DNA from: Verrucomicrobium sp. BvORR034
GTDB taxonomy: Bacteria > Verrucomicrobiota > Verrucomicrobiia > Verrucomicrobiales > Verrucomicrobiaceae
DNA: 64,000 nucleotides
NCBI RefSeq assembly: GCF_000739635.1
Contig: NZ_BATQ01000046.1
Coordinates: 1 to 64,000, forward strand
Direction of reading: 5' to 3'
The notes beneath the pieces were generated by a model. It was not told where the DNA came from. It did not search any database and worked only from the letters and a program-made list of their open reading frames with translations. Below are positions 1 through 64,000 of the stretch, piece after piece (within the stretch, counting starts at the first letter, position 1; each line of letters opens with the position of its first letter). The position numbers and the translations under genes were made by a program.

Positions 1-472
1 TGATGCGAATGGCGGAGTCATCGAGGACAATGCGCTGCTCCGGTGTATCCACGAGATTTCCCAAGGCCCTGGCGGTGGCACGGAGTTCCTGAATGGTCTC
101 CATGACCTGCACGGGCTGCTCGATGAAGGCGTTTCCGACCTGGGTGGTCCACTCCAGATTTTCGTCGAGCCATCTCAACGTATCGGGGTAGTGGGCCAGT
201 GCTTTGACGCTGGGATCCCAGGATTCCGTCTGCAATTCATCGAGAGGACGGTTGGCAGTGACCTGACGTGCGCACAGGACGATGTCCAGCGGAGCGGTGG
301 AGGCGGGCAGGATCAACGCCACCAACGCATCCGGATACAGAGCGATGGGGCCCAACAGTTCCGAAAGCTCCGCAGGGGTGCGTGCCGGGATGGGGACAGC
401 ATCCGCCGATTCTTGGGCGGCCAGGGGGCTGACGAGGTAGAGCCCCAGCAGCAGGGGCAGAAAGGTTTTCAT
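1..472 (-). CDS. DUF3300 family secreted protein (3' end outside window)
   Basis: The reading frame opens at an ATG at 472 and runs off the left edge, giving 157 codons without a stop. The N-terminus is a signal peptide (MKTFLPLLLGLYLVSPLAAQ), so the product is exported. The segment LLGPIALYPDALVALILPAS is the hallmark start of the DUF3300 domain, a family of unknown function. Only the first part is visible, so any C-terminal region cannot be judged. A purine-rich AGGAGG lies 17 nt upstream, which is far; it sits 4 nt before another ATG at 485 in a different frame. A 24-bp palindrome lies 35 bp upstream of the start. Confidence 0.85.
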   Translation of the reverse strand, partial: MKTFLPLLLGLYLVSPLAAQESADAVPIPARTPAELSELLGPIALYPDALVALILPASTAPLDIVLCARQVTANRPLDELQTESWDPSVKALAHYPDTLRWLDENLEWTTQVGNAFIEQPVQVMETIQELRATARALGNLVDTPEQRIVLDDSAIRI

Positions 473-506
473 CGTGCCCAATCATAACCCCTCCTGCGTA
501 GGGCGG

Positions 507-530
507 ACCATGGGGTGTACACCCCATGGT
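507..530. promoter_or_regulatory. 24-bp perfect palindrome, candidate operator
   Basis: The half-site ACCATGGGGTGT is followed directly by its exact reverse complement. It lies between two divergent genes, 35 bp upstream of the DUF3300 start and 110 bp upstream of the lipoprotein start at 640. Its right half (TACACCCCAT) recurs exactly at 3314-3323 in the other divergent promoter region beside the local two-component operon. That placement suggests a regulator binding site, perhaps for the LuxR-type regulator at 912-1592; the link is inference. Confidence 0.55.
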
Positions 531-639
531 GGACCCCGGTGGCTGTGGATACCTTTTGGGGAAATGAAATCCGGGAATCCCGTCTCTCCCTTGCCATCCC
601 GCGTTGGGACGGCTCGTTGAGCTTATCCCAATACCTACC

Positions 640-876
640 ATGAAAACGAAATCCTATCTGAAACTTGCTGGAGCCGTCATCGTTCTGAGCCTGGCGAGCT
701 GCGTGGACACCTATGATCACAATGACCGGCATTCGGGCCATGATCACGATGGTGATCGCAATCATGACAGCCGGCATTCAGGGCGAAACACCGGCGATCT
801 CAATCAACACGGAGATTCCCATGGGCGAACCATGCGCGGAAGCGTGTATGGAGGCCAGTCTTCCCGAAGGTACTAG
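640..876 (+). CDS. His/Asp-rich small lipoprotein
   Basis: This 78-residue protein starts at ATG 640. It has a lipoprotein signal peptide ending in the lipobox LASC at about residues 18-21, so it is predicted to be lipid-anchored. The mature part is very rich in histidine, aspartate, asparagine and glycine (for example HDRHSGHDHDGDRNHDSRHSG-like stretches), which could bind metal ions or simply be disordered. No family was recognised. It faces away from the DUF3300 gene and shares its promoter region. Confidence 0.75.
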   Translation: MKTKSYLKLAGAVIVLSLASCVDTYDHNDRHSGHDHDGDRNHDSRHSGRNTGDLNQHGDSHGRTMRGSVYGGQSSRRY

Positions 877-911
877 GGTGTAACTCAACGCGGTCCTTGG
901 AGCGCACGGGG

Positions 912-1592
912 CTACAGGATGGTCATCTGCACGCTGTTCTCAATGATGCCCGTGGCGATGGCGTGACGGGTGAGGCTGGCGATGTCATGGATGTTGAGTT
1001 TTTCCATAAGGCTCTGGCGGTGCTTTTCCACGGTCTTGACGCTGATGTGAAGGATCTCCGCGGTTTCCTTGTTGGTCCTGCCTTCAGCGATGAGTTGCAG
1101 CACCTCAGTCTCCCGGGAGCTCAGCCGGGAGGGGTCCTTTTTTGAAGGAAGATCCCCTTGGGTATGGGCCTTTTGGGCATGGTGGTTGCGGCGTCGGGAG
1201 ATGGTGGGGCTGAAGAAGCGGTTGCCCTGGTGGACCTCCCGGATGGCTTTTGTGAGGGTGTGGGCGGCGGTTTGCTTGATCAGGTAGCCGGATGCACCCA
1301 GGGCCATGACCTGCTCCACATAGGCATCATCACTGTGTGCGGAAAGGATGAGGACCTTGGGCGGGGAGGCGCTCCTCAGAATCTGGCGTGCGGCCTCGAG
1401 GCCGTTGAGGCGGGGCATCGCGATATCCAGAACGACCACATCGGGGCAGAGATCGAGACAGAGTTCCACCGCTTGATGCCCGTTCTCCGCCTGGCCCACG
1501 ATTGCGATGTCATGTTCAAGCTCCAACAGAGCGCGAAGGCCTTCGCGGACGATGGTGTGATCTTCTGCGAGGAGTACGGTGATGGGGTTCAT
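912..1592 (-). CDS. NarL/FixJ-type response regulator
   Basis: This 226-residue regulator has an N-terminal receiver domain (residues 5-120) with acidic pocket EDH, phospho-acceptor Asp56 in VVLDIAMP and conserved Lys106. A LuxR-type helix-turn-helix occupies about residues 150-215 (LSSRETEVLQLIAEGRTNKE, then VKTVEKH). It should bind DNA when phosphorylated by the kinase encoded just upstream. Start and stop codons overlap as ATGA at 1589-1592, so the two genes are translationally coupled. The start at 1592 is preferred over the longer frame because the receiver domain begins there. Target sites are unknown; the palindromes at 507-530 and 3308-3323 are candidates. Confidence 0.93.
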   Translation of the reverse strand: MNPITVLLAEDHTIVREGLRALLELEHDIAIVGQAENGHQAVELCLDLCPDVVVLDIAMPRLNGLEAARQILRSASPPKVLILSAHSDDAYVEQVMALGASGYLIKQTAAHTLTKAIREVHQGNRFFSPTISRRRNHHAQKAHTQGDLPSKKDPSRLSSRETEVLQLIAEGRTNKETAEILHISVKTVEKHRQSLMEKLNIHDIASLTRHAIATGIIENSVQMTIL

Positions 1593-2788
1593 GGGGAGCG
1601 AGGTGTAGAGCCAGGGGGTTCTTTGCCCACAGCGAGTTTGGAGGGGCGAGTGCGGGAGGGAAGTTTCTTGCCTGGAAGCTCCACCTGAACGGTAGTTTCC
1701 TTGCCAGGTGCGGAGGTCACGGCGAAGGTGCCCCCCACCATTTCCACCCGTTCCTTCATGCCCAGCAGGCCAAGGCATTTGCTGCTTCTGGCGAAGGCGT
1801 TGCCCTCCACCTGAAAGCCGCGGCCGTTGTCATGAATCTGCATGCTGACGGTGTTCGCATGGAGGCGAATGGAGACATTCGCCTGACTGGCTTTCGCATG
1901 GCGGGCGACATTGGTGAGGGCCTCCTGGGCAACGCGATAAAGGACGGTCCGGCGGGTGCTGTCGATGGTGTCAATTGTAGGAGAGACCGAGAAGCTGACC
2001 CTGATGCCGGTTCGTTGCATGTAGGAGGTCAAATAGGATTTGAGCGCGGGGATCAATCCCAGATCGTCCAGAAGCGTCGGCCGCAAGTCACGGGCAAAGC
2101 GATGGACAATCTCGACGGACCGCTCGATCACCCGCTGGGTCATCGCGATTCTCCGTCGCAGGTTTCTGGCGTTTAAGTTGCTTTCGGTTTTCAGGGTGAT
2201 CAGCCGCAGATTGATGCTGGTCAAAGCCTGGGCAACGACGTCATGCAATTCACGGCTGATTCGTTTGCGTTCCTCCTCCTGGACGGTGAGCAGCCTGCGA
2301 GAGAGATGGCGCAGGTCCTCCTGCATGTGGCGGGACTTTTTGAGCAGCTGGCTGGAGGTCATTTCACTGGTGATGAGCGAGGCCTCCACGGACTTGCGGT
2401 GGACGATCTCGTGTTTCAGTTTGTCGTTGGAGGCGGCCAGTTGATGAGTGCGGCGGGTCAGGCTGTTGACGAGTTTTTCCAGTCGAATGTTTGCCTGCCG
2501 CATGCTCCGGTGGGTTTCTTCAATGGGCGTGATGGCTTCGGTGAAGAATGCTGTCCCGCGTAGGGTTTTGGACTTCTTGCGGGCCGGAGAGACTTCGCCA
2601 GATAGCAGGGTCTCCAGGGCACTCTCATGGATCTTCGCAAGAGCCAGAGTTTCCATGCCTGTTTTAGTGGCCTTGATGCCGAAGAGCCGGGCGCTCTTCA
2701 GACCGGATTCATTGGATCCGTTGTGATCGAGATGTTCGCGCAGGGAGGCCAGGTAGGTCCGTGACAGGGAAGAATTTTTTGTGTTCAT
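1589..2788 (-). CDS. Cytoplasmic sensor histidine kinase (HisKA_3 type)
   Basis: The product is 399 residues with no membrane segment. Residues 20-70 form a helical region (KSARLFGIKATKTGMETLAL) of a type found at the N-termini of some kinases of this class. A coiled-coil stretch at about 90-170 leads to the HisKA_3 dimerisation helix with phospho-acceptor His182 in RISRELHD. The C-terminal HATPase_c domain shows the N box (ALTNVARHAKA) and the G box DNGRGF. It is the NarL-type partner of the regulator encoded immediately downstream. The signal sensed must be cytosolic or delivered by another protein. Confidence 0.92.
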   Translation of the reverse strand: MNTKNSSLSRTYLASLREHLDHNGSNESGLKSARLFGIKATKTGMETLALAKIHESALETLLSGEVSPARKKSKTLRGTAFFTEAITPIEETHRSMRQANIRLEKLVNSLTRRTHQLAASNDKLKHEIVHRKSVEASLITSEMTSSQLLKKSRHMQEDLRHLSRRLLTVQEEERKRISRELHDVVAQALTSINLRLITLKTESNLNARNLRRRIAMTQRVIERSVEIVHRFARDLRPTLLDDLGLIPALKSYLTSYMQRTGIRVSFSVSPTIDTIDSTRRTVLYRVAQEALTNVARHAKASQANVSIRLHANTVSMQIHDNGRGFQVEGNAFARSSKCLGLLGMKERVEMVGGTFAVTSAPGKETTVQVELPGKKLPSRTRPSKLAVGKEPPGSTPRSP

Positions 2789-2927
2789 GCGTTTTCCCTG
2801 AGTCGATGGCGGGGCTGTTGCCTGCTTAGACCCTGTTTTCCGAATTTCCGTTGGGTATTTACGCCGAAATCGTGGATGGTCGTGACTTCGTGATGGCGGC
2901 AGGATGCAAGCAAGCCTCAAAAGGAGG

Positions 2928-3179
2928 CTAGGAACGCTTAAGCTGGCGCCCCCACCACGCGTCGTGACGGGTCATGGGTGGTCCCATGGGAGTATTGTGG
3001 TAGAACCAGTGAACCGGTTTGTAGAACGTCACAAGATCTTCAGGCATGGGGCCGGAGATGCGTCCACTGGAGTACAGTGCCTGAACGGGACCAAAGCTGA
3101 ACAGGTAACCGGCGGCCAGCAACAGGAGGAAGATGACGATGCTCCCCCGCCGGGATGATGAAGGGAAGTGTGTGCTCAT
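2928..3179 (-). CDS. Small single-pass membrane protein, unknown function
   Basis: The 83-residue product starts at ATG 3179. One hydrophobic helix (residues 11-31, IVIFLLLLAAGYLFSF) should anchor it in the membrane. The C-terminal 50 residues are rich in Trp, Tyr, His, Met and Pro (VHWFYHNTPMGPPMTRHDAWWG). No family was recognised. It lies upstream of the kinase on the same strand and is divergent from the secreted protein at 3359, with the second palindrome-like site between them. A longer frame to 3323 exists, but its extra residues do not look like coding sequence. Confidence 0.6.
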   Translation of the reverse strand: MSTHFPSSSRRGSIVIFLLLLAAGYLFSFGPVQALYSSGRISGPMPEDLVTFYKPVHWFYHNTPMGPPMTRHDAWWGRQLKRS

Positions 3180-3307
3180 CCTGGAATGTACGCGATCTGC
3201 CGCAAAGCCCAATGGGGTGAAGTGCCCATGGGGACGTTTGTTGCCCCTGGTGTACGGCCGTGATTCTCGTGTTGTCTCCAGAGGTTTGTTGAGTTGGCTT
3301 TGAATGG

Positions 3308-3323
3308 TAGGGTTACACCCCAT
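3308..3323. promoter_or_regulatory. Second copy of the palindrome-like motif
   Basis: The 10 bases TACACCCCAT at 3314-3323 match the right half of the 24-bp palindrome at 507-530 exactly. They are preceded by AGGGT, a shortened version of the left half. The site lies 35 bp upstream of the gene starting at 3359 and 130 bp upstream of the divergent gene at 3179. A common regulator for both promoter regions is inferred. Confidence 0.4.
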
Positions 3324-3358
3324 TTCGACTTGGGAGATGGTCGCCGAGTGTCAGGACC

Positions 3359-4036
3359 ATGCACCATATTACCTGCAAGTCCGTACTGGCCATCCTGTTC
3401 TCAGGGGCCCTGTTTTCGCTGGGTCACGTTCGCGCCCAACTGGTGGAAGTGACCGCCGCCCCAGTCACATCGGAAGGGACTGTCAGCAAGGTCTCAGCCC
3501 AATCCATTATCATCACCAAGGCCACCGGCGACCAGCCAGTGGAATACCTGTCCAGTGAGACTACCCACTATGTGGATGCCGAGGGCAATCCTGTGGACAT
3601 TGCGATGATGAAGTCCGGGCTGCCCGTGACGGTTTACTACACCGAGACGGGCGAATCGTTGGTGGCGACCAAGGTCGTGCTCGGGAGAGCCCAAGTGGTG
3701 AATTCCTCTGCTGCCGCTGAAAGAGACGCAGTGGCTGCCATGAACACGGCCGGAATCATCAGTGAATTGGGAGAGTCAAGATTCTTGATCAAGTCGGAAA
3801 CAAGCCCTGATCCCGTCAGCTACAACTACAGCAAGACCACCACCTACATGGATGAAGAGGGCAAACCCGTGGATGTGTCGGTGGTGAAGACTGGAGTCCC
3901 CGTCACGGTCTATTACACGAAGGTGGGCGACTCCATGGTGGTTTCCAGAGTGGTGGTGCGGAAGGCGAAGCTGGCTCCCACACAGGAAATTGAGCGGAAG
4001 AAAACCACCACCACGGAAACCACAACGGACCGTTAA
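3359..4036 (+). CDS. Secreted protein with two tandem homologous domains
   Basis: The 225-residue protein has a signal peptide of about 26 residues ending after HVRAQ. The mature part contains two diverged copies of a domain of roughly 75 residues. Copy 1 (about 38-118) has ETTHYVDAEGNPVDI and LPVTVYYTETGESLV; copy 2 (about 128-205) has KTTTYMDEEGKPVDVSVV and VPVTVYYTKVGDSMVV. This is direct evidence for internal duplication. The C-terminus is a charged Lys/Thr/Glu tail. No named family was recognised, although the beta-rich pattern resembles small periplasmic domains. It may belong to the local two-component regulon. Confidence 0.75.
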   Translation: MHHITCKSVLAILFSGALFSLGHVRAQLVEVTAAPVTSEGTVSKVSAQSIIITKATGDQPVEYLSSETTHYVDAEGNPVDIAMMKSGLPVTVYYTETGESLVATKVVLGRAQVVNSSAAAERDAVAAMNTAGIISELGESRFLIKSETSPDPVSYNYSKTTTYMDEEGKPVDVSVVKTGVPVTVYYTKVGDSMVVSRVVVRKAKLAPTQEIERKKTTTTETTTDR

Positions 4037-4060
4037 TCGGTCCCCTCCCACACAAACAAG

Positions 4061-4192
4061 ATGAAACTATCATCCCTTATCTGGACGCTGATCCTGGCGG
4101 GCCTTTGGCTCACCAGTTGCAGCTCCCCCCGTCAAAACCAGTCGAGGATGTCGATGGACTCGACATCGACGACTACCCATTCCTCCAAGTAA
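4061..4192 (+). CDS. Mini-lipoprotein (43 aa)
   Basis: A 44-codon frame starts at ATG 4061. It encodes a signal peptide with lipobox LTSC at residues 17-20, followed by a short Ser/Thr-rich tail. It lies 24 bp after the duplicated-domain secreted protein on the same strand, so it is probably in the same operon. The tiny mature part (about 24 residues) looks like an entericidin-type or stress-related membrane lipoprotein, but no sequence family was recognised. Confidence 0.6.
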   Translation: MKLSSLIWTLILAGLWLTSCSSPRQNQSRMSMDSTSTTTHSSK

Positions 4193-4210
4193 CCTGCGGA
4201 GTCCAAACTT

Positions 4211-4390
4211 ATGAAATCCATTCTGATCATTGGCGCGGCGGTTCTTGGTGCTCTCCTATGCCTGTCAAGTTGTGAGACAGTGCAAGAGAGTGCACCACCC
4301 ACTCGCACCACCACCACCACTACGGAGCAGACCACCTACCGCAGTCCCTCGGTGGGAGTCACAGAGACTCAGACCGTACGGGCCTACTGA
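4211..4390 (+). CDS. Mini-lipoprotein (59 aa)
   Basis: A 60-codon frame starts at ATG 4211. The signal peptide ends in lipobox LSSC (residues 18-21), and the mature part is Thr-rich with seven threonines nearly in a row. It follows the 43-aa lipoprotein by 18 bp and ends 20 bp before a strong terminator, making it the last gene of the 3359-4390 unit. No family was recognised. Confidence 0.65.
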   Translation: MKSILIIGAAVLGALLCLSSCETVQESAPPTRTTTTTTEQTTYRSPSVGVTETQTVRAY

Positions 4391-4409
4391 CAGCCGGGAG
4401 TCCTTCCTC

Positions 4410-4443
4410 AAAAACGTGTCGGCGAAAGCTGGCGCGTTTTTTT
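4410..4443 (+). terminator. Rho-independent terminator
   Basis: An A-run, a stem GTGTCGGC pairing (with G-T wobbles) to GCTGGCGC, a GAAA tetraloop and a run of seven T residues follow the 59-aa lipoprotein gene. Confidence 0.8.
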
Positions 4444-4567
4444 GGCACCGATGGCTGGCGCAGCTGATCAAGGGGGAGTGAGGGCGAAATGGCACCGCAA
4501 CCATGATTTCAGGAAAGACCTGAATTTTGTGTTTTGAGTTTTGAGGAATTTTTGCGAATGCTGGGGC

Positions 4568-4870
4568 ATGCCCGCTGCAAAAGATCGCATCAAACCTCAT
4601 CTGGAAGACGCCTGGCTGGGCGATGCTGTGCTGGAGTTGTACGCCCGCTCCTGGATCTTGCGGCAGTACGGGAAGGTGGACGCCGATTTGAAGAGCCGTT
4701 TCACCAGCAACCAGTTTCTCAACGCATTGGGACAGCCCACGATGGTGGAGGCTGAGGTGGGCCGGATTTACAAAGAAGGGGGCCTGGAAGGAGCGTTTGC
4801 GCACATTCAGACAAAGATCGAGCCCCTGTTTGTGAAACAAGAGGGCAAGCGCCAGCGTTCGCAGCGCTGA
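4568..4870 (+). CDS. Minimal RNase III-fold protein
   Basis: The 100-residue product, counted from ATG 4568, carries a recognisable RNase III signature. EDAWLGDAVLELYAR matches the family's E-x-L-G-D-A-V-L motif, and MVEAEVGRIYKEGGLEGAF matches the second conserved block. The second block has Thr where the family usually has the catalytic Asp (D-x-x-E), so activity may be altered. No double-stranded RNA-binding domain is present; length and layout resemble Mini-RNase III, which trims 23S rRNA in Firmicutes. Its stop overlaps the start of the sulfatase gene (TGATG at 4868-4872). An upstream TTG at 4541 is an alternative start. Confidence 0.65.
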   Translation: MPAAKDRIKPHLEDAWLGDAVLELYARSWILRQYGKVDADLKSRFTSNQFLNALGQPTMVEAEVGRIYKEGGLEGAFAHIQTKIEPLFVKQEGKRQRSQR

Positions 4871-6360
4871 TGACATTTGCCTTCCTCTCTCTGAAGAACC
4901 GGTGCGCTGCTCTGGCGCTGTGCCTGTTCTCCCTTTTCGTCGCCGTGTGCGACGGAGCTCCGGCGACAACGGGTCGTCCCAACATCATCTACATCCTCGT
5001 GGATGACATGGGTTATGGCGACCTGGGATGTTTTGGCCAGAAGACGCTCACGACACCCAACATTGACCGCATGGCGGCGGAGGGGGTGAAGCTCACCCGG
5101 CACTATGCGGGAAGCACCGTGTGCGCTCCCTCCCGCTGCGTTCTCATGACCGGGCTGCATACGGGGCACTGCCGGGTACGTGGCAACGGCCCGTGGACGA
5201 TGCCTGACAACGACGTCACGGTGCCCAATCTTTTGAAGAAGGCGGGTTATGCCACGGCGTGCTTTGGCAAATATGGTCTGGGGAAACCGCTGCCGGACGA
5301 CGACCCCAATCGCAAGGGGTTCGATACCTTCTTCGGCTACGTGGACACCAGCCACGCCCACAATTTCTATCCCACCTATTTGATCCGAAATGGACAAAGG
5401 GTGACCTTGAACAACGTCACCGAGCCGGACAGCCGCAAGTCAGGGCATGAAGATACGGGTTTCGCCACAGCGGATGGCCGCAAGCAGTTCGCCCCGCAAC
5501 TGATCGCCGATGAACTGCAGACCTACCTGCAGGGACGGGCCACGGGCAAGGAGCCGTTCTTTGTCTACTACGCGCTGAACATGCCCCATGCGAACAATGA
5601 GGCGGGCAAGAACTCGCCGATGAAGCATGGCATGGAGGTGCCCTCCTATGGCGAGTATGCGGGCAAGGACTGGCCGGACGTCGAGAAGGGGTTTGCGAGC
5701 GCGATGCGATTTGTGGATGACCAGGTGGGGGCCGTGCTGGCCGCCTTGAAAAAATCGGGCCTGGATCAGAACACGCTGGTGATGTTCGCCTCTGACAATG
5801 GCCCTCATGCTGAGGGAGGGCACAGCTCGGACTTCTTTGACTCCAACGGCGCGTTCAGCGGGATCAAGCGGAGCATGACAGACGGTGGCATCCGGGTGCC
5901 GCTCGTGGCCCGCTGGCCTGCTGCCATCAAGGCCGGCAGTGAGAGCGAACACGTCTCTGGATTCCAGGATCTGCTGCCCACCGTGGCGGACCTGGCAGGC
6001 ACGAAACTGGAAGGGGAAACGGACGGGCTCTCCATGGTGCCTACTCTGACCGGCAAGGAGGCGGAGCAGAAGCAGCACAAGTACCTCTTCTGGAACTTCG
6101 ATGAACAGGGGGGCAAGCGGGCCGTGCTCAAGTGGCCGTGGAAGCTCATTCATCTGAATACGGGAGCCGCTCGCCCGGGCAAAAACGCAGGCGGAAAAGC
6201 ACAGCCGGTTCAGCCCAAGTCACTGGAAGTGCAGCTCTACAATCTGGAGGAAGATGTGGGTGAGCAGAACAACCTCGCCAGCCTCAAGCCGGATGTTGTC
6301 GCTGAGCTGGAGGGTTATATGAAAGAAGCCTGGCGGGCACCGCAGACCCAGCCAGAGTAG
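4870..6360 (+). CDS. Secreted type I sulfatase (arylsulfatase family)
   Basis: The 496-residue protein has a hydrophobic signal sequence (about residues 10-30). The sulfatase fold begins at PNIIYILVDDMGYGDLG with metal-binding Asp45 and Asp46. The active-site motif Cys85-Ala-Pro-Ser-Arg is the C-x-P-S-R type that must be converted to formylglycine, and SDNGPHAEGG later supplies more metal ligands. It should hydrolyse sulfate esters, probably of polysaccharides, outside the cytoplasm. It is translationally coupled to the RNase III-like gene. The SUMF1-like protein elsewhere in the window lacks catalytic cysteines, so the maturating enzyme must lie outside. Confidence 0.92.
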   Translation: MTFAFLSLKNRCAALALCLFSLFVAVCDGAPATTGRPNIIYILVDDMGYGDLGCFGQKTLTTPNIDRMAAEGVKLTRHYAGSTVCAPSRCVLMTGLHTGHCRVRGNGPWTMPDNDVTVPNLLKKAGYATACFGKYGLGKPLPDDDPNRKGFDTFFGYVDTSHAHNFYPTYLIRNGQRVTLNNVTEPDSRKSGHEDTGFATADGRKQFAPQLIADELQTYLQGRATGKEPFFVYYALNMPHANNEAGKNSPMKHGMEVPSYGEYAGKDWPDVEKGFASAMRFVDDQVGAVLAALKKSGLDQNTLVMFASDNGPHAEGGHSSDFFDSNGAFSGIKRSMTDGGIRVPLVARWPAAIKAGSESEHVSGFQDLLPTVADLAGTKLEGETDGLSMVPTLTGKEAEQKQHKYLFWNFDEQGGKRAVLKWPWKLIHLNTGAARPGKNAGGKAQPVQPKSLEVQLYNLEEDVGEQNNLASLKPDVVAELEGYMKEAWRAPQTQPE

Positions 6361-6369
6361 AGCGAAAAA

Positions 6370-6405
6370 AAGCTCCAGCCTCCTCATCATGGGCAGGCTG
6401 GAGTC
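6370..6405 (-). terminator. Terminator between convergent genes
   Basis: The 9-bp perfect stem CTCCAGCCT/AGGCTGGAG (6373-6381 and 6395-6403) is followed on the minus strand by seven T residues. This fits termination of the PDZ-protein gene; the stem could also slow transcripts from the sulfatase gene. Confidence 0.75.
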
Positions 6406-6427
6406 GGGGGGCGTGCGGGGAGGGGGC

Positions 6428-7633
6428 TCAGGGTTTTATTTCCTGTACCGGTGATTTGCTGGCGTCATCATGGAGGCGTTCGACCGCCTCTTTTCGGGCC
6501 TTTTCCGCAGCGGCACGGGCATTTTCCAGAGCTTTGGCGAGATCCTCGGCGCTCTCTTCCAGTCTCTTCAGGGTCTCGGACTTGTTGCGCTCCAGGTCTG
6601 TCTTGGACTTCTCCAGCTGCTTGCGAACGTCCACAAGATTCTTCTCCACGGACTTGATCACGTCGGCTCCCACGCCGGCTTTCTTCAAGGCTTCCTGCAC
6701 CCGCTCAAGCTCCACGGGAGCGGGGCTGCCATCCGTGGTGGCGGTGATGACGTTGCCTTTGGAATCCACCACGAGGGCCCTGGTCTGGAAAATGAGAGGA
6801 TCCATATAGGCACCGGCCACGCTCGGGGTGTTCGTCACAAAGGAGGACACACTCCACGGATCGTCTCCTCCCAGGCGGATGCCCAATTTCACGTCCAGCA
6901 CCAGATCGATCCCCTTGCGGAAGACGGTCAGCTTGATGGTGTCCTGCTCCTTCTTGCCCGAGACGAGGGCGCGCAGTTGGGCGGGGTTTACCAGCAGCTG
7001 GTCATCCAGCTTGGCGAGGATGTCGTAGCGCTGAAGTCCGGCTTTGAAGGCGGGGCTGTCTGGCACCACGCTGCGGACGAGGACGCCGGTGCCAGCGGCC
7101 AGGGGCGGTAGCTGGGCGCGCACCTCCTCTGGTGCTTCATCGGTGGCGACTCCCAGCCACGTTGTTGGCACCGGGGGAGTTGTGGGCATGGCTGGAAGGG
7201 CGGGGACGCCGGCGATCGCCAGACCGTGTGGCCCCGGGAGCCGTTCGGTGAGCATCTTTCCTCCGCCGACCAAGACCTTGCGGGCATTGCCCACATTCAC
7301 ACGCCGGACGATTTCCTCGCCATCCCTGTGGATATGGACCGCTGCTTCCGTCTGGCCTTCCTCGGGAGGGGAAACCCTGATGGAGAACTCCCTGGGTGCG
7401 CCAGAGGGGATCGGTCCTTCCGCGCCTTCAGGACCGGCGGCCGCCAGGAGCGTGAGAAATTCGCTCTCCAGCTCGACAGGGAGTGTGGGTTGCGTGGGGA
7501 CTGGCTGGTGAAAGAGAGGGAGGCTGGTCTCGGCATTGGCCGGGACGAAGATGGTGCCCTCTTGGGCGGAGACAAACGGCAGCGGCAGGGCGCAGGCGAG
7601 CAGCCTGGCAAGAACAAAGCGTGGTGTTTTCAT
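6428..7633 (-). CDS. Secreted PDZ-domain protein with C-terminal coiled coil
   Basis: The 401-residue protein starts at ATG 7633 with a signal peptide ending near FVSAQ. A PDZ domain spans about residues 163-255 (TWLGVATDE, GVLVRSVVPDSPAFKAGLQR, GKKEQDTIKLTVFRKG). The last 90 residues form a highly charged Lys/Glu coiled coil. There is no protease domain, so it is a PDZ scaffold and not a DegP-type protease. It lies downstream of the sigma/anti-sigma pair on the same strand with a 47-bp gap, which suggests membership of that operon. Confidence 0.8.
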   Translation of the reverse strand: MKTPRFVLARLLACALPLPFVSAQEGTIFVPANAETSLPLFHQPVPTQPTLPVELESEFLTLLAAAGPEGAEGPIPSGAPREFSIRVSPPEEGQTEAAVHIHRDGEEIVRRVNVGNARKVLVGGGKMLTERLPGPHGLAIAGVPALPAMPTTPPVPTTWLGVATDEAPEEVRAQLPPLAAGTGVLVRSVVPDSPAFKAGLQRYDILAKLDDQLLVNPAQLRALVSGKKEQDTIKLTVFRKGIDLVLDVKLGIRLGGDDPWSVSSFVTNTPSVAGAYMDPLIFQTRALVVDSKGNVITATTDGSPAPVELERVQEALKKAGVGADVIKSVEKNLVDVRKQLEKSKTDLERNKSETLKRLEESAEDLAKALENARAAAEKARKEAVERLHDDASKSPVQEIKP

Positions 7634-7680
7634 GGGATCGAGGTGGGGTGGGGGTGAAAGGGTTGAGGTGTCAGGGCTGG

Positions 7681-8136
7681 CTAGTAGGTCTGAAGGGCCA
7701 CGGGGATGATCTCTGTGCGCGATTCCTGGCGCTGGAAAGTGCTGACGCCGTCGTCGCCACGGTACGTCACATCATCCACCCAGAAGGTGCGCATGAGCTG
7801 AATGGGGCGCTCAGGATCAGTTTCCAGAACGCCCACTTTTTCCACTTTCACCAGGGTGCTGGTTTGCTCGATGGGGAGAAAGACCCGCAGATCCTCCAGG
7901 GATTCTACAGGAGTTTCGGTGGCGACTGCGGGTGGGGGAATAGGAGCGGAGACTGTCTCGGTATGTGGGGGAAATCGGAGGAAAAGCACTGCCACTGCGG
8001 CCATGGCGGCGGCCAGATACCACCAGTGGGGGCGCTTCGGGCGGGCATGCTGAAGCCGTGCGGTCAGGGCCTCCGGAACCGCTGCGGGCTGGAGTGCCTG
8101 GAGGCGGCGCTCAAGTTCGTCATCTTCGATGTTCAT
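7681..8136 (-). CDS. Putative anti-sigma factor (single-pass membrane protein)
   Basis: The 151-residue protein has a cytoplasmic N-terminus of about 36 residues, one membrane helix (residues 38-56, WWYLAAAMAAVAVLFLRF) and an extracytoplasmic C-terminal domain of about 90 residues. Its start overlaps the stop of the ECF sigma gene (ATGA at 8133-8136), the usual arrangement of sigma/anti-sigma pairs. The His-x3-Cys-x2-Cys zinc motif of ZAS anti-sigma factors is absent, so assignment rests on position and topology only. Confidence 0.55.
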   Translation of the reverse strand: MNIEDDELERRLQALQPAAVPEALTARLQHARPKRPHWWYLAAAMAAVAVLFLRFPPHTETVSAPIPPPAVATETPVESLEDLRVFLPIEQTSTLVKVEKVGVLETDPERPIQLMRTFWVDDVTYRGDDGVSTFQRQESRTEIIPVALQTY

Positions 8137-8744
8137 GGCAAATGGGGTGAGGCGGGCTGGGAAACCTCGGGTTGTTTCATCGCCTTGCGCAGATGGTCGA
8201 GGGCGTACCGGTAGCGGGAGGCGGCGGTGTCGGCGGGAATGTCCAGAGAAAGGGCGATCTGCTGGAAGGTCAGCCCGCCCCAGATCCGGACGATGAGCAC
8301 CTCCCGGAGGTGATTGGGCAGGCGCTGGACGGCTTCGTCTAGGGCGGGATCAATGCCTGGTCCGTCGGCAGGCTGGTCCAGCCACAGAATTTCATAGGCG
8401 GTCTGTTCCCGGCGCTGCCGACGTTCCGTGCTGCGGAAGAGGTCAATCGCCCGGCGGCGGATGGTGGCGTACACCAGGGCATCGTCCGGTGCCTTGTGCC
8501 CGGCCCTCCGCCAGGTTTCCACCAGGGAATCCTGAAGCACGTCGTGTGCGTCCGCCTCGCACCGGGTCTGAGACCGGGCGAAAAGCAGGAACTGGCGGGA
8601 GCGCTGGCCGAGCCACGAGTTCCAGGAGGTGGTTGAGGTTGAGGGGGAGGCGTCCACGCAGGCGTGAGGTGATTCACGGGGGATAGCGGCACTGGCGGGG
8701 ACTTTTGTCTGTAGAACGGGAAAAATGTTGAGACGGGTTGTCAA
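8133..8744 (-). CDS. ECF-type RNA polymerase sigma factor
   Basis: Sigma region 2 is at about residues 50-110 (LLFARSQTRCEADAHDVLQD) and region 4 at about 135-195 (LPNHLREVLIVRIWGGLTFQ, then ALSLDIPADTAASRYRYALD). There is no region 1 or 3, as usual for ECF factors. The furthest start is a TTG at 8744, and a GTG at 8654 (173 residues) would remove an unusual Ser/Thr/Pro-rich N-terminal tail, so the start is uncertain. Translational coupling to the membrane protein downstream suggests control by that protein. Confidence 0.88.
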   Translation of the reverse strand: MTTRLNIFPVLQTKVPASAAIPRESPHACVDASPSTSTTSWNSWLGQRSRQFLLFARSQTRCEADAHDVLQDSLVETWRRAGHKAPDDALVYATIRRRAIDLFRSTERRQRREQTAYEILWLDQPADGPGIDPALDEAVQRLPNHLREVLIVRIWGGLTFQQIALSLDIPADTAASRYRYALDHLRKAMKQPEVSQPASPHLP

Positions 8745-8804
8745 ATGACATGACCCCGCGTGATGAACGGCAGTGCCGGGGATGAATGAAATTACCCGGT
8801 TTGG

Positions 8805-9146
8805 CTAAGTTGACCGCAAGCGGTAGCCCCAACCCGTCAATTTGATGTCAATCCAGCAGCACGGGGCGAGAAACAGGCTTTCCACGCCATCCGTCGCCCA
8901 GGAGAGCGGAGGCTTTTCGGGCAGTAGACTGACATGGACGGGGTCGACAATCTCCATCACGAAATCATCCATCCCATCCGTGAGGCGAGGACCGACAAGC
9001 GTGACGCGATAGCGGTCTGGCACGCTGGAGCGTACCACCAGATAGGGCAGTGGATAGGCGATAAGGGCCACAGCCAGAATTGGCCAGAGGCGATGGACGC
9101 GAGGAGGCACCGCATGAGTAAGGCAGAGACAGCCGGCAGGCGTCAA
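8805..9146 (-). CDS. Hypothetical membrane-anchored small protein
   Basis: The frame encodes up to 113 residues with one hydrophobic segment (about residues 20-37, LWPILAVALIAYPLPYLVV) followed by a soluble part of 75 residues. The available start at 9146 is TTG; a GTG at 9110 is equally possible. No family was recognised. It lies upstream of the sigma gene on the same strand. Confidence 0.4.
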   Translation of the reverse strand: MTPAGCLCLTHAVPPRVHRLWPILAVALIAYPLPYLVVRSSVPDRYRVTLVGPRLTDGMDDFVMEIVDPVHVSLLPEKPPLSWATDGVESLFLAPCCWIDIKLTGWGYRLRST

Positions 9147-9307
9147 TGGGAGGTTTCATGACCTCAAAAGGCAGGGAGAGACCGTCGCAACGTCTCCGGG
9201 GGGCAATTCTTTCCTAAAAGACACAAAAGCCGCTGCACCGCAATTCCAGTATTGCATTTCCATGTCTAATCGGATTGCATGCCAATTCGCACGCATTCCA
9301 CAACCAC

Positions 9308-11110
9308 ATGTTAGCGAAACCTGCATCCACCCCGATGTCGCCGGGCCTTTATGCCCCGCATTCCCTCCGTAACGCGGTCATTCGCTTCGCGGGCAATTCA
9401 CAGGATGGCATCCAGTCCATCGGCGGCTTCCTGGCGAGATTGGCCGGACGCACCGCTCAGGAGGTCATGACTTACATGACCATCCCTTCCACGATCAGTG
9501 GTGGGCCGTCCATCTTCCAGGTGCACATTGGCTCCGGGGAGGTGTTGCATGCAGGGGACGAGGCGGATGTGCTGGTGGCCTTCTACCAGCACAGCTACGA
9601 CAGCCATCTGGGCGCGCTGCGCGATGGAGGCGTCTGTCTCTATGACAGTGGGGAAGTCAAAGAGGTGCGCCATGAGCGCGGCATCAAGCACATCGGCATT
9701 CCCTTCACCGCGGCTACGGTGGAGGCGGTCGGCGGCTCCACGAGGGATCGCGGAAAGAACATGTTTGTGCTGGGTCTGGTGTGCGCGGTCTTCAACCTCG
9801 ACAAGGAGAAGCTCATCGGCATCGTCAGCCGGCAATTTGGCAAAAAGGATGAGAGCGTGCTGCGGAACGCCATGCTCGCCTTTGACGCGGGCTTTGCCTA
9901 CGAGGTGGGGGATCTGGAGCGATTCGCCTTTGAGCATGGTGAGGCCGGTGACGGGCACCGCATCAGCACCGATGGGAACCAGATGCTGACCGCGGGGCTC
10001 ATCGCCGCGGGAGTGCGATACGGCGCGGCTTATCCCATCACCCCCTGGTCGTCCATCATGGAGTCTCTGCGCGCAGAGTTGCCCAAGTACGGCGGCATCT
10101 ATGTGCAGGCGGAGGATGAGCTGGCGGCCGTGAGCATGACTCTGGGCGCGGCCTTTGCCGGGCACCTGGCGGTGACGGGCAGCGCGGGCCCCGGACTGAG
10201 TTTGAAGATGGAGGCGTTGAGTTATGCCAGCATGGCGGAGCTGCCGATCATCGTGATCAACGTGCAGCGCGGTGGGCCTTCGACTGGCCTGCCCACGAGC
10301 GTGGAGCAGAGTGATCTCATGCAGGCCATCTACGGCAGTCACGGGGACTGTCCGCGCATCGTGCTGGCACCGCAGGATGTGGAGGACTGCTTCTACATTG
10401 CGCTGGAGGCCGGGCGTCTGGCCCGCAAGTACTCCTGCCCGGTGATCATCTTGAGCGACCAGGCGTTGAGCAGCCGCATTGAAGCCTTCGCCGAGCCAGA
10501 TCTGGATGTCCACTGGGTGGAGCCACACATTGATCTCTCCACGCGACGCGAAGACTATCGTCCCTATCCGTTGGATCGCACCACTCAGCATGCGCCGCCC
10601 GGTTCGCGCATGAGCAGTGGGAAGTATCCCGTGATCTCAGGGCTGGAGCACGATGAGTGGGGGCACCCCAGCGGCAGCCCCAAGATGCACAGCCAGATGA
10701 CGGGCAAACGGCGGCAGAAGCTCATCGATGCCGCGGCAGAGTTCCCGTTGCCCAAGGTGCACGGCCACCAGGAGGGGGATGTGCTCATCGTGGGCTGGGG
10801 CAGCACGTACGGACCGATCAAGGAGAGCGCCGACCGGCTCCCGGCGGAGGGCTTCAAGGTGGGGGCGCTGCACCTGCGTCACCTGCATCCGCTGCCCAAC
10901 GGGCTGGAAACCATCTTCAACCGCTACGAGCACATCGTGGTGGTGGAGATGAATGACTACGGTGCGTACGGCTATGGCCAGATGGCCACGCTGCTGAGGG
11001 CGCGCTACTGCAATCCCGCCATCAAGTCCCTCTGCAAGACAGACGGTCTGGCGTTCCGCATCCGCGAGATTGTGACTGGGGTGGAGAAGCACCTCGCCGG
11101 GGCAGGCTGA
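9308..11110 (+). CDS. korA: 2-oxoglutarate/2-oxoacid:ferredoxin oxidoreductase, fused gamma-alpha subunit
   Basis: The 600-residue protein (ATG 9308; a second in-frame ATG lies at 9335) has an N-terminal gamma domain (about residues 20-190, AGNSQDGIQSIGGFLARLAG) fused to the alpha domain (about 205-600). The alpha domain shows AAYPITPWSSIMESL and MTLGAAFAGHLAVTGSAGPG, typical of the pyrimidine-binding region, and VNVQRGGPSTGLPT. With KorB it should oxidatively decarboxylate a 2-oxoacid, most likely 2-oxoglutarate, passing electrons to ferredoxin. KorB follows after 53 bp. Substrate preference cannot be read from sequence alone. Confidence 0.9.
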   Translation: MLAKPASTPMSPGLYAPHSLRNAVIRFAGNSQDGIQSIGGFLARLAGRTAQEVMTYMTIPSTISGGPSIFQVHIGSGEVLHAGDEADVLVAFYQHSYDSHLGALRDGGVCLYDSGEVKEVRHERGIKHIGIPFTAATVEAVGGSTRDRGKNMFVLGLVCAVFNLDKEKLIGIVSRQFGKKDESVLRNAMLAFDAGFAYEVGDLERFAFEHGEAGDGHRISTDGNQMLTAGLIAAGVRYGAAYPITPWSSIMESLRAELPKYGGIYVQAEDELAAVSMTLGAAFAGHLAVTGSAGPGLSLKMEALSYASMAELPIIVINVQRGGPSTGLPTSVEQSDLMQAIYGSHGDCPRIVLAPQDVEDCFYIALEAGRLARKYSCPVIILSDQALSSRIEAFAEPDLDVHWVEPHIDLSTRREDYRPYPLDRTTQHAPPGSRMSSGKYPVISGLEHDEWGHPSGSPKMHSQMTGKRRQKLIDAAAEFPLPKVHGHQEGDVLIVGWGSTYGPIKESADRLPAEGFKVGALHLRHLHPLPNGLETIFNRYEHIVVVEMNDYGAYGYGQMATLLRARYCNPAIKSLCKTDGLAFRIREIVTGVEKHLAGAG

Positions 11111-11163
11111 ACCGGGCCTGATGAACCATGTTTCCTTAAACCAATTTCCACTTCCTCACCGCC

Positions 11164-12075
11164 ATGTCCACCGTCCTTCCTTCCGCCACTGTCACCGAGC
11201 CCGAGGACCGGCTCACGAAAAAGGCCCTGACCGCCGACCACCCCACGTGGTGCCCCGGCTGCGGGGACTTCGCTGTGCTCAACATCTTCTACCGGGTGCT
11301 GGAGAAGCTGCAGTATCCGCATGAGAAAATTGTCTGTGTGGCGGGCATCGGCTGTTCCAGCCGGTTTCCGTATTTCATGAACACGCATGGCATCCACTTC
11401 ATCCATGGTCGTGCCCTGCCTTTGGCCACTGGCATCTCGCTGAGCCGGCCGGATGTGCATGTGTTTGTCTTCGGGGGAGACGGCGACGGCTTCTCCATTG
11501 GCGGCAATCACCTGAACCATGCCGCCCGGAAGAACGTGAAGCTCACGTATGTGATCATGGACAACTTCGTGTATGGACTGACCAAGAAGCAGACCAGCCC
11601 GACCTCACCGATTGGATTCAAGTCCAAGACCGACCCGACGGGCTCCGTGGACCGTCCCATCAACCCGATGAAACAACTCCTGGCCAGCGGGGCCACCTTC
11701 ATCGCCCGTACCCACGCGGCGCAGGTGAAGCATATGGAGCAGATGTTTGAGCGGGCGATCTTGCACGACGGTTTCAGCGTTGTGGAGTGCCTGAGCGAGT
11801 GCGTGATGTTCTACGCCGGCGCCTTTGACGACAGCACACCCCGCAAGGGTGGCACCTTCGAAGCCGTGGATGAGACCCAGCACGATGTGACGGACGAGGT
11901 CGCGGCCTTCAAGCTGGCCGAGAATCTGGCTCCCGGAAAGTTTGGTGTGTACTACCAGGTGCAGCGTCCCACCAAAAATGATCTGGAGCAGAAGTGGATC
12001 ACGGACACCCAGGCAAAGACCGGAGGTGTGAGCCAGAAAGATCTGCTGCGAAAGCGGCTGGAGGCGATGCGGTAG
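11164..12075 (+). CDS. korB: 2-oxoglutarate/2-oxoacid:ferredoxin oxidoreductase, beta subunit
   Basis: The 303-residue beta subunit binds thiamine diphosphate. Diagnostic features are WCPGCGDFAVL near residue 25, CVAGIGCSSRFPYF and the ThDP/Mg motif GGDGDGFSIGGNHL. LTKKQTSPTSPIG matches the loop of 2-oxoacid:ferredoxin enzymes. It forms the catalytic complex with the KorA product encoded just upstream. The short family type without a 4Fe-4S ferredoxin domain fits the two-subunit Kor of aerobic bacteria. Confidence 0.92.
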   Translation: MSTVLPSATVTEPEDRLTKKALTADHPTWCPGCGDFAVLNIFYRVLEKLQYPHEKIVCVAGIGCSSRFPYFMNTHGIHFIHGRALPLATGISLSRPDVHVFVFGGDGDGFSIGGNHLNHAARKNVKLTYVIMDNFVYGLTKKQTSPTSPIGFKSKTDPTGSVDRPINPMKQLLASGATFIARTHAAQVKHMEQMFERAILHDGFSVVECLSECVMFYAGAFDDSTPRKGGTFEAVDETQHDVTDEVAAFKLAENLAPGKFGVYYQVQRPTKNDLEQKWITDTQAKTGGVSQKDLLRKRLEAMR

Positions 12076-12090
12076 GCGGGGTTGAGGAAT

Positions 12091-12120
12091 TAACCACAGG
12101 GTCACGGAGAGCACAGAGGG
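12091..12120. repeat. Degenerate CACAGAG-type intergenic repeat
   Basis: Just after korB, three consecutive imperfect units (CACAGGGT, CACGGAGAG, CACAGAGGG) follow TTAAC. Each begins with CAC and has a period of about 8-9 bases. It lies in non-coding DNA ahead of the terminator at 12144-12173. Confidence 0.4.
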
Positions 12121-12143
12121 TGACTCTGGTTGGGCCTGACATG

Positions 12144-12173
12144 ACGCCAGCATCTGCGGATGCTGGCGTTTTA
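12144..12173 (+). terminator. Rho-independent terminator after korAB
   Basis: A perfect 11-bp stem ACGCCAGCATC/GATGCTGGCGT with a TGCG loop is followed by a short T tract. It is placed to end the korAB transcript. Confidence 0.8.
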
Positions 12174-12265
12174 TGTGGCGGCATGAGAGTGGGTTCGTGA
12201 TCTCGCAAAGGAGGAGGCACACAAGGGTTGCATCCCCGCGAGATCGAAGCCATGAAGCTGGCACG

Positions 12266-13159
12266 ATGCAAGTGCACACGATTGACCTTCATTTTCAAGG
12301 GCTGCCGGAGATCATCGCGGCTTATTTGGTGGAATCTGACGGTGAGCTGGCTCTGGTGGAAACTGGACCGGGTTCCACGTTGCCGACGTTGTTTGAGGGA
12401 ATCGAGCGGTTGGGCTTTGCTCCTGCGGACATCAAGAAAGTGCTGGTGACGCACATTCACCTGGATCACTCCGGTGCGGCCGGGTGGTGGGCGCAACAGG
12501 GGGCGACGGTTTATGTGCATCCTAAAGGGGCGCCCCATTTGATTGATCCGGAGAAACTCATCTCCAGCGCCCAGAGGATCTATGGCGATCGCATGGACAC
12601 GCTGTGGGGTGAGATCCTGCCGGCTCCGGCGGAGCGGGTGGTCTCACTTCAGGATGGTGACAAGGTGAAGCTGGGCCGTCGGGATCACTTCATTGCGCTC
12701 GACACGCCAGGACATGCCCGGCATCACCTCGCGTATGCGCTGGGGGACGGTTGCTTCACCGGGGATGTGGCAGGGATGAAGCTGCCACGGTGCCCGTACC
12801 TGAGTGTCACGGCCGCGCCACCGCAGTTTGATCCTGTGGCCTATGATGAGTCTCTGGAGCGCCTGCACTCCATGGGCTTCGCCAGACTTTATCTCACCCA
12901 CTTCGGTGAGGTGACCGAGGTCGCTAGGCATCTTTCCCAGTACAGCCTGCGGGTGCATCAGGTGCATGAGTGCGTTCAGAACCTTCTGGACCAAGGGCTG
13001 CGGGGTGACGCGCTGAGGGAGGCCTTCACCGCCGCAGAGCATGAGGTGGCGGTCAAAAGCGGGGCTGGCAGCGCCGAGTGGCACCTCTTTGAGTCCGCCA
13101 ACAACGCCGCGATGTGTGCGGACGGGATTGCTCTGTACTGCGAGAAAGCGGGCCGATAG
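12266..13159 (+). CDS. Metallo-beta-lactamase-fold hydrolase
   Basis: The 297-residue protein starts at ATG 12266. It has the metal-binding motif His63-x-His65-x-Asp67-His68 in VTHIHLDHSG, then DTPGHARHHL (third metal His) and FTGDVAG (bridging Asp). It belongs to the glyoxalase II-like branch of the fold, probably a thioester, lactone or similar hydrolase in the cytoplasm; the substrate is unknown. The C-terminal 80 residues form a helical extension. It sits between the korAB terminator and tyrS. Confidence 0.85.
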   Translation: MQVHTIDLHFQGLPEIIAAYLVESDGELALVETGPGSTLPTLFEGIERLGFAPADIKKVLVTHIHLDHSGAAGWWAQQGATVYVHPKGAPHLIDPEKLISSAQRIYGDRMDTLWGEILPAPAERVVSLQDGDKVKLGRRDHFIALDTPGHARHHLAYALGDGCFTGDVAGMKLPRCPYLSVTAAPPQFDPVAYDESLERLHSMGFARLYLTHFGEVTEVARHLSQYSLRVHQVHECVQNLLDQGLRGDALREAFTAAEHEVAVKSGAGSAEWHLFESANNAAMCADGIALYCEKAGR

Positions 13160-13256
13160 CCGCCGCCAGTCTCCGTCACAAAGACGGCCTTGCCCCGGCT
13201 TGACGCCTCTGGCCTCCCGTCCCATCTTGCAGGCTCCCTCAGTCAATTTTGTGCCC

Positions 13257-14558
13257 ATGAACATCTTCGAAGACCTACAGTTCCGGGGCCTGGTGGCAGA
13301 TTTCACCAGTGTTCCGGAGTCGCGTGCCGATTTGCTCCCGCTGCCTGACCGGCTGGCGGCCAAGCCCATCACGCTGTATTGTGGCTTCGACCCGACGGCT
13401 GATTCTCTGCACGTGGGGCACATTGTGCCGTTGCTGGCCCTGCGCCGCTTCCAGCTTGCCGGGCACCACCCCATCGCTGTAGCCGGTGGTGCCACGGGGT
13501 CGATCGGTGATCCCAGCGGAAAATCCGCGGAGCGCCAGTTGCTCACCCAGGACCAGATCAAGGCCAACGTGGAGGCCGTTCGCCCCCAATTGGCGAAGTT
13601 GCTGGACTTCGACTCGCCCGTGAATCCGGCCCGCCTGATGGACAATGCCGACTGGATCGGCCCGATCTCCTACCTGGATTTCCTCCGCGACGTGGGCAAG
13701 CATTTCACGGTCAACCAGATGGTGGCCAAGGAGAGTGTCCGCGCCCGCATGGAAGACCGCGACGTGGGCATCAGCTACACGGAGTTCAGCTACATGCTGC
13801 TCCAGTCCTACGACTACTTCCACCTCGCCCAGGTCGCTGGCTGCGAATTGCAGATCGGTGGCTCTGACCAGTGGGGGAACATCACGACGGGCATCGATCT
13901 GGTTCGCAAGAAGCTGGGGCGTCACGCCTACGGCCTGACGATGCCGCTCATCACCAAGTCGGACGGCACCAAGTTCGGCAAGTCCGAAGGGGGGGCGATC
14001 TGGCTCGATCCCAAGAAGACGAGCATCTACAAGTTCTACCAGTTCTGGATCAACAGCGACGACCGCGACGTGGTGAAGTACCTGAAGTTCTTCACCTTCC
14101 TGCCGCATGATGAGATCCGTGCCCTGGAGGAGGAACACGAGGCCAATCCGGGGGCGCGAAAAGCGCACCAGGCTCTGGCCCGCTCCATCACCACGCTGAT
14201 TCACGGTGAGCAGGCCACCAATGATGCGGTGCGTGCCAGCGAGATCCTTTTCGGGGGCAGTCTCGAAGGCATCTCTGCCTCCACGCTCCAGACCTTGAGC
14301 GAAGAGGTGCCCAATGCCGCAGTGACCGCAGACCAGTTGGAGGGCGAAGGCCTGCCGCTGGTGGAGGCGCTGGTGCTCTCCGGGCTCTCGCAGAGCAAGG
14401 GGCAGGCGCGGAAGGACGTGGAAGGGGGCGGGGTGTACGTGAACGGAGACCGCGCCACCGCTGCGACGGACCGCCTCGTGGTGGACCGCACGCTGCACGG
14501 TCGCTACGTTTTGCTGCGCAAGGGCAAGCGCAACTATGCCCTGGTGTCGGTGGTCTGA
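13257..14558 (+). CDS. tyrS: Tyrosyl-tRNA synthetase
   Basis: The 433-residue enzyme charges tRNA-Tyr. The class I signature HVGH is at residues 52-55 after GFDPTADSL, and the KMSKS-equivalent is KFGKSEGG. QIGGSDQWGN is typical of TyrRS. A C-terminal S4-like RNA-binding domain follows (QSKGQARKDVEGGGVYVNG). The start at ATG 13257 gives the usual TyrRS length; the frame upstream to 13041 lies inside the preceding gene and is not coding. The pheA-like gene follows after 9 bp. Confidence 0.96.
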   Translation: MNIFEDLQFRGLVADFTSVPESRADLLPLPDRLAAKPITLYCGFDPTADSLHVGHIVPLLALRRFQLAGHHPIAVAGGATGSIGDPSGKSAERQLLTQDQIKANVEAVRPQLAKLLDFDSPVNPARLMDNADWIGPISYLDFLRDVGKHFTVNQMVAKESVRARMEDRDVGISYTEFSYMLLQSYDYFHLAQVAGCELQIGGSDQWGNITTGIDLVRKKLGRHAYGLTMPLITKSDGTKFGKSEGGAIWLDPKKTSIYKFYQFWINSDDRDVVKYLKFFTFLPHDEIRALEEEHEANPGARKAHQALARSITTLIHGEQATNDAVRASEILFGGSLEGISASTLQTLSEEVPNAAVTADQLEGEGLPLVEALVLSGLSQSKGQARKDVEGGGVYVNGDRATAATDRLVVDRTLHGRYVLLRKGKRNYALVSVV

Positions 14559-14567
14559 GTGCACATC

Positions 14568-15653
14568 ATGAGTGACGTCGTTTCTCCTCCCAGCCGCCCT
14601 CGCATCGGCTTCCTCCGGCCTGCCCGGCTCACCAACGGCTACACGGCGGCGGCGCGATTTGCGGCGCACTACAGCGGTCGGGTGGATGCCATGGGCACGG
14701 TCTTCGAGCCCGTGGCTTACTCCTCCCATCCGGAGATCATCGCGGCGCAGGCGCGAGGGGAAATTGACTTTGGCGTCATCGCGATCGAGAACACGCTCGA
14801 CGGCATCATCGTCGAGTCGGTGAAGGAGCTGGAGCGTCTCTTCGAGACGCCCCGCCAGCGTCGCACGTTTGTGGTGTGGGAGGAGTTGCTGCCCATCCAG
14901 CACTTCCTGATGAGCCAGAGCGGCGGCTTGATTGGCATCGATGTCATTCGCAGCCACCCGAGCGCCCTGCGCCAGTGCTCCAAGACGCTGCAGCGCATCA
15001 AGGACCATCTGGAAATCCGGGTGGAGCAGACAGAAAGCACCGGTGCCGCCACGCTGGAAGCGGTGGCCAATCCCTCTGTGGCAGCGATTGCCTCCCGCGA
15101 GGCTCTGGACGTGTATTCCGGCAGTCTGAGGGCGGTGGATCTGGCGGAGCTGGAACGCGATCATCAGCTCGGCCTGGAGCAGACGCGCAGCCTTTCTGAC
15201 TATTCCAACGGCTTCACGCGTTTCTGGATTCTCGGCGAGGAAAAGCTCATCCAGCGGATGGACAGCGTCACCGTGAAGGACACGGAGAAGAGCCTGAACA
15301 AGACCTGTTTTCTGCTGAGCCTGCCCAATGAAACGGGTACGCTCTATGATGCCTTGGGCGTCATCAGTGCGCATGGCGTTTTCCTTTCGATCATCTACCC
15401 GTTCCCGCGGGTGGAGCGGGACTTTGAGTATATGTTCTTCGTGGAGGTGGAAGGCCACCTCCAGGATGCCGCCATCAAGGGCATTCACGACAAGCTCAAC
15501 GAGAAGTTTCCCCAGCGTCCCGACTGGCCGCCGTCGTGCGTGTGGCTCGGCTCCTTCCCGAACACCGAGCTGCTCAAGGAGCTTCCTGAGCATCAGACCC
15601 TGTTCCGCAGGCGTTATTATCCCGGTGACATGAACTGGCCGGAAACGGCCTGA
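14568..15653 (+). CDS. pheA: Prephenate dehydratase-like protein with ACT domain
   Basis: The 361-residue protein has prephenate dehydratase landmarks: GVIAIENTLDGIIVES, RSHPSALRQCSKTL, ESTGAA and SNGFTRFWILG (the N-x-x-T-R-F active-site block). A C-terminal ACT domain (about residues 245-330, FLLSLPNETGTLYDALGVIS) would sense phenylalanine. There is no chorismate mutase domain. The usual N-terminal GPEGTFSE block is replaced by FLRPARLTNGYTAAARF, so the family match is divergent at that end. It should convert prephenate to phenylpyruvate. An ATG at 14568 is preferred to the GTG at 14559. The neighbours tyrS and thiH make and use aromatic amino-acid products. Confidence 0.8.
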   Translation: MSDVVSPPSRPRIGFLRPARLTNGYTAAARFAAHYSGRVDAMGTVFEPVAYSSHPEIIAAQARGEIDFGVIAIENTLDGIIVESVKELERLFETPRQRRTFVVWEELLPIQHFLMSQSGGLIGIDVIRSHPSALRQCSKTLQRIKDHLEIRVEQTESTGAATLEAVANPSVAAIASREALDVYSGSLRAVDLAELERDHQLGLEQTRSLSDYSNGFTRFWILGEEKLIQRMDSVTVKDTEKSLNKTCFLLSLPNETGTLYDALGVISAHGVFLSIIYPFPRVERDFEYMFFVEVEGHLQDAAIKGIHDKLNEKFPQRPDWPPSCVWLGSFPNTELLKELPEHQTLFRRRYYPGDMNWPETA

Positions 15654-15701
15654 GCGTCTTTGCCTTCGCCAGCCCCATCCCTTTTTCCATCTCCCTGTCC
15701 T

Positions 15702-16823
15702 GTGTCCTTTGTTGAAACGTTCAATGCGCTGCCTGTGCGAAAATCGCCGCTGCTGCGCAAGTTGCTGAGCCTGCTGGAGCCCAAGTCACCCCGGCAACTG
15801 GAGGCCATGGCTGCAGAGGCCGCTACGCTGACTCGTCAGCATTTCGGCCGGACGATGCGGTTGTTTGCCCCGCTCTACCTCTCCAACGAGTGCGTTAACA
15901 ACTGCGCCTACTGCGGGTTCTCCCGGGACAATCCGATCTTCCGGGTCACGCTTACGATGGATCAGGTGATCAAAGAAGCCAAACACCTGACGGGGCTGGG
16001 CTTCCGCCATATCCTGCTGGTGGCAGGGGAGCATCCCAAGTTTGTTTCCAACGGATACCTTGAGGAGTGCATTCGCGTGTTGAAGCCCTTTGTGCCGACG
16101 ATTGGCATTGAAGTGGGCCCTACGGAGCAGCCCGAGTACGCCCGCATGGTGAACGAAGGGGCGGAAGGTCTCGTGGTGTATCAGGAGACCTACGACCGTA
16201 CGGCTTATCAAGAGTACCACACGATGGGCCCCAAGCGGGACTTCGACTGGCGTCTCGAGTGTCCGGAGCGCGGCTATGCCGGCGGGTTTCGCCGCATGGG
16301 GCTGGGAGCCTTGTTGGGCCTGGCGGATTGGAAGACGGAGGCCCTCGGGCTGGCCGCCCATCTGGAGTACATGCAGAATCACGGTTGGAAGGCCTCGTAC
16401 ACCATTGCGTTTCCGAGATTGCGTCCCGCCGCCGGTGGATTTCAGCCGAAGTATCCCGTGGATGATGCCAGGTTCATCCAACTGCTCTGCGCCTTCCGCT
16501 TGTGTTTCCCACAGGTGGGCATCGTCATGAGCACGCGGGAGTCAGCGGCCTTGCGCGACGCCTTGATCCCCATCGGCATCACTACAATGAGCGCCGGAAG
16601 TCATACCGAACCGGGCGGTTACACGGGGCAAGGGCGGGAGGATCTGCACCTGACGGTGCGCGGTCGCCGCGTGGAGCTGGCCGAACACAAGCCCGAAGAC
16701 GAAGCCACGGGACAGTTTGACATCTCTGATCATCGCAGCCCCGAGGAGATTGCTGCGGTGCTCTCCAAGCGGGGATTTGATCCCGTTTGGAAGGATTGGG
16801 ACGAGGCGATTCTCAGCAACTGA
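15702..16823 (+). CDS. thiH: 2-iminoacetate synthase (thiazole biosynthesis, radical SAM)
   Basis: The protein is a radical SAM enzyme that cleaves tyrosine to give dehydroglycine for the thiamin thiazole ring. The 4Fe-4S motif is Cys64-x3-Cys68-x2-Cys71 in ECVNNCAYCGFSR. Other ThiH features are LVAGEHPK, EVGPTEQPEY, YQETYDRTAYQEYH and the C-terminal GSHTEPGGY. The start is uncertain: GTG 15702 gives 373 residues, close to the usual ThiH length, while a TTG at 15660 adds a Pro/Ser-rich tail. No thiS or thiG is present nearby. Confidence 0.93.
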   Translation: MSFVETFNALPVRKSPLLRKLLSLLEPKSPRQLEAMAAEAATLTRQHFGRTMRLFAPLYLSNECVNNCAYCGFSRDNPIFRVTLTMDQVIKEAKHLTGLGFRHILLVAGEHPKFVSNGYLEECIRVLKPFVPTIGIEVGPTEQPEYARMVNEGAEGLVVYQETYDRTAYQEYHTMGPKRDFDWRLECPERGYAGGFRRMGLGALLGLADWKTEALGLAAHLEYMQNHGWKASYTIAFPRLRPAAGGFQPKYPVDDARFIQLLCAFRLCFPQVGIVMSTRESAALRDALIPIGITTMSAGSHTEPGGYTGQGREDLHLTVRGRRVELAEHKPEDEATGQFDISDHRSPEEIAAVLSKRGFDPVWKDWDEAILSN

Positions 16824-16856
16824 CGTCGGAGCAGGGAATGGAGATGCCAGGGGAGC

Positions 16857-16897
16857 GCACGCATCTTGCGTGCTGTTTCCGGTATCTTGCCGGGAAC
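16857..16897. repeat. Two tandem hairpins sharing an ATCTTG core
   Basis: Hairpin 1 has stem GCACGC/GCGTGC with loop ATCTT. Hairpin 2 has stem GTTTCCGG/CCGGGAAC (one wobble) with loop TATCTTG. The stem sequences differ while the loop is kept, which resembles a REP-type element more than a terminator. Confidence 0.5.
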
Positions 16898-17069
16898 GTC
16901 AGCCCGCGTGTGGCATAGCGACGTGCAACATCGCATTCGAGCGACGTGGAGGCGTTGAAGACGGTGGGAGGGAAAGCAGATGCTCGCGGCCTTCCCACCT
17001 GATCATCCTCTGCGGAGGCACCCAGGGTTGACTCGCTTGAGGCTCGTCCAACCACTGGGCTGTGCTACA

Positions 17070-17086
17070 AATCCCCTTCAGGGATT
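17070..17086. repeat. Small hairpin AATCCC-loop-GGGATT
   Basis: A perfect 6-bp stem with a CTTCA loop lies in the non-coding stretch before the heparinase-like gene. It has no T tract, so it is not a typical terminator. Confidence 0.4.
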
Positions 17087-17397
17087 AACTACGGACTGAG
17101 CCGGAGTCGGTTCCCTGGCGGCCACTCCAAAATGAGCGCGGTTGGGCGGCTCTCCTCACGTCGCATTGTTTTTTCGTCATATCTTGCTGGCAAGGTGGAT
17201 ACCTACCAGATGCCTGCCACTTCCTTGGTTGTCGCTGTCCGTGATGCGCCTGTTCCAGGTGGACCACGCAGCCGATGGGTTGTGGCAAGGCTGATGAATT
17301 GATCTAGGAAACAATCCCGGGATTTGGGGGCTTGCCGTGTCGTTGTGTTGTGCGACGCCCTCTCCGGGCGGGTGTCCCTGGTCCTGCCCATGACTTC

Positions 17398-20151
17398 ATG
17401 ACCACGCCACGCTACCTCACCACAACCTCTATCGCTGGAATCATCGCGTGCGCGATGGTTGCCGTGTTTCCTTCGCCCACCCGGGCGCAAGGCCCCCTGC
17501 CGAAGCCTCCCGCAGAGAAGCTGCCAGAAGGGGTGATTCGCGTCAGTCCTTCCGAGTTGAAGATCGACCGGCCTTCGATCACTCCGGGTTGGATACCCAA
17601 GCCGCTGCCGCAGGGTGAGGTGGATCTCAATCCGCCGTGGCTTCACGTGAGCGTCCCGGTTCTAGATGGAAACGAGGCCTCGAACCCGGAGCGCAAGGCC
17701 AAGCGCGAGGCGCAGAAGTGGAAGCGCCGTTACTACTTCAAACTCTCCCAGGATCCCACCTTCACCCGGGGCGTGCTACAAAGCGAGCCGAAGCGCTGGT
17801 CGTTTTTCAACCCCTATCGCAAGCTTCCAGTAGGCACCTGGTACTGGACCTACGGTGTCGCCCGCGCGGAGACACCCGACAAGCCGGTCTGGAGCAAGGA
17901 AACTTACTCGTTCATCATCACTGGTCGGGAGTACAGCCCCGAGATCCCGCCCTCTCCGGAGCAGTTCCTGGCCGCGATCAAAAAGCGGACCACTGGCCCG
18001 ATTACAACCTGTTTTCAGGAAGACATTGGCAATCTGTTGCCGACGCAGACGGATCCAGAGCTGGCCAAACAAATGCTGGCAGACTGCGAAAAAGCATTCG
18101 CCGGCCTGAGCAAGCAAGACCCACCTTCCACCGGGCCCCGGGATATGGTTGAGTGGCGGAGGGTCCACACGATCGTCTGCGGTTATCTTTTTACCGGGGA
18201 CCAGAAGTACAAAGATCTCGCCATCAAATACCTATCGAGCAGTGGCAAGGCTAGTCCGCCTGTTCCTGGCGAATTGCTCGCCCTGCGCCGGCCTGAGGGC
18301 TACAAGGGCCTCCCTGGGGGAATTTTGCCGCTCGATATGTTCTACAACGAGCTGTCCAAGGTGGATCGCTTGAAATATGCCCAGCACTTTTACTCTCTTT
18401 GCGATGAAGGCAGCGACAGCCCTGACATGCATGAGGTTATTGAGCACCAGTTGTACGACAACCACGGCTGGCAGGGGCGCATCCCTGGCCTGATCAAGGG
18501 CTCGGTCATCCTGTGTCGTTATGACTCGCGGTTCGACGACTGGGTGAAGTACGGCTATGAGCTCTATCTCTACCGTTCCCCGGCTTTCAGCCGGACAGAT
18601 GGCGGCAGCAGTGAGGGCAATGGCTACCTTGGCGTTCACGACGACCCGCTTACAGACATCCCCTGGCTCATCTACAGGCTGACAGGTTACAACCTCTACC
18701 GGAACAAGCCTTGGTTCCAGAACTTCGCTCGTTACATGGCGCTCTCCAACCCTGCGGGGAATCCCGGTATTTCCTTCGAGGACTCCGGGGCTGATGGGGG
18801 ATCGGACATGCAGTATTTGACTGAGGCGCTGGCCTACATGCGTCCGGACAATCCGTGGAATCTGTGGCAGCACAAGTCGATGGGTCGGCGTGACAACCGC
18901 TACTTCAGCGCAGATCTGGCCAAAGGGTCCAAGGCATTGGACCTGCTGGCGATCTGGCGGAAGTTTCCTAAACCGGACACCAGCAAGATGCAGGCTCCGC
19001 GGGAAAAAGCCGCCGCCTTCGGTGATGTCGGTCTGGTCTGTATGCATACTGACCTGACCCAGGCGTCCAACAACCTGATGCTCAATTTTCGTGCGGGTCC
19101 CTATGGATCAGAGGGGCATACTCATCCAGCCCAGAATGCCTTCACGGTGGCTTACGGCGGGCAGGAACTCTTCTGGCGCACGGGCTACTACAACGGAGGC
19201 GGGCCGCACAATATATACAGCTACAAGAGCTCCCAGGCGCACAACACCATCGCGGCCAATGGCATGATGCAGGGGTTCTCTCAGAGCGCCTTCGCCTGGA
19301 TAGCCAGGTTCGCGAATGGCGAGCGCATCAGCTACGCATTGGGCGACGCTTCTGGTGCCTACAATGGCAAGCACCACTACTTTACCATCCCTTACGACCC
19401 GGACCTCAAGTCCACGAACAAGGTGGAACAGCGCCGCAACTGGAAGGAGGCCACAGCGGAAAACGGCTTTGGCAATCCCGGCGTGAAACGGTTCCGTCGG
19501 CACATGGTGATGCTGCGGCCGCATCACATCCTGATCTATGATGAACTGGAAGCGGCGACTCCGATCCCCTGGACCTTCCAGCTTCATTCAAAGATGGAAA
19601 TGAAGCAACTCAGCGACTCCACGTTCAAAACGGCCAACGAGCATGCGTTGGGCGCTGCCCAGTTGTTCTGCGCCTCACCGGTGAAGGGGGCGCTCACTGA
19701 CCAGTTCGTGAGGGCTGCGGTGGATGAAGAGAACAAACGCAAAGGACAGAATCCACCCAACTGGCACGCGACCATCACCACCAAAGAGCCCCTCAAGGCG
19801 ACGCGATTCCTGACGGTGATCAGTGTCAGCCCCCAAAAGGGGCTGAGTGATGTGCCAGCTCCCTTGCTGCCCAGGAAGACCGACCGGACACAAATCGAAG
19901 TGGGTGACTATGCGGTGACGGTCGAGTTGGACCCCAGCAAGCCTTCCTACCTCGAGGTGCATGACCGCGCTTCCACCTGTGCCCTCGTGACCGGGCAGGC
20001 CGCGCAGCAAATCACGGTGGGCGGCAAGCAGCGCACTGCTCAGGCCCCCGGGAGCACCTTGCTCTGGGAAAGCCAGACTCCGCGGGGCGAGGTGTTCATC
20101 GAGAAGGTGGACCAAGTGCCGGACGTCTTGCGGTACGGGAACCCGTTCTGA
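17398..20151 (+). CDS. Heparinase II/III-like secreted protein (DUF4962 type)
   Basis: The 917-residue protein starts at ATG 17398 with a signal peptide (SIAGIIACAMVAVFPSPTRAQ-like, about residues 8-31). Residues 75-185 form a beta-sandwich typical of DUF4962, with the (alpha/alpha) toroid in the middle (QLYDNHGWQGR, SEGNGYLGVHDD). A heparinase II/III C-terminal beta domain follows from about residue 555 (GSEGHTHPAQNAFTVAYGGQ). It may be a polysaccharide lyase acting on acidic glycans such as heparan- or ulvan-like polymers, but the substrate is not readable. It is flanked by an intergenic repeat region upstream and a hairpin downstream. Confidence 0.85.
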   Translation: MTTPRYLTTTSIAGIIACAMVAVFPSPTRAQGPLPKPPAEKLPEGVIRVSPSELKIDRPSITPGWIPKPLPQGEVDLNPPWLHVSVPVLDGNEASNPERKAKREAQKWKRRYYFKLSQDPTFTRGVLQSEPKRWSFFNPYRKLPVGTWYWTYGVARAETPDKPVWSKETYSFIITGREYSPEIPPSPEQFLAAIKKRTTGPITTCFQEDIGNLLPTQTDPELAKQMLADCEKAFAGLSKQDPPSTGPRDMVEWRRVHTIVCGYLFTGDQKYKDLAIKYLSSSGKASPPVPGELLALRRPEGYKGLPGGILPLDMFYNELSKVDRLKYAQHFYSLCDEGSDSPDMHEVIEHQLYDNHGWQGRIPGLIKGSVILCRYDSRFDDWVKYGYELYLYRSPAFSRTDGGSSEGNGYLGVHDDPLTDIPWLIYRLTGYNLYRNKPWFQNFARYMALSNPAGNPGISFEDSGADGGSDMQYLTEALAYMRPDNPWNLWQHKSMGRRDNRYFSADLAKGSKALDLLAIWRKFPKPDTSKMQAPREKAAAFGDVGLVCMHTDLTQASNNLMLNFRAGPYGSEGHTHPAQNAFTVAYGGQELFWRTGYYNGGGPHNIYSYKSSQAHNTIAANGMMQGFSQSAFAWIARFANGERISYALGDASGAYNGKHHYFTIPYDPDLKSTNKVEQRRNWKEATAENGFGNPGVKRFRRHMVMLRPHHILIYDELEAATPIPWTFQLHSKMEMKQLSDSTFKTANEHALGAAQLFCASPVKGALTDQFVRAAVDEENKRKGQNPPNWHATITTKEPLKATRFLTVISVSPQKGLSDVPAPLLPRKTDRTQIEVGDYAVTVELDPSKPSYLEVHDRASTCALVTGQAAQQITVGGKQRTAQAPGSTLLWESQTPRGEVFIEKVDQVPDVLRYGNPF

Positions 20152-20162
20152 TGACTCAGCCA

Positions 20163-20204
20163 AGCCGGACGCGGCGATGGGGCAACCCGATCGCTCGTCC
20201 GGCT
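20163..20204. terminator. Strong hairpin between convergent genes
   Basis: The perfect 9-bp stem AGCCGGACG/CGTCCGGCT lies between the heparinase-like gene and pstB, which converge. It has no T run in either direction, so termination is inferred from position and stem strength. Confidence 0.45.
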
Positions 20205-20244
20205 CTGGCGCAGAGCAGACAGCTGGATCTGCAAGGCAGAGCGA

Positions 20245-21015
20245 CTACTGACAGCACACGTATTCGTCTACCTCGGCCACATCGGTGCGGCCCAGCACGG
20301 AGTCCACGCTGCCGGAGCACAACAACTGCCCCACGCCATCGCGGACCCCGATGAATGCGAGGTGATCGGCGACATTACGAGCCTGGCGGAGATTGTGGGT
20401 CACCAGCACGATGGTGTGGCGGGACTTGAGCCTTTTGATGAGAGCCTCAATGGCCTCGGTGCTACGGGGATCCAGGGCGCTGGTGGGTTCATCCATGAGG
20501 ATGACTTCCGGTTTCGTGGCGAGCGTGCGCGCCAGGCAGAGGCGCTGCTGCTGGCCTACGGAGAGTTTTGCCGCCGGGGTCTTGAGACGATCTTTAACCT
20601 CGCTCCACAGAGCGGCTTCCTGGAGCGCTGACTCGGCAAGCTCTGTCTGGGCAGATTTACTAAGGCTCTGCAGACGTCTCGCGCCGAAGAGGACGTTGTC
20701 CACGATGGAAGCGGGGAACACCACCGGCTGCTGGAACAGCATGCCCACGCGGGCCCGGAGGGCATTCGCATCCATGCCGGATTTGAAGATGGACTGTCCA
20801 TGCAACTGGACGTCTCCAGTGACCTTCAAGCCGGGAACCAGATCGGTGAGGCGGTTTAGCGCTCGGAGCAGGGTGCTCTTGCCAGCGCCAGAGGGACCAA
20901 TGAGCCCGAACACCTGGTGTTCTGCGATGGTGAGGGAAACATCTCGAACCAAGGCCCGGCTGGTGGCGGTAACGCAGAGCTCGGTTGTTTGGAGGATGTG
21001 GGGGCGCTTATCCAT
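20245..21015 (-). CDS. pstB: Phosphate ABC transporter ATP-binding protein
   Basis: The 256-residue ATPase has Walker A GPSGAGKST, signature LSVGQQQRLCLARTLA and Walker B VILMDEPTSALD, followed by the switch His in VLVTHNLRQA. MGRPSS-type PstB features such as a RVGMLFQQP Q-loop are visible. It powers phosphate uptake through PstA and PstC in the inner membrane. Its start overlaps the pstA stop by 8 bp. The signature is SVGQQ, where PstB usually has LSGGQQQR, a small deviation. Confidence 0.92.
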   Translation of the reverse strand: MDKRPHILQTTELCVTATSRALVRDVSLTIAEHQVFGLIGPSGAGKSTLLRALNRLTDLVPGLKVTGDVQLHGQSIFKSGMDANALRARVGMLFQQPVVFPASIVDNVLFGARRLQSLSKSAQTELAESALQEAALWSEVKDRLKTPAAKLSVGQQQRLCLARTLATKPEVILMDEPTSALDPRSTEAIEALIKRLKSRHTIVLVTHNLRQARNVADHLAFIGVRDGVGQLLCSGSVDSVLGRTDVAEVDEYVCCQ

Positions 21016-21859
21016 GATGGGCTTCTTCGTGAATCCGCAGGCGGGTGGGCAGGGCGGCGAGGCTGAGGGAGAATACAAGGCCGAGCAGAACGAGGGCGGA
21101 GCCCCAAAGCTTGGAGCCCACGCCGGGGTCAAACGAGTCCTGGGCGAGAATGAAGATGTGGTAGGGCAGGGACAGCACCGGACTTTCTTTGATCGCATGG
21201 GGCATCGTGGCCCCGGCGAAAATCGTGGCGGTGAACATGATGGGAGCCACTTCGCCAGCAGCGCGGGCCAGTCCCAACAGGCTGCCAGTGATCAATCCGC
21301 CCCAGGATTGAGGGAGGAGCACCGCCCAGATGATTTGAGCGCGGGAGAGCCCCAGGCCAGCGGCTGCCTCCACGTACTTCGCTGGAATGGCCTTGAGACG
21401 TTCCATCAGCGCCACGGTGACGGTGGGAAGAATGACCATGGCCAGGATGAGTCCGCCCGCCAGCCAGGATTTGCCCCAGCCACACCACTGCACCAGCACA
21501 ATGAAGCCGAAGATGCCGAAGACGATGCTGGGCACACCGTTGATCGCATAGAGCCCGGTCGTCAGGATGCGACGGCTCGTTTCGCCCTTGAGCCAGACGC
21601 GTTCCATCAACGCCAGTGCAATGGCGATGGGGGCGCTGGCCAGGAAGGCGGTCAACAGCAGAATGAGGGTGCCGATAAGGTTCCAGAAAATGCCGCCCGC
21701 AGCGCCAACGAGGCGAATTTGCTCGGTGAAGAAGCCCCAGGAGATGGCCGGGCCACCTTTCTGAACGATCACGTAAACCAGTCCACCCAGCAGGGCCAGG
21801 GCCAGCAGCGCGCAGGCAAAGGCGACCAGTGCCGTCGCAGCATCGAGGAACTTACGCAT
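21008..21859 (-). CDS. pstA: Phosphate ABC transporter permease PstA
   Basis: The 283-residue membrane protein begins at ATG 21859 and overlaps the end of pstC by 8 bp. About six hydrophobic helices are visible. The cytoplasmic EAA-type loop (KYVEAAAGLGLSRAQIIWAVLLPQSWGGLITG) contacts PstB. The sequence YAINGVPSIVFGIFGF is typical of PstA. It forms the phosphate channel together with PstC. Confidence 0.92.
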   Translation of the reverse strand: MRKFLDAATALVAFACALLALALLGGLVYVIVQKGGPAISWGFFTEQIRLVGAAGGIFWNLIGTLILLLTAFLASAPIAIALALMERVWLKGETSRRILTTGLYAINGVPSIVFGIFGFIVLVQWCGWGKSWLAGGLILAMVILPTVTVALMERLKAIPAKYVEAAAGLGLSRAQIIWAVLLPQSWGGLITGSLLGLARAAGEVAPIMFTATIFAGATMPHAIKESPVLSLPYHIFILAQDSFDPGVGSKLWGSALVLLGLVFSLSLAALPTRLRIHEEAHHG

Positions 21860-22721
21860 GAGGTTTGCGGGTGAAGGCGGTGCCAAGCAGAGTGGCGGCC
21901 CCGGTCATGACCAGGAGGATGAGGCCCAGCCCCACGATCGCTCCCCAGTGGATGGCGTCACCGTAGGCAATGTTCGTCTCGGAGCTGACCAGCTTGCTGG
22001 TGATGGTCTGGCCGGAGTCCAGCCAGGCGCGGAGGGAGAACCAGTTGTCGGGCAGGTTGTTGTCCTGCCGGCCTACCACAAGGAAGACGGCGGTGGTTTC
22101 TCCCATCGCCCGTCCCAGCGCCAGGAGTACGGAGGCCCCGAGGCCACGTCGCGCTTGAGGTACGACGATGAAAAGGATCGATTCGGCTCGCGTCAGACCC
22201 AAGCCGCGGGCCGCCAGTCTCTGGGCGGAAGGAATGCTCCTCAGGGCGTCGTCACTGAGGGTCACTACCGTGGGGAGGATCATCACGGCGAGGAGGATGC
22301 CAGCGGTCAGTAGGGTGTCGCCGCTCAGGGGCTCGAATTTTTCAAAGCCGTCGTACACCCAGTCGCGCAACAGCAGGATGCCCAGCAGGCCATAGATCAC
22401 CCCGGGAACGCCGGCGAGGAGTTCGATCAGGACCTTCACTGCCATGCGAAGGCGGCGGGGCAGATATTCTGAAGTGAAGATCGCGGCACCCCAGCCGACG
22501 GGAACGGCCAAAACCAAGGCGATGAATGAGACGACCAGCGTGCCGTACACCATGGGCAGCACCCCGAACTCATGCTGCCGGAAGTACCACTTTTTCTCAA
22601 GGAGGTAACCCCATCCTTCGTGCTTCCAGACCGGCACACTCTGCCAGATGAAGATGGCCAGCAGCAGCCCCATCGTGGCCACGGCCAGGAGGCTGAAAAT
22701 CCAGCTTAGCGTTTTTGTCAT
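21852..22721 (-). CDS. pstC: Phosphate ABC transporter permease PstC
   Basis: The 289-residue membrane protein starts at ATG 22721. PstC features include the GTLVVSFIALVLAVPVG region, ELLAGVPGVIYGLLG and the EAA-type loop RLAARGLGLTRAESILFIVV. The final GAIVGLGLILLVMTGAATLL is the last membrane helix. It is separated from pstS by a 148-bp gap that contains a strong hairpin. Confidence 0.92.
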   Translation of the reverse strand: MTKTLSWIFSLLAVATMGLLLAIFIWQSVPVWKHEGWGYLLEKKWYFRQHEFGVLPMVYGTLVVSFIALVLAVPVGWGAAIFTSEYLPRRLRMAVKVLIELLAGVPGVIYGLLGILLLRDWVYDGFEKFEPLSGDTLLTAGILLAVMILPTVVTLSDDALRSIPSAQRLAARGLGLTRAESILFIVVPQARRGLGASVLLALGRAMGETTAVFLVVGRQDNNLPDNWFSLRAWLDSGQTITSKLVSSETNIAYGDAIHWGAIVGLGLILLVMTGAATLLGTAFTRKPHA

Positions 22722-22789
22722 GAGTGCTTCTATCCGTGTCTGCGCCTTGTTCTGATGATGGTGGAAGGGGCGGCAGACCTCTACGCAAA

Positions 22790-22814
22790 GTCCGCCGTGG
22801 GTCTCACGGCGGAC
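22790..22814 (-). promoter_or_regulatory. Intercistronic hairpin between pstS and pstC
   Basis: A perfect 10-bp stem GTCCGCCGTG/CACGGCGGAC with a 5-base loop lies in the 148-bp gap between pstS and pstC. In other bacteria such hairpins let the abundant binding protein be made in excess of the membrane components; that role here is inferred. Confidence 0.55.
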
Positions 22815-22869
22815 ATGGGAAATTGACAGAGCGATGGGGCTGATGCCTGGAAGCGTACAGCCGGGTGGT

Positions 22870-23730
22870 TCAATATTTCTGCCCGCCCACTGCCTTGAGA
22901 TTCATGTAGCCGTGCTTGGGAAGCAAGGTCTGGCCGCGCTCGCTCAAGAGGAAGTCGAGCATGGTCTTGGCAGTGCCAGTGGCCGGACCATTGGAAAGCA
23001 CTGTCAGGGGGCGGCTGAGCGGGTAGGTCTTGTTGGCGATGTTCTCGTTGGTGGACTCCACCTTGCGACCGTCGTCCAGCACCATGGCCAGAGCGAAGAC
23101 CTTCTGGCCGTCAGCCCAGGAGGCGGAGAGCTGGGACATGGCACCACGGGTGCCAGCCACCTTGTTGCGGGTTTCCTCATTGCCACCCACTTCCGGGAAG
23201 CTGACCTGAGGGGCGGCCTTGGGGCTGCCATAGACCCAGTGGACAAACACTTCCCAAGTGCCGCGGCCGGGCTCCTTGTTGAAGAAGGCGATGCGCTGGG
23301 ACTTGGCACCGCCCACCTGGTTCCAGTTCGTGATCTTGCCTTCGTAGATGTCCTTGAGCTGTTGCTTGGACAGGGCGCGCACGCCGTTGTCCCAGACGTC
23401 TTTGGAAACGATGATGGCCACGGAGTCCACGCCAATCGTATTTTCCACGAAGTTGACCTTGGGATACTTGGCCTTGTCGTCGTCGCTGACGTGCTTGGAG
23501 ATCATGCCCAGTTGCACGAGGCCGTCCGCCAGCATGGAGATGCCGCCGGCGCTGCCGCCCTGGGTGTCCACCTGAATGTCCAGCTTGTTCTCCGCCCGCA
23601 GAATCTCAGCGGCTTCCGCGACCACAAGATTCACGGTGGTGGAGCCATTGATCTTGAGGGTGTCTGCCGCCGCCGTGGAGACGAGGGATCCCGCAATGGC
23701 CAGTGCAGTCAGAAAGGAAAAAGGTTTCAT
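22870..23730 (-). CDS. pstS: Phosphate-binding protein PstS
   Basis: The 286-residue periplasmic protein starts at ATG 23730 with a signal peptide ending in STAAA. Phosphate-binding loops are visible as NGSTTVNLVV, TQGGSAGGISML and GTRGAMSQ. The sequence KDIYEGKITNWNQVGG is diagnostic for PBP-like phosphate binders. It captures phosphate for PstCAB. No phoU, phoB or phoR is present in the window. It lies 79 bp downstream of the ArsR-family regulator on the same strand, so both could be co-transcribed. Confidence 0.94.
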   Translation of the reverse strand: MKPFSFLTALAIAGSLVSTAAADTLKINGSTTVNLVVAEAAEILRAENKLDIQVDTQGGSAGGISMLADGLVQLGMISKHVSDDDKAKYPKVNFVENTIGVDSVAIIVSKDVWDNGVRALSKQQLKDIYEGKITNWNQVGGAKSQRIAFFNKEPGRGTWEVFVHWVYGSPKAAPQVSFPEVGGNEETRNKVAGTRGAMSQLSASWADGQKVFALAMVLDDGRKVESTNENIANKTYPLSRPLTVLSNGPATGTAKTMLDFLLSERGQTLLPKHGYMNLKAVGGQKY

Positions 23731-23738
23731 GGGTGCGC

Positions 23739-23760
23739 AATTGAGCATATATACGCAATT
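23739..23760. promoter_or_regulatory. Imperfect 22-bp palindrome at the pstS start
   Basis: The segment reads AATTGAGC-ATATATAC-GCAATT and matches its own reverse complement at 18 of 22 positions. It lies 8 bp upstream of the pstS ATG and contains a TATATA-like box. It is a candidate operator or promoter element for pstS, possibly bound by the neighbouring ArsR regulator. Confidence 0.4.
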
Positions 23761-23809
23761 TCTGGCAAGCGAAAATAGCGTAACTTCCGTCAATCCGGCG
23801 TCTGGCGGT

Positions 23810-24115
23810 TTATTTTGCTGCTTTGTCGAAGCGGAAAGTGCAACAGCCCAGATCCAGGACGTTGTCGTTCTTGGAGAGGTGGGACTGGAAGTCTTCCGCC
23901 AGAGAGTAGAAGCGTTGCTGACCTTCTTTCTTGATTTCGAGCAGTCCGGCTTCGCGCAGCACCCGGAGGTGCTTGGAGACGTTGTATTGCGTGATCGTCA
24001 GAGTCTCAGCGATCTCGTTCACGCTGCGTTCTTTCTCCAGCAGCATCTGCACGATGCGAATGCGCGTTTCCTCGCCCAGGGCTTTTAGTGCGTGGATGCA
24101 TTCGAATATCTTCAC
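23810..24115 (-). CDS. ArsR/SmtB-family transcriptional regulator
   Basis: The 101-residue repressor-like protein has the winged helix-turn-helix of ArsR/SmtB proteins: KALGEETRIRIVQMLL, ERSVNEIAETLTITQYNVSK and HLRVLREAGLLEIKKEGQQR. The canonical ELCVCDL metal site in helix 3 is replaced by ERSVNEI, but a Cys-Cys pair (GCCTFRFDK) closes the protein and Cys6 lies near the start, so metal(loid) sensing is possible but unproven. The start is GTG. It lies directly upstream of pstSCAB and downstream of the TonB receptor gene. Confidence 0.9.
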   Translation of the reverse strand: MKIFECIHALKALGEETRIRIVQMLLEKERSVNEIAETLTITQYNVSKHLRVLREAGLLEIKKEGQQRFYSLAEDFQSHLSKNDNVLDLGCCTFRFDKAAK

Positions 24116-24126
24116 ACTTGTAGTGT
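24114..24126. promoter_or_regulatory. Inverted repeat overlapping the arsR-family start codon
   Basis: The sequence ACACT-TGT-AGTGT forms a perfect 5-bp inverted repeat with a 3-base centre, covering the GTG start region at 24113-24115. Operators overlapping the start are common for autoregulating ArsR proteins; function here is inferred. Confidence 0.4.
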
Positions 24127-24242
24127 TAAGCAGGAGAATGACCGGATTTCAACAAAGAACTAAGTGTGCAAGTGGGGGCAAGGGCAGAGTTTTTGAGTGC
24201 CGAAATTGAGACTGCTTATCATGCCCTGCCTGAGGGGGGCTT

Positions 24243-26531
24243 TTAGAAGCTCACCGTCATGCGCAAACCGTACTCCCGCGGGGCTCCGACGGACCGTGCG
24301 CGGAGGGTGGTGTTGATGTTGGTGTAGTACTCTTCGCCCGTGAGATTGGTGGCATAGGCCGTCACGGTGAGCGGTCCTTTGCGCCAGCCAATCGCGGTGT
24401 TCAGGAGGCCAAAGGTGCCTTGCTCAAACTCTGGCCGGTTCCGGTCATCATAAGTGGTCGGTCCCGTGATGAGATACTCCACCCGGGTGAAGAATCCGCA
24501 TTCCAGATGGAAGTCGGCGGCCAGAAGGCCATTCCACTCCGGAGCATAGGGGAGGGTGTTGCCATCCAGGGAGGTCCCGGTGACGGGATCCGTGAAGCGC
24601 TTGAACTCGGCATGCGTCCAGCCGAAAGAGCCGGAGAGGGTCAAGCGGCGATGTGCGCTCCAGAGGGTCTCAATCTCGGCACCGTAGGTGACAGCGCGGT
24701 CGGCATTGAGCACCACGTAGTCTGCCAGGGACAGCCCGCGCTCGGTTTGGTAGTCGCGGATTTCATTGTAAAAGCCTGCCACATTGACCATCAGGTCTCC
24801 ATCAAGCCATTGGGTGCGGAGCCCTGCTTCGGTGTTCCAGCATTTCTCCGGGTCAAAGGCCAGAAGCCGCTCATCATCGGCATAGGCGCTGTAGCCTCCC
24901 GGTTTGAAGTCGTGTGTGCCCTTGGCATACACCTGGGCGTCTGGAGAGAGTTTCCATTCCACTCCAGCGGTGGGGGTGAGGTGTGTCCACTCCTCCTGCA
25001 CCTTCGTCCGGGGGGAGGCATTGCGGAACGTCGTTTCGGTGGTGAAAGGCTCCGGTGTCGGCACCGGGATGATCAAGGGGGCGCGACGGGGCAGGGGGAC
25101 GACCAGAGGAGCCACCGGTTGGACTCGCGTCAGCGTGGAGACGTCTGTGGTCACAACGCTGTCGCGCTCCATGGCCTTCCGTACCCAGTCCACACGGGCA
25201 CCGGCGTGGAAGGTGAAGGGCTCCCAGCCAGACCAGCTTCCGCCTGCAAAGAAGCCCGCCGTTTCCTCTTCCAGGTGGTAGCGTGTGACCCGGGTGGACG
25301 AGATTTCGGAATCGGACACCGCGACGATTTCCACCACCGGCAGCGGGATTCTGCCCAATCTGGGGAGGGTGATACTCAAGGCCAGCGGGGTGACGGTGAT
25401 GTCCTGTCGCTTGGTGAAAAACGTGCGGACGTTTGCGCCATCCGTCTCGGTGGTTGAGCCGAAAAGGCCGGCGGTCCATTGGAAAGGGCGCTCTGCATCT
25501 GCGCTGCTCCAGCGAAATTCCTGGCTCCACGTTTCCTGCTCCAGATCCACGTCGAATACCCCCAGGGGCTCCGCTGTGTAGTCCGCATCCAGGCTGAAGG
25601 GGGACATCAGCCAGCGTCTGCGGGAGGTCACGCTGAGGAACTTCCAGTCCTCGTTTCCATAGGCAATCCGGAGCGCTTGCTGCTCTGTCTCACGGTGCTG
25701 GCGGCCTTCGTGATCAGGGGAGGCATCGTAGAACCCGGCCCGCTCGTGCGAGGTAAGGCGCGGAGCTCCATCATCGTCGCGACTCCAGGTGCCAGACAGG
25801 CTGATTTCCCAACCTTCCGCTGGCGTGAGATACAGGGCGCCATCCACGTCTGAGTGTTCGATGGAATCGAGGCGGGCTCCAGAGTCTGGGTTTTTGAGAT
25901 AACCGTCCCGGCTCTCATAGCCACCTCCCAACCGGAATGACAGCACGTCTTTGATCAAGGGCCCTGTCAACCAGGCCGAGGTGTTGGTGAAGTTGTAGGA
26001 ACCGACGGTGCTCTGAATTTCACCCTCGATCTGGTCTCCCGGACGGCGGGTGCGGACGTTGATCAGTCCGCCGTACGCGTTCGATCCGCCCGAGAGCGGT
26101 TGGGGGCCGCGGACAAGCTCCACAGACGAGATGGCGGACGCTCGGAGGGCCTGGGAGATGGGGCCTGTAGCAGGCGCATCATCCACGTACACTGCCACAG
26201 CGGGAGGCCCGAAGAAAACCGTATTGCCCAGACCGCGGACGCTCAAGACATCTCCGTAGGCTCCGGAGCCCGAGTCTGTGGCGGAAAAATTTGCCGCCCG
26301 ACGGACCGCTTCTCCCAGATCCTCCACGTGAAACATTTTCAGATCGCTCCCTTGCAGCACCGCTGTTGAGGCAGCGGAAGTGCTTGCTTCCGGGGCAGGG
26401 GAGGCGCTGACGGTGACCTCTGGCAAGGAAACAGGGGACTGGGCTAGGCACCACCGAGTCAGGCCAGCCAGCAAGAGCGAAGGAAGCAATGCTGGACGAA
26501 AGGGGGAGGATCGGATCAAGCTGGGCAACAT
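24243..26531 (-). CDS. TonB-dependent outer-membrane receptor
   Basis: The 762-residue protein starts at ATG 26531 with a signal peptide ending near RWCLAQ. The plug domain spans about residues 35-155 (LPEVTVSAS, GDVLSVRGLGN, SVELVRGPQPLSGGSNAYGGLINV). The barrel follows and ends in the aromatic residue RMTVSF, as needed for outer-membrane insertion. It should import a scarce ligand such as a siderophore or cobalamin. I could not see a cobalamin riboswitch upstream, and the ligand is not readable. It lies upstream of arsR-pst on the same strand with a 127-bp gap. Confidence 0.93.
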   Translation of the reverse strand: MLPSLIRSSPFRPALLPSLLLAGLTRWCLAQSPVSLPEVTVSASPAPEASTSAASTAVLQGSDLKMFHVEDLGEAVRRAANFSATDSGSGAYGDVLSVRGLGNTVFFGPPAVAVYVDDAPATGPISQALRASAISSVELVRGPQPLSGGSNAYGGLINVRTRRPGDQIEGEIQSTVGSYNFTNTSAWLTGPLIKDVLSFRLGGGYESRDGYLKNPDSGARLDSIEHSDVDGALYLTPAEGWEISLSGTWSRDDDGAPRLTSHERAGFYDASPDHEGRQHRETEQQALRIAYGNEDWKFLSVTSRRRWLMSPFSLDADYTAEPLGVFDVDLEQETWSQEFRWSSADAERPFQWTAGLFGSTTETDGANVRTFFTKRQDITVTPLALSITLPRLGRIPLPVVEIVAVSDSEISSTRVTRYHLEEETAGFFAGGSWSGWEPFTFHAGARVDWVRKAMERDSVVTTDVSTLTRVQPVAPLVVPLPRRAPLIIPVPTPEPFTTETTFRNASPRTKVQEEWTHLTPTAGVEWKLSPDAQVYAKGTHDFKPGGYSAYADDERLLAFDPEKCWNTEAGLRTQWLDGDLMVNVAGFYNEIRDYQTERGLSLADYVVLNADRAVTYGAEIETLWSAHRRLTLSGSFGWTHAEFKRFTDPVTGTSLDGNTLPYAPEWNGLLAADFHLECGFFTRVEYLITGPTTYDDRNRPEFEQGTFGLLNTAIGWRKGPLTVTAYATNLTGEEYYTNINTTLRARSVGAPREYGLRMTVSF

Positions 26532-26828
26532 GAAAGACGCGGACTCGGGCGCAACAGAACAGCGGTTTCCTCCCTGCTTGGCAAGTCTCATTCTTGCCGT
26601 GCCCGGCGGTTTGGGGCTCTCCCGGAATCTTCCTGGTAAATGTTGGGCGGCGGTATTGCGAAAAAACAAAACCTCCCATGGTGCTGAGGACGTATAATTT
26701 AAATAGCTTGCACCGGCATCAAGACCCGTTACAATCCGCGCCACTTTTTTCAGCGGCCCGTGTTTGGATACAAAGGTCGTTTGGAGAGAGTGCAGGCTCC
26801 CGGCTTGCGCACTTCATTCCTCACTGCC
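26532..26828. other. 297-bp divergent promoter region
   Basis: This region separates the TonB receptor gene (minus strand) from the DksA-like gene (plus strand). An AT-rich tract (TATAATTTAAATAG) at 26691-26704 could carry a -10 element. No riboswitch-like structure or gene was recognised. Confidence 0.4.
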
Positions 26829-27923
26829 ATGGCCACGAAACCTTCGAAAAATACCGCGGCGGACGCCAAGAATGGGGCCAAGTCAGCCCCTGCCCCCAAG
26901 GCCGCAACGAACAAAAAGCAGGAAACCGGTGTCAAAGCGCCGCCTGAGAAAAAGAAGAGTGCACCGGTTGCATCCAAGGGCACTCCTGCCCCTCAACCAT
27001 CCAAGAAACCCGCTGACCCCAAGGCCAAACAGACCACTTCAGCAGCGGGCACCCCAGTTCCTTCCAGCGTGAAAAAATCAGCGACCCCTACAACCGAAAA
27101 AGCCACCGCCACAGCCTCTAAAGCCAAGGATGCCAAGGCCCCTGAGAAAAAAGCCGCAGTGAAAGCAGAAGGCGCCGCCGAAGACGCGCCCGCTCCGGCT
27201 CCCAAGGCGACAAAGGCCAAGGCTGAGGCTCCCGCTCCGAAGGAAGAGGCCGCCCCTGCCCCCAAGGCAGCCAAGCCCAAGCCCGCGACGAAGGCCAATG
27301 CTCCCTTGACGGCTCCTGCTCCCCCCAGCAAGCCCGTGCCCCCTCCGAAGATCAAAAAGCCCATCTTGGATTCCGCTCCCGAAGTGGTGATCAAGCAGGC
27401 CTACAACCCGACCAAGCTTCCTCCTTTCATCAAAAAACAGCAGCAGCGCCTCATCGAGTTGCGCAGTGCTCTGCTGGACTCCATGGACCTCGTGGCCAAG
27501 GACAGCCTCCGGAACCGCCCTGAGGGCAGCGAGGCTTCCGTGGGTGGCATGCACATGGCCGATGCGGGCAGTGATGCCTATGACCGCGATTTCGCGCTGA
27601 GCATGCTCAGCAAGGAACAGGACGCACTTTACGAAATCAACGAAGCGCTCGACCGCGTGGGCCAGGGTGTCTACGGCGTCTGCGAACTTTCCGGCGAGAA
27701 GATCAACGACGAGCGCCTCGAGGCCCTGCCGTACGCCCGCTACACCCGGGAGATGCAGGAGCAGATTGAGCGCGACCAGATGGGTGGCCGCCTCCGTCGC
27801 GCCCCTGTCCGCTCGGTCTTCGGACTTGAAGAAGACGGGGAAGAAGGTGAGGACGGCGAGGACGAAGATCGTCCCGCAAACAACAATCAGAACGAATCCT
27901 CGCTTGACTTCATGAAGGAGTAG
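26829..27923 (+). CDS. DksA/TraR-like protein with Lys/Ala/Pro-rich N-terminal tail
   Basis: The 364-residue protein starts at ATG 26829. Residues 1 to about 180 are low-complexity Lys/Ala/Pro, like histone H1-type bacterial tails. The C-terminal part (about 192-320) matches DksA/TraR: a coiled-coil hairpin (RLIELRSALLDSMD) and the end of a zinc-finger region (YGVCELSGEKINDERLEALPYARYTREMQ). Only one of the four zinc cysteines (Cys285) remains, so the finger is degenerate. The tail after that is acidic. It may act at the RNA polymerase secondary channel or as a nucleoid-bound factor. It is followed after 20 bp by rpmG and then rpsR. Confidence 0.75.
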   Translation: MATKPSKNTAADAKNGAKSAPAPKAATNKKQETGVKAPPEKKKSAPVASKGTPAPQPSKKPADPKAKQTTSAAGTPVPSSVKKSATPTTEKATATASKAKDAKAPEKKAAVKAEGAAEDAPAPAPKATKAKAEAPAPKEEAAPAPKAAKPKPATKANAPLTAPAPPSKPVPPPKIKKPILDSAPEVVIKQAYNPTKLPPFIKKQQQRLIELRSALLDSMDLVAKDSLRNRPEGSEASVGGMHMADAGSDAYDRDFALSMLSKEQDALYEINEALDRVGQGVYGVCELSGEKINDERLEALPYARYTREMQEQIERDQMGGRLRRAPVRSVFGLEEDGEEGEDGEDEDRPANNNQNESSLDFMKE

Positions 27924-27943
27924 GACAATTTAGCGCCCCGTTT

Positions 27944-28117
27944 ATGCCCCGCGACATCATCATCCTCGAATGCACCGAAGCCAAGGCGGCAGGAATGCCG
28001 ACCTCACGCTACGTGACCACGCGCAACAAAAAGAGCGTGCGCACGCCTGGCCGTTTGGAAAAGGTCAAGTTTAACCACTTCCTCAAGCGCAGGACGCTTC
28101 ACCGCGAAATTCGCTAA
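27944..28117 (+). CDS. rpmG: Ribosomal protein bL33
   Basis: The 57-residue protein starts at ATG 27944. IILECTEAKAAG, SRYVTTRNKKS and a basic C-terminal half match bL33 of the large ribosomal subunit. The two CxxC pairs of zinc-binding L33 are absent (only one Cys remains), so this is the zinc-independent type. It is followed by rpsR after 30 bp. Confidence 0.9.
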   Translation: MPRDIIILECTEAKAAGMPTSRYVTTRNKKSVRTPGRLEKVKFNHFLKRRTLHREIR

Positions 28118-28147
28118 GCTGAACGCCGCTCTGCCCAGATCACTGCT

Positions 28148-28387
28148 ATGCAACCCAAGACCCGCGAACGTCTCTCCGCCTTCCGCCGCGCCAACCGCAA
28201 GCTCCCGCGCCGCCGGATGGACATCCCGATGGACAAGTTGAACTACAAGCATCCTGAGATCCTTGCCAAGTTCGCCACTGAGACCGGCAAAATTCTTCCT
28301 CGTCGCGTGACGGGTGTGTCTGCCTATGTGCACCGCACCATCACCCGCGAAATCAAGCGCGCCCGCTCCCTGAATCTCATGCCCTGA
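28148..28387 (+). CDS. rpsR: Ribosomal protein bS18
   Basis: The 79-residue protein shows the bS18 core: DKLNYKHPEILAKFATETGK, ILPRRVTGVSAYVHRTI and a basic tail. It binds 16S rRNA and S6 in the small subunit. It lies 30 bp after rpmG and ends just before a terminator, so DksA-like, rpmG and rpsR probably form one unit. Confidence 0.93.
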   Translation: MQPKTRERLSAFRRANRKLPRRRMDIPMDKLNYKHPEILAKFATETGKILPRRVTGVSAYVHRTITREIKRARSLNLMP

Positions 28388-28421
28388 TCGGGGATTTCCC
28401 CGTCACGGTTTCTTTTTCAAG

Positions 28422-28456
28422 AAAAACGTTCCGGCTTGGCGGCTGGAGCGTTTTTT
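28422..28456 (+). terminator. Rho-independent terminator after rpsR
   Basis: The stem ACGTTCCGGCT/GGCTGGAGCGT (11 bp with wobbles) with a TGGC loop is preceded by an A run and followed by six T residues. Confidence 0.8.
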
Positions 28457-28508
28457 GTTCTGATGCCACGAAGCGCGTGGTGTCGTTTCCTTTCGCTTGC
28501 CTCTGACC

Positions 28509-29285
28509 ATGCTGCACGACACCCAAAACCAACGCGACGTTCGGGGAATCCCTATTGATCGTGTCGGCGTCAAGAACCTCAGATTCCCCCTGAAGATTCG
28601 AGACCGTGATCACGCGGAGCAGAGCACAGTGGCCGTCGTCTCCCTGGCGGTGGACCTGCCGCACCACTTCAAAGGCACCCACATGAGCCGGTTTGTGGAG
28701 GTTCTGCATGCGCACGGGAACGTGCTGACCGTTGCAGACATTGCCGGGATGCCCAGGGAGCTTCTCGCACGACTTCATGCCGAGAAGGCGCATGTGGAGT
28801 TTAAGTTTCCGTATTTCCGCACGAAGAAGGCACCAGTCACCGGGGCAGAAGGATTGCTCGATTACGGGGTGAATTTTCAGGTGAACGCCCAAGGGCAGAA
28901 CGTGGATTTTGTGGTGACGGTGGAGGTCCCTGTGGCCACCCTGTGCCCTTGTTCCAAGGCGATCAGCGCCCGGGGTGCGCACAATCAGCGTGGGATGGTG
29001 ACGTTTTCAGTCCGGTTTACCGAGCCGGTCTGGATTGAGGACCTCATCGAACTGGTGGAAGCCAGCGCGAGTTGCGAACTCTACAGCGTGCTCAAGCGTC
29101 CGGATGAGAAGCTCGTCACGGAACGGGCTTACGACAATCCGGTGTTTGTGGAAGACCTCGTCCGCAACGTGGCCCTGAAGGCCAAGGAAGATTCCCGCAT
29201 CACCTGGTTCCGAGTCGAAGCGGAAAACTACGAGTCCATCCACAACCACAATGCGTGGGCGGTGGTGGAGTCGGAAGTTCGGTAG
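28509..29285 (+). CDS. folE2: GTP cyclohydrolase I type IB (FolE2)
   Basis: The 258-residue enzyme starts at ATG 28509. VEVPVATLCPCSKAIS contains the conserved Cys ligands, and VKNLRFPLKIRD, GTHMSRFVEVL and NHNAWAVVE match FolE2. It converts GTP to dihydroneopterin triphosphate, the shared entry point to folate and queuosine synthesis. FolE2 works with several metals and is often used under zinc limitation, although here it may be the only GTP cyclohydrolase in the window. The queF and queC genes lie about 8 kb away on the same strand. Confidence 0.93.
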   Translation: MLHDTQNQRDVRGIPIDRVGVKNLRFPLKIRDRDHAEQSTVAVVSLAVDLPHHFKGTHMSRFVEVLHAHGNVLTVADIAGMPRELLARLHAEKAHVEFKFPYFRTKKAPVTGAEGLLDYGVNFQVNAQGQNVDFVVTVEVPVATLCPCSKAISARGAHNQRGMVTFSVRFTEPVWIEDLIELVEASASCELYSVLKRPDEKLVTERAYDNPVFVEDLVRNVALKAKEDSRITWFRVEAENYESIHNHNAWAVVESEVR

Positions 29286-29288
29286 GCC

Positions 29289-29320
29289 GGTAAGTGGTGA
29301 GCGGTAAGAGGTAAGTGGTG
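29289..29320. repeat. Heptanucleotide tandem repeat GGTRAGN
   Basis: Four and a half units of 7 bp (GGTAAGT, GGTGAGC, GGTAAGA, GGTAAGT, GGTG) follow the folE2 stop. Two exact 11-base copies are spaced by 21 bp. Such short-unit repeats can vary in number by slippage. Confidence 0.6.
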
Positions 29321-29427
29321 GATTAGTTCACGAGGCGCGGCTTTAGGTTCTCGTTCTGTGGTTTGATGCCGGAGGGCAGGGAAAGGTTTTTCCTTCCCAT
29401 TGGGTGAGTTTCTGGTAGGAAGCAGCC

Positions 29428-30420
29428 ATGAACTCCGTCGTTTTTCGTGGTGGCCTTGTTGGAATCTTTCTGGGGCTGCTGACGCCGTGTGGTCATGCGA
29501 GAGCCTTTAAAGACAAGTCAGGGCGGGTGATCGAGGCCGAGATTGTGGCCAAGCAAGGGGAACAGGTGAAGATTCGCCGTGCTGATGGACGCGAGTTCAC
29601 GCTAGCCGTGAATCTGCTCTCACCGGAAGACCAGCAATTTGTGCAATCCTGGCAGACTCCAGGAGCGTCGGCTGGAGGTGTGGCGGCCAAGGTGACGCCG
29701 GCGACGGATGCCCGCCTCAAGCCGGGCGCGACCGTCACGCTGACTTTTCCTGATCTGCCCAAGGATCACAATGGGGAGGCCGCCGCCTGCAACGTTCGCA
29801 TCCCCGAGTCGTTTGATCCTGCCAAACCCGTGCCGCTCCTGGTCTGGATCGGCGGTGGCAAGGGGAGCAATCAACCGGGAGGCGGCTTTCCTCTGGTGGA
29901 CAAATCGCAATACGTCATCGCGGGCCTGCCCTATCCCAACACCGCGCCTTCACCCAACAAGGCGATGGGTGAGGGGAAGATGGAGCTGATTCTCGACTAC
30001 CAGCAGACCATGCTGGCAGAGTTGATCAAACTTCTGCCCAATCTTGATCCCCAAGTCAAAGTGGTGGCAGGCTTCAGCAATGGGGCTCACACCATCGGCA
30101 GCGCGGTGGCGTTCGGGCGGAAGGAGTACACGGAGTTCTTCAATGCCTTTGTCGTCATTGAGGGCGGGGCGCAGACCAACTCCGCCAAGAAGAAGCTGCG
30201 GGACAAGTATGGCTACTTTGCCTGGGGCAACACGGGCAATGGATCCAAGGAATACATGAGGGCCATGATGCAGGCGGCCAAGGATGCCCGGCTGGAAATC
30301 ACTGAGCACGAGATGGAGGGGATTGCGCATGAGTTTCCCGAAAGCGAGAAGGCACTCGTGAAAGCATGGATTGAAAAAACAGTGATCCCCGGTCTTCGTG
30401 CCACAGGCGGGCGCTCCTGA
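29428..30420 (+). CDS. Secreted protein with SHD1-like domain and alpha/beta hydrolase-like domain
   Basis: The 330-residue protein has a signal peptide ending near CGHARA. Residues 26-75 resemble the SLA1 homology domain 1 (FKDKSGRVIEAEIVAKQGEQ, then REFTLAVNLLSPEDQQFV), a fold common in Verrucomicrobia and Planctomycetes. Residues 95-325 look like an alpha/beta hydrolase (VPLLVWIGGG, nucleophile elbow AGFSNGAH with Ser near 216, and a C-terminal His in GIAHEF). It is predicted to be a periplasmic esterase-like enzyme or a binding protein with a degraded active site; the substrate is unknown. Confidence 0.7.
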   Translation: MNSVVFRGGLVGIFLGLLTPCGHARAFKDKSGRVIEAEIVAKQGEQVKIRRADGREFTLAVNLLSPEDQQFVQSWQTPGASAGGVAAKVTPATDARLKPGATVTLTFPDLPKDHNGEAAACNVRIPESFDPAKPVPLLVWIGGGKGSNQPGGGFPLVDKSQYVIAGLPYPNTAPSPNKAMGEGKMELILDYQQTMLAELIKLLPNLDPQVKVVAGFSNGAHTIGSAVAFGRKEYTEFFNAFVVIEGGAQTNSAKKKLRDKYGYFAWGNTGNGSKEYMRAMMQAAKDARLEITEHEMEGIAHEFPESEKALVKAWIEKTVIPGLRATGGRS

Positions 30421-30462
30421 CAATCGTCTTGCAAGCGCGGCAATTCCGCCCACCATCGGAGA

Positions 30463-31188
30463 ATGGGTGCACAATGGAAACAGAAATGGCGGGAACTGGC
30501 CGCTGACCAAAAAGGCAAGATCGTCGGCAAGCTGACGCGGGAAATTCAGGTGGCGACGAAACTGGGCGGACCGAGCCCGGAGTTCAATGCCCGACTCGCG
30601 GCTGCGATCGCGGTGGCGAAGAAGCAGAGTGTGACCCGTGACACCATTGAGCGGGCCATTGCCAAAGGCTCCGGCACGGGGGCGGATGCCGTGCAATACC
30701 AGACGGTCATCTATGAGGGCTTTACCCCGCACCGCGTGCCGGTCGTGGTGGACTGCCTGACGGACAACAACAATCGCACCTCCACGGAGATCAAGATGAT
30801 CTTCAAGGCCGGAACGCTGGGCACGCCAGGCTCGGTGGCATGGATGTTCGACCATTGCGGACTGGTGGAGGCCCACCATCCTGATGCCTCCACGGACATC
30901 GAGATCGCAGCACTGGAGGCGGAGGCGGACAATGTGGAGCCCATGGAGCTGGATGACGAGGAGATCGCCAGTCACGTAGGGGCCCGTTTCTTCTGCCCCA
31001 TGGCCAGTCTGGATTCTGTGACCAAGGCTCTCAAAGCACAGGGCTGGCTGGTGACCACATCAGAACTGCACTACCAGCCCAAGGACTATCCGGAACTCAC
31101 GGAGGCCCAGCGCGAAGAGGTGACGAAGTTCCTTCAGGCCCTGGACGGACATGCGGATGTCCACCGGGTGTACGCGGCCGTCAAGTGA
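30463..31188 (+). CDS. YebC/PmpR family DNA-binding regulatory protein
   Basis: The 241-residue protein belongs to the YebC/TACO1 family. Characteristic stretches are the N-terminal REIQVATKLGGPSPEFN and VTRDTIERAIAKGSG, plus YEGFTPHRVPVVVDCLTDNNN. Family members regulate transcription or relieve ribosome stalling at proline stretches; the role here is not decided by sequence. The usual N-terminal MAGHSKW is replaced by MGAQWKQK. The gene lies 42 bp after the SHD1 hydrolase and just before the LysR gene. Confidence 0.88.
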   Translation: MGAQWKQKWRELAADQKGKIVGKLTREIQVATKLGGPSPEFNARLAAAIAVAKKQSVTRDTIERAIAKGSGTGADAVQYQTVIYEGFTPHRVPVVVDCLTDNNNRTSTEIKMIFKAGTLGTPGSVAWMFDHCGLVEAHHPDASTDIEIAALEAEADNVEPMELDDEEIASHVGARFFCPMASLDSVTKALKAQGWLVTTSELHYQPKDYPELTEAQREEVTKFLQALDGHADVHRVYAAVK

Positions 31189-31222
31189 CCTGATATGTCC
31201 TCGAACCAGGGCCACTGCGAAG

Positions 31223-32152
31223 ATGTTTGATGAGCTGTTTTCAGAGCGTGGCCTGTCATTGGACCGGCTGCGTACTTTCCTCGAAGTGGCGGAAGCGGGC
31301 GGGATCGCCCGCGCGGCCAAGGACGATGCGGTGCGGCAGAGCCAGTTCAGCCGCCAGATCTCAGAGCTGGAGCAGTTCTTTGGGGTGGCGCTCACGGAGC
31401 GCCGGGGCAAGCATCTGGCCCTAAATGAGCATGGCCGCCGTCTTGCAGCGGTGGTGAGAGAGCAGCTCTTGGGGCTGCATGACTTCAAATGTGAGTGCCA
31501 GAGCCAGCCCGTGCTCTACACACTTGGCGCGGGAGACAGCATCCTTCAATGGCTGGTGCTTCCCTCCCTTGGGGGCTGGGTGGAGAACATGCCGCAGAGC
31601 CGTCTCGGGCTGAAGAATCTGCGTTCCGATCATATTGTGGAGCAGTTGCTTCATGCCCGGCTGGACTTTGGCATTGTGCGCGCGGGCACGGCCGTGGAGC
31701 CGTTGAAGCAGGTCGTGATCGGCCAGCTTCCTTACGCCTTGTTTGTTCCTGAAACCCTGGTGCCCAAGGCCCGTCGCGAAGATGTAGCCTGGATGTTGGG
31801 CAATCTCCCTTGGGCGACCCTGGCCACCGATGCCAGTTTCCTGCCGCGCGTGAAAGACGCCGCAGTCCGGCATGGGTACAACTTTGAAGTGCTGTTGGAG
31901 GCGGAGAGCTTCCCACAAGCGGCTCGTGCCGTGGCGACGGGAGCTTTTGCGGGCATCCTGCCCGTGGCGGCCCGGCCAGATTTTGGCGGCCAGAAGGTGC
32001 TGGTCCTAAAGCCGCCGTTCCTTACTGCTGTGGCCCGGAAGCTGGCGCTGGTTTTTCATCCCCGGTTGCTACGGATTCGTCCTCACGCGAGAGCGGCCGC
32101 AGATTGGCTGACGCGGGAGTTGAAGGAGTCGCTCAAGAAAGTACCGGGTTGA
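31223..32152 (+). CDS. LysR-family transcriptional regulator
   Basis: The 309-residue protein starts at ATG 31223. The N-terminal winged HTH is at residues 10-75 (SLDRLRTFLEVAEAGGIARA, SQFSRQISELEQFFG), followed by a LysR substrate-binding domain (about 90-300). It starts 34 bp after the yebC-like stop. Its target genes are not apparent; the MFS exporter gene converges with it. Confidence 0.85.
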   Translation: MFDELFSERGLSLDRLRTFLEVAEAGGIARAAKDDAVRQSQFSRQISELEQFFGVALTERRGKHLALNEHGRRLAAVVREQLLGLHDFKCECQSQPVLYTLGAGDSILQWLVLPSLGGWVENMPQSRLGLKNLRSDHIVEQLLHARLDFGIVRAGTAVEPLKQVVIGQLPYALFVPETLVPKARREDVAWMLGNLPWATLATDASFLPRVKDAAVRHGYNFEVLLEAESFPQAARAVATGAFAGILPVAARPDFGGQKVLVLKPPFLTAVARKLALVFHPRLLRIRPHARAAADWLTRELKESLKKVPG

Positions 32153-32205
32153 TGTTCGTTGGGCCTGGCTTGATGAGGTCGGCCCTTCAGGCCTTATGAG
32201 TGCTC

Positions 32206-33408
32206 TCAGTTTCGTTCTGGCGGGCATTGCGGGTCACGCAAGCGGGAGGCGATGGCCAGGGTTACTGCCATGAGAGCGGCGGCCACCCAGAACGGGGTAC
32301 GGCCATAGTGGGCGCCTCCGCGGTCGAATCCGAGCAACCAGCCGCCCAGCACGGGACCTACCGTGCGGCCGAGACTGGCGGAGGATTGGAGGAGCCCCAT
32401 CGCCCGGCCTTGCCAGGCGTTTGTCACACAACGGGAGGCGAGACCATTGAGGGTGGGTTGCACCAGGCTGTTCCCGACGGCAATCAGACAGCTCACCGCA
32501 TAGAGGCCGTACAGGCCAGTATCCAGAGGTAGCAAGATGAAGCTGACCAAGAGGATGGCCATGCCGCTGAGTGCGAGCCGGATCTCTCCGTAAGCGGGCA
32601 GCAGCTTGCGCATGACCCCGCCTTGCATGATCACCCCCACGAACCCGATGGCGGCCATGACGTAGCCCACATGCTGCTCGTCCATGCCAAAGCGCTCCTG
32701 GGCGAAGAGCGAGAACACCGCGGTCATGATGGAGAAGGCGGCGAGGCAGACGAGGTAAGACGCCGCCACCGTGAAATACATGGGGCCATCGGCGTGCTTG
32801 GGCAGTGCCGTGAGAGGCTGGGGTGCGCCATGCTGGTGACGCCGTTCCTGAGTCAGGCTTTCAGGCAAGGATGTCCAGATCAACACGGCATTGATCAGGC
32901 AAAGAATGCCCACCAGGAAGAAGGGGGCGTTCGGCGAGATCTGGGCGGCGATGCCACCCAGTGCAGGGCCGATGATGAAGCCGATCCCGAATGCCGCGCC
33001 AATCATCCCCATGGCACGGGAGCGTTCCTTGGGGCTGGTGATGTCGGCAATGTACGCCTGGGCAGCAGCCACATTCCCGCCCGATGCGCCGTCCACGATC
33101 CGGGCAAGGAAGAGAAGGGGCAGGGTATGGGCGAATCCCATGAGGAAGTATCCCGCTGCCGACCCCAGCACACTAAAGATGAGCACTGGCCGACGGCCCA
33201 CGCGGTCGGAAAGCTTGCCCCATAGCGGAGAGGCCAGGAACACCATGAGGGGGAAAACCCCTATCAGCAGTCCATTGAGAAACTCGCTCGCGCCAAAGGT
33301 CTTGGCATACAGCGGCAACACCGGAATGCAGACGCCAAATCCGATGGTGCTGAGCAGGATGGTGAGGAAGACAACCGTGAACTGAGTTTTGCGGGAAGCG
33401 GCGGACAC
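32206..33408 (-). CDS. MFS efflux transporter, TetA-like (DHA1) family
   Basis: The 400-residue protein has 12 predicted membrane helices and the MFS motif A as GKLSDRVGRRPVL. Additional DHA1/Tet motifs are IVDGASGGNVAAAQAYIADI and FGIGFIIGPALGGI. It should export a drug or metabolite by proton antiport, but no substrate can be assigned. The start is GTG at 33408. It is divergent from the GNAT-like gene at 33819 and convergent with the LysR gene. Confidence 0.85.
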   Translation of the reverse strand: MSAASRKTQFTVVFLTILLSTIGFGVCIPVLPLYAKTFGASEFLNGLLIGVFPLMVFLASPLWGKLSDRVGRRPVLIFSVLGSAAGYFLMGFAHTLPLLFLARIVDGASGGNVAAAQAYIADITSPKERSRAMGMIGAAFGIGFIIGPALGGIAAQISPNAPFFLVGILCLINAVLIWTSLPESLTQERRHQHGAPQPLTALPKHADGPMYFTVAASYLVCLAAFSIMTAVFSLFAQERFGMDEQHVGYVMAAIGFVGVIMQGGVMRKLLPAYGEIRLALSGMAILLVSFILLPLDTGLYGLYAVSCLIAVGNSLVQPTLNGLASRCVTNAWQGRAMGLLQSSASLGRTVGPVLGGWLLGFDRGGAHYGRTPFWVAAALMAVTLAIASRLRDPQCPPERN

Positions 33409-33818
33409 AGGGCGGGAACACTGCGTGTTTTTAGCTGGGCTTGCAAGTTTGCCTGAGAAAGAGAATTCAAAGCGGCTTCCTTAGAGGCGATATGGAATAT
33501 TCCCGAGGGGGCAAGGCATCTCCTCCTAGCAGGATACGGGATTGGCAAATGACTGATCGGATTGAGATCGAGCCACTTAGAACGGAAAATACGTAATCCT
33601 ACGGATACCCTTCGGCACGCCCTGCGCTATGCTCGGTGAGCGTCGTTTCAGCCTTTCACCAGTGTGTCAGCATGATCATCGGGATTTTTCATCAAGGCGT
33701 CACGGACTACGAATTCTTTACATAAGTCTGCGCGCCGCGCTCGTGCATGGAAATCCGATACTGGCCCCGAGTCTGCTTTTCTCCCCCCCAGAACCGCCTC
33801 AAAAATCCTCCCTCTTTC
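33409..33818. other. 410-bp divergent intergenic region
   Basis: It separates the MFS exporter from the GNAT-like gene. No gene is evident. It contains a small inverted repeat CGTA-ATCC-TACG at 33592-33603, in an AT-rich stretch, which is a possible regulator site. Several poor frames cross the region and do not look coding. Confidence 0.4.
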
Positions 33819-34676
33819 ATGAGCATCCGCAACGAATCCCTGGCCAGTTCCAGTGCAGAGGCAGCAATGCCTTTGGCAGGTGATCTGGCGCAGCGATTCT
33901 CTGCCACCAGGATTCTTGAGGCTGCGGGATTGGTGCTCACGGTATTGCCACCCAGTATTCAGAGCCAGTTGGCCACCACCAGTCTCTGGGTGCATGATGA
34001 AGCCCTGGCGAGGATCCAACGTTTTCGTGGGAGTGTCTATGAGGAGCAGGGGACCCTGCCGCTGGACGCAATGCGCGTGGGGCGGCGTTACACCCTGGCC
34101 TGTGATACGCAGAACTTCCACCTCGTGCTCAACGAGTCGAACGGACCTCTGGCGGCCAGCCTGCGCTTTCGGTTTTATCGGCCGGGAACCACGGCCTCAG
34201 GGCTCAAGTTATTTGAGTCGGTGAGGCGCATGCCGCCCGCTCAAGGAGTCCTCTACACCAGCACCATCAATGCTGCGGTGGCAGAAGGGCGTAGCGAGGG
34301 ACGATGGGTCGTGGAGGTGAGCGGCCTGGCTGTGGCGTCAGCTTATCACGGTCACCCTGCGATCCGGTTGTTGCCGCTGGCTGCTCTGGCATTGATCCGG
34401 TCCATGACGCCTTCATTGGTGTTTGCGCTGATCCCCCAGATGCCCTTTGCGTCATTTATTTTTGATGGGTTTCAGGAGCAAGTTTTTGGATTGGGCTCGG
34501 TGGATACGATGAGACTGCCAGCTGCCATCAGCTCTGAGCTGGACCCTCTCATGGAACACATGTTGGGATCTCATCCGCATCTGGCAAACTGCCAGCCAAC
34601 GGATGGCGATGAATCGCTGCCACCGCTGTTTTTTCAGCAAACCGGCAGCCGTCCCGGAGTGGGCACATATCGTTGA
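33819..34676 (+). CDS. Hypothetical protein, possible GNAT-fold (FeeM/autoinducer synthase-like)
   Basis: The 285-residue protein has no signal peptide and no family I can assign firmly. Residues 70-145 contain ALARIQRFRGSVYEEQGTLP, which resembles the RxRYxVY-E motif of FeeM-like N-acyl amino acid synthases and AHL synthases. Residues about 165-205 (RWVVEVSGLAVASAYHGHPA, then RLLPLAALALIRSM) look like the GNAT acyl-CoA-binding beta-alpha unit. It lies in its own transcript, divergent from an MFS exporter, with an inverted repeat in the intergenic region. The resemblance is by eye only. Confidence 0.5.
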   Translation: MSIRNESLASSSAEAAMPLAGDLAQRFSATRILEAAGLVLTVLPPSIQSQLATTSLWVHDEALARIQRFRGSVYEEQGTLPLDAMRVGRRYTLACDTQNFHLVLNESNGPLAASLRFRFYRPGTTASGLKLFESVRRMPPAQGVLYTSTINAAVAEGRSEGRWVVEVSGLAVASAYHGHPAIRLLPLAALALIRSMTPSLVFALIPQMPFASFIFDGFQEQVFGLGSVDTMRLPAAISSELDPLMEHMLGSHPHLANCQPTDGDESLPPLFFQQTGSRPGVGTYR

Positions 34677-34683
34677 GTTAGAG

Positions 34684-34752
34684 TGGCTTTGGAAAAGCCC
34701 GGCAACGTTGGGCGGAAAGGGGCTCACAATGGCTGCTTGCACTTTTGCAAGC
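34684..34752. promoter_or_regulatory. Two hairpins upstream of pckG
   Basis: One stem is GGCTTT/AAAGCC with a 3-base loop (34684-34699); a second is a perfect 7-bp stem GCTTGCA/TGCAAGC with a CTTT loop (34735-34752), ending 40 bp upstream of the pckG start. They could end the upstream transcript or affect pckG expression. Confidence 0.4.
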
Positions 34753-34792
34753 ATTGCCGAGAAGGTGGGGTTTTCCGAACGATACTGCCAAC

Positions 34793-36571
34793 ATGACCCG
34801 TCATCAGCGTCTTCAAACCTGGGTGGATGAGTGTGCCGCCCTTTGCCAGCCGGATCACATCCAGTGGTGTGATGGATCACAGGAAGAGTGGGACTTGCTT
34901 TGTGAAAAACTGGTCCAGGCAGGCACCTTTCGCCGATTGAATCCCGAGAAGCGTCCGAACAGCTTTCTCGCCTGGAGTGACCCGAACGATGTGGCCCGTG
35001 TGGAGGACCGCACTTTCATCTGCTCGAAGCGCAAGCAGGATGCGGGTCCCACCAACAACTGGGTGGAGCCCAATGAGATGAAGGCCACGCTGAAGCGGGT
35101 TTTCCGTGGTTCGATGAAGGGACGCACCATGTATGTGGTGCCTTTCTGCATGGGGCCGCTGGGTTCCAAGTTCAGCGTCATCGGCGTGCAGCTCACCGAC
35201 TCCGCCTATGCGGTGGTGAACATGAGGCTGATGACTCGCATGGGCAGTGCGGTCATTGAGCAGCTCGATGAAGATGGTGACTATGTGCCCTGCCTTCACA
35301 GCGTGGGAGCCCCCCTTGAGCCCGGGGCCAAAGACGTCACGTGGCCGTGCAGCAGTGAGAAGTACATCGTGCACTTCCCTGGTGAGCGATCCATCTGGTC
35401 CTACGGCAGCGGATACGGCGGCAATGCTTTGCTCGGGAAGAAGTGCCTCGCGTTGCGCATCGCCAGCGTGATGGGGCGTGATGAAGGCTGGATGGCTGAG
35501 CACATGCTCATCAGCGGTGTTGAGTCCCCTGATGGCAAGAAGAGCTATGTGGCGGCTGCCTTTCCCAGTGCCTGTGGCAAGACGAACTTCGCGATGCTGG
35601 TGCCTCCGCCAAGCTATGAAGGCTGGAAGGTTACCACGGTGGGGGATGACATCGCCTGGCTTCGCCCAGGGCCCGGAGGCAAGCTGCATGCGGTCAATCC
35701 TGAAGCGGGCTACTTCGGGGTGGCTCCGGGAACCTCGTGGGACAGCAATCCCAACGCCATGGCCTCGATGCGGGCTAACGCCATCTTCACCAATGTGGCT
35801 CTCACGGACGACAACGATGTCTGGTGGGAAGGCTTGAGCGAGCCGCCGGACCATCTGATCGACTGGACAGGCCAGGAATGGAGCCCCGGCTGTGATCGTA
35901 AAGCGGCGCATCCGAACTCCCGCTTCACCGCCCCTGCTTCCCAGTGCCCGACGATTGACCCTGACTGGGAGAAGCCGGAGGGGGTGCCCATTGACGCCAT
36001 CATCTTTGGCGGGCGTCGCGCCACGACCATGCCGCTGGTGTTCCAGTCCTTCAACTGGGTCCACGGCGTCTTCATCGGGGCCAACATGGGCAGTGAGATG
36101 ACTGCCGCTGCCGCCGGCACGGTGGGCAAGGTGCGCCGCGACCCCATGGCCATGTTGCCGTTTTGCGGCTACAACATGGGCGACTACTTCAAGCACTGGC
36201 TGCACATGCGGCGACGCATCAAGGACCTGCCGCGCATTTTCCATGTGAACTGGTTCCGCAAGGACGCCGAAGGCAACTTTATGTGGCCTGGCTTCGGCGA
36301 GAACATGCGCGTGCTGGAGTGGATCGTAAACCGCGGGCGTGGGCGCGGCAGGGGCCACGAAACGCAGCTCGGCTGGATGCCAAACTACGACGAGATCAAC
36401 ATGAGCGGGCTGGAGGGGATGACGCCGGAACGCTTCGAACAGCTCATGAAAGTGGAGCACAAGGAGCTGCGCCAGGAGTTGCTCAATGCTGAGGAGCTGT
36501 ATTTGGATCTATACGACTACCTGCCCAAGGAACTGGTGTATCAGCGGGAACTGCTCGCGGGAAGGTTCTAA
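34793..36571 (+). CDS. pckG: Phosphoenolpyruvate carboxykinase (GTP)
   Basis: The 592-residue enzyme converts oxaloacetate and GTP to phosphoenolpyruvate, the first committed gluconeogenic step. The nucleotide-binding P-loop is [15 protein letters not shown], and [30 protein letters not shown] and [14 protein letters not shown] are PckG landmarks. Length and sequence fit the GTP family and not the ATP family. The start at ATG 34793 is chosen because it begins the conserved domain; earlier sequence is non-coding. Confidence 0.96.
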
Positions 36572-36583
36572 GGCCTCGCAAAA

Positions 36584-36622
36584 CTTCAAGGTGGGAGCGG
36601 GTTTCGCGGGCTCTCCTTGAAG
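36584..36622 (+). terminator. Hairpin after pckG
   Basis: The stem CTTCAAGG/CCTTGAAG (8 bp) with further inner pairing follows the pckG stop by 12 bp. No T run follows, so it may be a weak terminator or part of the queF leader. Confidence 0.45.
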
Positions 36623-36647
36623 ATTGAAGTTTGGCATTTGAAGTTTG

Positions 36648-36660
36648 CCCCCTCTGGGGG
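36648..36660 (+). promoter_or_regulatory. CCCCC/GGGGG hairpin 11 bp before queF
   Basis: A perfect 5-bp G-C stem with a TCT loop lies 11 bp upstream of the queF ATG. The GGGGG arm overlaps the only plausible ribosome-binding purine tract, so it could lower translation. A competing GGCA/TGCC stem shares bases with it. It does not match preQ1 riboswitch sequences that I know. Confidence 0.4.
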
Positions 36661-36671
36661 TAAGCGTTTTT

Positions 36672-37133
36672 ATGACTGCTGCCGCTGACTCCCTCTCCCT
36701 TCTGGGGCGCTCTGAATCCCGACTGCCCGCTTCTCCGGATGAGGCCAAGCTGGAGACCTTTCCCAACCGCACCCCGGGGCGCAACTATCGGATCACGCTC
36801 AACTGCCCGGAGTTCTCCTCCCTGTGTCCGGTGACCGGGCAGCCTGACTGCGCGCATGTGGAGATCGTGTATGTGCCAGACCAGCTTTGTGTGGAGACCA
36901 AGTCGCTGAAGTTCTACCTCGCTGCGTACCGAAATTTCCCCTCGTTCAATGAGGCCATTGTAAATCGCATTCTGGATGATCTGGTGAAGGCGACCTCGCC
37001 CAAGCAGATGACCGTGCGCGGTGATTTTGGTGCCCGGGGTGGCATCCAGCTCAGCTGCGAAGCCCGCTACCCGGACTTCGAAGATGAGGATACTGTGGAG
37101 TGTGGCGGCGGTGGTTGCGGTCACGCTCATTGA
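36672..37133 (+). CDS. queF: NADPH-dependent 7-cyano-7-deazaguanine reductase
   Basis: The 153-residue enzyme reduces preQ0 to preQ1 in queuosine synthesis. The catalytic Cys is in FSSLCPVTGQPD, the NADPH-binding QueF motif is VETKSLKFYL, and FNEAIVNRI is conserved. Length matches the short (unimodular) type I QueF. The C-terminus has an unusual Cys/Gly/His-rich tail (ECGGGGCGHAH). It is followed after 21 bp by queC. Confidence 0.94.
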   Translation: MTAAADSLSLLGRSESRLPASPDEAKLETFPNRTPGRNYRITLNCPEFSSLCPVTGQPDCAHVEIVYVPDQLCVETKSLKFYLAAYRNFPSFNEAIVNRILDDLVKATSPKQMTVRGDFGARGGIQLSCEARYPDFEDEDTVECGGGGCGHAH

Positions 37134-37154
37134 TTGATCTTTGTTTGATCTGCC

Positions 37155-37835
37155 ATGAAGACCCTCGTCCTCCTCAGCGGTGGCATGGATTCTGTGACGG
37201 CTCTGTATTGGGCCGCACGGGAGACTGAGGTCGCGGGTTGTGTGAGTTTCGACTACGGCTCCAAGCATAATGCGAAGGAGATCCCCATGGCAGCATGGCA
37301 TGCCGAGCAACTGGGCGTGCGGCATGATGTCATCCGGCTGGATTTCATGGATCAGCTCTTTGCATCAGATCTGTTGAAGAGCGGCGGAGACATCCCTGAC
37401 GGTCACTATGAGGAGCAGAGCATGAAGCGCACGGTGGTGCCGTTTCGCAATGGCATCATGCTTGCTATTGCCTGCGGTCTGGCCGAGAGCCAGGAGGCGG
37501 GGGGCGTGGTGATTGCGGCTCACAGTGGTGATCATGCGATCTACCCGGACTGCCGGGAGCCCTTCATGCAGAGCATGGCCTCTGCCATGAAGTACGGCAC
37601 CTACGCTCAGGTGGAGTTGCTCCGGCCCTTCATCGCCCAGGACAAGGCGGGTATTGCCAAGCTCGGCGCTGCCTATGGGGTCGATTTTGTCCACACCTGG
37701 TCCTGTTACAAAGGGGGTGACATTCACTGTGGCACCTGCGGCACCTGCGTGGAGCGCCGGGAGGCGTTTCAGGACGCGGGAGTGCCAGACCCCACGGAGT
37801 ATCTGGACCACGGTCCGCTGCCTGCCAGGCCTTGA
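37155..37835 (+). CDS. queC: 7-cyano-7-deazaguanine synthase
   Basis: The 226-residue ATP-dependent enzyme makes preQ0 from 7-carboxy-7-deazaguanine and ammonia. The PP-loop ATPase motif SGGMDSVTAL is at residues 8-17, and the zinc site is formed by SCYKGG, HCGTCGTC. FDYGSKHNAKE is the typical QueC block. It lies directly downstream of queF, with folE2 elsewhere on the same strand. queD and queE are not present in this window. Confidence 0.95.
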   Translation: MKTLVLLSGGMDSVTALYWAARETEVAGCVSFDYGSKHNAKEIPMAAWHAEQLGVRHDVIRLDFMDQLFASDLLKSGGDIPDGHYEEQSMKRTVVPFRNGIMLAIACGLAESQEAGGVVIAAHSGDHAIYPDCREPFMQSMASAMKYGTYAQVELLRPFIAQDKAGIAKLGAAYGVDFVHTWSCYKGGDIHCGTCGTCVERREAFQDAGVPDPTEYLDHGPLPARP

Positions 37836-37983
37836 GGGCGGAGAGGCACTTACATACTTCTTACACACTGCTGACGGCAGTCTGACTCACGGTGCCGTAA
37901 GATGGCGGAGGATGTGGAGAACCACGCTGAAGCCACGATCAATCATGGCGGGGCGGGGTGAACCTCCTGCTCAACTTTGCGTC

Positions 37984-39372
37984 ATGAAACTACCTCTCTT
38001 TACTTTGGCAGGCGCGGCCCTTTTCGGCGCGCTTGCAGGCGTCCTGCCAACGGCCGCCGTTGCCGGGTCGCCTCCGGCTCCGGCCTCGACGCCAGCGATG
38101 GACCTTTCCGTCGAACTGGCGCACCCGCAGATCCTCGCGGGACGCAAGATGACCACCTACCTGAAGGTGGGCTTGACGGGACAGGAACTGGAGGCATCGG
38201 CAAAACGGGCTCCGGTGAATGTGACCATCGTGATCGACAAATCGGGGTCCATGGGCGGGGACAAAATGGTTCATGCCCGCGAGGCTGCCAAACAGGCCCT
38301 CGACCGGCTCGGAGCGGGGGACATGGTCTCCGTCGTCGCTTATGACGATGCAGTCTCCCTCATCTCACCTGCGACTGATCTGACGGATCGTGAGCGGGTG
38401 AAGGCGGCCATTGACCGCATTCAGGCGGGTGGATCGACCGCCTTGTTTTCCGGCATCAGCAAGGGAGCCGAGGAACTTCGACGCAACAAGCGGCCCAACC
38501 AGGTGAACCGCGTGGTGCTGCTCTCTGATGGCATGGCCAACGTGGGGCCTTCTTCTCCTCAGGATCTCGGTCGGCTCGGCGCATCCCTTGCCAAGGAGGG
38601 CATCACCGTCACCACGCTGGGCTTGGGGCTGGGTTACAACGAGGACCTGATGACGGAACTGGCCCTGCGCAGTGACGGCAACCATGCCTTCATTGAGAAC
38701 AGCCGGGACCTCGCGGGCATCTTCCAGACGGAGTTCGGCGACATTCTCTCTGTCGTGGCCCAGCGGATCCGGGTGCGTGTGCAGTGTGCGGAGGGCGTGC
38801 GTCCCGTGCGCGTGCTGGGGCGCGAAGCGGACATCCATGGCCAGGATGTGGAACTGGAGATGAATCAGATCTACGCCCGCCAGCACAAGTACCTCCTGCT
38901 GGAAGTGGAGATCCCTGAAGGGGCTGCCGATACCGATGCCCCCGTGGCTACCGCGGAGGTGACCTCCGTGAATGCGTTGACCGGTGCTGAAAATCGCAGC
39001 CTAACGCGTTCCGTGGCCCGCCGGGTGAATGATCCGGCTCTCATCGCCAACACAGTGAACAAGGCGGTCTTGGTCGAGGTGGCCCGCGCCATCTCCACGG
39101 AGAAGGAAGCTCTGGCCGTGAAGCTGAGCGACGAAGGGCGGCACGAGGAGGCGACCAAGGCCTACAATGCCGCGTGCTCCTGGTCCCTGAGCGAAGCCAA
39201 GCGTCTGGCTTCACCAGAACTGGAGAAGCTGGGGCTGAGCCAGCAGGAGCGGCTACAGATGTTCAACGCCGGCGGGGTCAGCGCCAATGCCGCACGCAAG
39301 ATGTCGAAGTCCGAAGACCTGAAGAACCGGACTCAAAACGGCCTCTCGTCCATGCCCGAGCCCAAAAAGTAG
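37984..39372 (+). CDS. Secreted von Willebrand factor type A domain protein
   Basis: The 462-residue protein starts at ATG 37984 with a signal peptide ending near TAAVAG. The VWA domain spans about residues 78-260 with the metal-ion-dependent adhesion motif Asp85-x-Ser87-x-Ser89 in VIDKSGSMGG, and VVLLSDGMANVG for the last MIDAS strand. A C-terminal beta domain and helical region follow. It resembles CoxE/vWF-type Ca-activated proteins of the envelope. The kinase/regulator pair lies 88 bp downstream in the same direction, so it may be the sensor's ligand-binding partner; that is inference. Confidence 0.8.
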   Translation: MKLPLFTLAGAALFGALAGVLPTAAVAGSPPAPASTPAMDLSVELAHPQILAGRKMTTYLKVGLTGQELEASAKRAPVNVTIVIDKSGSMGGDKMVHAREAAKQALDRLGAGDMVSVVAYDDAVSLISPATDLTDRERVKAAIDRIQAGGSTALFSGISKGAEELRRNKRPNQVNRVVLLSDGMANVGPSSPQDLGRLGASLAKEGITVTTLGLGLGYNEDLMTELALRSDGNHAFIENSRDLAGIFQTEFGDILSVVAQRIRVRVQCAEGVRPVRVLGREADIHGQDVELEMNQIYARQHKYLLLEVEIPEGAADTDAPVATAEVTSVNALTGAENRSLTRSVARRVNDPALIANTVNKAVLVEVARAISTEKEALAVKLSDEGRHEEATKAYNAACSWSLSEAKRLASPELEKLGLSQQERLQMFNAGGVSANAARKMSKSEDLKNRTQNGLSSMPEPKK

Positions 39373-39460
39373 ATTTCATGCCCCTTTCCGCCCTGTCATG
39401 ACACTTCGGGCCTGACAACCCCCCGGTTTTGGGTGTTCATGGCAGGGCCGGAGTTTGCTC

Positions 39461-41125
39461 ATGCGCTGGAGATTCACGTTTCTGTTTCTGTTGATGGTGG
39501 CGGTGCCGCTGGGTCTGCTGGCCTGGCTGGGCTACATGATGGCGCGGCAGGATGCCGCCAGGGTGCGTGAGGCATGGGTGGCCGGTCTGGGGCGGCGGAT
39601 GGATCTGGTGGACGGGTGGCTCCTGCAGGAGATGAACCGGCTGGGCAGTGACTTTGATGCGCTCCTGCAGGGGGCCGCTCTGGATGAGGCGTCTCTGAGG
39701 ACCCTGCCGCGGGAGCAGCCGCTGATCCGGCACGCTTTTCTGCTGGATGCGCGGTCGCGGTTGGTGTTTCCTCGACCCACCAGCGACGCTTCCGGTGAGG
39801 TGGCAGCCTTCCTGAGGCGCACGGCTCCCGTGTGGGAGTCGGGCGTGCGGTTCGGGCCGCAGCTCAAAGAGGCTCCTCTGGTGGTGGCAAATGACCAGAC
39901 GCTGGACCTGAACTCCAGCAGCCGGTGGGCGACCTACGTCCGGAACAAGGAGGGGAGGCCCTTGGTTAAAGGAGATTACAACAAGGAGGCACCTGCGCCG
40001 GCGGAGAGCGGCTGGCATGTCTGGTTCTACGGCAACGGGGCGCAGATGCTCTTCTGGCAGCAGCGCAATGACGGCCGGGTGGTGGGAGTGGAGGTGGAGA
40101 TGGCCGCGCTGCTCTCTCTGCTGGTGAACCGGCTCGGTCAGGCGACGGCCTCAGCACCGTCCGACGAGTTCTGGCGGCTGGTCAATGCCGATGGCGCCAT
40201 GGTGATTCATCAGTGGGGGAGTCCTCCTGCGGGCAAACCGGGGGCTGTGCCGCCTGTGGGTCGGCGGGCCTGTTCCGCGCCTCTGAGCATGTGGCAGCTG
40301 GAGGCCTACGCAGGCCAGCGGGGGATGCCGCGGGGGAATGTCCTCCCCGTATTGCTGGGAGCGGGAGCCGCAGGAGTGGCTCTGCTGGGGCTGGCCTGGA
40401 TGCTGTATCGCGAAGGCACCCGGGAGATGCGTGAAGCCCGGCGAAGGGTTTCGTTTGTGAACCAGGTGTCGCATGAGCTGAAGACACCGCTCACCAACAT
40501 CCGTCTGTACGCCGAGATGGCCCAGCAGCAGGCCGAGGCAGCGGGGGAGGAGTCGGTCGTGCGCCATCTTGCCGTGGTGGAGGCGGAGACCTCGCGACTC
40601 GGGAGACTCATTCACAATGTGCTCACCTTTGCCCGCCATCAGCGGGACCAGCTGGCGGTGCATCCCCAGCGGGTGGTGCTGGATGATCTGGTCACCCGTG
40701 CCCTGGATCTCTGGCGGCCAGGGCTGGAAGCGAAGGGGTTCGAGGTGAAAACGGACCTTCGCGCTCCCGAGCCTTTTCTCTTTGACCCGGATGCGGTGGA
40801 GCAGATCCTGGGCAACCTGCTTTCCAATGTGGAGAAATATGCCGGAGCAGGGCGCTGGCTGAGGCTGGCAACGGAAGCCAGTCCCCGCACGGTGCGGCTG
40901 GTGGTGGAAGATCACGGGCCCGGCGTGCCGAAGGCGAAGAAAGACGCCATCTTCCAGCCCTTCGTCCGGCTGCGCAATGACCTCGCTGAAGGAGCGTCCG
41001 GCACGGGCATCGGCCTGGCCATCTCCCGGGAGCTGGCCCAGTTGCACGGTGGTGGCCTGACGCTGGATGATGCCTGGACCGAAGGCGCAAGGTTTGTCAT
41101 CACCCTCCCGAACAAGCAGTCATGA
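39461..41125 (+). CDS. Membrane sensor histidine kinase (HisKA type)
   Basis: The 554-residue kinase starts at ATG 39461. TM1 is at residues 7-28 and TM2 at about 294-315, enclosing a periplasmic sensor of about 265 residues of no recognised family. The HisKA helix contains phospho-acceptor His338 in NQVSHELKTPLTNIRLY, and the HATPase domain shows NLLSNVEKYAG, DHGPGVP and GTGIGLAISRELA. Its stop overlaps the start of the response regulator gene (ATGA at 41122-41125). Confidence 0.92.
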   Translation: MRWRFTFLFLLMVAVPLGLLAWLGYMMARQDAARVREAWVAGLGRRMDLVDGWLLQEMNRLGSDFDALLQGAALDEASLRTLPREQPLIRHAFLLDARSRLVFPRPTSDASGEVAAFLRRTAPVWESGVRFGPQLKEAPLVVANDQTLDLNSSSRWATYVRNKEGRPLVKGDYNKEAPAPAESGWHVWFYGNGAQMLFWQQRNDGRVVGVEVEMAALLSLLVNRLGQATASAPSDEFWRLVNADGAMVIHQWGSPPAGKPGAVPPVGRRACSAPLSMWQLEAYAGQRGMPRGNVLPVLLGAGAAGVALLGLAWMLYREGTREMREARRRVSFVNQVSHELKTPLTNIRLYAEMAQQQAEAAGEESVVRHLAVVEAETSRLGRLIHNVLTFARHQRDQLAVHPQRVVLDDLVTRALDLWRPGLEAKGFEVKTDLRAPEPFLFDPDAVEQILGNLLSNVEKYAGAGRWLRLATEASPRTVRLVVEDHGPGVPKAKKDAIFQPFVRLRNDLAEGASGTGIGLAISRELAQLHGGGLTLDDAWTEGARFVITLPNKQS

Positions 41126-41811
41126 AAATCCTCATCGCAGAAGATGATTCCTTCACGCGGGCGGCCCTCTGTGAGGTGCTCTCGGCCGAGGGATTCGGAG
41201 TGGTGCCAGCGGCCGACGGCCGGGAGGCTTGGGAGCTCTTCAAGAGCCAGCGGCCCGACTTCGTCTGCCTGGACGTGATGATGCCTCATCTGGATGGCTA
41301 CGAGGTGTGCCGCCGCATCCGGCGGGATGATGACACCGTGCCCATCCTCTTCCTCACTGCCAAGTCGGAGGAAATCGATGCTGTCCTGGGTCTCGAACTC
41401 GGGGCGGACGACTACATGGCCAAACCCTTTGGCGTGCGTGAGATCCTGGCCCGCATCCGTGCCATCACCCGACGGACTGGCTTGCTGCGCCGGACTCAGG
41501 GATTTGAGGAGGAATTCAGCATGGGAGACCTGCGCATCGTCCCGCCAGAATTGCGGGCCTATCGTGGCGATCTGGAGATAGGCCTCAGCCTGCGAGATCT
41601 CAAGGTTCTGCGTCTGCTGAAGCGGCGCTGCGGGCGCGTGGTGGATCGCGATGAAATGGCCGATGACGTGTGGGGAGCCGACTACTACCCCGGCAGTCGT
41701 GCCCTGGATCAGCACATCTCACAGCTTCGCAAACGCATCGAGCTCGATGCCGCGCACCCGTGCATCATTCGCACAGTGCATGGGGCAGGCTACCGCTACG
41801 AGGGGCCTTGA
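41122..41811 (+). CDS. OmpR/PhoB-type response regulator
   Basis: The 229-residue regulator has receiver residues Asp51 (FVCLDVMMPHLDG), EDD near the start, and Lys101 in DDYMAKPFG. The C-terminal winged-helix DNA-binding domain is at about 130-225 (LSLRDLKVLRLLKRR, VWGADYYPGSRALDQHISQL, GAGYRYEG). It is translationally coupled to the upstream membrane kinase and should be its partner. The regulated genes are not known; the VWA gene upstream is the obvious candidate. Confidence 0.93.
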   Translation: MKILIAEDDSFTRAALCEVLSAEGFGVVPAADGREAWELFKSQRPDFVCLDVMMPHLDGYEVCRRIRRDDDTVPILFLTAKSEEIDAVLGLELGADDYMAKPFGVREILARIRAITRRTGLLRRTQGFEEEFSMGDLRIVPPELRAYRGDLEIGLSLRDLKVLRLLKRRCGRVVDRDEMADDVWGADYYPGSRALDQHISQLRKRIELDAAHPCIIRTVHGAGYRYEGP

Positions 41812-41825
41812 GACGGGCCCGGGAT

Positions 41826-42611
41826 CTATGAGACGGGGGCGCTTTGCTGGCGCGGGCGGCAGACGGTGCAGTACTCCTCCCCATCTTCGGTGACCCGGAA
41901 GTCGAGATGGGGATCATCCATGTCTGTCTTGCCGCACTGGTGGCACTTGTGGAAATGCGGCGTGTCGCGCTGGTTGGCGGACTCAAAGCGCGACCGGCGC
42001 TCCACGACCACTGCCTTTTGCTTCACGGATTTGACCAGGCCAGGGCCAAACGCGATGAAGAAATTGAGCATCGAGAAGAAGATCGGTCCTCTCATTGCAG
42101 GGCTGTCGATGAACTGCAACAGGAGGATGGCACCATTAACCATGCCCAGATACTTCACCTTCACGGGCAGGATGAAGAACAGCATGATCTCGTAGTTGGG
42201 AACGAGGCAGCAAAACGCGATGAAAATGCTGGAGTACAGCATCAGGCCCAATGCCAGGCTGCCGAAAACCATGGCACCGATGATCATGGAGAGCATGCCG
42301 CCGAAAATGTACAAATTCGTGCGAAATGCACCCCAAGCGCGGTCCATTACGCCGCTAATGATCATCATGAAGTAAACCGCGATCAGCATCCAGAATGGAT
42401 TGGTAAATGAATTAGGAATGAAGACCCAAGTAACCAACCGCCAGATTTCGCCTTCCCAGACCAGCGGAGGCAACAGCATCAGCGAGACGAGGAATGTGGG
42501 CTTCAACTGCAGCAGGATCCAGACAGCCGCCTGAAGGGTGGCGAGAATGGCCACCAACCCCGGGACAGCAAAGCGCCCGAACCGATTTTCCATGGAATTA
42601 AGCACCGACAT
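41826..42611 (-). CDS. Rhomboid-like multi-pass membrane protein with C-terminal CxxC ribbon
   Basis: The 261-residue protein starts at ATG 42611 (a second ATG at 42593). About six hydrophobic segments lie in residues 15-195. The start of the fold, WEGEIWRLVTWVFIPNSFTN, is typical of rhomboid proteins. The catalytic G-x-S-G-x and the second-helix His are not visible, so it is probably a non-protease relative. The cytoplasmic tail has two Cys pairs, CHQCGK and CTVCRP, that could bind zinc. It is convergent with the response regulator and divergent from gcvT, 88 bp away. Confidence 0.7.
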   Translation of the reverse strand: MSVLNSMENRFGRFAVPGLVAILATLQAAVWILLQLKPTFLVSLMLLPPLVWEGEIWRLVTWVFIPNSFTNPFWMLIAVYFMMIISGVMDRAWGAFRTNLYIFGGMLSMIIGAMVFGSLALGLMLYSSIFIAFCCLVPNYEIMLFFILPVKVKYLGMVNGAILLLQFIDSPAMRGPIFFSMLNFFIAFGPGLVKSVKQKAVVVERRSRFESANQRDTPHFHKCHQCGKTDMDDPHLDFRVTEDGEEYCTVCRPRQQSAPVS

Positions 42612-42699
42612 TGTAGCTCTAAGTACGCCCCGAAACGAGGGTTGCCAAACCGATTCGCAGTGTTTGACAAGGGAGGGTGGGCCGCCAAATTGGCCGCCT

Positions 42700-43815
42700 G
42701 TGTCCGAGTCCACGTTGAATCGTTCCCCGCTCCATGAGGCCCACCTGAAACTGGCCGCCCGCATGGTGCCCTTTGCCGGATGGGAAATGCCGGTCCAATA
42801 CAGCGGCATTGTGGATGAGCACAGGGGGGTGCGGGAGAAGGTCGGGGTTTTTGACATCTCCCACATGGGCCAGTTCCTGATCAAGGGGACGGGTGCTGAA
42901 GCTTTCCTCAACCGGGCGCTCACCAACAACGTCAGCAAGCTGGGGATTGGCGAGGGGCAGTACACCCTGATGCTCAATGATCAGGGCGGGGTCATCGATG
43001 ACCTGATCGTCTATCGCCTGAGCGACCGGGAGTATTTTCTGGTGGTGAACGCCTCCATGATCGCTGAAGACGAGGCGCACCTGCGTGGCCTCGGCTTTGG
43101 CGAGGGCGTGGAGTTTGCCAATATTAGCAGCGCCACAGGCGGCTTGGCGGTCCAGGGGCCAAAGAGCCGGGAAGTTTTCGCCGCCGTGTTTGGTCCGGAC
43201 GCCGTTTTCCCGGAGCACAACAAGATCCTCTTCAGTCTCACGGGGGAAGGGGTGCTGTATCTCTGCGGCACTGGGTACACCGGCGAGGAGGGGTTTGAAT
43301 TCTTTGCTCCCGCGACCACCATTGAAGGCTGGTTTGACAAGATTGTGCAGGGCTGTCGGGATGCGGGTGGTGGGCCCGCCGGGCTGGGGGCTCGCGACAC
43401 CCTCCGACTGGAGATGGGCTACCCGCTCAATGGCAATGACCTGGCTCCAGACAAGACGCCGCTTCAAGCGGGGCTTGGCTTCTTCGTGGACCTCACCAAG
43501 GAGGACTTCGTTGGCAAGTCCGTCCTCGATTCGCAAAAGGCCTATGGGATCCCGACCAAGTTGACCGGGTTTCGCATGACCGCGCCCTCCCCGCCGCCGC
43601 GCGCCCACTATCCGGTGGTGCATGACGGGCAGGTGGTGGGCGAGACCTGCAGTGCGGGCCTTTCCCCCTCGCTGAACCAAGGCATCGGCATGGTTTATCT
43701 GCCGGCCTCGATCGCCAAGTCCGGAATTCCCATCGAAATCGAAATCCGTGGCAGGCGTTTTGCTGCGGAGACGGTGAAGAAGCCGTTTTATCGCAAACCT
43801 CAGGCATCCTCCTAG
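42700..43815 (+). CDS. gcvT: Aminomethyltransferase (glycine cleavage T protein)
   Basis: The 371-residue enzyme transfers the methylene group to tetrahydrofolate. Landmarks are MVPFAGWEMPVQYSGIVDEH, VFDISHMGQF and the C-terminal GFRMTA, SAGLSPSLNQGIGMVYL. The start GTG at 42700 is preferred because coding similarity begins there; the frame extends upstream to 42538 through the neighbouring divergent gene and is not credible. No glycine riboswitch precedes it. It leads the gcvT-gcvH-gcvP cluster. Confidence 0.94.
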   Translation: MSESTLNRSPLHEAHLKLAARMVPFAGWEMPVQYSGIVDEHRGVREKVGVFDISHMGQFLIKGTGAEAFLNRALTNNVSKLGIGEGQYTLMLNDQGGVIDDLIVYRLSDREYFLVVNASMIAEDEAHLRGLGFGEGVEFANISSATGGLAVQGPKSREVFAAVFGPDAVFPEHNKILFSLTGEGVLYLCGTGYTGEEGFEFFAPATTIEGWFDKIVQGCRDAGGGPAGLGARDTLRLEMGYPLNGNDLAPDKTPLQAGLGFFVDLTKEDFVGKSVLDSQKAYGIPTKLTGFRMTAPSPPPRAHYPVVHDGQVVGETCSAGLSPSLNQGIGMVYLPASIAKSGIPIEIEIRGRRFAAETVKKPFYRKPQASS

Positions 43816-43853
43816 AATCTCCCTTTTCTCCATCAACCGAACGCATCCTTCCT

Positions 43854-44228
43854 ATGAGCCTTGTTCCAGACCAGTTGCACTACCGCGAATCGCACGAGTG
43901 GGTTGATTCAGCCACCGGCGCGGTGGGCATCACCGATCACGCCCAGCACGAACTGACCGATGTGGTCTATGTGGAGCTGCCCAAGGTGGGCGCAGTCGTG
44001 AAGGCTGGCGACCATATTGCCGTGGTGGAGTCCGTGAAGGCGGCCAGTGACATCTACTCGCCCGTAAGCGGGGAAATTGTCGAGGCCAATGAAGCGCTCA
44101 GCGCGGATCCTTCCCTCCTGAATACCGATCCCTATGACAAGGGCTGGATCTGCAAAATCAAGGTGGCAGATCCCGCCGAGACCGGCGCCCTCATGGACGC
44201 CGCGTCCTATCGCCAGCACATCGCGTAA
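43854..44228 (+). CDS. gcvH: Glycine cleavage system H protein
   Basis: The 124-residue lipoyl carrier has lipoyl-Lys62 in [14 protein letters not shown]. It shuttles the aminomethyl group from P to T protein. [18 protein letters not shown] is typical of GcvH. It lies 38 bp after gcvT and 16 bp before gcvP. Confidence 0.96.
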
Positions 44229-44244
44229 TTGTAGTTCACAAGAA

Positions 44245-47062
<2,818 letters not shown>

Positions 47063-47073
<11 letters not shown>

Positions 47074-47557
47074 CTGGGCTTCCTGGCAGCCCACGGTCCG
47101 CGCCACGCTGCTCTTCATTCAGAAGGGCGGCAAGGTGCTGCTCATTCGCAAAAAACGCGGATTTGGCAAGGGCAAGATCAACGGACCCGGCGGCAAGCTT
47201 GACCCCGGTGAGACCGAGCTGGATTGCGCCATCCGTGAGACCGAGGAGGAGTTGCACATTCGCGCGCGGAACGTTCGCAAGCGGGGGGAGCTCTGGTTCC
47301 AGTTCGTGGATGGCTTGGCCATGCATGTGGCGGTGTTCATGAGCAGTGAGTTTGAAGGCGAGGCCACGGAGACGGAAGAGGCGGCACCTCTTTGGTTCCC
47401 GGTGGACGAGATCCCCTTCGATGAAATGTGGGCGGACGACCGTCACTGGCTTCATCGCATGCTGGTCGGTCAGGAGAACTTCTGGGGTCGGTTTGCGTTT
47501 GCTGATGACACCATGCTCACGCACGAAGTAGACTGGCACTCCCAGCCCGGCGCCTGA
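47063..47557 (+). CDS. NUDIX hydrolase (MutT/MTH1-like)
   Basis: The 164-residue protein has the NUDIX box [22 protein letters not shown] (G-x5-E-x7-REUxEExGU). Length and the sequence [18 protein letters not shown] match 8-oxo-dGTP/2-OH-dATP diphosphatases like MTH1. It should sanitise oxidised nucleotides in the cytoplasm. It overlaps the end of gcvP by 11 bp, so it is probably expressed with the gcv genes. Confidence 0.85.
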
Positions 47558-47589
47558 GGGGAGTTCTCTACGGACGGCGGATTTCAGCC

Positions 47590-48828
47590 ATGTCCGCACC
47601 CAGTCTTCCCACAAGCACGCGTCGTACTTTCCTCAAGCAAGTCACCCTGGCCATCGGTGGCCTGGGCCTTGGAGAGATTCATGCCTCCACCGTGCCTCTG
47701 GTGGCACAGGGGCTGGCAGAATTGCAGAAGCGTTATTGGTGTGAACCCATCCAGATCTGGCTGGACCGGGAGGGGGACCAGTTGAGGGCTCATTGGGAGG
47801 GGAAGGTCAATCCACCCTGGTGGTCGGCGGCCAATGCGGTGGAGCTGATGTTGGACCATCTGGCGGCGGGCGGCGGCGGTGGCCAGGACTGGCTTCCCCT
47901 GCTGGAAGGCATGCATGATCTCAACCAGGACCCGATCCAGCGCTGGCCCAGGGTGGCCGAGGCACTGCGGGCCCGGGGAGACTGGAAAGATGCGGACGAG
48001 GCCAGGCTCCGGCAGCGGATGTCCCGGCCGTCAGCACACACGGGTTTCAGGAATGAATACCTGGATGACTCCGCGTGGTGGGGCGTCGCATGGTTGAAGA
48101 TGCATGATCGCACCCGCGCCACGAAGTATCTGGACACGGCCCGGGGGATCCAGGCGCACATGGCCCACAACTGGCGGCCCGACTTGGCGGGCGGGGTGAT
48201 CTGGTGTGAGGAACCCGGGAAGCAGAAGCCCAATGCCATCACCAACAGCCTCTTTCTCATTCTGACAGCGAGGCTGGCGCAGCGGACCGGGGAGGCGGCG
48301 TATCGCAGGCAGGCGGATGACGTCTTCAAGTGGCTGCAGGATCAGAAGTTGTTTGATGGAACCGGCGTCGTGGATGCCCCCGGTCACAAAGGGGACTGGT
48401 GGAGCTACAACCAGGGGACCTATCTTGGCGGGCTCGTAGAGTATGCTGGATTGACCGGTCAGGTCGCTCCTCTGGACGAAGCGGCCCAGGTGGCGGAGTC
48501 TGTGCTGACACGTGCTGGATTCGTGGACGCTGGCGGGATCATGGTGGAGAAGCTGGGAACTTCAGGCTGGGACGGATGCCTGTTCAAAGGCATCCTGGCA
48601 CGGTATCTCCGCCAGACGAGGGACGCACTGGTGGCAAAAAGGTTGTACTCCGGTGTTGCTGCGAAAATAGATCGTGCGCTGGAAGCGACGGCAAAGGTGC
48701 TGTCGCAACCGGAAATGCTTCAAGGCGGATTGTTGCCCGCAGAATGGCATCCCGGCGCCAAGAACCTGGAGCGCAATTTCAACACCCATCTGTCGGCGCT
48801 GATGGCTTTGGAAGCGGGGAGGGGCTGA
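47590..48828 (+). CDS. Glycoside hydrolase family 76 (alpha-1,6-mannanase-like), Tat-exported
   Basis: The 412-residue protein starts at ATG 47590. A twin-arginine-like signal (STRRTFLKQVTLAIGG) points to export. The (alpha/alpha)6-barrel of GH76 shows the catalytic Asp-Asp pair in YLDDSAWWGVAWL, WWSYNQGTYLGGLVEYAG and HWEGKVNPPWWSA. It probably cleaves alpha-1,6-mannan backbones such as fungal cell-wall mannan. The gene lies 32 bp after the NUDIX gene and 62 bp before a glycosyltransferase. Confidence 0.85.
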   Translation: MSAPSLPTSTRRTFLKQVTLAIGGLGLGEIHASTVPLVAQGLAELQKRYWCEPIQIWLDREGDQLRAHWEGKVNPPWWSAANAVELMLDHLAAGGGGGQDWLPLLEGMHDLNQDPIQRWPRVAEALRARGDWKDADEARLRQRMSRPSAHTGFRNEYLDDSAWWGVAWLKMHDRTRATKYLDTARGIQAHMAHNWRPDLAGGVIWCEEPGKQKPNAITNSLFLILTARLAQRTGEAAYRRQADDVFKWLQDQKLFDGTGVVDAPGHKGDWWSYNQGTYLGGLVEYAGLTGQVAPLDEAAQVAESVLTRAGFVDAGGIMVEKLGTSGWDGCLFKGILARYLRQTRDALVAKRLYSGVAAKIDRALEATAKVLSQPEMLQGGLLPAEWHPGAKNLERNFNTHLSALMALEAGRG

Positions 48829-48890
48829 GGGACCGTGCGAACCCGATCTTGACGGAAGGCTGTTCCTTCTCTCTTGTCCCGTTCCTCGAC

Positions 48891-50975
48891 ATGCCCGAAG
48901 AAAAATCTCCTCCAGCGAACAAAACCAAGTCGGGTGCACGTCCCCTGTTTCACCTCGACTACCCCACGCGATCGCCGGGCTCACCCGAGTTTCCTGTCGC
49001 GGGATGGGTGGCTGGGATCCTTCCTCTTCAGGCGGTTCGCGTGAAAGACCTCCCGGACCAGTTGCTCGAACTCGTGCCGCGTCCTGATGTCCAGCGGATG
49101 ATGGCGCAGTTTCCCCACGTCTCCGGGTTCCGCGGTTTGATCCGGGGGCTGTCACCGCGCCAAGATCTGTGTCTGCAGTTTCTCATGGGTGACGTTTGGG
49201 TGGAGAAGGTGTTTCTTGGGGGCGAAGTTCAAGATGTCACCAACAGGAGGTTGTTGCATCGCGTGAATGAACTGGAAAGGGGTCTGGCCGCTCTCACCGC
49301 GAGCGTGGACCTGCTCAAATCCAAGACGGAGCTGCCCTTGGATAGCTGGAAACGGCTGCAGTCGTTGCGTCGCGAAGCCAGCCCTTCTCCAGAGCCTCTG
49401 GTTTCGGTCTGCATTGCCACTCACAACCGGGTGGACCTGCTCACCAGGCGTTCGCTGCCTTCCGTTCTGAACCAGAGCTACCGGAACCTTGAGGTCATCG
49501 TGGTGGCGGATGGATGTACCGACGGCACAGTTGAGGCCGTGCGAGCTCTCGGAGACAGCCGCGTGCAGATTCATGAAATTGAACGCGATCCGGTAAGACT
49601 GGATGATGTGGATCGGCGTTGGATGGTCTCAGGGAGCCGCCCCATGAATGCCGGCGCGGCGCTCGCGAATGGAGACTTCATCACGCACCTGGATGACGAT
49701 GATGAGTATGTCCCAGACCGGATTGCGAAACTGGTGGCATTTGCCGCGAGCGAAGAGGCTGATCTGGTTTATCATCCGTTTCATTCGGAATCGGGGCAAG
49801 GCGACTGGCTTGTCAACGAGGCCTTTGAGCTTCGGGTGGGGCAGGTGACCACTTCCAGCATCTTCTATCGGAACTGGATCAAGAACATTCCGTTGGATCT
49901 GGACACCCATTTGCTGGCCGAGCCTTCGGACTGGAATAGAATCCGAAGAATCATCTACGCCGGTGCCAAGTGTGTGAGGCATCCAGAGCCGCTCTTAAAG
50001 CACTATCGGGAACGCAATCAGGCTCTCACTGCCGTGCAGCCGCCAAGCCAATCGGGAGTTAACGGGATGCAAGCGGGCAAGTCGCATGGGCAAGCTGGTC
50101 TGGTGCAGCTCGTGGGCAGATTCGCATTCGGCTTGCGACACGAATGGGCGCAGGTAATGGATGAACTGGAGGCCATCTATGGAGGTGGCCCAGTGGCCAT
50201 GCTCAGTGGAGTGGACTGGCAACTGATGTCGGGGGAGCCATTCCCGAATCCCTGGGTTGGCGTGTTTCATCAACCCTTCGCGTCCTTCGAACCCTGTGTG
50301 GGCCTTTTCGGCCTGAAGGGTGCCTTGGAGAAGGCGGGTGCGCTGAAAACCTGTAAAGGGCTCTATGTGCTGACGGATTATCAGAAGCGGTTTCTGGATG
50401 AGTCCGCGATCGGCGTTCCAGTGGAACGGTTGTGGCATCCCACGGTGTTTGATGTGCCTCAATGGTCCCCAGACAGCTGGCTGGCGGACCGGCGCATCGT
50501 CTTTTTGGGGCGCTGGATTCGTCGTGTGCAGGCCATCCAGGAATTGCAGTGCCCAGGGGTTCGCAAGTTGTGGCTGGCCAAGCAGTCCGAGCCCATCGCT
50601 GGCGTTGAGGAAAATGGCAGTGTGCAACGCCTGGGGTACCTGGAGGCGGGTGCCTACGATGAATTGCTCACGGGTTGCGTGGCGATGACGGAGGTTATTG
50701 AGGCCGCTGCCAACAACGTGGTCCTGGAGTGCATCTCCCGTTCCACGCCCTTGTTGATCAACTGGAATTCTGGCGTGGTGGAGTATCTGGGCGCAGACTA
50801 CCCGCTCTATTATAGTTCCATGGCCGAGGCAAACTGGAAGGCGGCCAGCGTGAGGCAGGTGCTGGCGGCGCATGAGTACCTGCGCAAGATGGACAAATCG
50901 CGATTCACCCTGGATCGCTTTGTCCGCGATTTTGGGAGCGGTTCCATTTGCGCCCGGCTTGCAGCGGAGAGGTAA
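48891..50975 (+). CDS. Bimodular glycosyltransferase (GT2 plus GT4-like)
   Basis: The 694-residue protein starts at ATG 48891. Residues 165-310 hold a GT2 GT-A domain (VSVCIATHNRVDLLT, VIVVADGCTDGT, DxD-type HLDDDDEYVPDR). The last part (about 400-680) resembles a GT4-like GT-B fold (VFLGRWIRRVQAI, AANNVVLECISRSTPLL). The first 160 residues contain no family I recognise. It is cytoplasmic or membrane-associated and likely acts on surface polysaccharide or glycoprotein; acceptor unknown. Confidence 0.75.
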   Translation: MPEEKSPPANKTKSGARPLFHLDYPTRSPGSPEFPVAGWVAGILPLQAVRVKDLPDQLLELVPRPDVQRMMAQFPHVSGFRGLIRGLSPRQDLCLQFLMGDVWVEKVFLGGEVQDVTNRRLLHRVNELERGLAALTASVDLLKSKTELPLDSWKRLQSLRREASPSPEPLVSVCIATHNRVDLLTRRSLPSVLNQSYRNLEVIVVADGCTDGTVEAVRALGDSRVQIHEIERDPVRLDDVDRRWMVSGSRPMNAGAALANGDFITHLDDDDEYVPDRIAKLVAFAASEEADLVYHPFHSESGQGDWLVNEAFELRVGQVTTSSIFYRNWIKNIPLDLDTHLLAEPSDWNRIRRIIYAGAKCVRHPEPLLKHYRERNQALTAVQPPSQSGVNGMQAGKSHGQAGLVQLVGRFAFGLRHEWAQVMDELEAIYGGGPVAMLSGVDWQLMSGEPFPNPWVGVFHQPFASFEPCVGLFGLKGALEKAGALKTCKGLYVLTDYQKRFLDESAIGVPVERLWHPTVFDVPQWSPDSWLADRRIVFLGRWIRRVQAIQELQCPGVRKLWLAKQSEPIAGVEENGSVQRLGYLEAGAYDELLTGCVAMTEVIEAAANNVVLECISRSTPLLINWNSGVVEYLGADYPLYYSSMAEANWKAASVRQVLAAHEYLRKMDKSRFTLDRFVRDFGSGSICARLAAER

Positions 50976-51033
50976 CCTCAGCCGCTAGCGGGGGCCGACT
51001 CTAAGACAAGGCTGCCAGGGACGTTAGGGGCAT

Positions 51034-51657
51034 ATGAAGTCAGATGTTCTTCGGCCATGGGCGGCAGTCTTGTTTGGGGCGGTGCTGGCAGGGGCTCCAG
51101 TGCTGCTGCTCCGCTTTCATGAGGGGGCGGCGACAGTCCGGCTCCATCATGCCGACAGGACTTTGGCACTACTGGAACAGCTGAAAGCGGAATGCGATCC
51201 GCGTTCGGTGACCAATGAGTATATCTTTTCCATGACGGCCCAGCCGACGGAAATAGCCCGCGGGGAGATCATGGGTAAGCTAGCACTTTTGGACGAGGAA
51301 GAACCGGTGATGGAGGTGCTCCGACAGCATCTGGATCGGCGTGATACCACAGAGTTTGGAGAGATGCTGCAGGTGATGATGCTTGGCTTGGGGGACAGCG
51401 AATCTCTCCGGCCCGTCGGAGAGTTAATGGTGTTGTCCGAGTATCCGGCGGTGCGCATCTGTGCGGCCAGGGTGCTGCGCCGGATGCATGAGGTAGAGAC
51501 GGGGCAGTACTTCATTGATGCGCTGGGCGATGCCCGCTTTGTGCGGAACGATGCCTGTGGGGTTCATCCCGGAAAATACTATCCTGTCCGGACCATTGCC
51601 GCTCTGGCCCTGCACGAGATGAACCTGTACGAGCCGCTCAACTACAACCTGGACTGA
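51034..51657 (+). CDS. Hypothetical membrane-anchored HEAT-repeat-like protein
   Basis: The 207-residue protein starts at ATG 51034 with an N-terminal hydrophobic helix (residues 8-26). The rest is helical with repeat-like ends (YPAVRICAARVLRRM, YYPVRTIAALALHEM) suggestive of HEAT-type alpha repeats. No family was recognised. It is a single gene between the glycosyltransferase and a convergent MFS gene. Confidence 0.55.
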   Translation: MKSDVLRPWAAVLFGAVLAGAPVLLLRFHEGAATVRLHHADRTLALLEQLKAECDPRSVTNEYIFSMTAQPTEIARGEIMGKLALLDEEEPVMEVLRQHLDRRDTTEFGEMLQVMMLGLGDSESLRPVGELMVLSEYPAVRICAARVLRRMHEVETGQYFIDALGDARFVRNDACGVHPGKYYPVRTIAALALHEMNLYEPLNYNLD

Positions 51658-51684
51658 GCGAGCGCCCTCCTCGTCGGAGTACAA

Positions 51685-51720
51685 AAAAACGGCCGGACCC
51701 CGATGAAGGATCCGGCCGCT
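51685..51720 (-). terminator. Terminator downstream of the MFS transporter
   Basis: A perfect 8-bp stem CGGCCGGA/TCCGGCCG with a 13-base loop is followed on the minus strand by seven T residues. It fits the minus-strand MFS gene. Confidence 0.75.
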
Positions 51721-51736
51721 CTTCAAACAAGTGGTG

Positions 51737-53185
51737 TTACTCTGGCAGTTCTTCTTTCGGTTCCGGAAGGAAGAATGAGAGGGCAAATCCGACCACATAG
51801 ACGCCCAGGCCCACGGCGGCAGCGGTGTAGGCGAGCTTGGTGGGAGCCGCGGCCACATCCGAGGTGGTGGCCAACGCGGTGGTGATCCAGGCAAAGGACG
51901 TGCCGATCAATCGACCACCGATGTTGGCCGCGAAGCTCTCCCCGGTACCGCGCAAGTGAACGGGATACACGCGGGGCAAGTAGTTCCCCCAGAAGCTGAA
52001 CTGGCCGACGGTGAGCAGGCCGGCGAAGAAGATGCCAATCTGCAACGGTATCAAACCGGTCACGGCGCAGTAGCCAAAGACCACAGGCATGACCAACAGA
52101 CCCGGAGCGATAAACAATCGCAGCAGCTTCTGGCGACTGACAATGACCACGGCGAGAGCTGCCAGAAGGAACCGGCCGACCAGACCGCCCACCTCCTGCA
52201 CCTTGGTGGTGTTGGCCGCAATGGCCTGTTCTGCCTTCTTCCCGGCACCAATCGATGCCTTCTTGATCACGTCGGCCGGTTTGCCTTCATTGGCTTTGGC
52301 GGCGGTCTCGGAGGCCGTTTTGGACGCATCCTTCACTTCAGCAAGACCGGGGATGATGCGGGGAATGTGCTGGATGGCACCGAATGCGGCTCCGTAGGCC
52401 ATGGCGAACATGGCGGTGGTGACCAGGGTGGTGCGGCGTAGCTCTGGAGTGAACAGCTCGCCGATGCTCGGACGTTTGAGGGTGCCTTCGGCCTTCTTCT
52501 TCGACCAGGCGGGTGACTCAGGCAGGAAGGGGCGGATGAGGATCAATGGGATGGCGGGAATCAGGCCGGACATCAACGTGTAGCGCCAGGCAGCGTGTTC
52601 ATCAGCCACTACGCTTCCACCGAAAGTGCTGGTGAGGAAGTCCGGGAAATGAATCGCCGGAAGGCTGGTGGAGTATTTGATGCAGAGACCGTTGGCCACC
52701 GCGACCAGAAGTCCGCCGATGGAGGAGAACGCCTGGGTGTAGCCGAGCACTTTTTCGCGTTGCTTCGGGTCTGGGAAAAGTTCGGCCAGCCACGCGACGG
52801 CGGCGACGAACTCCACACAGACGCCGACAAAGACGAGACAGCGGAAGACCAGCAGCATCTCCACACTGGTGGAGTAGCCCGCAGCAAAGGCTGAGAAGGC
52901 ATAGAGCAGAATGCTCCAGGTGAGCACGCGCCGACGGCCCAGCCGGTCCGTCAGGTAGCCTCCCAGCAGCCCGAAGATACCGCCGGCAATGGCCGGAATG
53001 TAGAACAGCTTACCCACCCAGGCATTGAACAAGGGCGTGCCGGGAGCGGCCCCGATCAACTCCTGCAAGGCCGGGCCCACGATGAGCGGCAGCATCAGCA
53101 GTTCATAGATATCGAAGGCAAAGCCCAACGCTGCGATGAAGCAGATGAGCCATTGGGTGGTGGTGAGCTTGGGAGCTGTGGACAT
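51737..53185 (-). CDS. MFS sugar/metabolite transporter with extra central loop
   Basis: The 482-residue transporter has about 12 membrane helices and the MFS motif GYLTDRLGRRRVLTWS. RPFLPESPAW matches the end of the first half in sugar-porter-like families. A Lys/Ala-rich insertion of about 55 residues (about 280-335, with KTASETAAKANEGKPADVIK) occurs in the second half and is unusual. It lies just downstream of a sugar isomerase-like gene on the same strand, which suggests uptake of the compound that enzyme uses. Confidence 0.8.
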   Translation of the reverse strand: MSTAPKLTTTQWLICFIAALGFAFDIYELLMLPLIVGPALQELIGAAPGTPLFNAWVGKLFYIPAIAGGIFGLLGGYLTDRLGRRRVLTWSILLYAFSAFAAGYSTSVEMLLVFRCLVFVGVCVEFVAAVAWLAELFPDPKQREKVLGYTQAFSSIGGLLVAVANGLCIKYSTSLPAIHFPDFLTSTFGGSVVADEHAAWRYTLMSGLIPAIPLILIRPFLPESPAWSKKKAEGTLKRPSIGELFTPELRRTTLVTTAMFAMAYGAAFGAIQHIPRIIPGLAEVKDASKTASETAAKANEGKPADVIKKASIGAGKKAEQAIAANTTKVQEVGGLVGRFLLAALAVVIVSRQKLLRLFIAPGLLVMPVVFGYCAVTGLIPLQIGIFFAGLLTVGQFSFWGNYLPRVYPVHLRGTGESFAANIGGRLIGTSFAWITTALATTSDVAAAPTKLAYTAAAVGLGVYVVGFALSFFLPEPKEELPE

Positions 53186-53275
53186 GGAGGGGAGGTTGAT
53201 CTGTGTTGGGGAGGGGAGCGGCCGGGGTCTCGTTTAACCGTGCCCCGGCATCAAAATGGACATACTACCAGTCAC

Positions 53276-54193
53276 TCAACCCAGGAGTGGGCGGAGATCA
53301 TTGAGGATCTTGGGCACCGCCACAAAGGGATCCTCTTTCTCTTCGAACTCAAGGGTGAACCATCCCTGGTAGTTGGCATCGCGCAGCGTCTTCAGCACCC
53401 TGGGGATGTCGCTGGGGATGCCTTCGGGATTGCCCTTGGGCTTCACTCGCATCTTGAGCTGCACATTGATGGCGTAGGGGGCGATCTTCTCAAGGTCGCC
53501 ATAGGGGTCCTCCGTGTTGAAATTGCCGCTGTCGAAGTTGATCCCCGCCCAGGGGCTCTTCACGGACTCGATAATCTTGATGAGGTTGGCGGGATCCGCC
53601 ACGAGGCCATGGTGGTTTTCGATTCCCAGGAAGACGCCCTTGGTTCCAGCGTAGTCGAGGCACTCCTGATAGGCCGCGATGCAGTTCGCCAGAGCCTCGT
53701 CGAAGTTCATGTCCTTCTTCGGATTGCCGGCGAACACACGGATATGCGGCGCATTGAGGATCGCGGCAAAGTCGATCCACTTTTTCACGTCGGCGACCTG
53801 GTCATCCAACTCCTTGCCCTTGGGCAGGGCGAAGTTGTTACCCACGGCGGTGCCGGTAATGCTCACGCCGCGGAGATAGGCGCGACGCTTCACTTCCAGC
53901 ATAGTGGCGGCGTCGGCGTTTGGAGGGAAGAAGTAGCTCGTCAGCTCGGCTCCTGGCACGTTCTGCTCGGCGCAGTAGTCAATGAAGTCTGAGACTTCCC
54001 ACTGCGGCTTGCCATCCTTGGGTTTCTGCTCCTTGCCCCGCATCCACTTGAAGTATTCGCGGAAGGAGTAGGCGGCCAGACCCAGCATCATGCGAGACTT
54101 CCCGGGGCGATTGACGGGACCGGTGGCAAAAGCAGGAAGGGCGCTGGCTCCGAGGGTGGCCAGGGTGGTGGAGAGGAAATCGCGACGTTGCAT
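53276..54193 (-). CDS. Sugar phosphate isomerase/epimerase-like TIM-barrel protein, exported
   Basis: The 305-residue protein starts at ATG 54193 with a Tat-like signal (MQRRDFLSTTLATLGAS). The xylose-isomerase-like TIM barrel contains GIENHHGLVA (metal-binding Glu and His), NFDSGNF and GWFTLEFEEKEDP. Such exported members are abundant in Verrucomicrobia and Planctomycetes; substrates are mostly unknown. The MFS gene follows after 90 bp on the same strand. Confidence 0.8.
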   Translation of the reverse strand: MQRRDFLSTTLATLGASALPAFATGPVNRPGKSRMMLGLAAYSFREYFKWMRGKEQKPKDGKPQWEVSDFIDYCAEQNVPGAELTSYFFPPNADAATMLEVKRRAYLRGVSITGTAVGNNFALPKGKELDDQVADVKKWIDFAAILNAPHIRVFAGNPKKDMNFDEALANCIAAYQECLDYAGTKGVFLGIENHHGLVADPANLIKIIESVKSPWAGINFDSGNFNTEDPYGDLEKIAPYAINVQLKMRVKPKGNPEGIPSDIPRVLKTLRDANYQGWFTLEFEEKEDPFVAVPKILNDLRPLLG

Positions 54194-54334
54194 GGTGACT
54201 GGGTGGATAAGCCGGAATCAGTTCAGAAAAAGAAGATGGCAGGAAACGGACTCGGGGGCTGAAACTGACTTTTTTTAAGCAGATTGGACGGAATTCCCGC
54301 AACAGGAAAGGCGGGGATTGGTAGATTCTCTGCA

Positions 54335-57001
54335 TCAAGCCTCCAGCAACACCCGGCGATAGGCGGACAACATTCGCGCCAGGGTGAAGTGAGCCTCGAT
54401 GTGGGCACGGGCCCCCCACGTGCAATGGAGTCGAAGATCTGACTCAGTGGCCATCCGGACCATGGCCGCTGCCAGTGCTGCGGCGTCTCGCGGCGGGACC
54501 AGCAAGCCCGTCTGCTCGTGAATCACCTGCTCACGGGCACCTCCGAAATCCGTGGCGATCACAGGCAGTCCAGCGGCCAGGGCCTCCAGGGATGCATTAG
54601 GGCAACCTGCGGGCTCGGAGATCATGACAAAGGCATCCAGACTGGCATGGAAGGGGGGAAGGTCGGTCAGCTCCCCAAGCCAGACGACGGGCAGGCCGGC
54701 GGCGCGATGGTGCAATTCTTCAACATACTCCGCTCCGTCGTGCTCGGGGCCACCCGCGATGTGAAGTTCACATGAGGGGAGCAGGGGCAAGGCCAGGCGG
54801 AAGGCTTCCAGCAGATCGCCGAGCCGCTTCTGCGGGCTGAGACGTGCGGCGGTTCCGAAGATGAATGTCACAGGGGCTACAGGGCGGGAAGGCAAAGGTT
54901 CGGGCAGGATGACCCCGTTGGGGACCACATGAGTGGGTGCTCCTAGAAGCTCCTGCGCCCGTTCAGCCTCGTCGCTGTATTTAACAATCACCCCGCTGAG
55001 CCGCTGACCGTAGTCCTGTGTGGAACGAATGGGCAGGGCGGGCCGGGGATTGAGGAAATAGCGCTCCAGCGATGCAAAATACATTTCTCCCGGGCTCACA
55101 TCAAAGATGCGGGCGGACCAGACGGCATCGGCAAAGAGGAACTTGTAAACCGGGATGGCATTCCAGAACACGAGGGTGGCGGGAGGAGTGGCCGCCACGC
55201 TGTTCAGGATCTCCCGCACCGCCACGGCAGGATCGATGGTACCAGCGGGGGCTGGCACGATGAAGGGAATGCCGGACTGTTCCAGAGCCGTCCGACCCAA
55301 GGTGGGGTGTTCGGGATACTCCTGGAGGAGCGCGATCGTGACGGGTACCCCTTGTGCCTGTAGGGACAGAGCCAGGCGGCGCAGAGAGGATTGCGCTCCA
55401 CCAGTGGAGAGATTGTTGGTGACAAAGAGGATGCCCTTGCCGGTGGGCGAGGCGGCCTGAGTGGCCAGACTCTGAAGCAGCCAGCCCACCCGCCGGGACA
55501 TGTGGTGGGTGGAAAAGTCACGGGCCACAGCTTCCGCGCCAGAGGCCGGCGGAGATTGGGCGAGTGCCACCAGTGCGTCGGCGAAATCGGCAGGGGAGGC
55601 GTCCAGGGGCAGGAGGGTCAGAGCGGGATTGCCCGGAGCCAGTTCCCGAGTGCCGCCCGCATCCGTGGAGACCAGCGGCAGCCCCATGGCCAGGGCTTCC
55701 ATGTGCGCGAGGCTCAGCCCTTCGTAGGCGCTGCAGGAGATGGCCGTATCGGCTTGGGCCAGCACGCTCTTGGTGTCCAGTTCGCCATGAGTCCAGGTGA
55801 TCGCCGAAGTCACGCCGTGTCGGGCGGCTTCCTGACGGATTTGCTCATAACACTCCAGCGCACTGGGACTGCGTGAGGAGGCCTCGCCCGCCAGAATGAG
55901 GCGGACCTGACGCTTCATGCCGCAGCGATCAAAGGCCCGCTGGGTGGCGGCGAGAATCCCCGGGAGCAGGTGAAGCCGCTTTTGTGGGCGGGGATTGGCC
56001 ACACAGGCGAGCACAAATTCAGGGCTCGCTGGCTTAGGAGACTGTGGGCCCGAATACTCCTCCATGGAGATGCCGTTCCAAACCGTGCGCAGCGGAGCAG
56101 GCAGTTTCAGTTCTGCCAGTTCCTGCTCCACCTTCTGGGCGCAGGCGATGAGTAATCCGGCGTCTCCTTCGGCCAGAGATTCCAGACCTGCTGGCCACGC
56201 AGCCCGGGTATTGTGGATGGTGGTGGCGAGGGGGATGCCGGTGGTGCTGAACAGACGCATGTCCTCTTGGTCAATGAGGTGACCGTGGAGGACATCCGCC
56301 CCGAAGTGGTGCGCGACGATGCGGAGGCGCTCTGCCCGGGCTTCGCGGTCGTATTGGCTCAGGTCGAGGGTGCCGGGCAGTGCCGGAAGGGTGCGGCGCA
56401 AGGGTTTGCCCAAGGCGATGAGTCGCGTGGCAATGCCCGTCCGGGGAAGCTCCTGGGCCAGATCCCAGGCAATGCGCTCTGCGCCGCCGTGTTGCAGGCT
56501 GGTCACAATCTGCAGACAGCGCAGCCCCGGCGCAAACCCGGCATCCAGCGGAGACCAATGGAAGATGCGGGGTGGCTTGAGTGCCGTGGCGACTGGCAGC
56601 GGGCTTCCCGTGAGCCGGGCTTCAGCAAGGCCGGTGGCGACGGCTGCTTCATCGAACCACTCGCACGCACAGGGAGGAAGCGTCTCCGCCTGGGAGAAGT
56701 CCCCACCGTGCGTTTCAAAGAACCGTGACCAGGCTTCCGCCGGACCCGTGCCCGCGACGTGTCCCACCGCCATCACAGGATGGCTGGCAGGATGAAAAGG
56801 CGGAGCCTGAAAGTGAGCAGGGTGGCGTAACCAGGCTCCGGCGCGGAGGAGGAGCACCGACCCCGATCCGGCGAGACCTTGCGAGGCACTGCCAACAGCG
56901 AGGATCGTAATCTTATCAAACCCGGCGGCCCGCAGGCTGCGGACACTGCGAGCGGCAAGATGCGGAAAGCGAGGATCCGCGTCGAAGACAAGAGCTTCCA
57001 C
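54335..57001 (-). CDS. Tandem GT4 glycosyltransferase (fusion of two GT-B modules)
   Basis: The 888-residue protein (GTG start at 57001) has two complete GT4-type modules. Module A, about residues 160-510, shows LQHGGAERIAWDL and the E-x7-E motif in YEGLSLAHMEALAMGLPLVS. Module B, about 520-885, shows NNLSTGGAQSSLRRLA and EPAGCPNASLEALAAGLPVIATDFGG. The N-terminal 150 residues are unassigned. Two modules in one chain could add two successive sugars. It lies 34 bp downstream of the SUMF1-like gene. Confidence 0.82.
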   Translation of the reverse strand: MEALVFDADPRFPHLAARSVRSLRAAGFDKITILAVGSASQGLAGSGSVLLLRAGAWLRHPAHFQAPPFHPASHPVMAVGHVAGTGPAEAWSRFFETHGGDFSQAETLPPCACEWFDEAAVATGLAEARLTGSPLPVATALKPPRIFHWSPLDAGFAPGLRCLQIVTSLQHGGAERIAWDLAQELPRTGIATRLIALGKPLRRTLPALPGTLDLSQYDREARAERLRIVAHHFGADVLHGHLIDQEDMRLFSTTGIPLATTIHNTRAAWPAGLESLAEGDAGLLIACAQKVEQELAELKLPAPLRTVWNGISMEEYSGPQSPKPASPEFVLACVANPRPQKRLHLLPGILAATQRAFDRCGMKRQVRLILAGEASSRSPSALECYEQIRQEAARHGVTSAITWTHGELDTKSVLAQADTAISCSAYEGLSLAHMEALAMGLPLVSTDAGGTRELAPGNPALTLLPLDASPADFADALVALAQSPPASGAEAVARDFSTHHMSRRVGWLLQSLATQAASPTGKGILFVTNNLSTGGAQSSLRRLALSLQAQGVPVTIALLQEYPEHPTLGRTALEQSGIPFIVPAPAGTIDPAVAVREILNSVAATPPATLVFWNAIPVYKFLFADAVWSARIFDVSPGEMYFASLERYFLNPRPALPIRSTQDYGQRLSGVIVKYSDEAERAQELLGAPTHVVPNGVILPEPLPSRPVAPVTFIFGTAARLSPQKRLGDLLEAFRLALPLLPSCELHIAGGPEHDGAEYVEELHHRAAGLPVVWLGELTDLPPFHASLDAFVMISEPAGCPNASLEALAAGLPVIATDFGGAREQVIHEQTGLLVPPRDAAALAAAMVRMATESDLRLHCTWGARAHIEAHFTLARMLSAYRRVLLEA

Positions 57002-57034
57002 GAGAGGGGCAGCGTGACAGCCTGGATGCCGGGA

Positions 57035-58606
57035 TTAGTACGCCGAAGGATAGGTGGGGGGACGGTTGTCGTCTCGGTCGAAGGCGCTGCCCCGACGGTT
57101 GTCGCGATTGTCCGAGTCGTACACGAAGGCGTCGTCCATCGGCTGACCGCCTGCTTCGGTCACGCGCACGTTCTCGGGTTTCGCTCCCGTGTAAACATAC
57201 TGTCCATCGGGCCCCGGTTGATACTGGACCTGGCCGCTTACGTCCATGCCGCCGTGGGGACGGTACACGTAGCGGACGGTGCTGCCGCGGGCGAGATCGA
57301 CGAGGATCCAGAACCCGTCCTCGACGATGCGGATGCGGGGGGCGCGGCCTGATCCGGAGGGCTGCTGGAGGGCGTCTGCCAGGGCAGCTCCTGCGCTCTG
57401 GCCTCTGCGGGACGGCGGCATGGGGGGCGTGGCACCCTGGTTTTTGCTTCTGACCGCACGAACCACCAGCCAGATCACCAGACCGATGACGACAAAGGGG
57501 CAAAGGAGGCACAAGAGGCCGACCAGAAAGTCCAAGGGGCCGCCTTTTTTCTCTGGGGGTGTCGTGCCGTGGTCATGAGCATCGCTGGAAGTGGGCGACG
57601 GGGTGGGTTGAGTGGTGGAAACTGGTACGGTAGGCCGACCCACTGAAGGCTCCAATCCGCCCTCCATCCGTGGCAGCAGTCCTCCGGTGGAGGAGGTGTT
57701 TGTTGCCGGTTTTGGAGCCGGGGGCGGAGTGACCTCCGTCACTGAGCACAGCACGCGAAACCCGATGTCCGCGTTGCGGCTGCGGGCATCCGCGCGGTAG
57801 CGGGAGGCGCTCCGGGTGTTCTTGGGATCGCGGGACCATGCGCCCCCGCGCAGGACGCGGCGGGGTTTGTCCGAGAGGTTCTGGTTGGTCTGCACCGGGT
57901 CCGTCAGCGGGCCGGATTCATAGGGGCCGTACCAGTCCAGGCACCACTCCGCCACGTTGCCGCCGATGTGAAGACCCCAAGGGTTCACGGAACTGCTGGT
58001 GGCGGGATGGGTCTGATTGCCGGCATTTTTCTTGTGCCAGGCGATGCTGTTGCTCGCGGCCTCATCACCCAGGTTATGCCAGGCAGTGGTGGTTCCTGCG
58101 CGGCAGGCGTACTCCCACTGTGCCTCGGTCGGCAGCGTGACCTTACGTTTTGCTTTTTTCGAAAGCCACTGGCAGAAGGCTTCTGCATCGGGATACGTGA
58201 CGATGGTGACAGGATGATCCGGAGCTTGCGTGAAGCCGGGGTTCCGCCAGGTGAACTCCTTCTTCTGTACGAGGGAGTCTCCTGCCCAGCCAAAGCCGCC
58301 GCTGGGTCCGCTTTCGGCTTCGGTGCGATAACCGGTCTCCTGCACGAACCGCTCGAATTGCTGCACCGTGACGGCGGTCTTGCCGAGATAGAAGTCGCTC
58401 GTGAGATTCACGAAGCGCTGCATTTCATCGTTCCCCCGGTCCGCCTCGTCTGTGGGGGAGCCTTGCATGAAGGTGCCTTTGGGGATGAGCACCACGGGGA
58501 GCGTCACACCATTGCCCAACTCGAGGTTGAGGGCTGGCGCGGGGTCGGCGGCACGCAACGCGGTGCCAAGCAGCAGGAGGCTCGCAGTCAAGAGGCGGAG
58601 TCGCAT
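57035..58606 (-). CDS. SUMF1/FGE-like protein with membrane helix and C-terminal domain
   Basis: The 523-residue protein starts at ATG 58606 with a signal peptide ending in ALRAA. Residues 35-270 form the formylglycine-generating-enzyme fold (FMQGSPTDEADR, LPTEAQWEYACRAGT, GNVAEWCLDWYG, RVLRGGAWSRDP, ADIGFRVLC). The two catalytic cysteines before GFR are replaced by Arg/Ala/Ser, so it is not a sulfatase activator. A membrane helix (about 345-370) and a 150-residue Pro/Gly-rich tail follow. It may bind ligands, as other SUMF1-fold proteins do. Confidence 0.8.
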   Translation of the reverse strand: MRLRLLTASLLLLGTALRAADPAPALNLELGNGVTLPVVLIPKGTFMQGSPTDEADRGNDEMQRFVNLTSDFYLGKTAVTVQQFERFVQETGYRTEAESGPSGGFGWAGDSLVQKKEFTWRNPGFTQAPDHPVTIVTYPDAEAFCQWLSKKAKRKVTLPTEAQWEYACRAGTTTAWHNLGDEAASNSIAWHKKNAGNQTHPATSSSVNPWGLHIGGNVAEWCLDWYGPYESGPLTDPVQTNQNLSDKPRRVLRGGAWSRDPKNTRSASRYRADARSRNADIGFRVLCSVTEVTPPPAPKPATNTSSTGGLLPRMEGGLEPSVGRPTVPVSTTQPTPSPTSSDAHDHGTTPPEKKGGPLDFLVGLLCLLCPFVVIGLVIWLVVRAVRSKNQGATPPMPPSRRGQSAGAALADALQQPSGSGRAPRIRIVEDGFWILVDLARGSTVRYVYRPHGGMDVSGQVQYQPGPDGQYVYTGAKPENVRVTEAGGQPMDDAFVYDSDNRDNRRGSAFDRDDNRPPTYPSAY

Positions 58607-58720
58607 GCGCGGGACGCTAGTCGAAGTCGCCAAACTGAAAAGTGATAAAATAGGGCCGCAGAAAAACTTCATCCGGCAACTTCTTGCCAATCAGGTGGCC
58701 ATCTGTTGAGATGCCCTCCT

Positions 58721-59191
58721 ATGAGGTCTGCATGGCATTGGATGGTGTGGCTGTTGCCGGTGTTGTTGCTCGCCAGTTGTGCCGGGTCGGCAGCCTCTGG
58801 CGATGTCAAACAACGGGAGGCCACCTACCGGAGCCGATTGGCTGCGCTGCCTGACCCCGCCCTGCGCGCGCATCTCAAGAAGTCGTTCCCGGGCTTGAAG
58901 CATCTTTCACCCCCGCGTGGCCCGGAGAGTGACTCTGTCCTGACAGGCACCGAGGTCTTTCGCGTGGACCGGGACTTTGTGCTGGATGTGAAGTTCATGT
59001 ATGCGGGTCCGTATCGGATTGCCGCAGGGGCCACCCGGTTGGGTGCCCAAGCCGCAGCGGATGAAGGCCCGTCCTTCTGGCAGGTGTTCGGTTATGTCCG
59101 GGAAGCTTCAAAGGGCCCGTGGGCGGAGTCAGAGCATGACGAAGTGCTGGCGACCAAGCTGCGGTTTGTGCCCGTGGGGCGGGGGAGGTAA
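58721..59191 (+). CDS. Lipoprotein of unknown function
   Basis: The 156-residue protein starts at ATG 58721 and has a lipoprotein signal peptide with lipobox LASC at about residues 17-20. The rest is soluble and small. Recognisable features include a charged helical first half and SFWQVFGYVREAS. No family was recognised. It is divergent from the SUMF1-like gene. Confidence 0.65.
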   Translation: MRSAWHWMVWLLPVLLLASCAGSAASGDVKQREATYRSRLAALPDPALRAHLKKSFPGLKHLSPPRGPESDSVLTGTEVFRVDRDFVLDVKFMYAGPYRIAAGATRLGAQAAADEGPSFWQVFGYVREASKGPWAESEHDEVLATKLRFVPVGRGR

Positions 59192-59237
59192 GCCCTTCGT
59201 GTTCGGTAGACCATACTATTAGCAAAAAAGCCACCCT

Positions 59238-59741
59238 ATGAAGCCTCGAGCCCAAGCCTTCCACATGAAATATTTGTTGGCAAAGTTTGCGCTGGAGAGC
59301 CCCAGCGATTTCTTCGGCACACTCGACTCCAATGTGGATGATCGCAGTTTTTCCCGCTTATGGGCGGATTGTGGAGAAGAGTTTGAGCCTGTGGAGAGAG
59401 TGGAAAACACCGGGACATCCGTGTGGCGTTCGCTGACTGCTCCGGGTGGGTTTGAGATCCTGATACTCACCTTCCCGACTCCTGAAGACACTGGCGAGGC
59501 GTACTATGTGGGTGCCGTCAGGATGTCGGAATCAGAGTGCCGGGTATTTTGTTTGGAACGCTCCGCAGCTTCTTCAGAGACAGGAGATTCAACAATGATG
59601 GCTGAACTGGCACCACACGGCAGGATGAATTGGGGGGCTGGTCCGAATCCCACAAGAGAAGAGTTCGTTGCCAGGGTGAAGGCAATCATTTCCGATCCGA
59701 CTGCCACGCCATTGTCATTCCTGCCGATTAGGCTGGTGTGA
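59238..59741 (+). CDS. Hypothetical soluble protein
   Basis: The 167-residue protein starts at ATG 59238. No signal peptide, membrane helix or recognised domain is visible. TAPGGFEILILTFPTPEDTGEA is a plausible beta-strand region. It belongs to an accessory stretch of small unassigned genes. Confidence 0.55.
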   Translation: MKPRAQAFHMKYLLAKFALESPSDFFGTLDSNVDDRSFSRLWADCGEEFEPVERVENTGTSVWRSLTAPGGFEILILTFPTPEDTGEAYYVGAVRMSESECRVFCLERSAASSETGDSTMMAELAPHGRMNWGAGPNPTREEFVARVKAIISDPTATPLSFLPIRLV

Positions 59742-59845
59742 TTGCGCCGACTGTGAAGGTCTGTGCCAGAGTCATGAAAGCGTACGCGAACGCTGTCATC
59801 TTCGTCGCAAGTTGCCATCACTCACTAGGAGATAACTAAAAGTCT

Positions 59846-60283
59846 ATGAGGCCGCTGACCGTTCTGTTCCTTCTGCTGCTCAGCTTGCTGATCTCCGCTC
59901 CTGTCTGCAAGGCTGATGTCTGGCAGAAGGCGGAGATTTTCCTGGTGGATTGGGATGTGATGACTCGGGCAAGACTGGATCCCGATCAGGTCCGCAATCG
60001 GGCTCAATTCATACGCAAACTTGATGGGCATGCAGTATCTGACTTGGTGGACTATCTCCAACTCTCCCAGCTCAAACCGTCCAAAAATCCGTGGAATGAA
60101 GATTCGCGACTGGTGGTTGATTTATACAACGCGCAAGGCGTCTGCAAGACGTACTATGCCAGTCGCTTCAATCTCTGCACTGCCGATGGGACGGCAAAGC
60201 GAGTGATCGATGGGAGATTCAGGCAGTATTTCCGAGGGATTTTTGAGAAAGTCAAATCGAGGACGGCGGGCGTTGCAAAATGA
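59846..60283 (+). CDS. Hypothetical secreted protein
   Basis: The 145-residue protein starts at ATG 59846 with a signal peptide ending near APVCKA. The mature part (DVWQKAEIFLVDWDVM, then LVVDLYNAQGVCKTYYAS) has no recognised domain. Two conserved-looking Cys residues (VCKT, NLCTAD) could pair. Confidence 0.6.
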   Translation: MRPLTVLFLLLLSLLISAPVCKADVWQKAEIFLVDWDVMTRARLDPDQVRNRAQFIRKLDGHAVSDLVDYLQLSQLKPSKNPWNEDSRLVVDLYNAQGVCKTYYASRFNLCTADGTAKRVIDGRFRQYFRGIFEKVKSRTAGVAK

Positions 60284-60331
60284 CGTCATGGGGTGACCGA
60301 AGGTCATCGTTTGCCTATAGCGCCGACTCAA

Positions 60332-60556
60332 ATGGAGCGGACTGAGTTCTATCGAGAAAAAATCTCCGTCGACAGTCGGCGTTTTGAGTTGTTTCAAGAC
60401 TATGTGGTCGTGTCCGGGTATGCTGCTTTTCAAAGCAAGTTCAAGCTTATATTACCTTTAGCCCAACTGGAGCCGAACCTCAGGCAAGTGGGGGCCGCCT
60501 CAGTGGTCGCTGAGCGTGAAATTGTTCAGCTGGCAAGAACCTCTTGTGTGACGTGA
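60332..60556 (+). CDS. Short hypothetical protein, possibly truncated
   Basis: A frame from ATG 60332 gives 74 residues beginning MERTEFYREKISVDSRRFEL, which reads like the start of a larger protein (PH-like small domain). The frame then ends in unstructured sequence, so it may be a 5' remnant. An upstream GTG at 60293 is in frame. Confidence 0.35.
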   Translation: MERTEFYREKISVDSRRFELFQDYVVVSGYAAFQSKFKLILPLAQLEPNLRQVGAASVVAEREIVQLARTSCVT

Positions 60557-60577
60557 AAAACTTGAGAATTGTACGTC

Positions 60578-60826
60578 ATGTCAAAGCTGACACTTCACGT
60601 TCCCGATGAATTAATCGCTGCAGCTAAGAGTGAAGCTACAGCACGGCGGGTTTCCGTCTCAACGCTTGTCTCTGACTTTTTTGCTACGCTTTGCAAGAAG
60701 AATCCCGTTGCCGATCCCGAAATTGAGCGACTTGCACCGCGAACTCGTCGACTTGCAGGATGCATTACGGCCACAGATGCTGACGTTGAGGGTCATAGTG
60801 ATTATTCGGAGCGAATGCACTCGTGA
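60578..60826 (+). CDS. VapB-type antitoxin (DUF6364-like)
   Basis: The 82-residue protein starts at ATG 60578. Its beginning, KLTLHVPDELIAAAKSEATA, then RRVSVSTLVSDFF, is characteristic of ribbon-helix-helix antitoxins paired with PIN toxins. The stop overlaps the start of the PIN-domain remnant (GTGA at 60823-60826), the normal toxin-antitoxin layout. Confidence 0.75.
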   Translation: MSKLTLHVPDELIAAAKSEATARRVSVSTLVSDFFATLCKKNPVADPEIERLAPRTRRLAGCITATDADVEGHSDYSERMHS

Positions 60827-61102
60827 ACGCGCTCATCGACACCAACATCATTGTAGCCGTCCGCACCTGCCAGTCAGCCTGTCATTGATGCAGCGTTGCA
60901 TGACGGATTTCCAAATCTCGAAGACGCAGTGCTGTATCATTCGGCGGCTCTCGCAGGCGCAGATTGCATTGTGACGTGGAATGGATCTGATTGCCGGAAT
61001 TCCTCGTTGTTGGTATTTACGCCGACACTGTTTCTCGTCGCTCTCTATCAACTCAAGGCAGGACAAGCGGATGCAGGCAACCGCCGTTCCGATGGTGCCT
61101 GA
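60823..61102 (+). pseudogene. PIN-domain toxin remnant with internal deletion
   Basis: The frame begins GTG with VNALIDTNIIVAVR, the N-terminus of a PIN-domain nuclease (first acidic residue in LIDTN). It then shifts frame and stops after about 21 residues. A different frame from about 60878 continues PIN-like: AALHDGFPNLEDAVLYHSAA, GADCIVTWNGSD, and a V-FTP-T-LF-like end. The middle of the domain (roughly 70-80 residues) is missing, so the toxin should be inactive. Confidence 0.7.
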
Positions 61103-61308
61103 TCCTTGACGTTGGGAGGGTCCCATCGGCTCCCGTGAATCTTGCAAGTCTGTCCCGAAGGTTGGATGGAAGCGGAAAGGTGGCAAGTTCTTCAGCCGGG
61201 TTGACGTACTATTTGTGCTCTTGGTTTCAAGAGAGTGTAACCAAACGACTGCGGCTGGCGTTCCAAGGTTCTCCAAGAAAAGTCGGTTCGAGCGTGTAAG
61301 CCGTAGTC

Positions 61309-62388
61309 ATGGCGCATCGCCTGCAAAATTTTGAAGTAAGCAAACAATCCGATCCAGTGACATTCAAGCATCTCATTCAACTCAGTTCAGCGCTTTTTCT
61401 AGGCATTGCCGCGCTCTTAGGGGCCCCGGAGTCATCGACACGTCCTTTGATCGGTGCCATCCGATGGGATGGTTGGGGAAACAACTGCGCGGTTGGGAGG
61501 GACTGTGAGCGAGTTCTCAGTCCATCGAAGTATCGGCATCGTGCTCCCTTCTTTGTGGACACGGCGGGGCCGGAGTTGATCAAGTTCAAACCTCTCTCTC
61601 AAGAGATCATGGACGCGGAGATTGGCTATGCCGTTCACGCGGGTATCGACTACTGGGCGTTTGACTGGTACCCGCCTGGCAGCGGAATGGAACTCGCACG
61701 GAACTTCTATCTGACTTCGACCAAGCGGGAGAGCCTCAAATGGTGTGTCGTTCTGGGGACCAATCCTTTTGACATGAATCGAGACGCGCCCTGGCTTGCT
61801 GCGGAGTTTGCCAAGCCGGAGTACCAGAAGGTGCTCGACGGCCGTCCCCTGATTTATCTCTTCACGCCAATCGCCCGCAAGGACCTTGCGGTGTTGCGAG
61901 AGCTCTCGATGAAATCCTGCGGCAAGAGTCCCTATGTTGCCATGATGGGCTGGACTGCCGCGGAGGCGGCGCAGGCATGCGATGCGGTCGGCGCTGACGC
62001 GGTCAGCATGTATGCAGGCGGAATGGAGAAGAACTGGAGCGACTACTCCAAGCTCAAAGAAATCATCCCCAATGTGGGCACCGGTTGGGATCCCACCCCT
62101 TTTCGGGAAACTCACGTCGCTTGGTATCCCCGCGAAAACATTGAGAAGGACTTTATCGGCTGGTCAGCGACACCCAAGCAATTGGTTGCCGGTATGGAGT
62201 CTGCCTTTGTCTGGACCCGTGCGAACTCTGGCAACGTTCCCGCCAATACTGTCCTGGTTTACGCCTGGAATGAACACTCCGAAGGGGGTTGGCTGTGCCC
62301 GACATTCACGCCCCAGGGGCCGAACACTGAGAGGATTGACGCGCTTCACGAGTGGCTGTCAGGCCGAAATTCATTGCGGAGGAACTGA
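61309..62388 (+). CDS. GH99-like / glycosyltransferase WbsX-type protein
   Basis: The 359-residue protein starts at ATG 61309. An N-terminal hydrophobic stretch (about residues 22-38) could be a signal peptide or anchor. LIGAIRWDGWGNNC, GIDYWAFDWYPPG and VLVYAWNEHSEGGWLCPT match the GH99-like domain found with WbsX-type proteins and in Verrucomicrobia and Planctomycetes. It is predicted to act on glycan chains; substrate unknown. Confidence 0.65.
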   Translation: MAHRLQNFEVSKQSDPVTFKHLIQLSSALFLGIAALLGAPESSTRPLIGAIRWDGWGNNCAVGRDCERVLSPSKYRHRAPFFVDTAGPELIKFKPLSQEIMDAEIGYAVHAGIDYWAFDWYPPGSGMELARNFYLTSTKRESLKWCVVLGTNPFDMNRDAPWLAAEFAKPEYQKVLDGRPLIYLFTPIARKDLAVLRELSMKSCGKSPYVAMMGWTAAEAAQACDAVGADAVSMYAGGMEKNWSDYSKLKEIIPNVGTGWDPTPFRETHVAWYPRENIEKDFIGWSATPKQLVAGMESAFVWTRANSGNVPANTVLVYAWNEHSEGGWLCPTFTPQGPNTERIDALHEWLSGRNSLRRN

Positions 62389-62558
62389 CGGATACATTGT
62401 ATCACGATGTGTCTAATGCGACACGCAAGGGATTCTTCTGGAGATGTACGACTCATAGCGCGAGCGGTTGCTTCACATGGTGGGATCCGGAAATAATTGC
62501 TAAGATCGAACCATTGCCTGTAGTGTGCCCCAGAGGTTGATACGGGAGGTTGGTCATC

Positions 62559-62996
62559 ATGAGTGCGCCTGTTGAAAATACCGACTACAATGATCCGACT
62601 TCTGTTGTGCGGGGCTATATTCATGCCATGAACGGTTGGGAGACTGCGTCTTGGCAGGCCTATCGAGAGTGCCGGAATACGGGTGACCCCGCGGACTATC
62701 AGGCGGAGGTTAGACACAAGATGGATGCGATCTTTATTTCCTTCTGCACCCCAAAGAAGAGGAAGTTCGGTCGCCAGGGTTCGTTTCGGAGGCCGCCTGA
62801 GTATGATCCTGAAAAAGAGCAACTGGTGGACGTCACGGCCGACGAGGCCCGGAAGCGAGCTTTCGTCACAACGCATCGGCAGGCCGTGTTGGGTGGCGGG
62901 AGATACAGATACGCCCTGGTTCGAAAGAAGGGCAGATGGCTCATTGACACCCTGAAACGGGAAGAAAATGGCGCGTGGCGAAACACGATTCTCTGA
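62559..62996 (+). CDS. NTF2-fold protein, possible immunity protein
   Basis: The 145-residue protein starts at ATG 62559. The layout of an N-terminal helix (DPTSVVRGYIHAMNGWETAS), then C-terminal strands (YRYALVRKKGRWLIDTLKRE) fits NTF2-like folds seen in immunity proteins for polymorphic toxins. No toxin gene is visible beside it, so the immunity role is uncertain. Confidence 0.45.
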   Translation: MSAPVENTDYNDPTSVVRGYIHAMNGWETASWQAYRECRNTGDPADYQAEVRHKMDAIFISFCTPKKRKFGRQGSFRRPPEYDPEKEQLVDVTADEARKRAFVTTHRQAVLGGGRYRYALVRKKGRWLIDTLKREENGAWRNTIL

Positions 62997-63278
62997 AGAC
63001 ACGGCGGCACGCTGGCCCTCAGTCAAGCCGATGGGGACGATTTCCTTGTATTTTGTGGTATTTGAAGGGGAGGGTCTGTGGATTTCCGACGGGAGGGACG
63101 GGATTCTTTGCTGTGGCCAGGATAGATTAGAAGTCTCTCTGGAGGTCATCGCCGACTCAGTTTTTGAGTGAATCGTAATGGACAACTGTGTAAGCTCTGC
63201 CTGGGCTTGTCCTGTGACAGGAGCCTGCAAGGTGGTAGATGGAGCCACCTGAACTCAACGCCACACCGTTCACGTCCT

Positions 63279-64000
63279 ATGTTCCGATTTCTTAAAGCAT
63301 CAGCTCTCATTCTCTTGTTTTGTGGATCAACTCTGGCAGATGATCGATTTCTGGATGCAGGCGCTCCAGCTGCGGATCGAGAGTGGCGTGCAGCGGACTA
63401 CAAGACTGTAGTTCAAATTCTGAGTGAGAAAAAAGCTCCGTTGCCACGGTTGGAGGAAACTGATGGAAAGAAGGTCCTGCAGAGGTTCTGTTCCATCGAA
63501 AATCTCACCTTTGGACGGAATCGCACCCTTCCACTTTCCTCACGGATGGAGGATTTTTTCGGGCTGCAGCAAAGTGCAAACCAGGTGACTAAGCTTTATG
63601 TCGCCGAAGCTGTAGGTGGCGCAAAGGTGGCAGGTGAAATGAGCTTGCTTCTAGGCTTCATGCTTCACGTGTCAGCTTTGGGCATTGACCTCGTTGGCGA
63701 GTTCCTTCCAACAATTCCCAAGGACAGCCGCTATCAGGCACGCATGGATGCCCTGGCTCAGATGAGGAGTGGCCTTGCCACGATATTTACAGGAGCCTAC
63801 TCGTCGATTGCGGATGACCAGATTTACACGGATGACCAACGCTCTAGCATGCTAGCGGCAGTCGCCGCCACTGCAGATCAGTTTTCGTCGGTTCTTGGGG
63901 CTGACACTAAGGTCGAAATGATCAGCAAGTTTTCCAAGCTTCAAGGGCGATTTACGTCGCCGAATGATCTGAAATACATTGAGACCATCACGAAAATGCT
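63279..64000 (+). CDS. Hypothetical secreted protein (3' end outside window)
   Basis: The frame starts at ATG 63279 and runs off the right edge with 240 codons seen. A signal peptide (FRFLKASALILLFCGSTLA) is clear. The mature part contains TLPLSSRMEDFFGLQQSANQ and a long helical segment, with no recognised family. It is probably a periplasmic protein. Confidence 0.6.
   Translation, partial: MFRFLKASALILLFCGSTLADDRFLDAGAPAADREWRAADYKTVVQILSEKKAPLPRLEETDGKKVLQRFCSIENLTFGRNRTLPLSSRMEDFFGLQQSANQVTKLYVAEAVGGAKVAGEMSLLLGFMLHVSALGIDLVGEFLPTIPKDSRYQARMDALAQMRSGLATIFTGAYSSIADDQIYTDDQRSSMLAAVAATADQFSSVLGADTKVEMISKFSKLQGRFTSPNDLKYIETITKM

Follow-up and report, generated by a model that had tools for sequence, protein, structure and literature searches.

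Verrucomicrobium sp. BvORR034 encodes a DksA-like protein of 364 aa in which a DksA fold, altered at its zinc-binding and ppGpp-contacting positions, is preceded by a long basic tail and followed by an acidic one. The gene is located on the plus strand at 26829..27923 of the window, i.e., the whole 64,000-nucleotide stretch of DNA analysed here. The protein is genuine and represents a conserved variant within the DksA/TraR superfamily, neither a chance reading nor an artefact, and no description of a tailed DksA was found in a literature search. DksA is best known as a ppGpp partner and a zinc-finger protein. The variant described here probably acts as a ppGpp- and zinc-independent factor of the RNA polymerase (RNAP) secondary channel with a nucleic-acid-binding tail, working in a manner similar to that of CarD from Myxococcus xanthus.

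Gene, DksA fold and distribution

The ATG start codon at 26829 is kept in the sister genomes and across the family, and an upstream GTG at 26760 was not favoured because of this family-wide conservation; the stop is at 27923. A wrong-frame or chance low-complexity reading was also rejected, since the domain is strongly constrained and both the frame and the composition of the tail are kept. The only Pfam family matched in the protein was zf-dskA_traR (31.6 bits, cut-off 24.9), with a single match in the genome, so the window protein is its only DksA/TraR-superfamily member. Among the NCBIfam models, those for yteA and DksA were matched below their cut-offs, including the DksA equivalog models TIGR02420 (33.4 against 115.5 bits) and NF033459 (46.4 against 105 bits). 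The Pfam search of the protein gave no CarD_TRCF_RID domain, the only one in the genome being situated in a 1153-aa frame elsewhere.

The structure prediction proposed in an earlier note, which had been made from the sequence of this DNA, gave a DksA-like result. The AlphaFold2 model, based on 51 homologues, contains a coiled coil, a finger and a C-terminal helix, with pLDDT over 90 in the core. The two-helix coiled coil (residues 199-279, 27423..27665, plus strand) is made up of predicted helices 199-225 and 249-279, the cores of which also have pLDDT over 90; it is followed by the finger (residues 280-311, 27666..27761, plus strand) and by the C-terminal helix of the fold (residues 307-323, 27747..27797, plus strand). 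The best Foldseek matches were DksA2 (4ijj), RNAP-bound E. coli DksA (7khi and 5vsw) and C. trachomatis DksA (6ptg). In VIA-align, a Z of 13.2 (rmsd 2.2, 114 aligned) was obtained for DksA2 and a Z of 11.6-12.0 for E. coli DksA (12.0 and 11.8 for its RNAP-bound structures), compared to 8.6 for the best unrelated row; numerous unrelated coiled coils scored Z 7-8.6. The residues of the tip motif, H242-x-x-D245-x-G247, are invariant in the alignment of relatives. D245 falls opposite the DksA2 tip Asp in the profile alignment and, by hand alignment, takes the position of E. coli D74, with His242 at the position of D71.

A search of relatives for the same fusion detected the DksA-type domain in 56 of 59 family genomes and in 140 of 141 class genomes. 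Most of these proteins have a basic tail, and the relatives include Verrucomicrobium sp. BvORR106, Prosthecobacter, Phragmitibacter and Chthoniobacter. The fusion, which the earlier note had considered unusual, is indeed so against the textbook DksA and is the norm within the class. A second DksA-like protein, 37-41% identical, is encoded besides the tailed one in a few family genomes (G298:C12, G321:C10 and G323:C1). The gene is adjoined by rpsR in 191 of the 213 proteins with the E..Q pattern (E at the K98 position and Q at the K139 position of E. coli DksA); this count, like the others given below for relative proteins, comes from fetched loci, selected in part on the basis of score and in some cases representing one genome more than once, with tail starts set by rule, and so is not an unbiased census.

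ppGpp contacts, zinc ligands and the operon

The profile alignment to PDB 1tjl places E269, L300 and Q310 of the window protein (27633..27758, plus strand) at residues K98, R129 and K139 of E. coli DksA, respectively, and these replacements are conserved in relatives. In the E. coli protein, K98 and K139 coordinate the ppGpp phosphates and R129 contacts ppGpp; the K98A and R129A variants keep RNAP binding and the shortening of promoter-complex lifetime and do not support site-2 ppGpp binding (PMC7676912). E at the K98 position together with Q at the K139 position was found in 206 of the 208 proteins with fewer than four Cys, as well as in seven with four Cys; the short four-Cys proteins of other lineages mostly retain a basic residue at position 129 and K139. 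A domain search of the genome (99.96% completeness) gave no RelA_SpoT domain, and the organism apparently cannot make ppGpp. Within the phylum, a RelA/SpoT domain was present in 15 of 289 genomes versus 279 of 289 for zf-dskA_traR, and the absence of RSH from PVC bacteria has been published (PMC3153485). An ordinary ppGpp-responsive DksA, as family and fold taken by themselves would imply, is thus highly improbable here, given that all three tested contact residues are replaced and that synthetases are missing from this genome and scarce in the phylum. The presence of DksA in a bacterium devoid of ppGpp synthesis genes is known from C. trachomatis (PMC10995303), so the combination is not new in itself; what is added is its reach across a free-living phylum, together with the tail.

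The finger is degenerate, as had been noted: C285 is the only Cys, and the other three ligand positions are occupied by S288, T306 and M309. Such degeneration is common to C. trachomatis DksA (one Cys) and P. aeruginosa DksA2 (two Cys). The relatives show a graded loss of zinc ligands from four Cys to one, the 247 aligned proteins being divided into CCCC (39), CCTC or CCDC (13), CSTC or CTTC (130) and one-Cys types (65). The first ligand Cys is invariant in 247 of 247, even where the other three are gone. On an 80-row tree with a midpoint root and some long branches, the four Cys-number classes require 10 changes, and the one-Cys proteins form several separate groups.

The description of the gene as the leader of an rpmG-rpsR unit was borne out. 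The rpmG gene (ribosomal protein L33, one Cys, 27944..28117) starts 20 nt downstream of dksA and is followed by rpsR (ribosomal protein S18, no Cys, 28148..28387), both assigned by Pfam and found by own-genome search to be the only copies, and then by folE2 for a zinc-independent GTP cyclohydrolase (28497..29285, Pfam and synteny); all are on the plus strand. A terminator scan placed a terminator-like stem between rpsR and folE2 (28461-28485), and a consensus scan gave no sigma-70-like promoter at the locus. The dksA-rpmG-rpsR order is kept through most of the class. The L33 encoded next door has a single Cys, as does the window DksA. A TonB-dependent receptor gene (24243-26744, minus strand) is divergent from the operon and adjoins it only in same-genus loci; beside folE2, a 330-aa open frame (29428-30417 of the window, plus strand) gave no Pfam match.

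A zinc-sparing history of the locus is plausible and, as an account of the loss of zinc ligands, compatible with the main reading. According to this explanation, the zinc-free DksA, the Cys-poor L33 and S18 and FolE2 would have replaced zinc-using ancestral forms, maybe in connection with zinc supply, although we consider it to be on the unlikely side. It would accommodate the position of folE2, which comes after rpsR in every one of the 29 further family loci inspected and precedes dksA in six loci outside the family, as well as the fact that L33, S18 and DksA are sole copies and that zinc-dependent FolE1 was absent from the genome by own-genome search. Moreover, dksA2 and folE2 of P. aeruginosa form one zinc-starvation-induced cluster (PMC4542158). 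At the same time, no folE2 was detected in many Chthoniobacter-type loci that had sufficient space for it, and the region upstream of the window operon gave no clear Zur-type palindrome and one imperfect repeat (26569-26609). The L33 and S18 genes, as sole copies, cannot serve only as backups for starvation; Cys-poor versions of both proteins are the normal sole copies in E. coli too and are not rare.

The basic and acidic tails

The H1-like character attributed to residues 1 to about 180 was confirmed in composition: these residues contain 21% Lys, 26% Ala and 18% Pro, with a pI of 10.2 and a net charge of +24. In the AlphaFold2 model of the full protein, the disorder extends to about residue 198 (no secondary structure, pLDDT about 50), and the basic N-terminal region accordingly occupies residues 1-198 (26829..27422, plus strand). 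A basic, disordered segment rich in Lys, Ala and Pro is a feature shared with bacterial H1-like tail proteins such as AlgP, PhaF and Hc1. The best 100-aa stretch of the tail reaches 71% K+A+P, and the maximum in a same-genus sister genome was 46% (100-aa stretches with at least 15% Lys, in 663 non-overlapping ORFs from 800 kb evenly drawn). Since none of these 663 ORFs exceeded 46%, a common genomic habit of K/A/P linkers was rejected as the origin of the tail.

All 27 full-length family tails (27/27) have a length of 136-237 aa and a net charge of +20 to +58, their composition being kept despite low identity; the window tail is less basic than most of them (+22 versus up to +58). Tails of at least 40 aa with a net charge of +10 or more were found in 171 of the 213 E..Q-type proteins, and basic tails recur in distant lineages of the phylum. 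Some class members have near-neutral or short tails (net -7 and -4 in L169 and L170), so strong basicity of the tail is not a requirement in every case. KPAA is enriched in the family tails (24 versus a shuffle mean of 6.2), and the window's own tail contains neither KPAA nor PAKK repeats. No H1-type family model matched the tail in the Pfam search, low-complexity tails often yielding none, and the only tandem repeat detected in the DNA was a weak 9-nt array in the acidic part. Judging by composition, a nucleoid-type role of the tail is a reasonable hypothesis. Lys/Ala-rich tails of about 200-300 aa are also present beside a full four-Cys finger in distant phylum members (L028, L029, L047, L048 and L050), so the tail and the zinc loss are not tied together. 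The one chromosome-like actinobacterial hit examined, from Nonomuraea (L300), is a 133-aa protein without a tail.

Compared to the same-genus locus L054, 26 nonsynonymous and 27 synonymous codon changes were found in the tail versus 3 and 34 in the domain. This fast amino-acid change, along with the variable length and the neutral or short tails of some class members, is what would be expected of a passive spacer or solubility region with drifting composition and no binding role, where only the DksA domain matters. Such a region seems rather improbable, because composition and positive charge are kept throughout the full-length family tails and in most E..Q-type proteins, the 800-kb sister-genome sample contained no similar ORF, and the tail is recurrent in distant lineages. 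A similarly low probability is given to a tail that serves RNA, ribosomes or polyphosphate instead of DNA, its ligand being nascent rRNA, ribosomal protein mRNA or polyphosphate granules. The conservation of rpmG and rpsR in the same operon and the requirement of AlgP's similar tail for polyphosphate granule spacing (PMC9239181) point in this direction; however, operon membership does not bear directly on binding, and the RNAP-type fold and the CarD precedent favour the DNA side.

At the other end of the protein, the DksA helix is followed by the conserved motif RSVFGL (residues 328-333, 27810..27827, plus strand), often [RT]SLFGL in relatives and replaced by RRW-x(3)-PQFMD in another clade. 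Residues 334-364 (27828..27920, plus strand), recognized by composition and alignment, form the acidic C-terminal tail that ends with SSLDFMKE. SLDFxK[ED] is terminal in 48 proteins, and the last 30 residues of the aligned relatives have a median excess of 9 acidic over basic residues. The basic N-terminal tail and the acidic C-terminal tract make the protein bipolar, which recalls the C-terminal domain of CarD with its acidic and basic parts (PMC4374960).

Proposed mode of action and known systems

In the secondary-channel reading that we favour, the coiled coil with its tip Asp, D245, most likely enters the RNAP secondary channel, where the stability of promoter complexes would be altered as by DksA or TraR, though with no need for ppGpp or structural zinc. 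Nonspecific binding to nucleic acid, probably to the DNA of the chromosome, is the most likely function of the disordered basic tail and would hold the factor near the nucleoid or promoter DNA. Competition between DNA and the acidic C-terminal tail for the basic one may provide a brake, and the whole could have a role in setting ribosomal gene expression. This reading draws, for the domain, on the DksA fold, the invariant D245 and G247, the replaced ppGpp contacts and the absence of the RelA_SpoT domain, and, for the tail, on its disorder, its outlier composition in the genome, the charge kept in the family and the precedents of CarD and AlgP. Counted against it are the missing KPAA/PAKK repeats, the lower charge, the lack of an H1 model match and the short or near-neutral tails of some class members, as well as the failure of C. 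trachomatis DksA to complement an E. coli defect in minimal medium (Mandel et al., cited in PMC10995303). A more far-reaching view, which is offered only tentatively, is that in this phylum, where ppGpp synthetases are mostly missing, DksA has turned into a secondary-channel regulator that is constitutive, zinc-free and tethered to chromatin; the modulation exerted elsewhere by ppGpp would have passed to the H1-like and acidic tails or to some ligand.

A near-universal, mostly single-copy DksA homologue persists in a phylum nearly without RelA/SpoT synthetases, and DksA function without ppGpp becomes testable in free-living, culturable bacteria. New are the loss of the ppGpp contacts along with synthetase absence, the position of a sole DksA/TraR protein beside Cys-poor rpmG and rpsR and folE2, and the acidic tail that matches the basic one.

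The closest solved sequence is C. trachomatis DksA (6ptg, profile E 1.8e-28), whose matched stretch has a single Cys, at the first of the ligand positions, and whose host is also without ppGpp synthesis genes (PMC10995303); its 132-residue chain, however, carries neither the long basic tail nor the acidic C-terminal tail. The GreA of this organism is oversized (715 aa; PMC10995303), and among our loci a GreA/GreB C-terminal domain was found inside a 667-aa open frame (G000:C104:19649-19873, locus L192), so a large GreA may be a trait common to these phyla. P. aeruginosa DksA2 (4ijj), the best structural match, is likewise a zinc-free DksA fold with folE2 as a genomic neighbour, but it is a tail-less zinc-starvation backup to the four-Cys DksA1, whereas the present organism has only the zinc-free form. 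E. coli DksA and the F-plasmid TraR share the coiled-coil plus globular secondary-channel fold, and TraR resembles the window protein in the ppGpp independence proposed for the latter; E. coli DksA differs in having four zinc cysteines and the ppGpp site-2 residues, both lost here, and neither protein has a basic tail.

For the tail, the Pseudomonas proteins AlgP and PhaF provide a comparison: they have disordered Lys/Ala/Pro-rich tails, KPAA also being enriched in the family of the window protein, and a fragment of the H1-like KPAA tail of AlgP binds DNA (PMC9239181). Their tails are fused to other domains, and the window's own tail is without KPAA. M. xanthus CarD combines an RNAP-binding domain with an unfolded, HMGA-like DNA-binding domain made up of acidic and basic segments, and it becomes less active, though not inactive, when the HMGA-like part is deleted (PMC4374960). 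With its CarD_CdnL_TRCF fold, its target in the RNAP beta subunit and its tail at the other end, CarD is an analogue and not a relative; the window protein would be a second case, unrelated to the first, in which a histone-like tail is attached to an RNA-polymerase factor.
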